The translations under genes and the position numbers were made by a program. Below the pieces are notes generated by a model, which worked only from the letters and a program-made list of their open reading frames with translations, made no database searches and was not told the origin of the DNA. This document shows positions 1-48,957 of a DNA stretch of 48,957 nt, one piece after another; position 1 is the first letter of the stretch, and the number at the start of each line of letters is the position of its first letter. Source of the stretch: a virus; the IMG/VR virus record IMGVR_UViG_3300042544_000528, positions 1-48,957 of that record; one strand, 5' to 3'.

Positions 1-294
1 CTCATACCCTTGAATTCCGTAAGCATTCCAAGATCCAATAAGATATTCTTTTATCTCTCTATAGAACTTTGGAAGTTCTTTATTGACACGTCCAATCTTG
101 TAACTACTTACAATCTTTTTTCTAAATAGATTATTGTTAGGTCTTTCAGCGAATATCATATAGTGACTAGCCGAAGAGGTTGATATTATGTTTGATATAG
201 CTTGGTCTACTTTATCATACGCCTGATCTACCTCATCGCAAGAACCCCCTATGTAGCATAGGGAGTCAGCATCTACAAGGATTATTTTATTCAT
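1..294 (-). CDS. 5'-3' exonuclease-like protein (FEN/PIN fold), N-terminal part
   Basis: Partial gene that runs off the left edge; 98 residues are visible from an ATG at 294. The N-terminus reads MNKIILVDADSLCYI: a hydrophobic strand followed by two aspartates (D8, D10), as in the first metal-binding strand of phage FEN-like 5'-3' exonucleases. Further on there is an FRK...YKIGR segment like the FR...YK..R motif of that family. These enzymes remove RNA primers or resect ends during replication and recombination. The start overlaps the stop of the ERF gene by four bases (ATGA), which suggests translational coupling and fits a recombination operon of SSB, annealing protein and exonuclease. The catalytic C-terminal acidic cluster lies outside the window, so the call rests on the N-terminus and context. 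Confidence 0.7.
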   Translation of the reverse strand, partial: MNKIILVDADSLCYIGGSCDEVDQAYDKVDQAISNIISTSSASHYMIFAERPNNNLFRKKIVSSYKIGRVNKELPKFYREIKEYLIGSWNAYGIQGYE

Positions 295-905
295 ATACCT
301 AACTCTTTCTTTTGTTGAGGTGTAACTTCATACTTCTCTAGCATCTTGATTGTAGCCTCTCTGTTTGACTCTAATGCCTTCTTAACAGCATTCATATCAG
401 AGATTGTAGGCTTACTAGCTTGACTTGAATCAGTAGCAGTAGGTTTTGATACAGGCTCTGGCTTACGATTTGGATTGTCAATATCGTCCTCGTCAGTACT
501 AATGTGGAAGTACTTAAGTAGGAAGTATCTCTCTGCATATGTTAATGCCGAGCCAAGACCTTTCTCCCAATCATTCTGACCATTCGCAGCGAAATAATTC
601 TCATCTTTCTCACCAGTCTCACAATCTATCCAAGTGAATCGCATAGTTGCTTTTGTAAGTATCTCTGACTTAAGACCATTCTTTGTTGTATAGTCTTGTC
701 TACTATTCTCGATCTCTAAAACCTCTTGCTTAAGGATAATTCCGTATTCATTCATAAGTGGTTTGATATGCTCTAATACTTTTGATCCTGATACATATTG
801 GTATCCAAATGATTTTGAATCCTTACCAAGTCCTACCACTCTTTTTTGAATCTCTAATAATTTTTGAAATAAATTCATCGTACTTTCTTTTTTTGTTGTT
901 GCCAT
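291..905 (-). CDS. erf: ERF-family single-strand annealing protein
   Basis: 204 residues. Residues 11-60 form an amphipathic N-terminal region, and residues 118-135 contain GSALTYAERYFLLKYFHI, the family signature in which a G-S-A-x-T-Y-A-x-R-Y core is followed by a hydrophobic stretch. An acidic stretch (TDEDDIDN) follows, and then a low-complexity Pro/Ser/Thr linker to a short charged C-terminal domain, the usual ERF architecture. ERF proteins coat ssDNA and anneal complementary strands in phage recombination and genome circularisation. The gene lies between ssb and the exonuclease, the expected partners. The start at 905 is used; an internal ATG at 878 would remove nine residues. A hairpin with a T-run lies just upstream, between ssb and this gene. 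Confidence 0.88.
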   Translation of the reverse strand: MATTKKESTMNLFQKLLEIQKRVVGLGKDSKSFGYQYVSGSKVLEHIKPLMNEYGIILKQEVLEIENSRQDYTTKNGLKSEILTKATMRFTWIDCETGEKDENYFAANGQNDWEKGLGSALTYAERYFLLKYFHISTDEDDIDNPNRKPEPVSKPTATDSSQASKPTISDMNAVKKALESNREATIKMLEKYEVTPQQKKELGI

Positions 906-918
906 AATTTGATTTGAT

Positions 919-947
919 TAAAAAGGGCTACCTATATGATAGCCCTT
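919..947 (-). terminator. Hairpin with T-run between ssb and erf (terminator/attenuator)
   Basis: On the minus strand AAGGGCTA (947-940) pairs with TAGCCCTT (930-923) around a 9-nt loop, and is followed by a T-run in TTTTTAATC. This is the form of an intrinsic terminator, 14 bases before the erf start. No second promoter is visible between it and erf, so it probably attenuates readthrough and makes SSB more abundant than ERF and exonuclease. Confidence 0.6.
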
Positions 948-975
948 GTAGTTGTGTTTTTAATGAAAAGCTTTT

Positions 976-1275
976 TTACCAAGGAAGGTCGTTAGCTTCT
1001 TCTTGTTTCTTAGTAGCTTTCTTGCTTAACTCTGCTTGTTGAACTTTGTCATCACTCCAAAGTTTCTTACCATTACCTAAGAAGTTTCGATTAGCCTTAG
1101 CCTCTCTTTCTTCTTTAGATTGGCTTTGCCAAAGAGATACATTGTTTCCGTACTGATCTTCGGTGTCGTTAACTGATAAAGTAACGTTAACATACTTACC
1201 ACCATTTTTTCCCTCAACGATTTGAGATTTGTCAATTTTTGTTAGGTCGATACTAACTGCTAATAATTGAGCCAT
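976..1275 (-). CDS. ssb: Single-stranded DNA-binding protein
   Basis: 99 residues from the ATG at 1275 (MAQLLAVSIDLTKIDKS). The reading frame extends upstream to 1329, but that extension lies in the leader of a promoter at about 1340-1370 and has no family similarity, so the inner start is chosen. The body has the compact strand-rich pattern of Bacteroidota phage SSBs (SQIVEGKNGGKYVNVTLSVN, then DQYGNNVSLW). A basic Lys-rich linker leads to an acidic/aromatic tip (NDLPW), analogous to the DDIPF tip through which SSBs recruit replication proteins. It binds unwound phage DNA during replication and recombination. It is the first gene of the right-hand end of the recombination operon with erf and the exonuclease. 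Confidence 0.85.
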   Translation of the reverse strand: MAQLLAVSIDLTKIDKSQIVEGKNGGKYVNVTLSVNDTEDQYGNNVSLWQSQSKEEREAKANRNFLGNGKKLWSDDKVQQAELSKKATKKQEEANDLPW

Positions 1276-1332
1276 AAAATATAATTTAATTGTTTTGCCT
1301 ACCTTGTTTTGTTGCTGTCGGCTATTCAACTT

Positions 1333-1370
1333 TAGATTACAAATATACTATTTATTATTTAATATACAAT
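1333..1370 (-). promoter_or_regulatory. Promoter of the ssb-erf-exonuclease operon
   Basis: Minus strand: TATATTTG (1347-1340) fits the Bacteroidota -7 element TAnnTTTG. TTG (1369-1367) lies 19 bases upstream, at the -33 position. The predicted transcript begins near 1333, about 60 nt before the ssb start. Confidence 0.65.
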
Positions 1371-1373
1371 AAT

Positions 1374-1541
1374 TTATTGCAGGTTTTTTTGAATTTCTTG
1401 GTAATACCAATCATCTCTACTCCAACTTTCTTTTAATGAATCAATGATTCTCTTGGTTTTATTGTATAAGTATATGTTTTCAGTCTGCTCTGCAAGATCC
1501 ATAATTTCTTGTAGCTCTGCGATAATTTGTGGTTTATTCAT
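1374..1541 (-). CDS. Small hypothetical protein, 55 aa
   Basis: Open frame from ATG 1541 to TAA 1374-1376; it begins MNKPQIIAELQEIMDL and ends YYQEIQKNLQ. It is mostly helical and charged, with a Trp/Tyr-rich C-terminal part (ESWSRDDWYYQEI). It is collinear with the early block, starts three bases after the preceding gene and stops just before the ssb promoter, so it fills an otherwise empty gap. No family recognised. Placement and a clean reading frame are the support. Confidence 0.55.
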   Translation of the reverse strand: MNKPQIIAELQEIMDLAEQTENIYLYNKTKRIIDSLKESWSRDDWYYQEIQKNLQ

Positions 1542-1544
1542 AGA

Positions 1545-1739
1545 TTAATTAAATAACATATCATACATTTCCTCTTTTAACTCTAGCTCATCCGTCTGAT
1601 TCATAATCATTGTTATGTCAGTTCCGTTGTAAAATACTGACTGAACTACTATCTCTGGGTTGTACTCTGGATCATTGTCGTAAACAACCTCGTACTCAAC
1701 CTCTACTTCCTGAAATCTGTAATTAAATATTCCCTTCAT
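1545..1739 (-). CDS. Hypothetical acidic protein, 64 aa
   Basis: An acidic small protein with a beta-rich N-terminal half (YRFQEVEVEYEVVY) and a helical acidic C-terminus (DELELKEEMYDMLFN). Its start overlaps the 3' end of the 123-residue gene by 17 bases, consistent with coupled translation in the early operon. Function not recognised. Confidence 0.65.
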   Translation of the reverse strand: MKGIFNYRFQEVEVEYEVVYDNDPEYNPEIVVQSVFYNGTDITMIMNQTDELELKEEMYDMLFN

Positions 1740-2094
1740 AATTCACATTGTTTTCTTTAAAAAATTCTTCAACACTAATAATTGTATATCCTTTCTTCTC
1801 GGCAAACTTTCTCCAATAGTTCTTGGCCTTTATATCTAATGCATCGCATATGTCTGCAATTCCGTTATACTTAACTTCTTCACCGCTAGGCGAAAGTGCC
1901 TTGATTACCTTATATGTTCTGCTGTCTGCATTAACATAGTCCTTTGGTCTTGTTGTTCCGTGTACTTTGACGTACTCAACTCCGTCAAAATCATCATCAG
2001 TAAACTTATTAAACTCCTTGTAATTAAGTTTGTTTAGGTGTTGCTTTCTAAGTATAGATGCAACCTCAAATAATGTAAATCTATTTTTATTCAT
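1723..2094 (-). CDS. Hypothetical protein with NUMOD1-like C-terminal segment, 123 aa
   Basis: Residues about 63-105 read TYKVIKALSPSGEEVKYNGI, then an alanine/aspartate-rich helix and a K-NYWRK segment. This pattern (a short beta-hairpin with SGE, then an 'xYxxIxDIxxAL' helix) resembles the NUMOD1/IENR1 DNA-binding modules seen near homing endonucleases, but no nuclease motif is present. The N-terminal half (MNKNRFTLFEVASILRKQHL) is helical and may also be a DNA- or RNA-binding helix-turn-helix. A role in early regulation is possible, but the family call is tentative. It overlaps both neighbours by a few bases. Confidence 0.65.
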   Translation of the reverse strand: MNKNRFTLFEVASILRKQHLNKLNYKEFNKFTDDDFDGVEYVKVHGTTRPKDYVNADSRTYKVIKALSPSGEEVKYNGIADICDALDIKAKNYWRKFAEKKGYTIISVEEFFKENNVNYEGNI

Positions 2095-2287
2095 CTTTTT
2101 TTGATTTTATTTTGTCAATCCAATAATCAGATCCGTCTTCAGATAAATGAAAGCTAAACCACGAAAATAAATCCATTTCGTTTGACGCTATAAGATACGC
2201 CAAGAAAGATTCATCGTGTTGTGATATTGTTTCATTTATTGCTTTAACTTGATCCATTCTACTTAATTCTTTAAAATTTAAACTCAT
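2087..2287 (-). CDS. Hypothetical protein, 66 aa
   Basis: Start set at ATG 2287 (MSLNFKELSRMDQ) because a GGGAGG Shine-Dalgarno-like site lies seven bases upstream, unusual in this phage where most start regions are only A/T-rich. A longer frame to 2302 begins inside that site. Acidic helical protein with an aromatic centre (DLFSWFSFHLSEDGSDYW). The ATG overlaps the stop of the upstream gene (ATGA). No family recognised. Confidence 0.65.
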   Translation of the reverse strand: MSLNFKELSRMDQVKAINETISQHDESFLAYLIASNEMDLFSWFSFHLSEDGSDYWIDKIKSKKDE

Positions 2288-2472
2288 ATTTTTACCTCCC
2301 AATTATTATTTATTAAACTACAATTTTTAAATCGACCTAGAGATAGGTCTCCTTTATCGTTTATGAATGTAAATCCGTATTGGTTACTCCATAGTACGCT
2401 ATACCACTTATCTCTAGTTATAGCCTTTCTAATTAAACTATTTGTTATGACTGACGTACACCTAACTTTCAT
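2284..2472 (-). CDS. Hypothetical small protein, 62 aa
   Basis: Begins MKVRCTSVITNSLIRKAITR and contains DKWYSVLWSNQYGFTFINDK: a small, probably all-beta domain of about 60 residues such as those found in many phage early genes. The frame can be extended to a GTG at 2493, but the ATG at 2472 is preferred. It overlaps the tiny Cys-rich gene upstream by 11 bases and shares an ATGA junction with the gene downstream. Function unknown. Confidence 0.6.
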   Translation of the reverse strand: MKVRCTSVITNSLIRKAITRDKWYSVLWSNQYGFTFINDKGDLSLGRFKNCSLINNNWEVKI

Positions 2473-2572
2473 CGCTTTCGTCTTCAAAATCACAATGCTC
2501 TAAGCAAGATGAACACAAATCACTCCATATGTGGTGTCTCTCTGCACCACAACAGTCACTATACTCTTCCAT
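2462..2572 (-). CDS. Tiny Cys/His-rich (zinc-binding-like) protein, 36 aa
   Basis: Open frame from ATG 2572 to TAG 2462-2464. It reads MEEYSDCCGAERHHIW, then SDLCSSCLEHCDFED. The arrangement CC..HH...C..C..HC, with an acidic tail, matches a type of mini zinc-ribbon protein common in Bacteroidota phages. It is collinear with its neighbours and overlaps the next start. Recognition is by cysteine spacing only; the biological role is unknown. Confidence 0.65.
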   Translation of the reverse strand: MEEYSDCCGAERHHIWSDLCSSCLEHCDFEDESDES

Positions 2573-2575
2573 ATC

Positions 2576-2791
2576 TTATTTATTAAATGTTTCGTTGTAG
2601 TATTCTTTTCCTGTTAAAATATAAGTGTAATTTGAAACACCTCCTGATTTTTTAGTTTGGTTTCCGTGTGCATCAATAATCTGTTGCTTTTCCATTTCCT
2701 TGGCTTTTTTAAACATATCAAAATCATCTTGATTAAATATATATGTTTTACTCATTTCTTCTTCTAACCATTCTACTGCTGTTTGTTTCAT
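2576..2791 (-). CDS. Conserved hypothetical flavobacterial phage protein, 71 aa
   Basis: Begins MKQTAVEWLEEEMSKTYIF; the middle contains the KAKEMEKQQIIDAHGNQ segment and the end reads EYYNETFNK. A small protein with this MKQTAVEWL...EMEKQQI(I/M)DA...YYNETF pattern recurs in Flavobacteriia phages and prophages as a conserved protein of unknown function. That recurrence supports the host assignment. Helical and charged, probably cytoplasmic. It follows the 52-residue ORF in the same operon. Confidence 0.75.
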   Translation of the reverse strand: MKQTAVEWLEEEMSKTYIFNQDDFDMFKKAKEMEKQQIIDAHGNQTKKSGGVSNYTYILTGKEYYNETFNK

Positions 2792-2826
2792 ATCTTATTT
2801 GTTTTTAAAATTGTTAGTCACTCTCA

Positions 2827-2985
2827 TTAATTTAAATAATGTAGTACCTCTACATTATGTAGCAACCTAGCTTGAAGTACAAGGCTACTAAAGTCTAGGC
2901 AGAGAAGTTCTGACCAAACATTTGTGCTTGTGTCAAAAACTATCATCTGCCAAAACTCGCTGTCTATTGTATTTATAAATACCAT
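2827..2985 (-). CDS. Possible small protein, 52 aa
   Basis: Open frame from ATG 2985 to TAA 2827-2829, beginning MVFINTIDSEFWQMIVFD and ending NVEVLHYLN. It fills the 200-base gap between two collinear early genes and starts six bases after the upstream gene. The composition is hydrophobic/acidic without a clear membrane segment. No family recognised, and the absence of any motif leaves it uncertain. Confidence 0.45.
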   Translation of the reverse strand: MVFINTIDSEFWQMIVFDTSTNVWSELLCLDFSSLVLQARLLHNVEVLHYLN

Positions 2986-2991
2986 AATTCC

Positions 2992-3174
2992 TTAGAATCT
3001 AAACACTACTTTCTCGATTAATCTTCTATTAAGAAGTTCCTTCGCTTTTCCGTATGGTATGCTCTCTTGGTCCATAAGGTCGTTTATAGCCTCTGAGTAC
3101 GCCTTTCTCTTTCTTTCTAGGTGTTCTACTACTTTGGATACATTTACTCTATTTGGGTTAATTCTTGGTCTCAT
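2992..3174 (-). CDS. Small basic helical protein, 60 aa
   Basis: Begins MRPRINPNRVNVSKVVEHLE and continues through RKRKAYSEAIN to LLNRRLIEKVVFRF. Strongly basic and helical, so nucleic-acid binding is plausible but unproven. It sits four bases after the 186-residue zinc-ribbon gene. No family recognised. Confidence 0.6.
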   Translation of the reverse strand: MRPRINPNRVNVSKVVEHLERKRKAYSEAINDLMDQESIPYGKAKELLNRRLIEKVVFRF

Positions 3175-3178
3175 AATG

Positions 3179-3739
3179 TTAATTGTTTAATTGTTTTTCA
3201 AAGTTATCTGAGTTTTCTTCAAATGTTAATAGGTTTTGGTAGTATTCTTCAAAGTCCAGTAGTTCTGATTCGCTGTAGTCTGAATGATTAAGCATCTCGT
3301 TTACCCAATCATCGAAGTAGTAGATATCACCTACCAATACTTCCTTTACTATACTCCCGTCTACTAGTCTAGATATAACACAACTCTCTATTGTGTTCTC
3401 TTGATTTCTAAGCGATACTATATCGGATACAAAGCTATCGTACTCTTCCTTATCCTTTAACGATCCACTATGCTCACCTACAGAGCCTTGATTCTTTATC
3501 CTGAAAGATCCGTATGGCTTGTCAATAATAAATTCTTCTCTGACTACATTATCAACAGCTAGTTCCTTGCTTTCATCTAGCTTTATCATATTTCCGTTTT
3601 CGTCTCTCTTTATAGATACTGAGTAATGATAACCGCAGTATGCACAATTAACATATTGCTCACCCGTTCTGTAGTAGAAGTCGCTAAATGCCTCTTGTTT
3701 GCAGTTAGGACAATCTATATAATCAATTACACTTCCCAT
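3179..3739 (-). CDS. Zinc-ribbon-containing hypothetical protein, 186 aa
   Basis: The N-terminus carries two Cys pairs, CPNC (residues 10-13) and CAYC (about 32-35), spaced like a classic zinc ribbon (CxxC-x18-CxxC). An acidic, mostly helical region of unknown fold follows and ends in a Glu/Asn-rich tail (NLLTFEENSDNFEKQLNN). A zinc ribbon in an early phage gene suggests nucleic-acid or protein binding. It is the largest gene of the small-gene array. No catalytic motif is visible. Confidence 0.7.
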   Translation of the reverse strand: MGSVIDYIDCPNCKQEAFSDFYYRTGEQYVNCAYCGYHYSVSIKRDENGNMIKLDESKELAVDNVVREEFIIDKPYGSFRIKNQGSVGEHSGSLKDKEEYDSFVSDIVSLRNQENTIESCVISRLVDGSIVKEVLVGDIYYFDDWVNEMLNHSDYSESELLDFEEYYQNLLTFEENSDNFEKQLNN

Positions 3740-3744
3740 AATAT

Positions 3745-3960
3745 TTATATTTTAGTTAATTCTAGTTCTTCCGCTTGAAAATCAATCGCATAAAAAATTT
3801 GCTCTATCGTTGCCTCGTTATCCAAGGCCTCAATTAAAACTTGCATTGCCTCTTCATCAGTGCAATCATAGTTTTGTTTTACGTCGTCTATGTGCCATAG
3901 GTTTACTACTTGATATCCTGCATCTTTCAAAACCTTTTTTGCTTTTTCTATTTCGTTCAT
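3745..3960 (-). CDS. Conserved hypothetical protein, 71 aa
   Basis: Begins MNEIEKAKKVLKDAGYQVVN and continues LWHIDDVKQNYDCTDEEAMQ. This KAKKVLKDAGYQV-x-NLWHIDDV pattern occurs in many Bacteroidota genomes and phages as a short all-alpha protein of unknown function. It is acidic and probably cytoplasmic. Part of the tightly spaced early operon, separated from its neighbours by four to five bases. Confidence 0.75.
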   Translation of the reverse strand: MNEIEKAKKVLKDAGYQVVNLWHIDDVKQNYDCTDEEAMQVLIEALDNEATIEQIFYAIDFQAEELELTKI

Positions 3961-3964
3961 AATA

Positions 3965-4216
3965 TTAGTTATTAAATTTATAATAATAGTCTTGCATTGT
4001 GTTTATAAGTTCTCTACCATAGGCGGTATGGAATCCATAGCTATGCGTGTAGTTATCTATTGGTGAATTCTCTAGCAATAGGTACATCATATCAAATTGA
4101 TTTTGATTAAACCTCTTACTTGCTTTTGTTATGGCCTTTGCCAAGGCACTGCAATTGTGTCTCGGCGTTTGCCCTAGTGTGTTAACTATATAATCTTTAA
4201 CTTGTGTTGCTCTCAT
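3965..4216 (-). CDS. Hypothetical protein, 83 aa
   Basis: Helical protein beginning MRATQVKDYIVNTLGQTPRH; the middle is rich in Asn/Gln and aromatic residues (FNQNQFDMMYLLLEN) and it ends YYYKFNN. No family recognised. Its start overlaps the stop of the 113-residue gene by four bases (ATGA), indicating coupled translation. Confidence 0.65.
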   Translation of the reverse strand: MRATQVKDYIVNTLGQTPRHNCSALAKAITKASKRFNQNQFDMMYLLLENSPIDNYTHSYGFHTAYGRELINTMQDYYYKFNN

Positions 4217-4554
4217 AATTTTATGTATTCAAATAGGTTACTATTAAATTTGTATGCGTCTCCCTTGTAATTAACATTAAAGGCAAGTACTTCCATAAAG
4301 TCGGTGCTAATAGCTATGCTCTCCTGTGTAAACAAGTTGCACCAATTTTCAGCGTCAGTTAATACCTTACTTTGTCTAGCGTATTTATATTCTAGCATAG
4401 CTACGAATGTAGGCTCAACACTACCATTGAATTCCTTGTCCTTAATGTAGTGGGCCATTAGCCTATACTCCGTTAGTGTAGCGAAGTAGTTAATTACCTC
4501 TTCCGCTGTCATTGGGTTGTTGTTTAACCCTAAATTAATTTGTAGTGCTTTCAT
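4213..4554 (-). CDS. Hypothetical protein, 113 aa
   Basis: Begins MKALQINLGLNNNPMTAEEV; contains an MTAEEVINYFATLTEYRLMA helix and a central acidic/aromatic segment. No motif, signal or membrane segment recognised. It lies between a short cysteine-bearing gene and the 83-residue gene, with an ATGA junction to the latter. Confidence 0.65.
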   Translation of the reverse strand: MKALQINLGLNNNPMTAEEVINYFATLTEYRLMAHYIKDKEFNGSVEPTFVAMLEYKYARQSKVLTDAENWCNLFTQESIAISTDFMEVLAFNVNYKGDAYKFNSNLFEYIKL

Positions 4555-4560
4555 TCTGTA

Positions 4561-4854
4561 TTAGTTTTTATAATCAATTACTTTTTCTTTGTTGAAATTA
4601 TTATTTTTAATTTCTCGTTCTTTATTGTTATCTCTACACATTGTGCAACAATAAAAAGTTTCCTCTGTTATTTCTTGTTCCGTTTCTATACTTGCTTGGT
4701 CGCAAATATCACAATAGATAGTATTCATATATTCTAATTTTTTAGATCCTAACTTCTTATTAATAAAGTCTTCCAACGTCGGAATACCCGACACCATAAG
4801 CGCAATGCGTCTTCTATTTAGATTGCTCGACATAATGCTCGTTTTTAGTTTCAC
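4561..4854 (-). CDS. Hypothetical protein with Cys pairs, 97 aa
   Basis: Residues about 48-51 (CDIC) and 69-73 (CCTMC) form a CxxC...CxxC zinc-ribbon-like pair embedded in an acidic segment. The N-terminal part includes GIPTLEDFINKKLGSKKLE, and the tail is Asn/Lys-rich. Two starts are possible, ATG 4854 and ATG 4833; both overlap the short membrane-peptide ORF upstream. Probably a small nucleic-acid- or protein-binding factor. The start is uncertain. Confidence 0.6.
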   Translation of the reverse strand: MKLKTSIMSSNLNRRRIALMVSGIPTLEDFINKKLGSKKLEYMNTIYCDICDQASIETEQEITEETFYCCTMCRDNNKEREIKNNNFNKEKVIDYKN

Positions 4855-4927
4855 AATGTTTCTCTACTCTAGCTAATACATATAGCGCCACAACTAGTAG
4901 CGCTATAACCTTGATTTTTTGTTTCAT
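4814..4927 (-). CDS. Possible single-span membrane peptide, 37 aa
   Basis: Open frame from ATG 4927 to TAG 4814-4816. It begins MKQKIKVIALLVVALYVLAR, a basic start followed by a 15-residue hydrophobic segment, then a polar charged tail (VEKHCETKNEHYVEQSK). It starts two bases after the first gene of the operon and overlaps the next by 41 bases. Membrane peptides of this size are common among phage early proteins, but coding is inferred from position and the hydrophobic pattern only. Confidence 0.5.
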   Translation of the reverse strand: MKQKIKVIALLVVALYVLARVEKHCETKNEHYVEQSK

Positions 4928-4929
4928 AG

Positions 4930-5148
4930 TTAAAAATTAAAAGTTTCTATTTCCTTTTTTACGGCATTCATATCTTTTAAGCCGTTGATACTTCTGTAAA
5001 AATTTTGATATTCGCTATTGTAAACAACTTCATATCCCGATTTTTGTTTTGATATCTCTAACATACTGATATCATTGGTATTGTTTTTAAATAAATACGT
5101 TGTAGTATTTTCAAATTTATATTTTCTATAAGATTGAGTTAATAACAT
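4930..5148 (-). CDS. First gene of early operon, hypothetical protein, 72 aa
   Basis: The chosen start is ATG 5148 (MLLTQSYRKYKFENTTTYLF), 12 bases after the end of the hammerhead ribozyme. The frame remains open to a GTG at 5214, but that extension would translate the ribozyme core itself, so it is rejected. The protein is small and beta-rich with a charged C-terminus (KDMNAVKKEIETFNF). No family recognised. Being the first cistron behind a self-cleaving leader, its translation and mRNA stability would be the most directly affected by the ribozyme. Confidence 0.65.
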   Translation of the reverse strand: MLLTQSYRKYKFENTTTYLFKNNTNDISMLEISKQKSGYEVVYNSEYQNFYRSINGLKDMNAVKKEIETFNF

Positions 5149-5160
5149 AATAAAAATGTT

Positions 5161-5217
5161 TAAGTGTTTCGTCGTTCTGCGACTCATCAGTATAGGTAAC
5201 GCACCTATAGACACTTA
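5161..5217 (-). ncRNA. Type III hammerhead ribozyme
   Basis: Read 5'->3' on the minus strand. Stem III is TAAGTGT (5217-5211) with ACACTTA (5167-5161), 7 bp, open-ended. The cleavage triplet is G-T-C, with C17 at 5210. Stem I is TATAGGT (5209-5203) with ACCTATA (5197-5191), 7 bp, loop GCGTT. The core is CTGATGA (5190-5184). Stem II is GTCG (5183-5180) with CGAC (5174-5171), loop CAGAA. The second core strand is GAAA (5170-5167). Every invariant core nucleotide of the hammerhead is present and all three helices are perfect. Expected self-cleavage is between 5210 and 5209, leaving a 5'-OH on the early mRNA. It sits in the 5' leader, 12 nt before the first early gene. Confidence 0.93.
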
Positions 5218-5430
5218 TTTATTAATAAAGCAGTATTTGATTAAAACCTTATCCGAAAATTTGCCCTAGTATCTAAACTATAAAAGATGATTCGATTCTA
5301 TAGTTGCAACTAGTATTTTGTTGGCTTTCGTTGTATCCTACCCGTTAGGGTCTCGCCACAATAAAGATTAATAAACTTACTCTATTAATAAATACCAATA
5401 TTTCAAGGAACTCGTCGTTGTTTCATTTTG
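5218..5430 (-). ncRNA. Structured leader RNA upstream of the ribozyme
   Basis: Sequence between the predicted early transcription start (about 5430) and the hammerhead. It has no significant ORF. It contains a CCC-TAAC-GGG hairpin (about 5349-5340) and a longer stem in which AACTATA (5305-5299) pairs with TATAGTT (5282-5276), with an outer CTAG/CTAG pair (5313-5310 with 5269-5266). Cleavage by the hammerhead would release it as a roughly 220-nt RNA. Whether it is a functional small RNA is unknown. Confidence 0.45.
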
Positions 5431-5469
5431 ACACTGCAAACATACAACTATTTAAATTTAAATAACAAA
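5431..5469 (-). promoter_or_regulatory. Main leftward early promoter
   Basis: Minus strand: TATGTTTG (5444-5437) fits TAnnTTTG and is followed by C, as in strong Bacteroidota promoters. TTTG (5469-5466) lies 21 bases upstream at the -33 position. Predicted start of transcription is near 5430, giving a leader of about 280 nt before the first ATG. Confidence 0.7.
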
Positions 5470-6233
5470 TATGTATATGTTAATATTTTGTTAAAATTTG
5501 TTAAGGCCTTATTTTATTGGGGTTCACAGAGGTAAAAAAATGTATGTATATATAAAATGCTAAATTTGTATACATAAATACTCTGTCAGACCCTATGTTT
5601 AAAGGATTTTCAATTATCTTTTCTTTTTGGTATCTATATACTACAAAAGGGTAAAAGTGTCTTAAAAGGGCTAAAAACTATCTTAAATTGAATAACTATA
5701 TAATGTACCAAAGTAAAAATGTATAGATATCTTATCAATCGTAATTCATAGAGTGCGAGTACTTTATGTATTCATATCTCTTATATAGTATCCCTGAATT
5801 GTATATTGATTTATAAGTATTGAGGGTAAATTGGTTTTTCCCTATAGGTTTTGTGTGGGTATCCCTCACCAATAAAGACTTCCCTCTCAATCAAAAAATA
5901 CCAAATGGTTATCGAGTATCAAAATGTTTTATAGGTTGCTGTCGTAAAACGTAGGTTGAGTGGGTAGGTTATACACAACGATAGGGTAAAAGGCTAAAAG
6001 TTTGGAGAGGGTCATTTCAAAAGTTACCCCCGTATGCTTTGTAGATTGGTTTTGGGTGCAGGGGTGTAGATCGTTATGTGGGGGTAGAACCCCAACAGTC
6101 TAATTAAGTCCAAAGAATATGAAACGAAAATCTTGTGTATCTCACACAGAGATATAAAGATTGAAGTGGATATATAAAAGTGTAAAGTACTTTATAATGA
6201 GGTATTAGAAATATATAGTACCTGAATATAAAC
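5470..6233. other. Non-coding divergent control region
   Basis: About 0.76 kb with no ORF that I would accept on either strand. It is very A/T-rich on the left. From about 5820 rightwards the plus strand becomes G-rich, with recurring short blocks such as GGGTAAA (5650, 5824, 5985) and GGGCTAAAA/AGGCTAAAAG (5668, 5990), and a small hairpin GGGG-TAGAA-CCCC (about 6081-6093). It separates leftward early genes from rightward genes, a usual location for a replication origin or regulator binding sites, but no defined iteron array or known origin was recognised. Confidence 0.4.
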
Positions 6234-6299
6234 TTGTTTACATTTTTTCGACTGCACTGATTATGTAATTAACTACTATGTAAATTGTTTACATTTTTT
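6234..6299 (+). repeat. 15-bp direct repeat pair
   Basis: TTGTTTACATTTTTT occurs at 6234-6248 and again at 6285-6299, starts 51 bp apart (about five helical turns). The second copy is immediately before the -7 element of the gene at 6316, so the pair probably marks two binding sites for one regulator. Confidence 0.7.
6279..6293. promoter_or_regulatory. Palindromic operator-like site
   Basis: TGTAAA-TTG-TTTACA is a perfect 6-bp inverted repeat with a 3-bp spacer, overlapping the expected -33 region of the promoter at 6303-6310. It suits a dimeric helix-turn-helix protein; the adjacent HTH gene is the obvious candidate, which would imply autoregulation. Confidence 0.5.
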
Positions 6300-6302
6300 A
6301 CT

Positions 6303-6310
6303 TATATTTG
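6303..6310 (+). promoter_or_regulatory. Promoter -7 element, nearly leaderless
   Basis: TATATTTG followed by CACCT, ending six bases before the ATG at 6316. Transcription from it would start at or within a few bases of the start codon, so the mRNA is probably leaderless or has a very short leader. Confidence 0.6.
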
Positions 6311-6315
6311 CACCT

Positions 6316-7182
6316 ATGATTAATAACTATTTAAGAATAACACCAGTAACTGAAGGATGTAGGGAAGAATTCTCTTACTTGTATGTATGGAATGAACCAT
6401 ACGAGGTTGTAGATGCCAGGTATTTTGTCTTTGGATTAAGTAAAGAAAGAACGATAAGAAATTTAAAACTATTTACTTATAAACTTTGGTATATAAATCC
6501 AGACGCAAGTAGTAATGAGATTTGTGATTACGTCATTGATATAGTAAACAAGAAGTCATCTACAGGGATATTTATTACAGAAAGTGATGTATATAAATTA
6601 ATACACTCTGTATTTGAATCAGAGCTTCCGATAAACATAAGTGATATCGTAAAGACTAAGGATGGTAAAAATATAACTACAAAAATAGTTGAGTGGAAGA
6701 ACAATATAAACGGTCTTTTGGTTATAAGCAATGAAAGAATGAATGAAATAAGAAAGTCTAAAAACAAAGATCAGGAAATAAAAAAAGAGTATAAAAAAAT
6801 AAAATTAAGGTATATGAAGAACTGTATTGATAAAGTTGGAAAAGAAGATAGGCTTCAAGTAATAGAGGCCGCAATAGATTCGCTTAGGGAAGAAAAAGAA
6901 TCAGCAACCATTAACGACATAAGCGATATGTCTGGTGTTGGATACCTGACAACAAGAAAATACATAGATTTAATGGCCGATAGATTGGATTTTATAGATG
7001 GATTTAAGGTAATAAGAAATCAGCACAAGGAAACATCTGACAATACAATATCAGAATTATTGAGATATAGAGATGAAATTATAAGTAATGGTGGTAAGTT
7101 AAATAAAATGTCCTTACATAAAATAAGTGGCATATCTAGACCAACAATAGATAAGCACTGGAATATAATTAAAAATAAATAA
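6316..7182 (+). CDS. DNA-binding protein with two C-terminal HTH motifs, 288 aa
   Basis: The first rightward gene of the control region. Two helix-turn-helix-like segments are visible in the C-terminal third: residues about 196-216 (ATINDISDMSGVGYLTTRKY) and about 263-284 (KMSLHKISGISRPTIDKHW), both with the 'ISxxSG(I/V)xxxTxxK' pattern of a recognition helix. The central region (about 140-175) is Lys/Glu-rich and helical, possibly a dimerising coiled coil. The N-terminal domain is unrecognised. Position next to the putative control region, the palindrome and the direct repeats suggests an early regulator or a replication initiator; the two cannot be told apart here. The start is set by the promoter spacing. 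Confidence 0.75.
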   Translation: MINNYLRITPVTEGCREEFSYLYVWNEPYEVVDARYFVFGLSKERTIRNLKLFTYKLWYINPDASSNEICDYVIDIVNKKSSTGIFITESDVYKLIHSVFESELPINISDIVKTKDGKNITTKIVEWKNNINGLLVISNERMNEIRKSKNKDQEIKKEYKKIKLRYMKNCIDKVGKEDRLQVIEAAIDSLREEKESATINDISDMSGVGYLTTRKYIDLMADRLDFIDGFKVIRNQHKETSDNTISELLRYRDEIISNGGKLNKMSLHKISGISRPTIDKHWNIIKNK

Positions 7183-7188
7183 AAAAAT

Positions 7189-7401
7189 ATGAAAGAAGAG
7201 TATATAAAAATGAGAAATTCTGGACAGTACGATTTAGGTTGGTTTTATAGATACTATAAGGAAAATGGAGGAACAGCGGATATAAATATGTTTCAAGTGT
7301 TATTCAATCTTGACAATGAAGTATTGAATACTTTAGACAAGAAGTTTGAGTTAAATATAATTGAGGATAAAAATGGAAACTTCATAAAGGTGGTTTCATA
7401 A
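7189..7401 (+). CDS. Hypothetical protein, 70 aa
   Basis: Follows the HTH gene by six bases and is probably co-transcribed with it. Begins MKEEYIKMRNSGQYDLGWFY with a YKENGG turn, then a helical acidic C-terminal half ending KNGNFIKVVS. No family recognised. Its stop codon overlaps the first base of the promoter core at 7401. Confidence 0.65.
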   Translation: MKEEYIKMRNSGQYDLGWFYRYYKENGGTADINMFQVLFNLDNEVLNTLDKKFELNIIEDKNGNFIKVVS

Positions 7402-7416
7402 TTTCGTATCTTTGCA
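7401..7416 (+). promoter_or_regulatory. Promoter with 16-bp ATTTCGTATCTTTGCA core
   Basis: Contains TATCTTTG (7407-7414), a TAnnTTTG -7 element, preceded by TTTCG. No TTTG is visible at the usual -33 position. The leader to the ATG at 7439 is about 20 nt. Confidence 0.7.
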
Positions 7417-7438
7417 CATTCAAAACAAAACATAAACT

Positions 7439-7759
7439 ATGGCTAGAATAGAAAACTATCAGAACGATTCTATAATTGAAGATATAGATTTAATTATCGG
7501 TACGGATAAAGGAGGTTCAAACGCTACAGAGAACTATCAAGTAGGTGACTTAAAAGCACACTTCATCAATAGTATAATAGTGTTAAATAGAACAACATCA
7601 GAATTAACGCTTTCTCAGTTAAACTCACTTTACTCTGCATACCCAGTTGGCACGCAGATAATCTGTCCAGACATCACAACCGTTGTTGGACAAAGGTTTG
7701 TTTACACTAAGATTAATACATCGTCTTGGACTTACGATACAAGACCATTAGTGGTATAA
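7439..7759 (+). CDS. Small modular fibre-like virion protein (module A + module X), 106 aa
   Basis: The N-terminus (MARIENYQNDSIIEDIDLII, then GTDKGG..T.NY...DL) matches the N-terminus of the fibre protein at 13,771 (MARI..Y..DE.I...D.WIG.D), suggesting a common virion attachment module. The C-terminal half (TSELTLSQLNSLYSAYPVGT, then VYTK..TSSW) is instead homologous to the C-terminal half of the 96-residue protein at 8,263. It is therefore a two-module protein, probably a head- or tail-decorating fibre. First gene of the unit starting at the 7401 promoter. Confidence 0.6.
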   Translation: MARIENYQNDSIIEDIDLIIGTDKGGSNATENYQVGDLKAHFINSIIVLNRTTSELTLSQLNSLYSAYPVGTQIICPDITTVVGQRFVYTKINTSSWTYDTRPLVV

Positions 7760-7782
7760 AAAAATAAATAAAAAATAAAATT

Positions 7783-8229
7783 ATGGCAACAATTCCAAGT
7801 GGAACAAAATTTTTAGGAGTAAATCCAGCTCTTACTAATTTAACAGAAAAAAAAGGGGCAAGATTAGATAGTAAGACAGAATACTTTTCTATTGAAGATA
7901 TTCAAGATGCAGCAGGAGGAAATGATTTAGTATTTGTAGCATCTTTATCTCAAACTGGAACATCAAATCCTGTAACTACTGTATATAAAAATACAGCTGG
8001 ATTTACAGCTCCATACTTTCAAAGAGATGATGCTGGCGCATATTCTATGGCTATACCAGAAGATTATACAGAAGAAAAGATTCACGTAACAATAAACAAT
8101 GGTTTATTTACATCTTATACATTTGCAAGTTTTGACTCTGTATTCGATAAAATAAGTGTATTAACTATTGACGGTACTCCATCTGACGATTTATTAGTTG
8201 GTGCAACAATAAAAATAGAGTTATTTTAA
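7783..8229 (+). CDS. Small modular fibre-like virion protein (module B), 148 aa
   Basis: The N-terminus (KFLGVNPALTNLTEKKGARL, then SKTEYFSIEDI) is homologous to that of the next protein (KFLGVDSVLLDVTERKDS..AKTEYYSLNEL), so both carry the same putative attachment module B. The C-terminal region is unrelated to the neighbours: a Thr/Ser-rich beta domain (LVFVASLSQTGTSNPVTTVY) ending in VGATIKIELF, typical of small phage tail/fibre domains. Probably a virion surface protein. Co-transcribed with genes on both sides; the start region AAAATTATGGC is A/T-rich with no Shine-Dalgarno. Confidence 0.6.
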   Translation: MATIPSGTKFLGVNPALTNLTEKKGARLDSKTEYFSIEDIQDAAGGNDLVFVASLSQTGTSNPVTTVYKNTAGFTAPYFQRDDAGAYSMAIPEDYTEEKIHVTINNGLFTSYTFASFDSVFDKISVLTIDGTPSDDLLVGATIKIELF

Positions 8230-8262
8230 AAAAAGAAATATAATAAATAAAAAAAAGAAATT

Positions 8263-8553
8263 ATGTCAAACACAATTAAATTTTTAGGTGTAGATTCAGT
8301 GTTACTAGATGTAACAGAAAGAAAAGATTCAGTTAACAATGCAAAAACTGAGTACTACTCTTTGAATGAATTATCAGGATTGGTAGTTAACACTACTACT
8401 TCTGCTTTATCTTTAGCTACATTGAACTCAACTTATGCTGCAAATCCTATCGGAGCAAGAATTGTATGTAGAAGTATTTCAGGTGGTGGATTAGTTTACA
8501 CAAAAACAAGTTCAAACACTTGGATCAGTCAAGCGGTTACTGCGGTATCTTAA
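8263..8553 (+). CDS. Small modular fibre-like virion protein (module B + module X), 96 aa
   Basis: Combines the KFLGVDS...TEYYSLNEL N-terminal module shared with the gene before it and the C-terminal module shared with the gene at 7,439 (TSALSLATLNSTYAANPIGA, VYTKTSSNTW). This hybrid arrangement is direct evidence of domain shuffling among these three genes. Small beta-rich protein, likely a virion decoration or fibre subunit. Last gene of its transcription unit; a strong terminator follows. Confidence 0.6.
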   Translation: MSNTIKFLGVDSVLLDVTERKDSVNNAKTEYYSLNELSGLVVNTTTSALSLATLNSTYAANPIGARIVCRSISGGGLVYTKTSSNTWISQAVTAVS

Positions 8554-8583
8554 TGATAGAATAAAGAAAAGATCTTTTAAATT

Positions 8584-8613
8584 AGACCACATTTTATAGT
8601 GTGGTCTTTTTTT
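8584..8613 (+). terminator. Intrinsic terminator
   Basis: AGACCACA (8584-8591) and TGTGGTCT (8600-8607) form an 8-bp stem with an 8-nt loop, followed by a T-run to 8613. It ends the 7,439-8,553 unit and is followed at once by a promoter. Confidence 0.85.
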
Positions 8614-8614
8614 A

Positions 8615-8622
8615 TACATTTG
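8615..8622 (+). promoter_or_regulatory. Promoter -7 element after terminator
   Basis: TACATTTG fits TAnnTTTG and lies two bases behind the T-run of the terminator and 15 bases before the next ATG. The -33 position is occupied by the terminator stem. Confidence 0.5.
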
Positions 8623-8637
8623 TAAAAAGATTTAATT

Positions 8638-8964
8638 ATGATCGAGAATTTTATAAATGGTTTTGTATCAGAAATTAATAGACCCAATGTTTTTTTGTTT
8701 TCACTAATACTTGCAAATAAATTCAAAGGAGAGATATTAATAAAAGATGAAATAGATGAATCTATGCCAGATATAGTTGTATTAATCGGAGACGATGTTT
8801 ATGATATGTTTGGTAAGATAGATAAGAATATAATAAACATTAATGAATATGTTGTTTTAAATAGAATGAATCTATTGTTCAATCTTAAATTCTACAACTA
8901 TGTTAAGTGGTCGTTTGTGTATGAGGAGAATGATGACGAGATGTACTTTAACGACGTAAACTAA
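8638..8964 (+). CDS. Hypothetical protein, 108 aa
   Basis: Begins MIENFINGFVSEINRPNVFL; contains an alternating hydrophobic/acidic central part (DIVVLIGDDVYDMFGKI) that suggests an alpha/beta fold, and an acidic tail (YEENDDEMYFNDVN). No family recognised. First gene of the 8.6-10.6 kb unit, four bases before the HAD-like gene. Confidence 0.65.
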   Translation: MIENFINGFVSEINRPNVFLFSLILANKFKGEILIKDEIDESMPDIVVLIGDDVYDMFGKIDKNIININEYVVLNRMNLLFNLKFYNYVKWSFVYEENDDEMYFNDVN

Positions 8965-8968
8965 TATT

Positions 8969-9322
8969 ATGATAGAAAATAAAGAAATAACAATATCATT
9001 TGACTTTGATGGAACATTGTCACTTCCATCAGTACAAGAACTTGCAATAAAACTTATAAAGGAAGGGTACAATGTAATTGTGATAACAACAAGGCATTCA
9101 AAGTATCTTAATCAAGACTTAGTAAAAGTAACAGAAAAAGTCGGTATAAACAAAATTGTTTACACAGATGGAGATAAGAAGATGCACTATATGGAAGATG
9201 TAGATATACACTTTGATAATGACGAAACAGAACTAAGAGAAATAAGTAGAAGTACATATACAGAAGTAATTAACGTAACAGATAACCAATGGAAAGCAAT
9301 AGCACAGTCTTTAATCAATTAA
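8969..9322 (+). CDS. HAD-superfamily phosphatase-like protein, 117 aa
   Basis: Motif I is DFDGTL (residues 12-17, nucleophile D12 and acid/base D14). Motif II is probably the Thr pair at the end of strand VIVITTR (40-41). A conserved lysine appears in GDKKMHY (about 70-72) and motif III/IV acids in HFDNDETE (81-88). At 117 residues it is a minimal, cap-less HAD domain. Phage enzymes of this size often act as 5'-nucleotidases or polynucleotide 3'-phosphatases, but the substrate cannot be read from the sequence. The downstream gene overlaps its 3' end. Confidence 0.8.
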   Translation: MIENKEITISFDFDGTLSLPSVQELAIKLIKEGYNVIVITTRHSKYLNQDLVKVTEKVGINKIVYTDGDKKMHYMEDVDIHFDNDETELREISRSTYTEVINVTDNQWKAIAQSLIN

Positions 9323-9684
9323 ATGTAGAGTTATTCGATAGAGTCGACTTGATGTTAGAGAATCAAGACCACAAGGGTATGTCAGATATGATATACGAAC
9401 AATTTGAAGACGCAAGACTAATTGATAAAGACGACTTCTTCTCTGGTATCATACCAGTTTCAGTTATTGCATCAATAGTTTGCGATCAAGAAGACGACTT
9501 GATTGTTGACGAGGATGGTTTTGCATCAGATAATTGCAAGGCTATATACTTTTCTGAAGCCATAGAGGATTTAATTCTTGATGGTAGAATTGATGATGCT
9601 ATGGAATACGTTGAGTTTGAGTTACTTAGAAGAGAGAGATACGAATTATTAAACGAAATGAAGAAATATGAAAAAAACCGCTAA
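9289..9684 (+). CDS. Hypothetical acidic protein, 131 aa
   Basis: Acidic helical protein (DRVDLMLENQDHKGMSDMIY; EDDLIVDEDG). The ATG at 9289 overlaps the HAD gene by 34 bases; an inner ATG at 9352 (MLENQDHK) would avoid the overlap, so the true start is uncertain. The 3' end overlaps the next gene by 17 bases. No catalytic motif recognised. Confidence 0.6.
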   Translation: MESNSTVFNQLNVELFDRVDLMLENQDHKGMSDMIYEQFEDARLIDKDDFFSGIIPVSVIASIVCDQEDDLIVDEDGFASDNCKAIYFSEAIEDLILDGRIDDAMEYVEFELLRRERYELLNEMKKYEKNR

Positions 9685-9937
9685 GTACTATAAAGAAAAT
9701 CCAGAGGCAAAAGCTAAGAAGGATGCTTACCAAAAAGAGTACAATAAGAAACCAGGTGAGGTTAAGAAGAGGGTAGAATTAAATAAAGTTAACCGAGAAA
9801 GAGGTACATACGGAAACGGAGATGGACTTGATATGGCCCATACAAAAAGCGGTATTGTAAAGAAGAAGGCATCTGCAAATAGAGGAAGCAAAAGCGATTC
9901 TCCTGGAGATAAAAGAGCTAGAGGTAAAAAGAAGTAA
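9668..9937 (+). CDS. Small Lys/Arg-rich conserved phage protein, 89 aa
   Basis: Begins MKKTAKYYKENPEAKAKKDA, followed by a GTYGNGDGLDMAHTKSG segment and a basic Ser/Gly/Lys-rich tail ending RARGKKK. Proteins with this TAKYYKxNPEAxxKK...RGTYGNGD...HTKSG pattern recur in marine and Bacteroidota phages with no assigned function. The strong positive charge suggests DNA binding, perhaps packaging-related, but that is inference. Start overlaps the preceding gene by 17 bases. Confidence 0.75.
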   Translation: MKKTAKYYKENPEAKAKKDAYQKEYNKKPGEVKKRVELNKVNRERGTYGNGDGLDMAHTKSGIVKKKASANRGSKSDSPGDKRARGKKK

Positions 9938-9940
9938 TGT

Positions 9941-10633
9941 ATGAGTGATTTTAAAGACTTTCTAGAGGAGAATAAAAAAGTCCTAAAAGAAGAGAAGGTT
10001 TTATCTGAAATCAAAGACTTCTTAGTAAAACCAATATCTGATGGAACTGTACAGAAAGCAAAGAAGTACAGGCCGATGAAGAGGAAAGGTGAGAGAACCG
10101 TAAAGAAGACATACAAGAAAAAGAATGTAAAAATCATAACAGCAAATCGAGAATTTGACTTTATGAAGTTCTATGGTATTGTAAAGCGTTGGGCTTCAGT
10201 ACAATACAATTTAACTATAGATGAAATAGAAATGCTAATGTATTTTTACTCAGAACCTTTATTCACAAAGAAGGAGTTTGACATATATAATACCGCAATG
10301 CTTCATAAGAATAAATCAATAAAGCGATTTATAGATATGGAGCTTGTGGATGAGATGCCAGGCAATTCATCAATTAAAGTTGCTGGGAATAGATTGTACA
10401 GATTAAGTATGAAGGCAAACAGAAGGATGGCTAGTATTTATAAAAAACTAACACTTCAAGAAGAAATGAGCGAGTACTCATCAAGCAATAAATTCTTTAA
10501 CTCTTATGAGACTAGCTATAAAGATAAGAGGATAGCTAGATTGATGGTTGAATATAACAAGAGGAGGAATGAAATAATAAATGGTGGTACTGGAATATAC
10601 CTAGAGGATGAAATAAAAAGAGAGGGAATTTAA
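9941..10633 (+). CDS. Winged-helix-like hypothetical protein, 230 aa
   Basis: The N-terminal 60 residues are Lys-rich and probably disordered. The central part (residues about 70-165) has the helical pattern of a MarR/winged-helix domain: YNLTIDEIEMLMYFYSEPLF, FTKKEFDIY, then a helix ending in KRFIDMELVDEMPGN and a short wing (SSIKVAGNRLYRLSMKANRR). A charged helical C-terminus follows. It could be a DNA-binding regulator or a packaging component; proteins of this kind occur in flavophages without assigned function. It is the last gene before a bidirectional terminator, whose stem-loop includes its stop codon. Confidence 0.6.
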   Translation: MSDFKDFLEENKKVLKEEKVLSEIKDFLVKPISDGTVQKAKKYRPMKRKGERTVKKTYKKKNVKIITANREFDFMKFYGIVKRWASVQYNLTIDEIEMLMYFYSEPLFTKKEFDIYNTAMLHKNKSIKRFIDMELVDEMPGNSSIKVAGNRLYRLSMKANRRMASIYKKLTLQEEMSEYSSSNKFFNSYETSYKDKRIARLMVEYNKRRNEIINGGTGIYLEDEIKREGI

Positions 10634-10651
10634 ACCCTCTCTATTTTTTTT
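10619..10651. terminator. Bidirectional intrinsic terminator
   Basis: AGAGAGGG (10619-10626) and CCCTCTCT (10635-10642) form an 8-bp stem with loop AATTTAAA. A T-run follows on the plus strand (10644-10651) and an A-run precedes it, which gives a T-run on the minus strand. It ends both the rightward 8.6-10.6 kb unit and the leftward groEL-groES unit. Confidence 0.88.
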
Positions 10652-10901
10652 ACTCTACAATTACTACATTTTCGTATCCCATAACTATGTATTCGATTCC
10701 CTCGTAGTTAATCGGGTATGTTCGGTGTCTGTCAAACCAAACAATGTCTCCTATACCAACTTTATCAATATTCTCTCCAATTGCGATAACTTCACCTTTG
10801 TGGAATTTAATATCTTGACCATCTCCAAGATAAAGGCCGCTACTACTCTTTACGTCTTCCTTTATCTCCTTAACTAAAATGTTACTAAGAACTACTTTCA
10901 T
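10650..10901 (-). CDS. groES: Co-chaperonin GroES (Cpn10)
   Basis: 83 residues. The first strand is MKVVLSNILVKEI. The mobile loop region (EDVKSSSGLYLGDGQDIK) carries the hydrophobic tripeptide-like GLYL that corresponds to GIVL of bacterial GroES, the contact to GroEL. It is followed by the family pattern KGEVIAIG and the VGIGDIVWFDRH segment, ending in a final strand (ENVVIVE). Slightly shorter than host GroES (about 95 residues). It caps the GroEL ring during folding. It lies downstream of groEL with a 17-base overlap, the reverse of the usual groES-groEL order, and stops inside a bidirectional terminator. Confidence 0.9.
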   Translation of the reverse strand: MKVVLSNILVKEIKEDVKSSSGLYLGDGQDIKFHKGEVIAIGENIDKVGIGDIVWFDRHRTYPINYEGIEYIVMGYENVVIVE

Positions 10902-12459
10902 TGCTTCTCTTATGTGTTATTGTTGTGTTTGTTAATAAAACTGTTGTAGCTACACTTGCAGCATTTTCTAAGGCTAATCTAATAACCTTTGATGGATCTA
11001 TAATACCCTTCTCAAACATATCTGCGATTTCATAATCCTTAACGTCATATCCGTAGTTGTAATCAGAAACCAATAGGTCTGCTTCAATATCGCTTAGAGA
11101 TACACCTGCATTATTCAATATAGTGCGCATAGGGGCCTTAATTGACTCAAGTAGACATCTATATCCTTTTGATGTGGATTGAAGCTTTAGAGAGGCGTTA
11201 TATAGTGCTAAACCACCTCCTACAACAACACCTTCAGAGATTGCACTCTTAACTGCGTTAATTGCATCATCAACACGGTCAAGCTTCTCTTTAGTTTCTA
11301 CCTCTGTTGTTCCACCGACCTTAATCACAGAAACACCACAAGCAAGCTTAGAGATTCTGTCTTTTAAATATTCCTTCTCAAGATTGTTGTTTGAATTCTT
11401 GATTACTTTGTTTAACTCTTCAATCTTTGATTGAACCCTTTCCGCATTAGGCTTTTCGTTAAAGAATAAAACGGTATCCTCTTTAGTCACTACTAGTCTA
11501 CTACATTTGCCTAGTAATTCATCCATATCATACCCATCGATATTTGTAGATGTATCAAGGTCAATAATTAAACCACCAGTTGCTAAAGAAATATCTGTTA
11601 AGTAATCTCTTCTCTTCTCTCCAATACTTGGTGGGATAATTGTAGCTACCTTAAGTCCATTCTTTTTGTTTGCGTATAAAACCTTCATAACCTCAAACTC
11701 CATTTCAGAGATAATTAATAACTCTTTATTGGCTTTGTGGCAGTACTCAACAACAGGTAAAAGTTCTCTGATGTTTTGAAATCTTCTATTTGACAATAGA
11801 ATCAATGGATTATTATTGAACTCGATAGTTCTGTTCTCTGGTTTATTCACAAAACCTTCAAACTCGTAACCTCTAGCTACAGGCATACCATCGATAAAAT
11901 CAACATATGTATCAGAATTATCTGACTGCTCATACGATACAACTCCATTCTTACCAGCTGAAATAAATGCATTAGCGATAATTTCACCAAGCTCTGAATC
12001 ATTATTAGCAGATATTCTAGCTACGTCAAATAAGTAAGAGTCATCAACCTCTTTAGATGTTTCCTTGATATATTTAATAACATCTTTAACACCCTCTTCA
12101 ATTCCGTTCTTTAAATCTATTGCAGACTCACCATTACTTAAGTATTTCTGACTATTATCAATAATAGACTTAGTCAATACAGCGGTTCCTGTTGTTCCAT
12201 CACCAGCCTCGTTAACTGTTTTTCTACAAGCTTGTTTTACAAACTCACAGCCTAAACTCTCTGTTGCATCCTCTAAAAAAATAGAATCAGCCACAGATAC
12301 GCCATCTTTTGTTACGATAGGAAGTCCACCAGGACTCTCGATAAGTACTGTTCTTCCTCTATATCCCATAGTTGAAGATACAGCATCGCAAATGGTAGAT
12401 ATCCCTTTAATTAAGGGTTCTTTTGCGTTTTCATTAAATTTAACTTCTTTAATTATCAT
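10885..12459 (-). CDS. groEL: Chaperonin GroEL (Cpn60)
   Basis: 524 residues from ATG 12459 (MIIKEVKFNENAK). With this start the catalytic aspartates fall on exactly the E. coli positions: D52 (TKDGVSVA), D87 (GDGTT, 86-90) and D398 (RVDDA); VVGGGLALYN puts GGG at 414-416. All ATPase determinants are therefore intact and the protein is full length, lacking only the C-terminal Gly-Met tail (it ends in a Ser-rich tail). The frame extends to 12516, but those extra residues are translated promoter DNA and are discarded. Divergent from host GroEL in the apical and intermediate domains, as expected for a phage lineage. Co-transcribed with groES. Likely client: a virion protein (inference). Confidence 0.95.
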   Translation of the reverse strand: MIIKEVKFNENAKEPLIKGISTICDAVSSTMGYRGRTVLIESPGGLPIVTKDGVSVADSIFLEDATESLGCEFVKQACRKTVNEAGDGTTGTAVLTKSIIDNSQKYLSNGESAIDLKNGIEEGVKDVIKYIKETSKEVDDSYLFDVARISANNDSELGEIIANAFISAGKNGVVSYEQSDNSDTYVDFIDGMPVARGYEFEGFVNKPENRTIEFNNNPLILLSNRRFQNIRELLPVVEYCHKANKELLIISEMEFEVMKVLYANKKNGLKVATIIPPSIGEKRRDYLTDISLATGGLIIDLDTSTNIDGYDMDELLGKCSRLVVTKEDTVLFFNEKPNAERVQSKIEELNKVIKNSNNNLEKEYLKDRISKLACGVSVIKVGGTTEVETKEKLDRVDDAINAVKSAISEGVVVGGGLALYNASLKLQSTSKGYRCLLESIKAPMRTILNNAGVSLSDIEADLLVSDYNYGYDVKDYEIADMFEKGIIDPSKVIRLALENAASVATTVLLTNTTITHKRSNESSS

Positions 12460-12481
12460 AAAATTTATATTTTTTATAATG

Positions 12482-12489
12482 CAAATATA
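12482..12489 (-). promoter_or_regulatory. groEL-groES promoter
   Basis: Minus strand TATATTTG followed by C; the predicted transcript starts about 12475, giving a short A/T-rich leader to the ATG at 12459. A TTTG lies 24 bases upstream. The element is back-to-back with the rightward promoter at 12500-12515. Confidence 0.65.
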
Positions 12490-12499
12490 CACTTTTTTT

Positions 12500-12515
12500 A
12501 TTTCGTATCTTTGCA
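12500..12515 (+). promoter_or_regulatory. Promoter with 16-bp ATTTCGTATCTTTGCA core
   Basis: Exact copy of the core at 7401, 33069 and 33944, preceded by a T-run and without a -33 TTTG. It drives the lysis and fibre unit, with about 20 nt of leader to the ATG at 12541. Confidence 0.7.
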
Positions 12516-12540
12516 AAGATTTATTAAAAAGATTTTATTT

Positions 12541-12789
12541 ATGGCAGGTTCAGTAAAAGCTAGTATGAAGTGTGGTGAAGTTAGAAAATCAACTAGGCCA
12601 GGTAAAAAAATAATGAAGAAGTATTGCGTAAATGGAAAGGAAACTTTGGTTCACGCTGGCGCAAAAGGTTACTCTGATTTCACAAAACACAAAGATCGAG
12701 ATAGAAAAAAGAATTTTCACGCAAGACATAAATGTGCTACAGCTAAACCTGGAACACCTAGACATTTAGCTTGTACTAAATTATGGTAA
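12541..12789 (+). CDS. Small basic Cys/His-containing conserved phage protein, 82 aa
   Basis: Start at ATG 12541 (MAGSVKASMKCGEVRKSTRP); the frame upstream to 12511 begins in the promoter. Contains GKKIMKKYCVNGKETLVHAG, then AKGYSDFTKHKDRDRKKNFH, then ARHKC and PGTPRHLAC. The pattern GAKGYSDFTKHKD...RKxxFxARHKC is seen in small phage and large-virus proteins of unknown function. Basic, with several Cys and His that could bind zinc. First gene behind the promoter, so strongly expressed late; a structural or DNA-condensing role is possible. Confidence 0.75.
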   Translation: MAGSVKASMKCGEVRKSTRPGKKIMKKYCVNGKETLVHAGAKGYSDFTKHKDRDRKKNFHARHKCATAKPGTPRHLACTKLW

Positions 12790-12816
12790 TTTCTTTTAAA
12801 AAAATATATATTCATA

Positions 12817-13020
12817 ATGAGTAGAAACGAAAAAATAGACCTTTACTTGAAGAAGTGGGTTAGTAGAAAATTAACTGTATTTGTTATAGCTTCAGCTGGA
12901 TTATTCTCTGGGGTTCTTACATCTACTGATTGGGTGATTGTTGCGACATCTTACATAACTATAGAAGGTGTTACAAATATTGTTGAACGACTATTTAAGT
13001 TTAAAAATGATGTCAATTAG
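12817..13020 (+). CDS. Putative holin, 67 aa
   Basis: Small membrane protein: a charged N-terminus (MSRNEKIDLYLKKWVSRK), then two hydrophobic segments at about 19-35 (LTVFVIASAGLFSGVL) and 39-55 (DWVIVATSYITIEGV), and a basic C-terminus (RLFKFKNDVN). Size and topology suit a two-span (class II) holin, which would form membrane holes to release the endolysin. Two genes upstream of the endolysin in a compact cassette. Identity is inferred from topology and context, because holins lack conserved sequence. Confidence 0.65.
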   Translation: MSRNEKIDLYLKKWVSRKLTVFVIASAGLFSGVLTSTDWVIVATSYITIEGVTNIVERLFKFKNDVN

Positions 13021-13189
13021 CGATTTGAAACTATATACACTAAACTCAGTAGCAATGGCAATTAGTTTTACTAATGTCGAAAATACATTGAAGATAATTC
13101 TTTTATTGGCATCTATAGTGTATACCATTATGAAGACAATTGAATTAATTAAGAAAAAGCAAGATGACAACAAAGGCTCTGATAGCTAA
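13007..13189 (+). CDS. Second small membrane protein of the lysis cassette, 60 aa
   Basis: The chosen start is ATG 13007 (or the adjacent ATG 13010), which overlaps the holin stop; the frame extends further upstream inside the holin. One clear transmembrane helix (about 26-45, TLKIILLLASIVYTIMKTIE) followed by a basic/acidic tail (LIKKKQDDNKGSDS). Overlaps the endolysin start by 26 bases. It could be an antiholin, a pinholin-like partner or an inner-membrane spanin component; the sequence does not decide between these. Confidence 0.6.
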   Translation: MMSISDLKLYTLNSVAMAISFTNVENTLKIILLLASIVYTIMKTIELIKKKQDDNKGSDS

Positions 13190-13628
13190 ATATGGGAAAC
13201 CAAATGTTACTGGAGATGGGTATCTTGTAACAATAAATCTTCCATATCCTATGAGGTTGGCTTGGGATTTAGATACTCAGGTTCACAAGATGAGATGTCA
13301 TAAATTAGTGGCGGATAAATTCTTATTAGTATTTAACGAACTAGTAAGAGTTTATGGTTACAAAAAAATAGTAGAGTTAGGGATAGATATATTCGGAGGA
13401 TGCTTTAACTTTAGAAAAATGAGAGGTGGTAATGATTGGAGTACTCACTCTTGGGGAGTTGCAATAGACCTAGATCCAGGAAGAAACCAATTAAAAGAAA
13501 CTTCTAAAACAGCTAGATTTGCAAGACCTGAGTATAAAGATATGATTGACATATTTTATAAACACGGGTTTATATCTTTAGGTAGAGAGAAAAATTATGA
13601 TTGGATGCACTTTCAAATAAAAGAGTAA
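13164..13628 (+). CDS. Endolysin, M15-family peptidase
   Basis: 154 residues. The zinc site of the M15 (VanY / L-Ala-D-Glu peptidase) family is visible: STHSWGVAIDLDP gives ligands H95 and D102, and YDWMHFQ gives H149. R84/R87 and the GG pair at 88-89 (FRKMRGGN) fit the conserved region before the active site. It hydrolyses stem-peptide bonds of peptidoglycan at the end of infection. No signal peptide, so release depends on the holin encoded just upstream. The two membrane genes and this one overlap or abut and form a classical lysis cassette. Confidence 0.92.
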   Translation: MTTKALIAKYGKPNVTGDGYLVTINLPYPMRLAWDLDTQVHKMRCHKLVADKFLLVFNELVRVYGYKKIVELGIDIFGGCFNFRKMRGGNDWSTHSWGVAIDLDPGRNQLKETSKTARFARPEYKDMIDIFYKHGFISLGREKNYDWMHFQIKE

Positions 13629-13630
13629 AT

Positions 13631-13768
13631 ATGAAGAAATCAGCAGGATCTGAAAAAAAGATACAAAAAATAAAAGTTAGTAGACCAGGAGTTCACGCTA
13701 AAAGCAAAACCTCAAAGTTAAAGGATAGTAAAAATTACAAGAAATTGTATAGAGGTCAAGGAAAATAA
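13631..13768 (+). CDS. Tiny basic conserved phage protein, 45 aa
   Basis: Open frame from ATG 13631 to TAA 13766-13768, between the endolysin stop and the fibre gene. It is almost entirely Lys/Arg/Ser (MKKSAGSEKKIQKIKVSRPG, then VHAKSKTSKLKDSKNYKKLY, ending RGQGK). A KVSRPGVHAKSKTS...SKNYKKxYRGQG pattern is widespread in marine and flavobacterial phages, often near structural genes. Function unknown; charge suggests nucleic-acid binding. Two bases separate it from the next ATG. Confidence 0.75.
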   Translation: MKKSAGSEKKIQKIKVSRPGVHAKSKTSKLKDSKNYKKLYRGQGK

Positions 13769-13770
13769 TT

Positions 13771-14490
13771 ATGGCAAGAATAAGTACATACGTTTTAGAC
13801 GAAGATATTACTGGCGGAGACAAGTGGATTGGTAGTGATTCTGGATTCTACAATAAAACGAAGAACTTCACACCTATAAAATTAGCAGATTACTTTAACT
13901 CTAGCGAGTCTATACGTTCTGCTAATTCATTAATGTTTACATACCAAACACTAGACCCATTTGAGGAGCGTCTTACTGGTACGATATCATTTAAAGATGA
14001 AATAGGTGCAACTGTAAATTTTTCAAGTATAACTGAAATACTTATAAGTAAAACATCTAAGAGTTATAAATATATAGCTGATTTTTTACTTGGAACAAAT
14101 GACTCTATAGTAATACTACATAAATCAGACAATATAAATAAATATGGTTTATATAATATAACATCTATAGAGGAAGACATAGACGAAAGCGATTTCTTAT
14201 ATGTTCAAATGCAATTTATACAGGGTAACTCTAGTATAGAAGAAGATAAGGACTATTTATTTTCAGTAATTGATTTTAATAAATCTGAAAATAAAGATAA
14301 AAATTACGTACATAATCAAGTCGTTGCATCAAATACCTGGAGTGTTTCTCATAATTTAAATAAATACCCATCAGTCACGATAGTTGATTCTGGTAATAAC
14401 GTTGTTGTTGGAGATGTTCAATACATAGACCTAAACAATATAAAAATAACTTTTACGTCAACCTTTTCAGGGAAAGCGTATTTTAACTAA
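13771..14490 (+). CDS. Tail fibre protein (module A + receptor-type C-terminus), 239 aa
   Basis: The N-terminus (MARISTYVLDEDITGGDKWI) shares the attachment-type module A with the protein at 7,439. The C-terminal 60 residues (ASNTWSVSHNLNKYPSVTIV, then DSGNNVVVGDVQYID and FSGKAYFN) form a domain widespread at the ends of phage tail fibre and tail-tip proteins. The middle is beta-rich with Ser/Asp. Likely a short tail fibre or adaptor. Begins the 9.6-kb run of fibre genes; nine bases separate it from the next start. Confidence 0.78.
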   Translation: MARISTYVLDEDITGGDKWIGSDSGFYNKTKNFTPIKLADYFNSSESIRSANSLMFTYQTLDPFEERLTGTISFKDEIGATVNFSSITEILISKTSKSYKYIADFLLGTNDSIVILHKSDNINKYGLYNITSIEEDIDESDFLYVQMQFIQGNSSIEEDKDYLFSVIDFNKSENKDKNYVHNQVVASNTWSVSHNLNKYPSVTIVDSGNNVVVGDVQYIDLNNIKITFTSTFSGKAYFN

Positions 14491-14498
14491 AAAAAGAA

Positions 14499-15881
14499 AT
14501 GGTATACTTAAGTAATCTTAATTTAAGCAAAAATCAATTACAGAATGCTGTAATTCACCCTTTAGGGACAGCTCCGTCTAGCCCAGTAGAAGGACAACTT
14601 TATTATAACTCTACGACTGGAGTGAAAATGCTTTATGTTTACAACGGATCTGCTTGGGTTCCAGTTGGTGATATAACTGCTGTTTCATCTACAGAATCTA
14701 GACTTATAGTAACAAATGGTACTACAGGTGATGTTTCATTGTCTTTGGATATTGCTAGTGTTGTTGCTAATGGTGGTACTGGATTAGTTACTGCTGATTT
14801 ATTATACGATTATATAGCTGGATTAGACGCTGTATATTCTATAACTGCTGGAACTGGTATCTCTATTGGCGGTACAAGTACAGACCCTATAATCACAAAT
14901 ACTGATTTAGGTTCTTCTCAAGCTATATTTAAGAATGTAGCAGTATCTGGTCAGACAACAGTTGTTGCAGATAACAATAATGATACATTGACATTTGAAG
15001 CAGGAAGCAACGTAACAATTACAACAAACGCTTCTACTGATACTATTACGATAGCATCTACAGACACAAATACAACATATGATTTAACTAATACATCTAT
15101 ATCAGGTGGTAGTTCTATTAACCTTGTTCCATCTAGTGGGGGTACTGACTCAATCAACATTACTGGAACAACAAATGAAATTGAGGTAACTCATTCATCT
15201 GGAGGAATTCAAATCGGATTACCTAATGATGTAGTGATTGCTGGTAACTTAACTGTTGTTGGTACAACTACTACAAATAATGTAGAGACCGTATCTACTT
15301 CAAATGGTGTTATATTCGAAGGTAATGCTGCTGATGGTAACGAACTTACTTTATTAGCTGGAACATTAACTGGAGATAGAACAGTTACTCTTCCTGATGC
15401 TACTGGTACAATTGCATTAACAAGTGATATTGGTAATGGTACTTTAACAGTTACAGCTGGAACGGTTATGTCTGGTGGTGGAAGCTTTACTGCAAACCAA
15501 TCAGGAAATAGTTCAGTTACAATTAACCACGCAGCAGTTACAAGAACAAACAACACAAGCACTGCATCTCCTGGATTTGGAGGTACATTTACTGCTATTG
15601 ATTCTGTTACAACATCGACCGAAGGACACGTTACGGCAATTAACACAAAAACCGTAACTTTGCCAAGTAATAGTGCTAACACTTATGCTGCTACAATTTC
15701 TGCTTCAGGAGCTGTAACTCATAGTTTAGGAACTAAAGATGTAATTGTACAACTTTACGATACTGTTACTAGTGAAACCGTTTACGCAGATGTTGTAAGA
15801 ACATCGACAAGTGTAGTTACAGTTACTTTTGGAAATGCTCCAGCAAATTCAATTAGAGTACTTGTAACTAAGATAGGATAA
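14499..15881 (+). CDS. Tail fibre protein, 460 aa
   Basis: The N-terminus carries the common phage motif 'hPLGTAPSSPVEGQLYYNST' followed by YVYNGSAWVPVG, a trimeric fibre attachment domain. The middle is Thr/Ser/Gly/Asn-rich beta-structure with few charges (TAGTGISIGGTSTDPII and similar), and the C-terminal 65 residues (SASGAVTHSLGTKDVIVQLY, then VTVTFGNAPANSIRVLVTKI) form a typical fibre tip. Mediates host recognition or holds the large fibre encoded next. It has no S74 chaperone of its own. Co-transcribed with both neighbours. Confidence 0.85.
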   Translation: MVYLSNLNLSKNQLQNAVIHPLGTAPSSPVEGQLYYNSTTGVKMLYVYNGSAWVPVGDITAVSSTESRLIVTNGTTGDVSLSLDIASVVANGGTGLVTADLLYDYIAGLDAVYSITAGTGISIGGTSTDPIITNTDLGSSQAIFKNVAVSGQTTVVADNNNDTLTFEAGSNVTITTNASTDTITIASTDTNTTYDLTNTSISGGSSINLVPSSGGTDSINITGTTNEIEVTHSSGGIQIGLPNDVVIAGNLTVVGTTTTNNVETVSTSNGVIFEGNAADGNELTLLAGTLTGDRTVTLPDATGTIALTSDIGNGTLTVTAGTVMSGGGSFTANQSGNSSVTINHAAVTRTNNTSTASPGFGGTFTAIDSVTTSTEGHVTAINTKTVTLPSNSANTYAATISASGAVTHSLGTKDVIVQLYDTVTSETVYADVVRTSTSVVTVTFGNAPANSIRVLVTKIG

Positions 15882-15900
15882 AAAATAAAATAAAATTTAT

Positions 15901-18900
15901 ATGAGTCAAAAGTTTAAAAGCGAAGTTCAATTAGAAGCTTTAAATAATGCTACCACAGATACTGATAAATTCTTAGTATCCGATGGTGGCATCATAAAAT
16001 ATAGAACTGGATCAGAAATGCTTTCAGATTTAGGAGTTGCTCCTGGAGTAGCTTCTAATATACAACATCAAGTAAAAGCTGGAGTTGCTATAAATAAAGG
16101 ACAGGCTGTATATGTTACATCTGCTGATGGAACAAATATGATTGTAGGATTAGCATCGAATGCTTCAGAGGCTACGTCGTCAAAAACAATGGGATTGATG
16201 GCTTCTACTGTTTCTACCAATGGATTTGGTAATGTTATAGCTGAAGGCTTACTTGCAGGATTAAACACAAATGGAGCTACAGCAGGAGACCCTGTGTGGT
16301 TAGGCACAAATGGAAATCTAATTTATGGATTAACTAATAAACCATATGCTCCAGCTCATTTAGTTTTTATTGGTATTGTTACAAGAGTAAACTCAAATAA
16401 CGGAGAGATATTTGTTAAAGTTCAAAACGGATTTGAGCTTGATGAATTACACGATGTCGATTTAAAAACCACAACACCAGTTAATGGACATTTATTAGGA
16501 TTTAATGGAACATTATGGGTTAATAAAACAATTGCTGGTTGGTTAGGATATACACCTGCTAATGCAAATGGAACAACAAACTATGTACCTAAATTCACTG
16601 GAAGTACTACACTTGGAAATAGCTTGATATTTGATAATGGCACAAATGTTGGTATTGGAACAACTTCTCCAGCATATAAATTACATATTGGTGGAGTGGG
16701 TAGTACATTGGCTTTTGATACATTAGGAGCTCCTGCCTCTAATTTAATAAGAACAGTATCTGATTATGAACTTTCATTATATTGCGGTAGAGGAACATCA
16801 ACTGAAGCTATAGTTGGTAATGATAATTTTAGGGTTTTAACAAGTGCTTCTGAAAGAATGCGTATCACTTCGTCTGGGAATGTGGGAATTGGAACCTCAA
16901 CTCCTGACTATCTTTTAACAGTTTCTGGACCAATAAATGTTGGTGCACCTGGCGCAAATCTTGGAATAATTTTAAACAACTTAATAAGCACAGCGATTCC
17001 TTCGTCTTCGATAAAAGCCATAATTGGAACAACTAATAGTGGTTTTGGATATTCTGCAGGTAGTTTACTTATTCAGCCAAGAACTGGGGTTTCGGCTGCT
17101 ATTGCTTTTGCAACAGAAGGATCTGAGAAAATGCGTATTACCTCCACTGGTAATGTTGGAATTGGAACATCTAGTCCTTCTTATAAACAACACATTGTTT
17201 CAGATAGTTCAGTTGTACAATTTATACAATCAACTTATTTAAGTTCATCAAAATATTATAGCAATATATTAATCGGTAGAGATATTGCTGTAGATCAATC
17301 AGCAGGTTTAGGGTATGTTTACGACTCGGTAACACCAGCAAAATCATTTAGCCATATTACTACTTACGGTAAAGCTGAAGGAAGTCAATTTTCTGTAACC
17401 GCTTCAGGCAATGTAGGTATTGGAATTGCAAACCCAGGGTACAAACTCCACGTAATTGGAAGAGCAGGCATAGGTCAAAATACAAACGGAACAGCAACTA
17501 TTGATGCTTATAGTGGAAACGCCTATTTTGGATGTGATGGAACACAAATTACAATTAACGGGTCGACAAATAACGTAGGGATTGGAACCACAAGTCCTAC
17601 TTCCAGGCTAGAGGTTTTTGACGGAGATGCTTCTGTTACTACATCAGGTTCATTTTCATTCTTTAATAGCAATAGAAACTTTATACCAAATACGAGCGGT
17701 GTTTCATTAGGAGCTTATAGATTTAGAGGATATTCAACAGGCACAACGTATCAAGTAGGAAGTCAGATATACTCCTTCTCACAAGATGCTTGGACATCGA
17801 CCAGCACACCTGGTTATTTATCTTTCCAAACAACACCAGCAGGTTCAACTTCTCCAAGTGAGAAAATGATAATTACTTCAGCAGGTAATGTGGGAATAGG
17901 AACAAGTAGTCCAGCTACTAAATTGCAAGTAGATGGAGCTGGGTATTCTTTTATTACTGGATATGATTCAGGTAATAGAAGAGTTTATATTGGATTAGAT
18001 TCAGCAGGAGAACCTTCTATTCAAGGAGCGTTATCAAATGGTACAGCAAGACAATTAAGTTTAAATCCATCAGGTGGAAACGTAGGTATTGGGACAAGTT
18101 CGCCAATTTCAGCAAGTGGATACACTGGATTTACTGTTTATAACCCAACAACAGGTGGAATTATTCAAACTACAAATGGAACAGTTGATTTAAGAATGCA
18201 AATTTCTGCAACTGCTGGATTTTTAGGTACTTTTTCAAATCACGATTTAGTTGTTTCGTCAAATTCAACTGAAAAGATGCGTATTACTTCTGCAGGTAAC
18301 GTAGGTATTGGGACAAGTAGCCCAAACTTTCCTTTAACAGTTGACAGAAGTAATTCATATACGTTAGGATTATTGAATTATAATATAGGAACTCCTGGCG
18401 AATATTCTGGAGTAACATTTGGATATACAGGAAATTCTTACCAAAAAGGGGCAATCTATTTTATAAGTAGAGATGGAGCTGGAAGAGGTAATTTGCAATT
18501 TGCATTAGAAGGAAGTAACGATAGCTCAAATGTAAGTACATCCAATACAAAAATGACTTTGACGTATGAAGGCAACGTTGGTATTGGAACGAGTTCGCCT
18601 TCACAAAAACTTGACGTTAGTGGTGTTGCAAAAGCTAATTCTTTTATTTTCAACGCTTCCTCAGGCGGAGGAAATTGGCAGATAGGTTCTGACGGATCAA
18701 TTGATTCTGGTAAAGGAATGTATATATATAATTCTTTAGGGGACTATAGAATTTCAATTAAAGAAAATGGTAACGTAGGAATTGGTGATACAGCACCTTC
18801 TGATAAATTTGTTATTAACGGTAGAGCTCGTATAAATGGCGCAAACGCTTTAGCCTTTGGTAATAGTTCAGGTGGATATGCACAAATAGCGGTATCTGGA

Positions 18901-21900
18901 GCAACCACTGGTAACTTATTGTTTTCTACTTATGATGGAGTTGCTTCAGGGGAGCGTATGCGTATTACAACAACTGGCAACGTAGGTATAGGAACTACTG
19001 ACATAAATAGAAAATTTGTAGTTGGGGGTAGTGCAGGAAATTCAATTATAGCAATTCAAGATGCAAATAGTGGATATGGTTTGGGAGATGGTTTTCAATT
19101 ACAATTATCATCTGCAAGTGATGCGTATGTAAGGAATTATGAAAATACTGCTACTATTTTTCATACCAACGATACAGAAAGAATGCGTATTACCTCAGCA
19201 GGCAATGTAGGTATAGGAACAACGATTCCTAGCGCTAAACTTGACGTGTCTGGAAATATTGCTGCAACAGGAATAGTGTCGGCTGGAGGTAAAAAACTAT
19301 CGCTTGGGATTCTTGATATAAATGTCAATAATCAAACACAAGTAAGAATTAATACAACAATACCTTTTGCTTCTGGAGGAGCTGATTTTACAGTAAATAT
19401 AAAAGGCTTTGCTTATGGATCAGAACAAATGGTATCTTTATCACTTGGATGGCACTATTATTTAGAGACTTTTTGGAGTGAAACAATAATATCAAATGGA
19501 GCTTGGAGTCCAACTGTTAGTTTAGCAAAAGACGCAAGTGGATTTGTAGTTATTTATCTTCCATCTCCACCATATTGGTCAAAACTTTATGTGGAAAGTG
19601 TTTATAGTAGTAATTATCAAGCAAACTATTCAAGCGGATGGACTTGGACCGATGCTAACATCTCTGATTGCACAGACGTAAGCGTCTTAACATATAAGCC
19701 TTTAGCTACTAGCATTACAGGAAGCTCTGGATCAACAGCAGCAATATCAGGTACAACAAATTACGTTTCTAAATTCACCACAGCAAGTACCTTAGGTAAT
19801 TCATTAATTTATGATAATGGCACTAACGTAGGTATAGGAACTATAAGTCCGTCTGAAAAGTTAGAAGTTTCATCAGGGGATATATCAATTAGAAGAAACA
19901 CAGGAACTTGGGGTTCTTTAAGATTTGGAACAAATGAGCCTGGGTATTTAAATGCTTGGGCAGGAGTAGAATCAGATTGGGAAGGAGTAGGAGTAAATGT
20001 AGCCAATCTAAAATTCTTTACTTCTTTTGGGAGTAGAAACGAGAGAATGCGTATTACTTCAACGGGTAACGTAGGTATTGGGACAACAAGTCCAGGAGCA
20101 AAGATAGATATAGTTGGTTCTTATGATGCGTTGCCAGCTAGAATATTACGTCAAGCAACTTACGGGGAGATACTTAGAATAGGTAGAAACGGCGTATCAG
20201 AGTCAGCTTCTATAAACTATCCTGCTGATGGGGTACTTGCTATAAATACGTCTGGATCAGAGCGTATGCGTATTACTTCATCAGGCAATGTCGGTATTGG
20301 AACAACAAGTCCAGCTGCTAAATTAGATGTGGTAGGTGACGGTAGATTTAGTGCAAGAGTTCAAGTTCAAGGAAGCAATGGGGCTGGCACAACCCAAGGG
20401 GGTCTTTTAATTAATTACAATGCAAATACTTCAAGCAGAAGCTGGTTAGTTAATAATGATTATAACGTATATGGAGATTTTGCTATTTTACAATCTACTA
20501 CCCAAACAGGTAGTACATTTACTGATAGGATTTATATAAAAAATGACGGCAACATAGGTATTGGAACAAGCACACCAACAAATAGATTACACGTTCTTGG
20601 AGGAATTCTTAACGGAGCTGTTGCTACATTCTCTGGTCAAAATAATGATAGGGGGCTTGTTATTTCAACATTTAATTCTGGTAATAGCGATGCTGGCGTA
20701 CTATTAAATGCACAAACTGCATTAGGAGTTTTAGCTTTTGCAACTGTTGGTTCTGAAAGAATGCGTATTACCTCCTCTGGCAACGTAGGAATTGGTACGA
20801 GTAGTCCAACCGCTAAATTAGAGGTTGCTGGAACAGTTTTAACAACATCTACACTAGGGAGTACAGCAGGTTCTTATGCTATTGACCATCCAGGAATAAA
20901 TACCTGGAAAATTGGTGTAACTGCTACTAATAGTAGTACATTCCATATTGGCAATGATACTGGTGGTTCTTTTGTAAATAAAATACTTAATATTACAGCA
21001 GGTGGTAACGTAGGTATTGGAACAACGAGTCCAAATGGCCAATTAGACGTTTATTCTTCTGTGTATCAAAGACTTGCAATAAAATACCCATCAACGTATG
21101 TTACAAAGTTAGAAGTTGGTGGTGGATCATATATACAACAAGACGCAGGAAATGAGGAGTTAAGACTTGCTCAAGAATACGGAAGTGGTAAAATAACATT
21201 CTTTACAGGGGCTACAAATACCGAACGTATGCGTATCACCTCATCAGGTAATGTGGGTATTGGAACAACTAGCCCTGGTTCTTTATTGGCAGTTGGGTTT
21301 CAAAATACATCATCTGAATTGCTGAGATTAGGTGTTAATTATGATATAACAAACGCACAAAGAGGAGCGATAACTTGGCACGACGGCAGCGGTATTACAG
21401 GTAAAATATGGACTTCTTATGACGGATCTTCAAAAACATCTATGTTCTTTGGCGGCCTATACAATAGTACCTATGATCAAGGAACATATTTAACTATTAG
21501 AGGGGATGGCAATGTGGGTATAGGAACAACAAGTCCTATAACAAAACTTAGCGTAGCGACTGTGTGGTCAAATGGTACAGACACTCCATTTATTTCTTCA
21601 CAAGTAGATTCTGAAACTCTTAACAGAATAGGTACACACGTAGAAAGCACCTCTACAGCTGCGACAGCAATGACATTTTATACTCATCCTGCAAATAACG
21701 CAAGTTCTGAGAAGATGCGTATCACATCCGCTGGCAACGTAGGTATTGGAACAACAAGTCCAACTGCATTATTAGATATACAGCCAGCCTCAGGGACATC
21801 TGTGCTTAGAGTTGCTAGAACAGGTGGAACAGACGTTAGGGTAGCAGCTTCAATAACTTCTACTGGAGGACTTATAGGAACATATACTAATTCTCCATTT

Positions 21901-23439
21901 GATATATATACTAACTCGACTTCAAAAGTTAGGGTTACTGAAACAGGTAATGTGGGTATTGGAACAACAAGCCCTCAAAGTAAACTTCACGTATCCGCTA
22001 GTGGTGAATCTGTGGTTAGAATTCAAGATTTAGACGGAACAAATCAATTTCTTGATGTTGGACACAACGGGGGAGCCAGTTACTTTTTATCAACCAATAA
22101 CACATCAAATGGTAGTTTTACTTGGTATTTGTACAACGGAACTACATTTACAGTCCCAATGTACATTTCCCCATCAGGCAATGTTGGAATTGGCACTACT
22201 GCTCCAAATGAAAAATTGCACGTATACGGAACAAGTGTAGGTGTAAATATAGATGGCACAACGGCTGCTAGAACATATTACAATAGATCAGGAGATTACA
22301 TATGGTCAACAGGACTGAGATCTGGAGACACTAAATTCTACATATACGACGAGAGAAGTGCCAGTAGAATGGTAATAGATGATTCAGGTAACGTAGGAAT
22401 TGGAAGCACAAGCCCTGGAAATAAACTTGTTGTTGATTATACAACAAATGGGGCTAATGGAATAGTGTCTAGAAATTTAAGTACTGGCGGATCAGCTTAT
22501 GCGTTTGTAGGAGCATTTAATAATTCTGGTAATGGAATTGACCTAAGAAGCTATCCTTCTACTAATTTAGCATTCCCGTCAACATCATTTGTAAGCTCGG
22601 GTTCAGGTCAAACTGGTGGTATGATTATTACACAGGCAGGAGGAAATCCTATATCTCTTTGGACAAACGGCTCTGAGAAAATGAGGGTAACTAGCGGAGG
22701 AAATATTGGTATTGGAACATCAACACCTTCTACAAACCTTGAGGTCAAAGGCACAGATTCTTTAGTTTCTCCAACAATTAGAGTTAACCACGATACAGGA
22801 ATAGTGGCTATGTCAATGGATTTAATATGCGATGTTTTTTCTGCGGCTGGGATAATAGATGTTGGGGCTAACAATAATACGATATTTAGAAGAGGAAGTA
22901 GTGACTCAATGCTAATAGACGGAGATGGTTATATTGGTATTAACACTTCTAGTCCAAACGCAAGGGTTCACGTTAGGGAAACTATTGAAGGACAAAGAGC
23001 TATGACCATTCAAGTTAATGAGAACCCTCTTTTTGGCGCTGGACTTATAAATTTTGAAAACAATGCAGGTTCAAATGTTGGAAGCATAAATTACGATGGT
23101 TCTTCAACTAGCTACAATACATCTTCTGATTACAGATTAAAAGAGAATGTAGTAAAAATAGATGGGGCTTTAGATAGATTAAAACTGCTTAAACCAGTAA
23201 ACTTTAATTTTATAAATAGACCTGATATAATTGTAGATGGATTTATAGCACACGAAGTTCAAGAAGTTATACCAGCGGCTGTTGTTGGGGTAAAAGACGA
23301 ATTAGATAAAGATGGAAAACCTAAGTATCAAGGTATAGATCATTCTAAAATTGTTCCTTTATTGACAGCTGCATTACAAGAAGCTATAGATAAAATAACT
23401 CAGTTAGAAGAAAGAATAAATAAATTAGAAAACAAATAA
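15901..23439 (+). CDS. Giant tail fibre with C-terminal S74 self-cleaving chaperone, 2,512 aa
   Basis: The N-terminal 200 residues form an attachment region (MSQKFKSEVQLEALNNATTD, then a KAGVAINKGQAVYV domain common in phage fibres). Residues about 245-2360 contain about 26 copies of a motif close to (E)RMRITSSGNVGIGTTSPxxKLxV, spaced 50-110 residues apart with variable beta-rich inserts. The last 105 residues are a Peptidase_S74 intramolecular chaperone: SDYRLKEN with catalytic S2409 and K2414, then DGFIAHEVQEVIP and a C-terminal coiled coil (ITQLEERINKLENK). The chaperone trimerises the shaft and then cuts itself off. Likely the main receptor-binding fibre, about 15% of the window. Confidence 0.95.
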   Translation: MSQKFKSEVQLEALNNATTDTDKFLVSDGGIIKYRTGSEMLSDLGVAPGVASNIQHQVKAGVAINKGQAVYVTSADGTNMIVGLASNASEATSSKTMGLMASTVSTNGFGNVIAEGLLAGLNTNGATAGDPVWLGTNGNLIYGLTNKPYAPAHLVFIGIVTRVNSNNGEIFVKVQNGFELDELHDVDLKTTTPVNGHLLGFNGTLWVNKTIAGWLGYTPANANGTTNYVPKFTGSTTLGNSLIFDNGTNVGIGTTSPAYKLHIGGVGSTLAFDTLGAPASNLIRTVSDYELSLYCGRGTSTEAIVGNDNFRVLTSASERMRITSSGNVGIGTSTPDYLLTVSGPINVGAPGANLGIILNNLISTAIPSSSIKAIIGTTNSGFGYSAGSLLIQPRTGVSAAIAFATEGSEKMRITSTGNVGIGTSSPSYKQHIVSDSSVVQFIQSTYLSSSKYYSNILIGRDIAVDQSAGLGYVYDSVTPAKSFSHITTYGKAEGSQFSVTASGNVGIGIANPGYKLHVIGRAGIGQNTNGTATIDAYSGNAYFGCDGTQITINGSTNNVGIGTTSPTSRLEVFDGDASVTTSGSFSFFNSNRNFIPNTSGVSLGAYRFRGYSTGTTYQVGSQIYSFSQDAWTSTSTPGYLSFQTTPAGSTSPSEKMIITSAGNVGIGTSSPATKLQVDGAGYSFITGYDSGNRRVYIGLDSAGEPSIQGALSNGTARQLSLNPSGGNVGIGTSSPISASGYTGFTVYNPTTGGIIQTTNGTVDLRMQISATAGFLGTFSNHDLVVSSNSTEKMRITSAGNVGIGTSSPNFPLTVDRSNSYTLGLLNYNIGTPGEYSGVTFGYTGNSYQKGAIYFISRDGAGRGNLQFALEGSNDSSNVSTSNTKMTLTYEGNVGIGTSSPSQKLDVSGVAKANSFIFNASSGGGNWQIGSDGSIDSGKGMYIYNSLGDYRISIKENGNVGIGDTAPSDKFVINGRARINGANALAFGNSSGGYAQIAVSGATTGNLLFSTYDGVASGERMRITTTGNVGIGTTDINRKFVVGGSAGNSIIAIQDANSGYGLGDGFQLQLSSASDAYVRNYENTATIFHTNDTERMRITSAGNVGIGTTIPSAKLDVSGNIAATGIVSAGGKKLSLGILDINVNNQTQVRINTTIPFASGGADFTVNIKGFAYGSEQMVSLSLGWHYYLETFWSETIISNGAWSPTVSLAKDASGFVVIYLPSPPYWSKLYVESVYSSNYQANYSSGWTWTDANISDCTDVSVLTYKPLATSITGSSGSTAAISGTTNYVSKFTTASTLGNSLIYDNGTNVGIGTISPSEKLEVSSGDISIRRNTGTWGSLRFGTNEPGYLNAWAGVESDWEGVGVNVANLKFFTSFGSRNERMRITSTGNVGIGTTSPGAKIDIVGSYDALPARILRQATYGEILRIGRNGVSESASINYPADGVLAINTSGSERMRITSSGNVGIGTTSPAAKLDVVGDGRFSARVQVQGSNGAGTTQGGLLINYNANTSSRSWLVNNDYNVYGDFAILQSTTQTGSTFTDRIYIKNDGNIGIGTSTPTNRLHVLGGILNGAVATFSGQNNDRGLVISTFNSGNSDAGVLLNAQTALGVLAFATVGSERMRITSSGNVGIGTSSPTAKLEVAGTVLTTSTLGSTAGSYAIDHPGINTWKIGVTATNSSTFHIGNDTGGSFVNKILNITAGGNVGIGTTSPNGQLDVYSSVYQRLAIKYPSTYVTKLEVGGGSYIQQDAGNEELRLAQEYGSGKITFFTGATNTERMRITSSGNVGIGTTSPGSLLAVGFQNTSSELLRLGVNYDITNAQRGAITWHDGSGITGKIWTSYDGSSKTSMFFGGLYNSTYDQGTYLTIRGDGNVGIGTTSPITKLSVATVWSNGTDTPFISSQVDSETLNRIGTHVESTSTAATAMTFYTHPANNASSEKMRITSAGNVGIGTTSPTALLDIQPASGTSVLRVARTGGTDVRVAASITSTGGLIGTYTNSPFDIYTNSTSKVRVTETGNVGIGTTSPQSKLHVSASGESVVRIQDLDGTNQFLDVGHNGGASYFLSTNNTSNGSFTWYLYNGTTFTVPMYISPSGNVGIGTTAPNEKLHVYGTSVGVNIDGTTAARTYYNRSGDYIWSTGLRSGDTKFYIYDERSASRMVIDDSGNVGIGSTSPGNKLVVDYTTNGANGIVSRNLSTGGSAYAFVGAFNNSGNGIDLRSYPSTNLAFPSTSFVSSGSGQTGGMIITQAGGNPISLWTNGSEKMRVTSGGNIGIGTSTPSTNLEVKGTDSLVSPTIRVNHDTGIVAMSMDLICDVFSAAGIIDVGANNNTIFRRGSSDSMLIDGDGYIGINTSSPNARVHVRETIEGQRAMTIQVNENPLFGAGLINFENNAGSNVGSINYDGSSTSYNTSSDYRLKENVVKIDGALDRLKLLKPVNFNFINRPDIIVDGFIAHEVQEVIPAAVVGVKDELDKDGKPKYQGIDHSKIVPLLTAALQEAIDKITQLEERINKLENK
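16640..22974 (+). repeat. Array of about 26 diverged coding repeats (GNVGIGTxSP units)
   Basis: Within the giant fibre gene, the DNA coding for GNVGIGT(T/S)SP recurs about 26 times, usually preceded by codons for ERMRIT(S/T)(S/A). The unit protein sequence is well conserved while codons and the intervening inserts differ, so the repeats are old and selected as protein. The first is at about 16641 and the last, a degenerate DGYIGINTSSP copy, at about 22922. Confidence 0.9.
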
Positions 23440-23450
23440 ATAAATAAACT

Positions 23451-23846
23451 ATGATTAATTACAAATGGACTTTTCCAGCTTTCGATTGTAAAGTGGATCA
23501 GGAAGGATTAGAAAAAGTAGTAACTACAGTTCACTGGATATACGAAGGAACAGATGAAGCTGGTATTACTGCAAGTATGTATGGTGCGCAATCAGTAGGA
23601 GAACCTACTCCTGACGCTTTTACTCCATACCCAGAACTTAGTGAAGAGCAAGTTATTGGATGGATGGAAGCTACAATGGATGTTGAAGCTATGCAAGAAA
23701 ACATTTTATCTCAAATCAATTTAATTATAAACCCAGTTCAAGTAACTTTACCAGCTCCTTTTGCAAACAAAGAAGAGATTGTTGTAGAGGAAGAGGTTGT
23801 AATTGAAGAAGAGATTGAAGAAACTTTAACTGAAGAAGTTAAATAA
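23451..23846 (+). CDS. Fibre-associated conserved phage protein, 131 aa
   Basis: Begins MINYKWTFPAFDCKVDQEGL, continues EKVVTTVHWIYEGTDEAGIT and contains the TPYPELSEEQVIGWMEATM helix. Proteins with this WxFPAxDC...VVxxVHWxxxGT...TPYxELTExQVxGWxE pattern are widespread in phages next to tail-fibre genes; the function is unknown. The C-terminal third is a Glu/Val-rich acidic tail (VVEEEVVIEEEIEET). Placed directly after the giant fibre, it may be a fibre assembly factor or a capsid/tail accessory protein. Confidence 0.75.
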   Translation: MINYKWTFPAFDCKVDQEGLEKVVTTVHWIYEGTDEAGITASMYGAQSVGEPTPDAFTPYPELSEEQVIGWMEATMDVEAMQENILSQINLIINPVQVTLPAPFANKEEIVVEEEVVIEEEIEETLTEEVK

Positions 23847-23853
23847 AAAACAC

Positions 23854-23861
23854 TATATTTG
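23854..23861 (+). promoter_or_regulatory. Promoter -7 element
   Basis: TATATTTG followed by CA, about 25 bases before the ATG at 23886 and just after the stop of the preceding gene. No clear -33 TTTG. Confidence 0.55.
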
Positions 23862-23885
23862 CATTTAAATTTAATTAATAATAAA

Positions 23886-24134
23886 ATGAAAAAATTAGAA
23901 GAAAAAGAATTAGAGAGAATTGTGGAATTGAAAACAACTGGTGAAAAACTTCAATTTGAAGTAGGAGCTGTTGAATTTCAAAAGAAACTTTTATTAGACC
24001 AACTTTTAGTTGTGGCTAAAGAAAATGAAGAATTTTCTAAAGAATTGTTTGAAAAATATGGTGATTGCACTATAGACATCTCTACTGGTGAAATCAAAGA
24101 AAAAGAGGTAGAAGAAGTAACAGATGCCGAATAG
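23886..24134 (+). CDS. Small coiled-coil protein, 82 aa
   Basis: Start at ATG 23886 (MKKLEEKELERIVELKTTGE), behind the promoter; the open frame before it lies in the promoter. Heptad-like, Glu/Lys/Leu-rich through residue 60 (FQKKLLLDQLLVVAKENEEF), then a short strand (CTIDISTGEI) and an acidic tail. Probably a soluble helical oligomer. Similar small proteins appear in many Bacteroidota phages without function. Overlaps the next gene by 11 bases. Confidence 0.7.
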   Translation: MKKLEEKELERIVELKTTGEKLQFEVGAVEFQKKLLLDQLLVVAKENEEFSKELFEKYGDCTIDISTGEIKEKEVEEVTDAE

Positions 24135-24672
24135 AAGCCACTTAATATCATTAGTAATAGGGTTTGCACTTTGTGCAGCCCTATTGCAATTTTGTGAAGG
24201 TAGTAGAAAAAAAGATAAGATTGTAGTCACCACTAGAGTTGTAAAGGTAAATGATACCTTAAGAATAAAAGGAGCTGTAGTTACAAAATACAAAAAGGTA
24301 TTTATTAGAAAGACCGATACATCTGTTGTTTACTTAGATAAACCAGATACAACTTCTATTGAAGCTAGAATGTATACTCAACCAATAATAGGTAATAGAT
24401 CAAAGGGTGTTGCTCATATAACAACAACTGGAGATCTTTTGGATTTTTGTGCCACAATAGAATGTCAAGACTCTATAATAGAAAAGACAGTAACAAAATA
24501 CAGAGATAATAGTAGATTGTTCTTATCTCCATCTTACAATACCAACAATCAAATAAACATTGGTGTTGATTGGAATATAAAAAATAAGTTTTTACTTAAG
24601 GGTGGTGTTGGATATGATATTCAAAATACAAAACCTTATATTTCGCTAGGAGTAGGTATTCCTATATTTTAA
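24124..24672 (+). CDS. Membrane-anchored envelope protein, possible spanin-like, 182 aa
   Basis: N-terminal hydrophobic segment (residues about 6-24, HLISLVIGFALCAALLQFC) that acts as signal or anchor; the cysteine is not in a standard lipobox. The middle (TTRVVKVNDTLRIKGAVVTK, SVVYLDKPDTTS) is periplasm-like with alternating strands. The last 45 residues (INIGVDWNIKNKFLLKGGVG, then ISLGVGIPIF) are amphipathic beta-strands ending in Phe, as in outer-membrane beta proteins. A protein spanning from inner to outer membrane would suit a unimolecular spanin or an OM-modifying factor. No family match; the idea is inference from topology. Confidence 0.5.
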   Translation: MPNRSHLISLVIGFALCAALLQFCEGSRKKDKIVVTTRVVKVNDTLRIKGAVVTKYKKVFIRKTDTSVVYLDKPDTTSIEARMYTQPIIGNRSKGVAHITTTGDLLDFCATIECQDSIIEKTVTKYRDNSRLFLSPSYNTNNQINIGVDWNIKNKFLLKGGVGYDIQNTKPYISLGVGIPIF

Positions 24673-24673
24673 G

Positions 24674-24681
24674 TATCTTTG
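24674..24681 (+). promoter_or_regulatory. Promoter -7 element
   Basis: TATCTTTG followed by CA directly after the stop of the 182-residue gene, about 27 bases before the ATG at 24708. Probable start of the packaging transcription unit. Confidence 0.55.
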
Positions 24682-24707
24682 CATATATTTTTTTAATTTA
24701 ATTTAAT

Positions 24708-24932
24708 ATGAGTTTAGTAAGGAAAATATCCGTTAAAATGGATAACAACAACATAATGCATTACCAAGTTGACAGCAATGTTTTCGGTGGTTCAGGCGTT
24801 GTTTCAGATATAATAAAAGAAGGAATGTTCTTTGACATCTATGTAAAGGAAATAGATAGCGATGTAAAAGCTATATGGAAGTCATTTAACATAAGCAACA
24901 TAATTCATATAGAATACTATACGCAATTATAA
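24708..24932 (+). CDS. Small hypothetical protein, 74 aa
   Basis: Begins MSLVRKISVKMDNNNIMHYQ with VDSNVFGGSGVVSDI and ends in a beta-rich DVKAIWKSFNISNIIHIEYY. This arrangement (YQVG...V..I..D...F...IYV....AIWK.F......IEY) is found in small Bacteroidota phage proteins located before the terminase. No function is known; a small packaging accessory is possible, but it is not a recognisable small terminase. Confidence 0.65.
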   Translation: MSLVRKISVKMDNNNIMHYQVDSNVFGGSGVVSDIIKEGMFFDIYVKEIDSDVKAIWKSFNISNIIHIEYYTQL

Positions 24933-24936
24933 TCTT

Positions 24937-25479
24937 ATGAGAAGTCCACATTATTTCATAGTGAGACCTTTCAATAGTGAGAGGTACTCAAACAACTCCA
25001 ATGGATTGGTATTAAATATATCTGTTGAAGACCACAACTTTACGCAAAGAATTGCAGAGGTTGTATCTACTCCTATTGGCTATGAAGGAGATGTAGAAGT
25101 TTCTGATTTATTAATTGTACATCACAATACATTTAGAATTCAGTATAACAATCAAGGATTTCCTTTAGAGAGTAAGTATCACATAGAAGATGATTTGTTC
25201 TATGTTGAGAAAGAGTTAGCTTATATGGTAATTAAAAATGACGGAAGTAAGATAGCTCTGCCTCCATTTTGTTTTATAGAGCCAACGTATATTGAAGACA
25301 AGTACGAAGGTTACAAGGAGAACGAGCAAATATGTACGTTAAAGTACAAAAATAAAAATATGACATCAATAGAGAATGGTTCTTTAGTTGGTGTTAAAAA
25401 AGATTCTGAATACGAATTTAACATATTTGACGAGAAGTTATATATGATTAATCAAAATAGAATTATACTTCACTTATGA
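24937..25479 (+). CDS. Hypothetical beta-rich protein before TerL, 180 aa
   Basis: Begins MRSPHYFIVRPFNSERYSNN. Residues about 40-70 (AEVVSTPIGYEGDVEVSDLL, IVHHNTFRI) and about 150-178 (GSLVGVKKDSEYEFNIFDEK, then LYMINQNRIIL) have the V.....GD(L/V)..VHH..F and final-strand pattern of GroES-like barrels, so a Cpn10-like fold is possible, though it lacks a mobile-loop signature. The last four bases overlap the TerL start (ATGA). Function unknown; conserved genes of this type precede the terminase in several flavophages. Confidence 0.55.
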   Translation: MRSPHYFIVRPFNSERYSNNSNGLVLNISVEDHNFTQRIAEVVSTPIGYEGDVEVSDLLIVHHNTFRIQYNNQGFPLESKYHIEDDLFYVEKELAYMVIKNDGSKIALPPFCFIEPTYIEDKYEGYKENEQICTLKYKNKNMTSIENGSLVGVKKDSEYEFNIFDEKLYMINQNRIILHL

Positions 25480-28106
25480 TTGGACTTAGTAATGACATAG
25501 AGATAGCTGTAGAAACTGTAATCGAAGGATTGGAGTATGATACAGATATGTCTATAATTGAGCCAGACAAAGTAAAAACAATTGTAAAAGCAAAAGTCGA
25601 TTCATTTAAGTACGGAAAAGAATTATTATTAAGATGGCAGAATAGCGCAAATTCGCCTTCTGAGGATAAATTTAAGAAATACGTAGTAAGACTTGTTAAG
25701 GCTGGAGATATTGCCTTAAACGTGCTTAGAGAGGCTCTTAGAGCCAAGATAGACTACGATGAGTTAGATCCATCGAAACACCACTTAGCTATATCTGTAA
25801 AACCATCGATTCATCAAGCGATTATAGAAATTGATTCCTCGTTAATTGAACTTAGAATGCAAATAGATTCTGACAAGATTAATCTGAAGGAGAATGAATT
25901 CAAAAGAGGGTATCCAGAGAAGTTTGCTACTGGTGAGTTCTTACCTAAAAAGAACTACTACAAAGAGTGGTATGATTCTGATAACGATTCTGTAATGATA
26001 GATCCGAAAGGAACTAAAGGAGATGTTATTAGTGTTGGTGATTTGAAGATTACACTACCCAAGATTCCGTATAGAAAAGACATTTTGTTTTGGAATGAAA
26101 AGAAAGAGAATCAGTATTGGAGAAGGCAAGAGCCGCCAAGTGGATTGTCTCAAGATAATGCAGAAGCATATACCGAGTATATAATAGAGGAGTTTAGGAG
26201 AAGAAGAGAGGGTATTTGGTTTATGAATAATGGTAAAGCTGAATATCTAACTGGAACTCACTACTTTGCACTTAACTGGGTAAAAATGGAGGATACAGGT
26301 ACTTATATGGATTTTAGAACTGCTCAGAGAGATATGTTCTATTTTACAGAGGCTTGTATTGTAGACCCAAGATGTTTAGGTGAATTATTTGTTAAGTCAA
26401 GACGTACTGGTTTTACTTATCAGATAATATGTCAGTTGCTTAACGATTCTACCTCAACAGCAAATGCTAGGATAGGTATGACATCTAAATCAGACGAAGA
26501 TGCAAAAATGGCATTTTCCAAATTAAGATACGGTTATTTAAATTTACCTTTCTTCTTTAAACCAGTTGTAAAGGGTTCAGAAGATAGTAAGAACTTCTTG
26601 GAGTTTGCAAAACCAACAGATAGAAGTAAAAATTCTAAAAAGAATAAAGATACAAATACAGATGACTACTTAAATACATTTATAGATTTTCAGCCAACAA
26701 AAGATTCGTCTTATGATGGACAGAGAATGTATAGATATTTAGGTGATGAGGCATCTAAATGGACAAGGCCAGCTAACTACGAGAAACACTGGGGCCAGGT
26801 GTCACCTACGTTTGATACAGGTGGTAAAGTTGTTGGTAAGGCGTTTATTGGTTCAACTGTAAACGCAATGAATAAAGGTGGTGAAGAGTTTTATAGATTA
26901 TATAAGGCATCTAAGCTAAGCAAAAGAAATAACATAACTGGAAGAACTCCTTCTGGTTTGTATTGTTACTTCTTACCTGCACATAAAAATATGGAGGAAT
27001 TTACTGACAGGTATGGTGTATGTCACGAACTTGTTGAAAAAGGAGATTCATTCATTAATGTTCACGGAGACAAAAAGACAGTTGGAAGTGTTCAGTTTTT
27101 AGAGGCTAAGAGAAGTAGCAAAAGAAAAGAAAGTGATATTGCTTATAACGAAGAGTTAAGAGCATTTCCAATGACAATAGATGAAGCGTTCAGAGACGAG
27201 CTTCTTCAGTCAACATTTAATATCGAGAAGATATTGGAACAAGTAAAAATTAATGAAGACCACGAGGCTGATAAAAGAATAGTTACTGGTAATTTCCAAT
27301 GGAAAGATGGAATAAAAGATACTATTGTTGAGTGGCATCCTAATGAAAAAGGTAGGTTTAAAGTTTCTTGGATTCCTCCAGAGGAGATGAGAAACAAATT
27401 TGAAATGAGAAATAATTTCGGAGGGTATTCAAAACACCCTTTGAATGGAGATATAGGTTCTTTTGGTTGTGATACATACGATATATCAGGAACGGTAGAA
27501 GGAGTTAGAAAAGATGGTTCTTATGATGAAGATACAAATAGAGCGTCTAAAGGAGCATTACACGGGCTTACAGGTCTTAGTTTTTCAAATGCACCGAATA
27601 ACACATTCTTTTTAGAATACGTTGCAAGACCAAAGACTGCTGAGATATTTTTTGAAGATGTATTGATGGCTTGTGTATTTTATGGTATGCCTATATTGGC
27701 GGAGAATAATAAACCAAGACTTTTATATCACTTTAAGAATAGAGGTTATAGAGGATTTAGTATTACTAGATTTGATAAACCAGAGAATAGATTGTCGCCA
27801 ACAGAGAAAGAATTAGGTGGTATGCCTAACTCCTCTGAAGATGTTAAGCAAATGCACGCAACAGCTATAGAATCTTACATAGAGAAGTATGTTGGAATAA
27901 TTAGTGAAGATGGAGATATTCCTCAAAACATATTATTCAATGATACATTAAAAGATTGGATGAAATTTGATATAAATAATAGAACAAAGTATGATGCTTC
28001 TATTAGTTCTGGACTAGCTATTATGGCTGTAAACAGAAAAATGTATGCTCCAGCACAAAGAGTTGCAGAGGATATAGTTATAAATTTGAAGACTTATAAT
28101 AGATAA
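25476..28106 (+). CDS. terL: Terminase large subunit
   Basis: 876 residues, an ATP-driven DNA-packaging motor with nuclease. The N-terminal 290 residues are an extra helical domain. The Walker A-like loop is K-S-R-R-T-G-F-T at 307-314; there is no GK(T/S), and the lysine stands at the beginning as in lambda gpA (KSARVGYS). Walker B is YRYLGDE (419-425), followed by a motif-C-like FIGSTVN (458-464). The C-terminal RuvC-like nuclease begins GSFGCDTYDIS with D666, has an acidic second strand around EDVLMACVFYGMPILAENN (727-745) and a final acidic helix. Coupled to the preceding gene by ATGA. Long for a terminase (usually 450-750). No small subunit recognised in the window. Confidence 0.9.
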   Translation: MIGLSNDIEIAVETVIEGLEYDTDMSIIEPDKVKTIVKAKVDSFKYGKELLLRWQNSANSPSEDKFKKYVVRLVKAGDIALNVLREALRAKIDYDELDPSKHHLAISVKPSIHQAIIEIDSSLIELRMQIDSDKINLKENEFKRGYPEKFATGEFLPKKNYYKEWYDSDNDSVMIDPKGTKGDVISVGDLKITLPKIPYRKDILFWNEKKENQYWRRQEPPSGLSQDNAEAYTEYIIEEFRRRREGIWFMNNGKAEYLTGTHYFALNWVKMEDTGTYMDFRTAQRDMFYFTEACIVDPRCLGELFVKSRRTGFTYQIICQLLNDSTSTANARIGMTSKSDEDAKMAFSKLRYGYLNLPFFFKPVVKGSEDSKNFLEFAKPTDRSKNSKKNKDTNTDDYLNTFIDFQPTKDSSYDGQRMYRYLGDEASKWTRPANYEKHWGQVSPTFDTGGKVVGKAFIGSTVNAMNKGGEEFYRLYKASKLSKRNNITGRTPSGLYCYFLPAHKNMEEFTDRYGVCHELVEKGDSFINVHGDKKTVGSVQFLEAKRSSKRKESDIAYNEELRAFPMTIDEAFRDELLQSTFNIEKILEQVKINEDHEADKRIVTGNFQWKDGIKDTIVEWHPNEKGRFKVSWIPPEEMRNKFEMRNNFGGYSKHPLNGDIGSFGCDTYDISGTVEGVRKDGSYDEDTNRASKGALHGLTGLSFSNAPNNTFFLEYVARPKTAEIFFEDVLMACVFYGMPILAENNKPRLLYHFKNRGYRGFSITRFDKPENRLSPTEKELGGMPNSSEDVKQMHATAIESYIEKYVGIISEDGDIPQNILFNDTLKDWMKFDINNRTKYDASISSGLAIMAVNRKMYAPAQRVAEDIVINLKTYNR

Positions 28107-28111
28107 ATAAA

Positions 28112-30553
28112 ATGATAAAAAAGAAAACGGAAGGTATTTCCATTACTTACAGAAGTTTCCCAAGTCAAAACGTACCATTTGAGGTTCAAAAGGGAGTTGA
28201 TTTTGGAACGCAAGTAGCAGAGGCTATTCAATACGAATGGTTTAAAAGAGAAAGCACTACTTGTAAGTATTATCAACAAAGAGATGAGTTTCACAAAAGA
28301 AGAATGTACGCCAATGGTCTTCAGAGTGTAGCTAAATACAAAGAGTTTTTCGCAGTAAACGGAAGTATGTCGTACCTTAATCTTGACTGGAAAATTGTTC
28401 CTGTTATACCAAAGTATGTAGATTTACTTGCAAACGGTATGGCTCAAAGAGAATTCTCTATAAACGCAATTGCAGTTGACCCAACATCTGTTGAAGATAA
28501 GTCTAAAAAAAGAAAAGCACTTCAGACCGATATGATTGCTAAAGACTTTATACTTGAAGCCAAAAAACAAACGGGTTTTGATTTAGCGTCTGTACCAGTT
28601 GATCAAATACCAGAGTCTGAAGACGAAATAGATATTAAAATGGAGTTCGAATTTAAACCACCTATCGAGCAGGCTGTAGAGGTTGCTGTAGAGACGGTGT
28701 TTAACGAGAACAATTATAATGAGATTACAAGAAGAAGAATCGAAAGGGATATCATCGAGATTGGAGTTGGATTTGGAAAACACAGATTTATTCAAGGAGA
28801 TGGTATTAAAGTAGAGTACGTTGATCCAGCCAACCTTATTTGGTCTTACACTGAAGATCCATACTTTCAAGATTGTTTCTACTACGGAGAATATAAGAAT
28901 ACAAATTTATCAGAGGTTTATAAAGAGTTCCCTAACCTAACAGAAGAACAAAAGCAAAGATTACAAAGCATATCTTCTTCTTGGAATAATTACTATGAGT
29001 TGAATTTAAACGGTCAACCTCAAGATGTTCTAGATGGTAAGTTAGGATTGCTCTACTTCAACTATAAAACTTCTAGAGAGAAGGTTTGGAAAAAGAAGAA
29101 GAATTTAAAAGGAGGATTAAAGGTTATAGCAAAAGAAAATGATTTTGTTTACAAGGGAACTGGAGATGCTGAATTTGAAAAGCTAGTAAAAGTTGAAGAG
29201 GTTTGGTTTGAAGGTATCTTGGTATTAGGTACAAACATTCTATTGAAGTGGGAAGTTTGCAAGAATATGGTTAAAGAAAACTCAAACCTAAACAAAGTTC
29301 AGCCAAATTATATCGGTATAGCTCCTAAAATGTATAAAGGATTTATTGATTCAACAGTGAATAGAATGATACCTTTTGCAGATGACATACAAATGTCTTG
29401 GTTAAAACTACAACAAGTAAAACAAAGAGTTGTTCCAGATGGTCAATTTATTGACGTTGATGGATTATCGGGAATAAAACTTGGAGGAGGAAATGCCTAT
29501 ACTGTAGAAGACGCTATGAATATGTACTTCCAAACAGGATCTGTTATAGGTAGAAGTTCTACTGTTGGTGGTGAATTTAATAATGCCAAAGTGCCTATTC
29601 AAGAAATAAGACACTCTTCTGGTCAAGATAAAATATCTTCTTTATGGAATTCTATACAAATATCTATGGATATGATTGCATCTGTTACAGGTATAAATCA
29701 AGCTATAGACGCAAGTAATCCAGATAAGAACAGTTTAGTTGGTATTCAGAAAATGGCCGCATACTCTTCTAATGTCGCAACAAGACATATATTAGCTGGA
29801 AGTATGTTTATAACTAGAGAGCTTGCTAAATGCGTTACAATAAGAATTGCAGACGTATTACAATTCTCTGATATGAAGAAAGACCTTATAAATAAAATAT
29901 CGTCTAACAATGTAATTGCATTAGAAAAGATAAAAGATATATATCTTCACGACTTCGCAATAAACATTGAGTTAACTCCAGATGAAGAAGAAAGAGCTAA
30001 ACTTGAAGGAGATATTACATTTGAAATACAACAAGGTAATCTTGGTGTTGAAGATAAATACGCTATTCTTGGAATTAAAAATATAGCAGTAGCATCTAAG
30101 TATCTTTCAATTAAGAAGGAGAAGAGAATGAAAGAAAGACAAGAACAAAAGATGCAAGAGATACAAGCTCAGACTCAAGGAAATATGCAGTCAGCTCAAG
30201 CAGCATCAGAAAGTAAAGCGCAGTTAATTCAATTAGAAGGTCAAAGCAAAGCTATGGTTGAACAAGCTAGAGTTAGTGCAGAGATAGAGAAAATGAAGGT
30301 TGAGGTTGATATGAAGTTAATGTTGATGCAGAAAGAGTTTGAATACCAAATGCAACTTAAGGGAATTGAAGTTGATGGTATGAAGACTAAAGAAGAAATG
30401 AAGGAGGATAGAAAAGATGAAAGAACAAAACTTCAGGCAACGCAACAATCAAAGATGATAGAGCAGCGTAAAAAAGATTTACCAGCTATGTCATTTGAAT
30501 CAAACGAGGATAGCTTAGATGGTTTTTCTTTATCAGAATTTGAGCCACGATAA
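28112..30553 (+). CDS. Portal protein
   Basis: 813 residues, five bases after TerL. Large portal of the type found in podo- and crAss-like phages: helical wing regions, a core region with AVETVFNENNYNEITRRRIE and RDIIEIGVGFGKHRF, then VEYVDPANLIWSYTEDPYF, a signature of this portal group. Residues about 640-790 are Gln/Glu/Lys/Met-rich and form a long predicted coiled coil, the helical barrel, ending in an acidic tail (NEDSLDGFSLSEFEPR). It forms the dodecameric ring that DNA passes through and docks TerL and the tail. Position between terminase and scaffold supports the call. Confidence 0.9.
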   Translation: MIKKKTEGISITYRSFPSQNVPFEVQKGVDFGTQVAEAIQYEWFKRESTTCKYYQQRDEFHKRRMYANGLQSVAKYKEFFAVNGSMSYLNLDWKIVPVIPKYVDLLANGMAQREFSINAIAVDPTSVEDKSKKRKALQTDMIAKDFILEAKKQTGFDLASVPVDQIPESEDEIDIKMEFEFKPPIEQAVEVAVETVFNENNYNEITRRRIERDIIEIGVGFGKHRFIQGDGIKVEYVDPANLIWSYTEDPYFQDCFYYGEYKNTNLSEVYKEFPNLTEEQKQRLQSISSSWNNYYELNLNGQPQDVLDGKLGLLYFNYKTSREKVWKKKKNLKGGLKVIAKENDFVYKGTGDAEFEKLVKVEEVWFEGILVLGTNILLKWEVCKNMVKENSNLNKVQPNYIGIAPKMYKGFIDSTVNRMIPFADDIQMSWLKLQQVKQRVVPDGQFIDVDGLSGIKLGGGNAYTVEDAMNMYFQTGSVIGRSSTVGGEFNNAKVPIQEIRHSSGQDKISSLWNSIQISMDMIASVTGINQAIDASNPDKNSLVGIQKMAAYSSNVATRHILAGSMFITRELAKCVTIRIADVLQFSDMKKDLINKISSNNVIALEKIKDIYLHDFAINIELTPDEEERAKLEGDITFEIQQGNLGVEDKYAILGIKNIAVASKYLSIKKEKRMKERQEQKMQEIQAQTQGNMQSAQAASESKAQLIQLEGQSKAMVEQARVSAEIEKMKVEVDMKLMLMQKEFEYQMQLKGIEVDGMKTKEEMKEDRKDERTKLQATQQSKMIEQRKKDLPAMSFESNEDSLDGFSLSEFEPR

Positions 30554-30565
30554 ATAAAAGTTATT

Positions 30566-30581
30566 ATTTCGTAATTTTGCA
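30566..30581 (+). promoter_or_regulatory. Promoter with TTTCG-type core (variant)
   Basis: ATTTCGTAATTTTGCA differs from the other 16-bp cores at two positions; the -7 element is TAATTTTG. It precedes the scaffold-capsid unit, with about 25 nt of leader. No -33 TTTG. Confidence 0.6.
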
Positions 30582-30609
30582 GGAAAATTTTAATTAAATC
30601 AAATACAAT

Positions 30610-31635
30610 ATGTTCAAAATGAAATTAGAGGGATCTGACGATAATCGGATTCAGGAAAATGAAGTTGTTGATACAACCGAAGTAATTAATGACCAAATAA
30701 CAGATTCTGTAACAACTACAAATGAAGATGTTTCTGATGATGTTGTTGAAGAAATTATTGAGGATAAAAATGTTCTTACATTTAATAGTGATGATGATGT
30801 TCTAGAATATCTAAAAACAAAAGAAGATTTGATATCTAAGGTAGTTCCAATAAGCGAAAGCAAAGAATTGCCAGAAGATGTTAAAAAATATCTTGAGTTT
30901 AAAGAGGAGACAGGAAGAGGTTACTCTGACTTTCTAGAATACCAAAGAGATTTCTCTCAGCTAGACGAACAAGATGTCGTTAAAAGGTATATGAAGGAAA
31001 TGAATCCAGAATTCGATAATGAAGATATTCAGGATGAATTTTTAGACGCATACGCATACGATGAAGATTTAGATGACGAGAGAGACATAAGAAAAAAGAC
31101 TCGTGCTTTTAAAAAGGCTCACGCAGATGCTTTAGAATACTTTAATAGTCAAAAGGAAAAATACGCAATACCATTAGGGTCTAATGATATTGACATTCCT
31201 TCTGAATATAAAAGTGCAAAAGAATTTGTTGATTCAATTAAAACGCAAGAGGAATTATCTCAGAAACAGAGTGAGATATTTTTAAAGGAGACTGAAAATC
31301 TATTTACCAATGAGTTCAAAGGTTTTGAATTTAAAGTTGGTGATGAAGTTATCAATCACAAACCTTCAAATATCCAATCTACTAAAGAGAGCCAATCAAA
31401 CGTGATGAATTTCTTAGGGAAGTTCTTAGATGAAAATGGATTCATTAAAGATACCGAAGGATATCACAAAGCATTGTACGTAGCTATGAATTACGAATCA
31501 ATCTTATCTAATGTTTATGAAACAGCTAAAGCTAAAGCAATAGAGGACGAGGTTAAGAATAGTAAGAATATAGATATGGGAATGAGAAAAACTCCAGAAA
31601 GTTTACCTTCTGGTGTGAAATTTAAATTAGTATAA
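30610..31635 (+). CDS. Capsid scaffold protein
   Basis: 341 residues, very acidic, especially at the N-terminus (ENEVVDTTEVINDQITDSVT and on to DVSDDVVEEIIEDKN), then helical charged segments (YLEFKEETGRGYSDFLEYQR, EFDNEDIQDEFLDAYAYDED) and a short basic C-terminus (MRKTPESLPSGVKFKLV). This composition and a position between portal and major capsid protein are characteristic of phage scaffolds, which co-assemble with capsid protein and leave before packaging. The basic C-terminal tail is where scaffolds usually bind the capsid protein. No protease gene was seen nearby. Confidence 0.82.
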   Translation: MFKMKLEGSDDNRIQENEVVDTTEVINDQITDSVTTTNEDVSDDVVEEIIEDKNVLTFNSDDDVLEYLKTKEDLISKVVPISESKELPEDVKKYLEFKEETGRGYSDFLEYQRDFSQLDEQDVVKRYMKEMNPEFDNEDIQDEFLDAYAYDEDLDDERDIRKKTRAFKKAHADALEYFNSQKEKYAIPLGSNDIDIPSEYKSAKEFVDSIKTQEELSQKQSEIFLKETENLFTNEFKGFEFKVGDEVINHKPSNIQSTKESQSNVMNFLGKFLDENGFIKDTEGYHKALYVAMNYESILSNVYETAKAKAIEDEVKNSKNIDMGMRKTPESLPSGVKFKLV

Positions 31636-31655
31636 AATCTTAAAAAACAAAAAAG

Positions 31656-33014
31656 ATGGCATTAAATGCAAATCCTGGAGTTAAATTAACTCCTACAGCT
31701 ACAAAAGAAATCTTGAACTCTAACTATTTAGAGGCTTCTGATTTCGACTTTACTACTCAGAATTTACCTGAGTTATACGAGAAAGAATTTGCTCGTTATG
31801 GAAACCAATCATTAAAAGGTTTCTTGGAAAAAATGGGTCAAGAAATGGCTATTCAGTCTGACTTGATTAAATGGGCTGAAGAAGGTCGCTTAAGACCAGT
31901 TGGTACTGGAATTACTCGTTCTGCTGCTGTATTTACATTGGTAGCACACCCATTCCGTAAAAATGATACTATTGTTTTAAATGATGGATCTTTAGAGGTT
32001 AAAGGTATTGTAACTGCTGTTACTGCTGATACTTTCACAGTTGCTGCTGCTACAACTACAGCGTTCACTGGTTTTGCTACAACTGCAATTAAAGCCTTCA
32101 CTTACTCTAATGAGTATAAAAAAGGAACTAACGGAAGAAGTGAGTCTTTAGAGGCTACTCCAGATATCTTCGAAAACAAACCAATCATCATCAAGGAACT
32201 TGACGAAGTTAATGGATCTGATATGGCTCAAGTTGGATGGATTGAAGTTGAAGGAGAAGGTGGTGTAGGTTACTTATGGTACTTGAAATCAAGAGCGCAA
32301 TCTCGTATGCGTTTTGATGACTACATCGAAATGGGTATGATTGAGGGTATTTCTTTTGAGTCTGGTTCTGCTGCTGCTGGAGCAACTATCGATGGAAGTA
32401 CAGGTTATACAGGTACTGAAGGTTTCTTCGAAGCTGTAGAACAAGGTAACGTTTTTGCTGGTGTAATTTCTTCTATGACTGATGTTGATGAAATCTTATC
32501 TCGTTTGAACAGACAAGGCGCTATTTCTGAGTACATTATGATGAATGATTTTGATCAAGACAGAAACATTGATTACTTATTGGCTGCTCAAAACTCTTAC
32601 GGTGTAGGTGGAACTTCTTACGGAGCTTTCAACAACAGCGAAGATATGGCTTTAAACTTAGGATTTACTGGATTCAAAGTTGCTGGTTATGAAATCTACA
32701 AATCTCAATGGAAATACTTAGATGATCCAACTGCTCGTGGTTTATTCGAAGGTAATCAAGCTATTAACGGTGTTTTATGTCCTTCTGGAACTAAAACTGT
32801 TAGAGACGAAGTTTTAGGTGCTAATGCTACTTTACCATTCTTACACGTTAAATACCGTAAGTCAGGTACTGAAGACAGACGTTACAAAGTATGGCAAACT
32901 GGTTCAGCTGGTGGAGCAAACAACTCTAGCTTAGATGCAAACCAAATGCATATGTTAACTGAAAGAGCTTTATGTACAATGGGAAGAAATAACTTCGTAT
33001 TGGTTAAAGGATAA
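31656..33014 (+). CDS. Major capsid protein
   Basis: 452 residues; HK97-like order of regions is plausible: N-terminal arm (MALNANPGVKLTPTATKEIL), E-loop region, then an inserted small beta domain (about 90-145, TLVAHPFRKNDTIVL...TAVTADTFTV) and the P/A domains. Alternative codons are striking: Arg is often CGT/CGC and Gly/Ala/Leu codons are biased to GGT/GCT/TTA, while neighbouring genes use AGA, a sign of selection for very high expression. It follows the scaffold by 20 bases and is closed by a strong terminator. No proteolytic processing site is obvious. No family name is claimed beyond MCP. Confidence 0.9.
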   Translation: MALNANPGVKLTPTATKEILNSNYLEASDFDFTTQNLPELYEKEFARYGNQSLKGFLEKMGQEMAIQSDLIKWAEEGRLRPVGTGITRSAAVFTLVAHPFRKNDTIVLNDGSLEVKGIVTAVTADTFTVAAATTTAFTGFATTAIKAFTYSNEYKKGTNGRSESLEATPDIFENKPIIIKELDEVNGSDMAQVGWIEVEGEGGVGYLWYLKSRAQSRMRFDDYIEMGMIEGISFESGSAAAGATIDGSTGYTGTEGFFEAVEQGNVFAGVISSMTDVDEILSRLNRQGAISEYIMMNDFDQDRNIDYLLAAQNSYGVGGTSYGAFNNSEDMALNLGFTGFKVAGYEIYKSQWKYLDDPTARGLFEGNQAINGVLCPSGTKTVRDEVLGANATLPFLHVKYRKSGTEDRRYKVWQTGSAGGANNSSLDANQMHMLTERALCTMGRNNFVLVKG

Positions 33015-33038
33015 TAATTTCGGTTATTAATTATAGGA

Positions 33039-33068
33039 AGAGAGAGGGGTATTACCTCTCTCTTTTTT
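33039..33068 (+). terminator. Intrinsic terminator after the capsid gene
   Basis: AGAGAGAGG (33039-33047) and CCTCTCTCT (33055-33063) form a 9-bp stem with loop GGTATTA, followed by a T-run that ends at 33068, immediately before a promoter core. Confidence 0.88.
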
Positions 33069-33084
33069 ATTTCGTATCTTTGCA
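33069..33084 (+). promoter_or_regulatory. Promoter with 16-bp ATTTCGTATCTTTGCA core
   Basis: Exact core, with no gap after the terminator T-run. Gives the 250-residue gene its own transcription start, with about 20 nt of leader. Confidence 0.7.
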
Positions 33085-33110
33085 AAATAATAATTCTAAT
33101 TTAATTTAAT

Positions 33111-33863
33111 ATGGCAACAAAAGCTATCAAAAAAGCTGATGAAACAGCTAAAGACAAAACCTATGTCTTAATGTCAAGAAACCAACCTATGCAGTTTTTC
33201 TTGAGAAATAGGCATAAAAAAGGTTCACCATTACAGTACTATGACGAAGATGAAAAAACTTTAAGAAGTTTATGTTATGGTACAAACCAATTATCTATAT
33301 TTGAAGACGAACAAACTGGAGATGTAATTCTAGGTTCGATTATCTTTCAAAATGGAAAACTTACTGTTCCAAGAACAAATCCTCAACTTCAAAAATTCTT
33401 AGAGATTACTCCAGATAATGGTATTGTATTTCAAGAATTTAAACCAGACGAGATTGCTGAAAAAGAATTAACATCTTTAGAACTTGAAATGGAGGCTTTA
33501 CAAGTTGCTATGAATCTTACATTAGCTGAGATTGAAAGTATTGCTTTATCTCTATATGGAAGCGAAGCTCTTAAGAAGAAAACAGCTGAAATCAAGAGAG
33601 ATGTATTCTTGTATGCAAAATCAAGTCCAGCTTCGTTTATGAATTTAGCAGCAGATGACCTAACAAAACTAAAAGGTTTAGGTATTAGAGCTACTGAATT
33701 GAATTTAGCTCAGTACAGCGGAAATGCATTCTACAATGGTGAAACATTGTTATGTAGAGTTCCATTTGACGAGACAGATAAATTCAACACACTTGCAAGA
33801 TGGATGAATGATACTGACGAAGGTAAAGCCTTTAATAAGTACGTTCAGAGCAAGATTAAGTAA
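33111..33863 (+). CDS. Structural protein of the head region, 250 aa
   Basis: Single gene bounded by its own promoter and terminator. Begins MATKAIKKADETAKDKTYVL, contains SRNQPMQFFLRNRHKKGSPL and YDEDEKTLRSLCYGTN, and a helical middle (LELEMEALQVAMNLTLAEIE). Proteins of this type follow the capsid gene in several flavobacterial phages and are probably virion components such as a head-completion or decoration protein; the exact function is not known. No DNA-binding or enzyme motif is visible. Confidence 0.65.
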   Translation: MATKAIKKADETAKDKTYVLMSRNQPMQFFLRNRHKKGSPLQYYDEDEKTLRSLCYGTNQLSIFEDEQTGDVILGSIIFQNGKLTVPRTNPQLQKFLEITPDNGIVFQEFKPDEIAEKELTSLELEMEALQVAMNLTLAEIESIALSLYGSEALKKKTAEIKRDVFLYAKSSPASFMNLAADDLTKLKGLGIRATELNLAQYSGNAFYNGETLLCRVPFDETDKFNTLARWMNDTDEGKAFNKYVQSKIK

Positions 33864-33918
33864 AACAGACTAATTACTTGGACAGCGAAAGCAGAGTATA
33901 GGTTAGACAGTTAAAATT

Positions 33919-33943
33919 AGAGAGGAAATCCCTCTCTTTTTTT
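33919..33943 (+). terminator. Intrinsic terminator after the 250-residue gene
   Basis: AGAGAGG (33919-33925) and CCTCTCT (33931-33937) form a 7-bp stem with loop AAATC, followed by a T-run to 33943 and a promoter core directly behind it. The 55 bases before it (33864-33918) hold no gene. Confidence 0.85.
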
Positions 33944-33959
33944 ATTTCGTATCTTTGCA
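33944..33959 (+). promoter_or_regulatory. Promoter with 16-bp ATTTCGTATCTTTGCA core
   Basis: Exact core directly behind a terminator, as at 33069. Drives the connector and tail genes from 33977; the leader is about 12 nt. Confidence 0.7.
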
Positions 33960-33976
33960 AATAATTTTATGTAAAA

Positions 33977-34699
33977 ATGATAAATCAAGTATACACGACT
34001 GTATTAGCTATATTAAACAAGGATAACAGAGGGTATGTTAGTCCTTTGGAGTTTAACTTGTATTCTGAATTAGCTCAGATGGCTATATTTGAAGAAATGT
34101 TTCACAAGTACTCAAGATCCATTGTAAAACAAAATAGCAGAATGTATAATTCTGAATTCTCCGATATACCAAAACACATTAGAGAAGCTTTTGACGTGTT
34201 TGTAAAAGAGGCTGGTGTTACAATAATACCTAATACTCCTATATATCAATATACGGTAACTGATTTCTATAAAGGAATAAAGCTTGAAAGATATTTTGGA
34301 GACGACTTATTTACAAATAGAAGAGAGATTGAGGAGATAAGTAAGCTTGAAATTAACAGATTGGTTAATAACAACTTAACATTACCTACAGACGAATATC
34401 CAGTATACTTTGGTATTGAAGGAAAATATAGAGTATTTCCAGAAAGCACTACAGCTAAAATAATTGGAACTTACATAAGAAAACCAAAAGCGCCTAAATG
34501 GACTTATCAAAGTGTGTCAGGAAATCCATTATTTAATCCAGCGGCAAGTGACTATCAAAACTTTGAGTTACCAGTTCAGTTCTTTAGCGACCTAGTTATA
34601 AAGATATTAGGATACTGTGGTATTGAAATAAGAGAGGCTGATGTAGTTCAAATAAGTCAAGCTATGGAAACAGCAAACACCAATAACGAACAATTATAA
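33977..34699 (+). CDS. Head-tail connector/adaptor-type structural protein, 240 aa
   Basis: Helical N-terminus (MINQVYTTVLAILNKDNRGY, then VSPLEFNLYSELAQMAIFEE), a beta-rich middle (YQYTVTDFYKGIKLER; YPVYFGIEGKYRVFPESTTA) and a helical C-terminus. A gene of this type precedes the tail-tube-like protein in flavobacterial podoviruses and crAss-like phages and is annotated there as a virion adaptor. It probably forms a ring under the portal. The identification is by gene order and general pattern, not by a motif. Confidence 0.65.
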   Translation: MINQVYTTVLAILNKDNRGYVSPLEFNLYSELAQMAIFEEMFHKYSRSIVKQNSRMYNSEFSDIPKHIREAFDVFVKEAGVTIIPNTPIYQYTVTDFYKGIKLERYFGDDLFTNRREIEEISKLEINRLVNNNLTLPTDEYPVYFGIEGKYRVFPESTTAKIIGTYIRKPKAPKWTYQSVSGNPLFNPAASDYQNFELPVQFFSDLVIKILGYCGIEIREADVVQISQAMETANTNNEQL

Positions 34700-34713
34700 T
34701 AAAAGATATATAG

Positions 34714-35574
34714 ATGCCACATCAAATTTTACCACCAATAGATTATTATCAAAACGAAGAGAATTGGGGAAGCTATCAATACATATCTTTATCTCAATTA
34801 GTTAATAATTTTATGTTAGAACAAATAGGTGATGATAGACTATTATCTAACGTAAAGAGATATAATGTACTTCAGCACTTCAAGAGAGGTATACAAGAAT
34901 TTAATTACGATACACTAAAAGAGGTTAAGGTTGTTGAGTTAGAACTAAGTGATTCATTGCTTTTAACATTACCTCACGATTTTGTATCATACGTAAGAGT
35001 ATCTGTTGTTGGACAAGATGGATTGTTAAGACCATTGTCAAAAGACTCTAGAACATTGATAGGAACTGCTTACCTGCAAGATCACGAATATAATATATTA
35101 TTTGACCAAAACGGATATCCTTTAGAGGCTAACGAAACGGAAACTTTTAAGAGATATACATCTAGAAGCATATCTACAGTGTCTGCTCCGATGAATACAG
35201 AGATAAATAGCGCAAACTTTGGATTAAATCCAGATTTGAATGGTAATGGTTATTTCAATATCGATAAGAGAAGAGGTGTTATGGCATTCTCTTCAAATGT
35301 TGGTGGCAATGTAATCGTACTGGAATATATTTCTGATGGATTAGAATATAACAACGGAGACGATGTTATGATTCATAAGTTAGCAGAGCAAGCTTTATAC
35401 AGCTATGTTAAATACGCTATATTAAACAATAAATATGGTGTTCAGGAATACATCATTAATAGAGCCAAGAAAGACTACTATAGAGATCTACAGAACGCTA
35501 ATATAAGAATGATGGAATTAAGAGGTAATGAGTTACTTATACTTCTTAATGGAAGAAATAAATGGTTGAAATAA
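34714..35574 (+). CDS. Tail tubular / ring protein, 286 aa
   Basis: Begins MPHQILPPIDYYQNEENWGS; middle has VVELELSDSLLLTLPHDFVS and YVRVSVVGQDGLLRPL, and the C-terminus contains IHKLAEQALYSYVKYAILNN, a helix common in tail tubular A-like connector proteins. The arrangement of an N-terminal helical domain, a beta-sandwich and a C-terminal helix matches gatekeeper/adaptor proteins of short-tailed phages. Neighbours are the 240-residue adaptor (15 bases before) and the 1,455-residue tail protein (15 bases after). Confidence 0.7.
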   Translation: MPHQILPPIDYYQNEENWGSYQYISLSQLVNNFMLEQIGDDRLLSNVKRYNVLQHFKRGIQEFNYDTLKEVKVVELELSDSLLLTLPHDFVSYVRVSVVGQDGLLRPLSKDSRTLIGTAYLQDHEYNILFDQNGYPLEANETETFKRYTSRSISTVSAPMNTEINSANFGLNPDLNGNGYFNIDKRRGVMAFSSNVGGNVIVLEYISDGLEYNNGDDVMIHKLAEQALYSYVKYAILNNKYGVQEYIINRAKKDYYRDLQNANIRMMELRGNELLILLNGRNKWLK

Positions 35575-35588
35575 AAAAGAAATATTAA

Positions 35589-38500
35589 ATGACCAAAATT
35601 CAAAATAATTTCCTAAAGGCCACAATCAATAAAGATTTAGACGAAAGACTAACTCCTAATGGCCAGATGACCGATGCAACCAATTTTATGGTTACATCTG
35701 AAGATTCTAGCGGTATGGGTGTCGGTAAAAATGTATTTGGAAACACATTAGTTTCAACATTAAACGATGCTGGCGCTGTAGTAATAGGAAGTATTGCCGA
35801 TGATAGCAATGAAAGAGTATTCTTTTTTGCACACTCAAATACATACGACTACGTATATCAATACAACTTATCTAATAATACAGTAGAGAGGGTTCTTCAG
35901 TCAACTGCTACAACTGGTGTTTTGAATTTTAGTTTAAACCACAGAATATCACACATAGATATATTTGTTGGTGTTGAGGGAGATTCGTTAATAGCTTGGA
36001 CAGATGGATTTAATCCGCCTAGAATAGTTGGAATTGAAAGAGCTAAGACATATGCTATAAATGGATTTGATGAAGTAGAAATTTCTGTTATGAAACCATC
36101 TCCTATATTCGCTCCATCTGTTGCTCAAACTCAAATATCAAATGATGACTTTATGAGTTTTATAGCTGATAAGTTTTTATCTTTTGCATATAGATATAGA
36201 TATGATGATGGTCATTATTCTGCATTTTCATCTTGGAGTCCATATGTATTTACTCCAGGAAACTTTGAGGTAGACCTTTTGACGAGTACAAATACAGCTA
36301 TGCAAAATAATTCAAAAGCATTTGATATATCATTTAATACTGGACACAGAAGCGTTAAAGATATAGAGTTGGTTTTTAAATTATCGAATAGCAATAATGT
36401 ATACTCAATAATAAAACTAAATAAACAAGATGAAGGATGGGGAAATAATGCTTCAGAGTCTTTCTTGTTTAATAAATACAAAGTATATAGTGTAATATCT
36501 GAAGAGCAATACTTCAGAAGCTTTGATAATGTTCCATTGACGGCTAATACACAAGCAAGAATAGGAAACAGATTAGTATATGGTAATTACATTGAAGGAA
36601 GAGATATAGATAGTAAAATTGACTTTACTGTTGACTTTGAGTCTTCACAAGTAAATACATACGACATACAAGACAACGAAATAGAAAATAAAATATACGC
36701 AAGTAACACAACTAATGTTGTTGATTTTTGGGGAGAATCATCTGAAGTGCCTATAGAATCATTAGGAGCTGGTATATCTATGAATTACACAACAAATGTA
36801 ATTACATTCACAAATACAACTGGTACAACAAAATCATTTCTTCAAACAATATTGATAAAGAAAGAGGATACTTTTTCTGATGTTGAGTTGATTTGTGATA
36901 TGTATGTAGATGGTGTTCTTGAAGAGACTTTTACAATACCGTCTGGAGTCATAAGTGATGAAGGAGATTTTGGTCAGGCCAATAAAGCCCCATCTGAATC
37001 GAGTGAAGTATATGTAGTTGTTAGGTCTTCTGAGCCAGCATTATATACTGCTCAAATAGATTGTGTAATATTAAGCTCTGGATATATTTCAAGAAAAGGA
37101 TTTGATACTAACGATTATTATTTGGTTTCAAAGAAAAATACAATAAACTCAAACACACAAGAAGGTAACGTTGTTCCGTTAAGTGTTTTTGATATTGATA
37201 TGAGTAATTTTTCATTAACTCAAGGTAGTCAATTTTCTTTTGATTTTAATATATATTTAGCTTACTTGTTCAATACACCTCTAGCTGAAAACTATATATT
37301 TACATATACTGTAACAAATACTTATGCGTCTTTTCAAGACCTTATTGACAACTCAAACTTTACACAATCTCTTGAAGACTTCTTTACTGCTATTGTAAAC
37401 AACCCAGTAAATCAATTACCATCAAGTTCTATATTGTCATTTGTTCCAGCTACAATAACTCCAAACTATTCAGGAGAGTTTGTAACTGTTGAAATGCCTT
37501 ACAAAACAATAGAAGTTGAAGAGCCATCTGGAGTTACATTGACAAAAATAGATTATATCTTATGTAATTACATAAAGGTAAATTACTCTTCATTGACGTT
37601 GTTCACTAGTATGCACTCTTCAAGGGATTACGAAATAGGAATGGTTTTCTTAGATGAAGAGGGTAGAAAGACTACGGTTATTGATGCGAAAAACAATGGA
37701 GTATACATACCAGCTGAAAACTCTGACACTCAAAATGTGTTAAAAGTAACTACAATAGGCACACCACCAACTTGGGCTAAGTACTACAAGTTTGCAGTAA
37801 AATATAACAGAGGTAAATATGATGTAATATATTCTCCTGTTATGTATAATGATTATATACATACTTATGTTAAATTAATTGGAGATAACAAAAGCAAAGT
37901 AAAAGAAGGGGATTATTTAATACTTAAGGCTGACTTAAGAGGTCCTTTAGATAGCTTTGTTAAAGTTAAAGTATTAGAGGCTAAGTTTTACGAGAAAGAT
38001 GAAATTAAAACTGATTCAGAATCTGGTTTTTATTTTAAAATAAAGAATGGAAACTTTGATTTAGAAACCAATGATAATGACTTCTTAGAATACTTAGGCA
38101 CTAGAGGAAAATATATAAATCCATACCACGTATACTCAAAAGACATTGAATATACCGATGGTACTGATGTATCTTTTTCTGCTGGAAATATTGTTAGGTT
38201 TGTTTCTTATTGCAATAGAATAGCTGGAGCAAGTCAGTTTAGAAATTCAATTGACCAAAAGTATTACATAACCCAAGATTACACAGACTTCAGAGAAATG
38301 TTTGAAGCCGTTATCGCTCCTTCACAAGCATTTTTAGAGTACATAAATGGAGATGCTGAATTAGACTATAGATGGGGTTCTAATGATTTGAGTAGAACAA
38401 AAGTTGGCTTTAAACCTTTGGTAAACCCAAGTTCTTCAGGAAACTACATAAGAACTAAAACAGATGTTTATATAACAACTTCTGAGGTACCAGTTTTTGA

Positions 38501-39956
38501 AACGACTCCATTAGAAAGTGATTCTGATATATATGTAGAGGTTCCAACAACTTATACTATTACTAACGGTCAATACCAATTCACTAATCATTCATTAACT
38601 GAATTATTTAATTGTTATTGCTTTGGTAATGGTGTTGAAAGTATATCTGTTAGAGATGAAATGAATACAAGCTTCTTAAATATAGATTATTCAGTAAATG
38701 CTGTAAGTGAAGATGTGTATAGACAAGTTAATAGATATGCTGATTTAACTTATTCTGGTGTATATCAAGAAAGTACAAACGTAAATAGACTTAATGAATT
38801 TAATCTTTCATTGGCTAACTACAAAGATGACTTAGAGAAGAAGTACGGTCCTATTGTTAGATTATCATCTGACCAAACAGATATACTTGTAATTCAAGAG
38901 GATAGAGTTAGTAAAGTTTTATATGGTAAAGATGTATTGTACAATACTGACGCAACAACAAATTTATCTAGAATAGAAGATGTATTAGGGCAACAAGTTA
39001 TTTACGCTGGAGACTATGGAATATCTTTCCATCCAGAAAGCTTTGTTGATTATGGAACAAATAAATTCTTTACTGATACTAAAAGAGGAGTCGTTCTTAG
39101 ATTAAATGATTCAAATGGTTTAGAGGAGATATCTAAAAAAGGAATGACTGATTATTTCAAGCAGCTATTTAGAGATAATACCATAAACAACATTATAGGT
39201 AGTTATGATTCTTTTTATGATACTTATGTATTAAATATTAAGTATAACGGAAACCAATATGTTACTTGGTTATATTCTGAAGAAGACCAAGGTTTCTTGA
39301 CTAAGGTTACATACAATCCTGACTATATGATTAAACTTAATAATGAGTTTATTACATTTAAAAATGGAGCTGTATATCTTCACAATAGAGGTTCGTACAA
39401 TACGTTTTATGGAACAAGAACGGCTAGTAACTTTAAGGTAAATATATCACAAGACCCATCAACTAGAAAGATATTTAAAAACATATCAATAGAGAGTGAT
39501 AATGCTTGGGATATACAGGCTACAACAGATCTACAAAGTGGATACATAAATCAAGCTGATTTCAAGAAAAAAGAAGGTGTTTACTATGCATACATAAGAG
39601 GTAATAATACTGTAGACACAAGTGCTGTATCAGTAACTGGTCTTGGAACAATAAATCAAATAACTGGTATTAATTTATTTTTAAGTCATATACCAAATAC
39701 TATCAGTGTTGGAGATATCGTATACAATACGTCACTCTCACCAATAGGGACAATACTTCTTATCGAAGATAATTATATAGTATTAAATACCGTTGCAGGT
39801 TTATCTGTTGGAGATTTTATACTGTCATCTAAGTTAGCAAGTATAGAGACATCTGGAATATTAGGATATTATATGAATATTAGTGGAACATTAGACTCCA
39901 CAACAAGATCTGAGATATACGCAATTAATTCGGAGGTATCAAAATCATTTGAATAA
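35589..39956 (+). CDS. Large tail protein (tail tube/stabilisation type), 1,455 aa
   Basis: Begins MTKIQNNFLKATINKDLDER, then LTPNGQMTDATNFMVTSEDS, a start pattern (NKDLDERL.PNG...A.N) shared by the large tail proteins of flavobacterial podoviruses and crAss-like phages. Mostly beta-structure with many Asp/Asn/Ser/Thr; contains segments such as DVYITTSEVPVFETTPLESD and a C-terminal YAINSEVSKSFE. By position after the adaptors it is probably the tail tube or hub protein that stabilises DNA in the head and carries the fibres, comparable in role to T7 gp12 or P22 gp10. Homology to either is not visible by eye. Confidence 0.72.
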   Translation: MTKIQNNFLKATINKDLDERLTPNGQMTDATNFMVTSEDSSGMGVGKNVFGNTLVSTLNDAGAVVIGSIADDSNERVFFFAHSNTYDYVYQYNLSNNTVERVLQSTATTGVLNFSLNHRISHIDIFVGVEGDSLIAWTDGFNPPRIVGIERAKTYAINGFDEVEISVMKPSPIFAPSVAQTQISNDDFMSFIADKFLSFAYRYRYDDGHYSAFSSWSPYVFTPGNFEVDLLTSTNTAMQNNSKAFDISFNTGHRSVKDIELVFKLSNSNNVYSIIKLNKQDEGWGNNASESFLFNKYKVYSVISEEQYFRSFDNVPLTANTQARIGNRLVYGNYIEGRDIDSKIDFTVDFESSQVNTYDIQDNEIENKIYASNTTNVVDFWGESSEVPIESLGAGISMNYTTNVITFTNTTGTTKSFLQTILIKKEDTFSDVELICDMYVDGVLEETFTIPSGVISDEGDFGQANKAPSESSEVYVVVRSSEPALYTAQIDCVILSSGYISRKGFDTNDYYLVSKKNTINSNTQEGNVVPLSVFDIDMSNFSLTQGSQFSFDFNIYLAYLFNTPLAENYIFTYTVTNTYASFQDLIDNSNFTQSLEDFFTAIVNNPVNQLPSSSILSFVPATITPNYSGEFVTVEMPYKTIEVEEPSGVTLTKIDYILCNYIKVNYSSLTLFTSMHSSRDYEIGMVFLDEEGRKTTVIDAKNNGVYIPAENSDTQNVLKVTTIGTPPTWAKYYKFAVKYNRGKYDVIYSPVMYNDYIHTYVKLIGDNKSKVKEGDYLILKADLRGPLDSFVKVKVLEAKFYEKDEIKTDSESGFYFKIKNGNFDLETNDNDFLEYLGTRGKYINPYHVYSKDIEYTDGTDVSFSAGNIVRFVSYCNRIAGASQFRNSIDQKYYITQDYTDFREMFEAVIAPSQAFLEYINGDAELDYRWGSNDLSRTKVGFKPLVNPSSSGNYIRTKTDVYITTSEVPVFETTPLESDSDIYVEVPTTYTITNGQYQFTNHSLTELFNCYCFGNGVESISVRDEMNTSFLNIDYSVNAVSEDVYRQVNRYADLTYSGVYQESTNVNRLNEFNLSLANYKDDLEKKYGPIVRLSSDQTDILVIQEDRVSKVLYGKDVLYNTDATTNLSRIEDVLGQQVIYAGDYGISFHPESFVDYGTNKFFTDTKRGVVLRLNDSNGLEEISKKGMTDYFKQLFRDNTINNIIGSYDSFYDTYVLNIKYNGNQYVTWLYSEEDQGFLTKVTYNPDYMIKLNNEFITFKNGAVYLHNRGSYNTFYGTRTASNFKVNISQDPSTRKIFKNISIESDNAWDIQATTDLQSGYINQADFKKKEGVYYAYIRGNNTVDTSAVSVTGLGTINQITGINLFLSHIPNTISVGDIVYNTSLSPIGTILLIEDNYIVLNTVAGLSVGDFILSSKLASIETSGILGYYMNISGTLDSTTRSEIYAINSEVSKSFE

Positions 39957-39962
39957 ATACTT

Positions 39963-39970
39963 TATCTTTG
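39963..39970 (+). promoter_or_regulatory. Promoter -7 element, nearly leaderless
   Basis: TATCTTTG followed by CA, ending four bases before the ATG at 39975. If active, its transcript would begin at or inside the start codon region of the GNAT-like gene. Confidence 0.45.
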
Positions 39971-39974
39971 CAAT

Positions 39975-40382
39975 ATGGATATTAGAATTGCAGAACATAC
40001 TGACTACGAGACACTAAAGGATTGGTGGGGTTTTTGGAGATTTCCAGCCCCTTCGATACCGTCTTTACCACAGTATCAACAAGGCTCTTTTAATGGTTTA
40101 ATTGCTTCACATAATGGTAAAGATTTAGCAGCTGGATTCTTATATGAAACAAATTCAGCTATGTGTTGGATCGAGTATATTGTAACAAATCCGAAAACAA
40201 GTTCTGAAGAAAGGGAAGAAGCTATTTTAAAGGTATTAGAGGAACTTTCTTCCTCAGCAAGAGAGTTAGGGTATTTAGCTATATTTTCTTCTCTTAAAAA
40301 CGAGAATTTAATAAACAAGTACAAAAAAATAGGTTTCATTGAAGGAACAAAAGGAACGACAGAATTAATAAAAATATTATAA
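39975..40382 (+). CDS. GNAT-like acetyltransferase, 135 aa
   Basis: GNAT pattern: N-terminal strand/helix (MDIRIAEHTDYETLKDWWGF), central strands (KDLAAGFLYETNSAMCWIEY, IVTNPKTSSEE), then a helix (EAILKVLEELSSSARELGYL) and the end region with IFSSLKNENLINKYKKIGFI, in which the 'N..li.kYkk.GF' segment is typical of the family. The acetyl-CoA binding loop is weak (no clear Q/RxxGxG/A), so activity is uncertain. Within the virion module it might modify a structural protein or be a virion component. Homologues occur near tail genes of related phages. Confidence 0.7.
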   Translation: MDIRIAEHTDYETLKDWWGFWRFPAPSIPSLPQYQQGSFNGLIASHNGKDLAAGFLYETNSAMCWIEYIVTNPKTSSEEREEAILKVLEELSSSARELGYLAIFSSLKNENLINKYKKIGFIEGTKGTTELIKIL

Positions 40383-40386
40383 AAAT

Positions 40387-40938
40387 ATGGCAGCAGCTAC
40401 AGCAGCAATGGTTGGAATTGGACTTTTAGGTTCAGCTTATCAGGCAATAAAAGGCGCTCAAAACGCTAGAGACGCAAAGAATGCGTTAAATAATTATGAC
40501 AGACAAGAACTAACAAACTCAGCTGAGGGTATGAAGGTGTCCACTCTTGGTTCTGATTTGTTAAGAGAAGAAGCTCAAAGAATGTCAGCATCTCAAACTG
40601 AAGCATTAAAGGCTATTGGATCTAGAGGTGTTATTGCTGGTTTAGGTCGTGTAGAGGCTGGAAATCAGCAAACAAATAGACAAATAGCTGCGGACCTTGA
40701 TACAAAGCAAGAAAGAATAGACCAATTCTTCGCTCAAGATCAATCAAACATAAGAGCTATGCAAGAGCAAAGAGAGCAACAAGATATATCTGGCTTGTCA
40801 TCTCAATACAATGCTGGAAATCAAATGATGTTTCAAGGTATTGGTGGTATAGCTCAAACAGGTATTTCTGGATTGGGATATCTTGGAAAGAAAAAGAATA
40901 AATACGATCCTGAGACAGGAGAACTTTTAACGGAATAA
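40387..40938 (+). CDS. Internal virion (ejection) protein A-like, 183 aa
   Basis: Alanine/glycine-rich N-terminal hydrophobic segment (MAAATAAMVGIGLLGSAYQA), then a long Ala/Gln/Arg/Glu-rich helical region (LREEAQRMSASQTEALKAIG; RQIAADLDTKQERIDQFFAQ) and a Gly-rich hydrophobic segment (GIGGIAQTGISGLGYLG) with a basic tail. This architecture, an Ala-rich membrane-active start plus a coiled coil, is that of short-tailed phage internal proteins such as T7 gp14, which are ejected into the envelope. Position before the two further internal proteins supports it. Confidence 0.72.
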   Translation: MAAATAAMVGIGLLGSAYQAIKGAQNARDAKNALNNYDRQELTNSAEGMKVSTLGSDLLREEAQRMSASQTEALKAIGSRGVIAGLGRVEAGNQQTNRQIAADLDTKQERIDQFFAQDQSNIRAMQEQREQQDISGLSSQYNAGNQMMFQGIGGIAQTGISGLGYLGKKKNKYDPETGELLTE

Positions 40939-40940
40939 TT

Positions 40941-42251
40941 ATGGCAGTAGTAGGTAAAGTAGGAACATACGCTCAAGTGCAACCAATTCAAGGCCCAGAT
41001 TTTGGTAAAATGGTTAAAGACCAATTTGACAAGATGGATGCTGAAGATAAGGCTGCTAAGGCTGCTAAGGCAAAAGCAGATAAAGAAAAGCAGGATAGAT
41101 TAGATAAGCTTTCTTTAGGTGATCAGGAAACCCTTAATATAGATGCTTTTAATGTAAAGAGATTTGAAATATTAGCTCAAAAAAGAGACAGATTTGCTCA
41201 GTTAAAAAAAGAAGGTAAACTAAATGAGGCTAAGCTATTGATAGATGACTTGTCTACAGAAGGAAATGCTGTAAAACAAGCTAATGCAACATTGAAGGAG
41301 ATATTTGATAATGAAAGCAAATATGACCCTACTTATGTAAGTAGAGCAAAGGATTTGATTACAAATCTTAACTCAGCTAATGTTGATATTGTAGATAAAG
41401 GCAATGGAGATATTAGATATACGATTTATGCTGACCCAGAGAAAAAAGAAGTTTTAGAGAAAGAGATAACTGTAGCTCAATACTTAAATAAAATAAGACT
41501 TCCTTATGTATACGAACCAACAAAAGAGGCAAAGCTATTTGCAAGTACATTTAAGTTGGATGAAATTGAAAAAGAAATAGCATCGTCTGGAAAAACAGGC
41601 ACTATTGAAACTATCGATCTATTGAATAACCCTAGGGTTCTTGGTAGAATATCAAAGAGAGCTGAAGACTTGACAAAAGACGATAGAGCTATGGCTCATT
41701 TTGGAACTACTATTGATAAGTTTGAAACAAGAGCTAATGCATATACAAAAGAAGAGAAAGATGCTGCCAAAGCGTATTTTGAAAAAAACTTCAAAGATGC
41801 TTATGCTGAAGAGGTAAATATATCTATAGATAAAAAAAGCGGAAGAGGTGGATCTGGAGGTAAAGATGCAATCAAACCAGGGCCGCCAGCTTTATATTTG
41901 CCTGAAAGTATTAAACCAGAAGGAGCTGCTAGCGAACCATTAACTGGAGCTAAAACAGTAACCATAAGTAATTCAAGTGGAAAAACACTTACTGTTGGAG
42001 GTATGCCTATGGATAGGGTTTTATATAATCCAGGAAATGGACAACTTTATATTGGAATATTGTATTCTGCTTCTGGAAAAGAAAGCCTAACAGGAGAAGG
42101 AACATCTGCTGGAATATCAGAATCAAATAAAACAACCAAGTGGTTTAAGCAAAATTCAGATGAATTCGATAAATTCAAGGCTACATATAACTCTGCTTTT
42201 GGTAAAAACTTACAAACAATCGAAGATTTTAAAAACGAGCTTTTCTTATAA
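40941..42251 (+). CDS. Internal virion protein B-like, 436 aa
   Basis: N-terminal Ala/Lys/Asp-rich coiled-coil (GKMVKDQFDKMDAEDKAAKA) and further helical segments (FNVKRFEILAQKRDRFAQLK) up to about residue 290. A Gly/Ser/Lys-rich linker (about 305-325) follows, then a beta-type C-terminal domain (KTVTISNSSGKTLTVGGMPM) and a short helix. Helical, charged and uncleaved; comparable in place and size to the second ejection protein of T7-like phages. Two bases separate it from the preceding gene. The specific role is inferred. Confidence 0.68.
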   Translation: MAVVGKVGTYAQVQPIQGPDFGKMVKDQFDKMDAEDKAAKAAKAKADKEKQDRLDKLSLGDQETLNIDAFNVKRFEILAQKRDRFAQLKKEGKLNEAKLLIDDLSTEGNAVKQANATLKEIFDNESKYDPTYVSRAKDLITNLNSANVDIVDKGNGDIRYTIYADPEKKEVLEKEITVAQYLNKIRLPYVYEPTKEAKLFASTFKLDEIEKEIASSGKTGTIETIDLLNNPRVLGRISKRAEDLTKDDRAMAHFGTTIDKFETRANAYTKEEKDAAKAYFEKNFKDAYAEEVNISIDKKSGRGGSGGKDAIKPGPPALYLPESIKPEGAASEPLTGAKTVTISNSSGKTLTVGGMPMDRVLYNPGNGQLYIGILYSASGKESLTGEGTSAGISESNKTTKWFKQNSDEFDKFKATYNSAFGKNLQTIEDFKNELFL

Positions 42252-42276
42252 AAATAATAAAATTAAATAAAGACAT

Positions 42277-45200
42277 ATGTCAAAATTAGATATTAAATTA
42301 GTTGAAAAAATGTATTCTGACTACGGTCAAGAATTAACTCCTGAAAGATTAGAATATATAAAGGATGAATTTTCAAATAATAATGATTTTAATAAATCTT
42401 TTTTAAATAAATACGATCCAGGGAAAGCTGTTTCTGAAGCTGAGGTTGAAAAAAAAAATCTAGATACGACTACTACTTTAGACGTAGCTCAATCGGATTC
42501 TCAAGAACCACCAAAGAAAAAAAGTACTTTATCGGTTGGCGGAAAACCAGTTCAAACTGGGGCTTCGGCATCTTCTGTTGGAGCAAGTAGTTCTGTATTT
42601 GGCGATACAGTAAGTACATTTCAAGAGAGTCTTGTTTCTGATAAAAACGCAAAAGACAAAGAGAAGCCAAAAAAGAAGATTGTATCTTCAAAGAAAAAAG
42701 AAGGTGAACTTCCTTTCTTAAAAGACATAGATAGAAGCTCTTTAAAAATGGAGCTTGACGGTTCTGTAAAAAAAGATCTAAGTGGTAACGTTATATCGAT
42801 TCCTAAAAGTAAAGATGCTCAAGAAATAGTAGGTGACATACAAAAAAGAAATGCCGACATTCAGCTTATAAAACAGACTGGAATTAACGAAGATATAAAG
42901 AAAAAGCAAGAACAAGGAATAGCTCCTCCTACATCTGAATTAATAAAAGCTGGAGCTGTGGATTTAGAATTATCTACTGGAGACGGTGGTGTTAGCGATT
43001 TCTTAAGAGCCAAAAGCTTTGAGGAGCAGATTGCACAACAATCTAAAAACCCGATAGAGAAAGCAAAAGAATCAAGTAAATCTTTTAAAATAAATTACGA
43101 TAATTTTATTAAATCTAGAGACCTTGATTTAGAAAATCCATATGCTTACTATTCAAAAATTAAAGATGGAGATTCAGAAATTAAAGAATTATACGGTGAC
43201 AATCCTATAGTTAATGAAGTTGATTTCGATGGTTTCTTAAGGAAAAATGGATACTTATATGACTTTAAAGAAGAAGCCAAGTCTGGTTTCTATACTAAAG
43301 ATAGTGCAGCTTCAAACTCTGAATACAACGAAGAACTTTTAAAAGAAAAGAAATTAGTTGATTATTTTAAACTATACTTAGAAGATAGAGTTCAAAGAGA
43401 TTTCGATAAAAACTCAGCACTATATCTTAAAAAAAATCCAAATGCTACCATAGAGGAAATTGAAAAAAACGTAGAGAAAAAGTCAATAGATCAAAATCTT
43501 TTTGATTCATACATTCAAGGTAATTTTCCAGCATACTATAAAGCTACATCAGAAAAAAAGAAGAAAGAAGCTCAAGAATATAAAGAATACAAAGAAAATA
43601 AAGGTGAGTTTTTTAGCTGGCAGACAGGTAGAAATATACTGAAAGGATTAGACAACACTATATTTAAAAGAGTTAATGAAGTATCATCTACAGTTTATGA
43701 TTTAATTGGTTTTGAAGGAATATCTAAAAAACTAAGATATAAAGCAGAAGAGGCTGCGTTTTTAAATCCACAGGATAGAAACGTAAGTTATGTTAGTGGT
43801 AAAAAAGTATCTTTTGGTGGAAATGAATACCTTGTTGACTCACAGGGAAATATATATGACTATGAAATAAAGAAGAGAGTTACAGATTTATTTGACAAAG
43901 ATGCCTATGATTCTTTAATAGATCAATCAAAGAAAGGTAAAGATGATTATATGTTTTCTTGGTCTGGTTCTACAATACAAACAACAAATGTAGTTGCCGA
44001 TCTTGGACTTCAAGTTTTAGTAACAAGAGGATTTTCAGGAGCATCCTCTTTAATGGGTAGAGGTCTTACAAAAGAAGGCCTTTCAATGCTAAAAAACATA
44101 CCATTATCAAAAGAGATGGCAGCTTCTGGGGCCGCTCAAACATTTATGGGGTATTCTGATGGGTTAGAATCAACTCTTTCGGCAGCTAAAAATGCTGGAA
44201 TACCAGATAAGGAAGCAAAAGAATTAGCCAATGATGCCGCTATGAAGATGGCTGGACTATATCTTTTAACATCTGGAATATCTCCTCAAACAAAAGCAAC
44301 ATTTAATTCCATTAAAAATAAAACTATATCTGAATCTATAGAGGCTTATGCTAAAAACGGAAGAAAGGGGTATTTAGCAGCTATGGATAAAGGAATGTCT
44401 AAGCTTATGGAATTTGGTAAAGAGGGTACTAAAGAGACAACTCAAGAGATTATACAGCAAGGATCTACAATATATGGTGTAAATAGATCTATAAATGAAA
44501 AAGCTGGTAAAGAGATAGTTCAGGAAGAAATGACTGGAGATGAACTTATAAGTATGATTCCTTCTACATTTGTAGCTGGAGGTATTCCTGTTATGATTAG
44601 AATGGGGTCTAATATATTCTCTAAAAAAGATTACCTATCTAATTTAGATACAGCTTCAAATAATGTAGATTTATCAAATAAAAGATTAGGAGAATTACTT
44701 CAGGCTAATGCAATTACTCAAGACGAATACAATAAATCTAAAGAAGATTTAAGAGTTTATTCTCAAAATAAGAATAAAATTCCAAAAGACACTTCTTCTG
44801 AGATAGTTTTAGATGTAGCAAGAGGATTGGATGAAATTTCAAAATTAGAATCTCAAAAACAAAGTTTAGATAAGGCTTTTCATCCAGATATAGACAAAAA
44901 GATAGAGGCAAAAAGAAATGAAGTAAAACAATTATATAGTGATCAAAAAACACAGGAAGAGAATGAGCAGACTAAATTAAAAATAGAGGCTGCTTCAATA
45001 TTAAAAAAAGAGGCTTTAGATAGTGGTATTAAAGAAGAAGATATAAATATATCATCTGACTTAATAAATAAGAAAGCTAAAGAATTATATAATCAAAAAA
45101 CACAACAGACAAATGAAGAAGTCACAAGGCAAACCAACGCAGAAGAAAAACCTACAGGGATCAATGCAGAGCAAACCACTAGTGCAGCACAGCAAGAAAA

Positions 45201-48200
45201 TGTCGTGCAGTTGCAAGAAGAAGTAAGTAAACTTAGATCTGAAGAGGTTAAAGAATTAAAGGATAACGTAGAAAATCCTGACAACTTTATTACAGCAGGG
45301 AAAGTAGACGCAAATAAGATAGCAGAATCAGATAACACTAAAGCTAAAGAAATTTATGCTAAGTATGATAAACTACTAAAACCTTTATTAAACAATATTA
45401 AAACTCAAGAAGATGCCATTCAAAAGCAAAGCACAGATGAAGGCTTGTTACAGCCAGAACAATCCAAAATGGGATTGCAAGAAGTGGAGCAAGGAAACGC
45501 CAAACAAGAAGTCGTTGCCGAACAAAGTGAAGAAAAAATAAATAACTACGTAAGTAAATTAGAATCCACAAAAGCGTCTGACCCAGATACATATTGGTCC
45601 GTTAGTCCAGTAACTGTTGAGGATGCGTCTAAAAGCGCTATAATAGATACTGAAGATGGAGCAGCTGCTGTTAAACCAGATGGTGATATAGTTGGTGTAT
45701 TCAAAAAACCAGAATCAAAAGCTAAAGGTGTAGCTCAAGAATTACTTAAGAAAGCTGTTGAAGCTGGAGGAATTAAGCTTGATAATTTTGATGGATACCT
45801 AACAAATCAATACGAAAAAGCTGGATTTAGAGTTGTATCTAAAACTCCATTTAATGAGGATTATGCTCCTCCTGGATGGAATAAAGAAAAACACGGAACT
45901 CCAGATGTTGTTGCTATGGTTTACGATCCAAAAGGAGAATTAAACATAGAGGAGAAAACATTTAATGATAAAGATACTGGATACGATGATATGATAGCTT
46001 ACAGAGATAAGCTTATATCCGATCAGGCTCCTAAGTTTCAAAAATCAAAAATAGAAGTAGACGGATCTACTGTTGATTTGATAACAGAAGATATGAACTC
46101 TATGCCAGAAGAAATTGCTAAATTTGATATACCATCTAATCTAACCACTAAAGAGAAAACAAACGTTGGTAGCTTAACTGAAAGGTTTAACGATAAAGTT
46201 AAGACCATAAAAGACATCTCAGAATTAGACGGTGTTCCATTTATATTTACAATATCTGATCAATTAACGTCTGGTGAAATTAAAAATCCATTTACAGGTA
46301 ATACTATAGATGTAAAAGGTGGTATTGGTTTTAATATGACCGAAGGAAATGAAGGTAATGCCTGGGCAAATACTACTGAAGCTGAGGCAAATAATATGCT
46401 TCAAAGAGCTACAGAGGTATACTCTAAAAACAAAGATCTTTTTGATAGATTATGGAGTGAAGGTAAAATACCTAATGGACACGTTCCTATGGCTGTAATT
46501 AAAATGGGTCAAACATCAATAAAGAGTAATGAGGCTTTATTTAGATTTGCTTCAGATACATTTAAGAAAAGATTTAGTAAGGCTAAAAGAATTGCAGCTA
46601 AAAATGGTTTATTAAAAGACTTAAAATCTGCTAAAGATATAGATCAAGATGTTATTGATTTCGTAGAAAAACAAAATACAATAGACGAGGTTTTAGATAA
46701 CATAAAAGAATTAGGTATATCTAAAAGACCTGATATTACAAGATTTGTGTTTACTGGAGATGTTAAGTTAGGAGCTAAGACTACTCCTGGAAAACCGAAA
46801 AGTAACGCTGGTAGCGCATTAGTTGGAGAAAATAAAGATGACTACAAGTATGTTCACTTACAAACTATAAATAATTTAATATCTGAACCAGCTACAGCGT
46901 CTATTCCAGATAGTCACATAGTATCAGTTGTAGGGGTTGACGTTTTAAATCCAAGTGTTACAAAAGTTGATCATCAAAACTATCCGTTTGGAGTAAAAGG
47001 GCAGTTGATAGGAGTTTTAGAAAGTCCTGTTCACGCTGCTGACGTATTCCCAGAAATGTATAGTAAATCAATTTACTTACAAAAAGAAAACAAAGCAGGA
47101 GTTCCTACTTCGCCTGAAACAGCTGTTAGACAGTCTGTTGCTGCTGGTGGTGCTGTAGCTGGAATAAAAGCATTTAGAGGTGCAAAGATAGCTACAAAGA
47201 TGACTGAACTTCAGAAACTTCTTGGTAAGTTAAAACTTGCATTCCCATCAGTTACTGTAGTAGACACTCAAGAGGAATTCTTAAAGGAGCTTGAAAACCC
47301 TAATGTTAAGAGATTTGTTAAAGATGGTGATGTTGTTTATGGTTTTACAAAAGACGGTAAAGTATTTTTAAATCCTGAGGTAGCTAATTCAAATACAGCT
47401 ATGCACGAGTACTCGCATATATGGACAGGATTCTTAAAAGAAAATAATCCAGTATTACTTAACAAAGGATATAGCTTACTTGAAGGCACAAGCATACTTA
47501 ACGATAAGATAGCACAATTTGGAGATAATGAGTTAGCTAGAGATGAGGCTATGGCTGAATTAATTGCAAACAAAGGAGAAACAATTATAGAGGCTAGTGT
47601 AAAATCAAAATTTAAAAACTGGCTTAATGCGGTATTTAACTATGTTAAAGCAAACTTTAAGTCTTTTGACAAGATGTCTGCCACTGAATTGCAAAATTTA
47701 AATTTAAACCAATTCTTGGATGGGGCTTTATCTTCATTGCTTGGAGGTAAAGAGATAACATCAAAAGAAATAAAAGGAATAGGTGTTAAGTTTTCAAAAG
47801 AAGGAGGAAAGAAGAAACTATCTGACCAAATTAAAAAAGTAGTTGGAATAAAACCTAAAGCCACAGAGCAAAAAAGAATAAACAAAGCATTTGGAGTAGG
47901 TGTTGCTACACAAAAAGTTGAAACTCAAGCTCAAAAAGATAAAACTAAACTAGTAAAAGAGGAATTATCTGACTTAAACAAGCAATTTAAAGATGTAGTC
48001 TCTGCATTAACTACGGTTAAAAATATAGAGCAAAAGGAGAAACTAGAAAAGCAAAAAGTAAAGATACAAGAAAAAATAGACCAGATAAAAGATCTTAAAA
48101 TCGAATTATCTGATGCTAAAAAAGAAATTCAAGAAGTATTCTCTTCTGCTAAGGAAGCTTTGAAAATTGAGAAAGATAGAAACAAGGTAATAAATGATCT

Positions 48201-48957
48201 TAAAGATAAGGTAAACACGTTTATCAGGGTAGCTGTAAAAGATTTAAATTCTGGAGATATTGGTAAAAGAGCTATAACATCTATAGCATCTAAAGTACAA
48301 GATGTAACAGATCAAAACTTTGAAGAAAAATTAGGAGAGGTTAATGATATACTAGACAATCTTTACACAAATAGAGATGTAAACAAAGCTAAATCAGATA
48401 AGAAGAAGGCATTTAAAAACGTTATGTCTGGTAAAGTTGGCAAGTTAGCTGATAGAGGAGATAGAGCTAAAGTTATGGCCTCTAAAATAGTTAATTTTGC
48501 ATTGCTAGACCCATCAACACTTAAAAAAGTACTTAATGATTCAGACTTTGGTCTTTACACTGACTATATTAGTAATTTAGCTGAAAGAAAAGACGCTTTA
48601 TCTGATACTGATTTAAAATCTTACAATGATTTATACGATAGTATAGCGGCTCCTTATAAAAAACATACAGATAAGGTTAATGAAATACAAGGTAAGATAG
48701 ATTCAAACCAGGGTTTATCTGAAAGCGAAAAATCATTTGTAGATAAAAACAAATCAGACTTCTACGAGAAGGAAGATGTTGCTGAAAAAGAGGAGGCAGA
48801 CGAAAATAGAAGAGCTAAGAAGGCAGCTGAGGTATTGAAGAAGAAGAATCAGATAAAATCATTCATACCATTTATGAAGGATGTATTTGAACAATCTATT
48901 GCAGAGAAAGGTAGTCTTGAGTGGAAAATATTATCAACCCTAGTATCTCTTGATGAG
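42277..48957 (+). CDS. Giant polyvalent virion protein with zincin domain, N-terminal 2,227 aa
   Basis: One uninterrupted frame from ATG 42277 to the right edge; no stop in 2,227 codons, so it is partial. Residues 1-110: low-complexity (K, E, S, P). Residues about 569-625 contain hydrophobic Ala/Gly-rich helices (TNVVADLGLQVLVTRGFSGA) and another at about 760-775 (STFVAGGIPVMIRMG). Residues about 1109-1228 form a GNAT-like region (SKAKGVAQELLKKAVEAGGI, then YLTNQYEKAGFRVVS). An HEYSH zinc-metallopeptidase motif (H1710, E1711, H1714) is followed by DEAMAELIA with a possible third ligand. The rest is Lys/Glu coiled coil. Probably the largest ejection protein (T7 gp16-like role), delivered with the DNA. 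Confidence 0.85.
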   Translation, partial: MSKLDIKLVEKMYSDYGQELTPERLEYIKDEFSNNNDFNKSFLNKYDPGKAVSEAEVEKKNLDTTTTLDVAQSDSQEPPKKKSTLSVGGKPVQTGASASSVGASSSVFGDTVSTFQESLVSDKNAKDKEKPKKKIVSSKKKEGELPFLKDIDRSSLKMELDGSVKKDLSGNVISIPKSKDAQEIVGDIQKRNADIQLIKQTGINEDIKKKQEQGIAPPTSELIKAGAVDLELSTGDGGVSDFLRAKSFEEQIAQQSKNPIEKAKESSKSFKINYDNFIKSRDLDLENPYAYYSKIKDGDSEIKELYGDNPIVNEVDFDGFLRKNGYLYDFKEEAKSGFYTKDSAASNSEYNEELLKEKKLVDYFKLYLEDRVQRDFDKNSALYLKKNPNATIEEIEKNVEKKSIDQNLFDSYIQGNFPAYYKATSEKKKKEAQEYKEYKENKGEFFSWQTGRNILKGLDNTIFKRVNEVSSTVYDLIGFEGISKKLRYKAEEAAFLNPQDRNVSYVSGKKVSFGGNEYLVDSQGNIYDYEIKKRVTDLFDKDAYDSLIDQSKKGKDDYMFSWSGSTIQTTNVVADLGLQVLVTRGFSGASSLMGRGLTKEGLSMLKNIPLSKEMAASGAAQTFMGYSDGLESTLSAAKNAGIPDKEAKELANDAAMKMAGLYLLTSGISPQTKATFNSIKNKTISESIEAYAKNGRKGYLAAMDKGMSKLMEFGKEGTKETTQEIIQQGSTIYGVNRSINEKAGKEIVQEEMTGDELISMIPSTFVAGGIPVMIRMGSNIFSKKDYLSNLDTASNNVDLSNKRLGELLQANAITQDEYNKSKEDLRVYSQNKNKIPKDTSSEIVLDVARGLDEISKLESQKQSLDKAFHPDIDKKIEAKRNEVKQLYSDQKTQEENEQTKLKIEAASILKKEALDSGIKEEDINISSDLINKKAKELYNQKTQQTNEEVTRQTNAEEKPTGINAEQTTSAAQQENVVQLQEEVSKLRSEEVKELKDNVENPDNFITAGKVDANKIAESDNTKAKEIYAKYDKLLKPLLNNIKTQEDAIQKQSTDEGLLQPEQSKMGLQEVEQGNAKQEVVAEQSEEKINNYVSKLESTKASDPDTYWSVSPVTVEDASKSAIIDTEDGAAAVKPDGDIVGVFKKPESKAKGVAQELLKKAVEAGGIKLDNFDGYLTNQYEKAGFRVVSKTPFNEDYAPPGWNKEKHGTPDVVAMVYDPKGELNIEEKTFNDKDTGYDDMIAYRDKLISDQAPKFQKSKIEVDGSTVDLITEDMNSMPEEIAKFDIPSNLTTKEKTNVGSLTERFNDKVKTIKDISELDGVPFIFTISDQLTSGEIKNPFTGNTIDVKGGIGFNMTEGNEGNAWANTTEAEANNMLQRATEVYSKNKDLFDRLWSEGKIPNGHVPMAVIKMGQTSIKSNEALFRFASDTFKKRFSKAKRIAAKNGLLKDLKSAKDIDQDVIDFVEKQNTIDEVLDNIKELGISKRPDITRFVFTGDVKLGAKTTPGKPKSNAGSALVGENKDDYKYVHLQTINNLISEPATASIPDSHIVSVVGVDVLNPSVTKVDHQNYPFGVKGQLIGVLESPVHAADVFPEMYSKSIYLQKENKAGVPTSPETAVRQSVAAGGAVAGIKAFRGAKIATKMTELQKLLGKLKLAFPSVTVVDTQEEFLKELENPNVKRFVKDGDVVYGFTKDGKVFLNPEVANSNTAMHEYSHIWTGFLKENNPVLLNKGYSLLEGTSILNDKIAQFGDNELARDEAMAELIANKGETIIEASVKSKFKNWLNAVFNYVKANFKSFDKMSATELQNLNLNQFLDGALSSLLGGKEITSKEIKGIGVKFSKEGGKKKLSDQIKKVVGIKPKATEQKRINKAFGVGVATQKVETQAQKDKTKLVKEELSDLNKQFKDVVSALTTVKNIEQKEKLEKQKVKIQEKIDQIKDLKIELSDAKKEIQEVFSSAKEALKIEKDRNKVINDLKDKVNTFIRVAVKDLNSGDIGKRAITSIASKVQDVTDQNFEEKLGEVNDILDNLYTNRDVNKAKSDKKKAFKNVMSGKVGKLADRGDRAKVMASKIVNFALLDPSTLKKVLNDSDFGLYTDYISNLAERKDALSDTDLKSYNDLYDSIAAPYKKHTDKVNEIQGKIDSNQGLSESEKSFVDKNKSDFYEKEDVAEKEEADENRRAKKAAEVLKKKNQIKSFIPFMKDVFEQSIAEKGSLEWKILSTLVSLDE

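Follow-up and report, generated by a model that had tools for sequence, protein, structure and literature searches.

The window analysed here is the whole of IMG/VR record IMGVR_UViG_3300042544_000528 (48,957 nt). Its closest cultured relatives are the Elemovirus phages (68 records, host Flavobacterium sp. BAL314), whose vB_FspP label follows podovirus naming; all 68 records matched a related query over most of its length. Near the left end of the window, a promoter-like pair, a folded leader and a hammerhead ribozyme precede an operon of small genes:

5466..5469, minus strand: TTTG, -33-like promoter element (from the sequence)
5437..5444, minus strand: TATGTTTG (TAnnTTTG), -7-like promoter element (from the sequence), 21 nt from TTTG
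5210..5431, minus strand: leader RNA, predicted 5' cleavage product with an approximate start; one fold gives a closed domain next to stem III
5395..5411, minus strand: boxA-like GTTCCTTGAAATATTGG near the leader 5' end, 1 mismatch of 17 to GTTCTTTGAAATATTGG
5161..5217, minus strand: type III hammerhead ribozyme (RF00008, model R1, covariation)
5217-5211/5167-5161, minus strand: stem III, UAAGUGU/ACACUUA, 7 bp
5210, minus strand: H17, a C (from the sequence)
5209..5210, minus strand: predicted cleavage site between C17 (5210) and N1.1 (5209), set by the hammerhead fold
5209-5204/5196-5191, minus strand: stem I, UAUAGG/CCUAUA, 6 bp (8 in the MFE structure)
5190-5184, minus strand: core strand CUGAUGA (from the sequence)
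5183-5180/5174-5171, minus strand: stem II, GUCG/CGAC
5170-5167, minus strand: core strand GAAA (from the sequence)
5149..5166, minus strand: translation initiation region, with the stem III 3' strand to 5161 (-13) and then an A-rich unpaired stretch
4930..5148, minus strand: first gene of the early operon (ORF, 72 aa, start ATG 5148-5146)
1..4854, minus strand: remainder of the early operon within the window, about 17 small genes with Erf at the 3' end

The operon downstream of the ribozyme appears to be of the early, replication type, a reading supported by gene content only: the Erf ssDNA-annealing protein is encoded at its end (291-905, minus strand), and the matching Elemovirus operon includes primase/helicase, 5'-3' exonuclease and ERF. 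The 72-aa product of the first gene showed no family match in PHROGs and Pfam searches. Elsewhere in the window, a phage-encoded Cpn60/GroEL-type chaperonin (10885-12516, minus strand; PF00118, E 1.5e-53) lies on the strand opposite to that of its neighbours, and 6121-6170 (plus strand), within the divergent control region, gives a weak match to the Flavo-1 RNA (24.3 bits, cut-off 42).

The ribozyme at 5217-5161 is a genuine type III hammerhead, for which self-cleavage is predicted. The full core (C3 U4 G5 A6 N7 G8 A9, G12 A13 A14, A15.1-U16.1 and H17) is found in the sequence and the cmscan alignment, and fold and descriptor agree on all three helices and on a stem III that opens to the flanks. 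The earlier note had placed a complete hammerhead of this type in the leader of the early operon, 12 nt ahead of the first gene. Every element lies on the minus strand where the note had put it, and the distance of 12 nt between the ribozyme end and the ATG was confirmed from the sequence; a stem I of 7 bp, against the 6 bp found, was a small slip. The proposal is further borne out by Rfam, by an independent model, by covariation, by synteny in Elemovirus and by the genes of the operon. The covariance search suggested in the note, with the hammerhead III model, gave 49.6 bits for RF00008 against a gathering threshold of 48.5 (E 4.9e-8), the sole match over its cut-off in an Rfam scan of the whole window. 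The MFE structure of the isolated 61-mer is the exact hammerhead fold (z -2.56), and co-folding the leading 332 nt of the presumed transcript, at 37 and 20 C, leaves it intact. A perfect-hammerhead descriptor covering all three topologies matched once in the window and not at all in 2.94 Mb of dinucleotide-randomised sequence, which rules out a chance origin; no additional hammerhead was found in the window, even with a relaxed descriptor.

Covariation was assessed on 35 distinct related ribozymes of equal length over 17 pairs, in which 91.3% of the cells are paired. Both sides change in 14 of the 17 pairs, with 155 double-change cells against 41 in shuffles, a count in which stem I pairing had partly served to select the sequences; no such selection acted on three of the stem II pairs or on stem III, apart from U16.1 and the C next to it. 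The covariation score was 0.67, compared with 0.06-0.13 when the partners were slid. The covariance model R1, trained on 30 of the 35 ribozymes without the window or the Elemovirus-like copies, gave 78 bits for the window (E 1.6e-18) and 73 bits for the Elemovirus copy. Of the two loops that may form a tertiary contact, loop I is commonly UGYGUUA, and the search pattern itself prescribed CAGAA for loop II. The Elemovirus counterpart (UAAGCGUA / CUGAAGA / GAAACGUUUUA) is unannotated and lies directly ahead of the first early gene; its stem sequences are changed relative to the window and the pairing is retained. It was absent from the Rfam report even at E 5.

The distribution of the ribozyme was followed with a pattern made of the core plus loop II (CTGANGAGNNNCAGAANNNCGAAAC), which excludes other loop II sequences by construction. 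It gave 90 matches in viral contigs and, over the 257 billion bases of a prokaryote genome collection, only 8. The three stem II pairs that the pattern leaves free all pair in 90 of 91 matches (chance expectation about 5%), and in 87 of the 91 stem I is closed, stem III is open and the cleavage site is of the NUH type. Where an ATG-started ORF is nearby, A15.1 stands 15-24 nt from the ATG in 68 of 81 distinct sites with a mode of 18 nt, the spacing found in the window as well. A second sample was chosen by the Erf protein instead of the ribozyme pattern. Of the contigs in this sample that extend to the leader, the four closest to the window (75-100% identity; L288, L293, L296 and L297) all have the hammerhead, another long contig, L294, ends short of any leader-like gap, and the hammerhead is missing from most of the more distant Erf phages. 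Near position 11559 of L107, a class B leader (described below) is followed by a hammerhead-like fold with the core CCGATGA, in which U4 is changed and which may be a decayed ribozyme or a variant; since the leader stays in place despite this change, the ribozyme would not be indispensable everywhere, a point against the insulator reading set out below. The layout of promoter, leader, hammerhead and early gene recurs in dozens of further phages, in many of them with another folded leader, and seems to have gone unnoticed so far; as most of these ribozymes score under the Rfam cut-off, they are missed by standard annotation.

At about half of the loci the descriptor found one to four more hammerheads of type I, II or III on the same strand, some of them visible to Rfam at sub-threshold scores. 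Most of the 43 downstream copies examined begin at or within the last codons of the preceding gene, and the next ATG follows after about 16 nt (median). In L062, L030, L044, L085, L021, L016, L068 and others, the early-operon strand carries an array of 2-5 hammerheads, with types I, II and III represented; the ribozymes in these arrays start in overlap with the preceding gene's stop codon, and the next ATG again lies some 16 nt beyond. Elemovirus carries a second hammerhead of type I, RAGATH-1-like (27.8 bits; L106 17290-17347, minus strand; L003 5003-5060, plus strand), which is present in Elemovirus A, B, C and E and was not found in D and F. The CDS elemo79Aphanotate_43, annotated over it on the opposite strand, is probably spurious.

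Upstream of the ribozyme, both elements of the TTTG/TATGTTTG pair that the earlier note had named as promoter were found, and we take TTTG/TAnnTTTG to be the Bacteroidota promoter consensus. TAnnTTTG also lies upstream of many related leaders, and a similar TTTG/TAnnTTTG-like pair lies upstream of the Elemovirus copy. Ahead of the early promoter stands a further conserved block (GTAAGTTAGTTGGTCACACGTTACGC...GATAAGAT; in L042 at 28-141 of the upstream stretch, and also in L028, L034, L067, L071 and L091), possibly another RNA or control element. On the other side of the ribozyme, the 3' strand of stem III lies at about -19 to -13 relative to the ATG and adjoins an A-rich stretch, both in the window and in AT-rich relatives. 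The first ATG of the window has A at -3, -11, -12 and -13, and of the 54 AT-rich relatives 94% have A at -3 and about 75% have it at -12/-13. In F. johnsoniae, initiation is favoured by an unstructured region from -20 to +20 and by A at -3, -6, -12 and -13 (PMC6847099).

The leader of the window (MFE -43.6, z -2.24) ends where stem III begins, and in the full-length fold its domain is closed and apart from the hammerhead; no diverged homologue of it was found, L039/L288 being an identical sister that gives no covariation, so that the structure of the window leader comes from one fold. When compared with other leaders by BLAST, only its promoter box was matched, and it matched neither the class A nor the class B leader model described below and belongs to neither class. 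Between the TAnnTTTG promoter and the ribozyme, the relatives have a structured RNA that stops 0-6 nt ahead of stem III, and at least two leader classes show compensatory changes. These structured leaders, like the wide distribution of the layout and the downstream hammerheads, go beyond what the earlier note had described. Class A (e.g. L067, L080, L050) has 31 double-change cells against 7.6 in shuffles, a count that uses a hand-drawn structure and ten clean sequences and leans towards that structure; the poor MAFFT/RNAalifold structures obtained for a mixed class A set are attributed to module insertions. Class B (L062, L078, L046 and others) has 33 double-change cells against 9.4 shuffled. 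The class A model R2 scores Elemovirus at 47 bits and L139 at 106 bits, and leaders of neither class overlap any Rfam match. A pattern for class A only gave 19 genuine members, all 19 with a hammerhead about 95-114 nt downstream; among them is L139, which the hammerhead pattern had missed and which lies outside the hammerhead-selected set. Additionally, in the phage pair L062 and L075 the promoters are 98% identical, the ribozymes 87% and the opening 200 nt of the first gene 100%, but identity drops to 48% across the leader, which is class B in L062 and a third variant in L075; judged from these identities, the difference is an exchange of leader cassettes. Unrelated leader families stand before a similar hammerhead in further sets of phages (L012, L016, L021, L068, L083, L086; L008, L037, L082; L023, L066, L073, L081, L093), some of them with Shine-Dalgarno sequences, which would point to hosts outside Bacteroidota.

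Near its 5' end the window leader carries the box GTTCCTTGAAATATTGG, which recurs in the leaders of L013, L029, L044 and L085 with 1-3 mismatches. GTTCCTTGAAATATTGG may be a boxA, an identification drawn from a short match and suggestive only. The TT pair of the box varies less in non-coding matches (20 of 25). A general partnership of the box with the hammerhead found no support: of 121 matches to a boxA pattern, only 4 lie 700 nt or less from a hammerhead, and three of these 4 are the window itself or were known before. GTTCTTTGAAATATTGG was also observed in non-coding phage stretches that resemble the fronts of tRNA genes (L190, L205, L208, L218, L223 and others), where it may be boxA or part of a promoter. 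For the role of the leader, whose place and structure are reminiscent of the put RNA of phage HK022, antitermination is the leading guess of this analysis.

The proposed mechanism is as follows. Host RNA polymerase would start at the TTTG/TATGTTTG promoter and produce the folded leader of about 220 nt, then the hammerhead and then the early mRNA. The hammerhead would fold on emerging and cut between 5210 and 5209, which would free a leader ending in a 2',3'-cyclic phosphate and leave an early mRNA that starts with a 5'-OH, immediately followed by the stem I and stem II hairpins. In the cleaved mRNA the first start codon would lie 12 nt past stem III, and loss of the stem III 5' strand would open the region from -19 to -13, just upstream of the A-rich initiation site. 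Once cut off, the structured leader could not interfere with the beginning of the early mRNA by folding onto it, blocking it or destabilising it, and the released RNA would act separately, most likely on elongation as an antiterminator. Observed directly are the sequence and its fold, the conservation and covariation, the constant spacing to the start codon and the swapping of leaders; we infer cleavage, insulation, an effect on translation or stability and a function of the leader, and we regard it as likely that cleavage at 5210/5209 splits the leader from the early mRNA and that the ribozyme is a natural insulator. The argument for insulation is anatomical: as the stem III strand adjoins the A-rich start, and F. 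johnsoniae prefers an unstructured region from -20 to +20, the ribozyme could serve as an insulator for any leader. Cutting the leader off would not cost it such a function, as the put RNA of phage HK022 needs no tether to the transcript and acts on terminators at a distance of 10 kb (PMC9378689).

That the hammerhead is a product of chance, a decayed relic or a coding artefact is scarcely credible. A coding origin could be argued from the frame that the earlier note had seen running into the ribozyme from a GTG, and the ORF at 5214-4930 (minus strand) does read through it. The note had reasoned that related phages which keep the protein extension and lose the pairs would speak against a ribozyme, and the reverse was found: a TGA within stem II of Elemovirus closes the frame of the first gene with the pairs kept, so the conserved thing is not a protein extension, and the frame across the ribozyme is open in 19 and closed in 35 of the 54 AT-rich relatives. 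Together these rule out a coding extension, and the covariation and the empty search of randomised sequence count against the remaining forms of this explanation. Very improbable, too, is a natural aptazyme in which the leader, stacked on stem III, would act as a sensor and turn cleavage on or off. The leader domain does abut stem III directly, and the closing helix of class A ends a few nt before it; however, near-identical ribozymes are preceded by unrelated leaders, and in the fold stem III does not need the leader to form.

The two other readings accept cleavage and differ in which product matters. The 5'-OH and the two 5' hairpins might shield the early mRNA from decay that depends on its 5' end, which we consider unlikely. 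By the fold, cleavage must leave a product whose 5'-OH lies at the foot of stem I, and 5'-end-sensing nucleases such as RNase E prefer a 5'-monophosphate. In B. subtilis, however, the 5'-OH generated by glmS triggers decay, so such an effect could have either sign in Flavobacteria, and protection would leave both the fixed distance to the ATG and the swapped structured leaders unexplained. It is quite possible, at somewhat less than even chances, that the leader is the main product, with the ribozyme setting the exact 3' end of a small ncRNA (antiterminator, host-takeover or anti-defence) and the processing of the mRNA as a by-product. This would fit leaders that are structured, show compensatory changes and end just ahead of stem III, their swapping between near-identical phages, the hammerhead downstream of every class A pattern member (L139 included), the boxA-like box in the window and a few others, and the place of the leader directly behind the early promoter, like that of the untethered put RNA (PMC9378689). 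Against it, the leaders match neither put nor any Rfam family, the boxA call comes from a short match, and the fixed ATG distance and the hammerheads right before downstream genes favour the mRNA side. The insulator reading is preferred.

Both the family of the window ribozyme and the kind of place in which it lies are thus known already. It is like RF00008 in its core residues, three helices, open stem III, NUH site and score over threshold; it differs in belonging to a phage group with a small stem II and a CAGAA loop that is mostly sub-threshold and unannotated. It also resembles in placement the RiboJ-type synthetic insulators, in which a self-cleaving hammerhead between promoter or leader and ribosome entry site removes the upstream sequence; RiboJ was engineered from a satellite RNA ribozyme, whereas the hammerhead of the window is natural. 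The earlier note had said that hammerheads are known in some phages, and Perreault et al. (2011, PMC3088659) describe them in the haloviruses HF1/HF2 and in prophage clusters. The HF1/HF2 hammerhead, HHphage, lies 13 nt upstream of the early helicase, the first ORF of a polycistron, and its cleavage site coincides with the mapped 5' end of the mRNA; the window is similar, with its ribozyme a few nt (12) ahead of the start codon of the first early gene. HF1/HF2 differ as archaeal head-tail viruses with an unusual core that has a two-nucleotide insertion, and the passages considered describe no structured, swappable leader for them (PMC3088659). The prophage clusters, as presented there, have hammerheads flanking genes in operons, much as relatives of the window carry several hammerheads on one strand that would cut the operon into short mRNAs; unlike the clusters, the window has the leader copy only, and the ribozymes of its relatives overlap the upstream stop with the ATG about 16 nt on. 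Lastly, put is a two-stem RNA that binds the zinc-binding domain of RNA polymerase, and the window leader agrees with it in position. Like HK022 put and the boxA-nut leaders, it follows immediately on the early promoter of a long operon, as an RNA with a predicted structure and a boxA-like box; unlike them, it has no detectable similarity to put and is joined to a ribozyme, which the known systems are not known to have (PMC9378689).

In the open-access literature searched, nothing specific on hammerheads in tailed phages was found beyond Perreault 2011. As far as this literature shows, the hammerheads of cultured Flavobacterium phages, the many contigs of the same layout and the exchangeable structured leaders are new. 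The role of bacterial and phage hammerheads has been a question ever since many were discovered in 2011, and Elemovirus on Flavobacterium sp. BAL314 offers a hammerhead in a fixed place together with a natural comparison set, which makes that role directly testable. With the case evenly poised, Bacteroidota phages may share a modular control region composed of an early promoter, an exchangeable structured RNA (probably an antiterminator or takeover RNA) and a hammerhead that excises and insulates it, often with more hammerheads at gene junctions. If so, the structured leaders, already candidates for new RNA classes, would be new classes of functional phage RNA, and phages would have invented the ribozyme insulator that synthetic biologists built, allowing different structured RNAs to be placed behind one early promoter.
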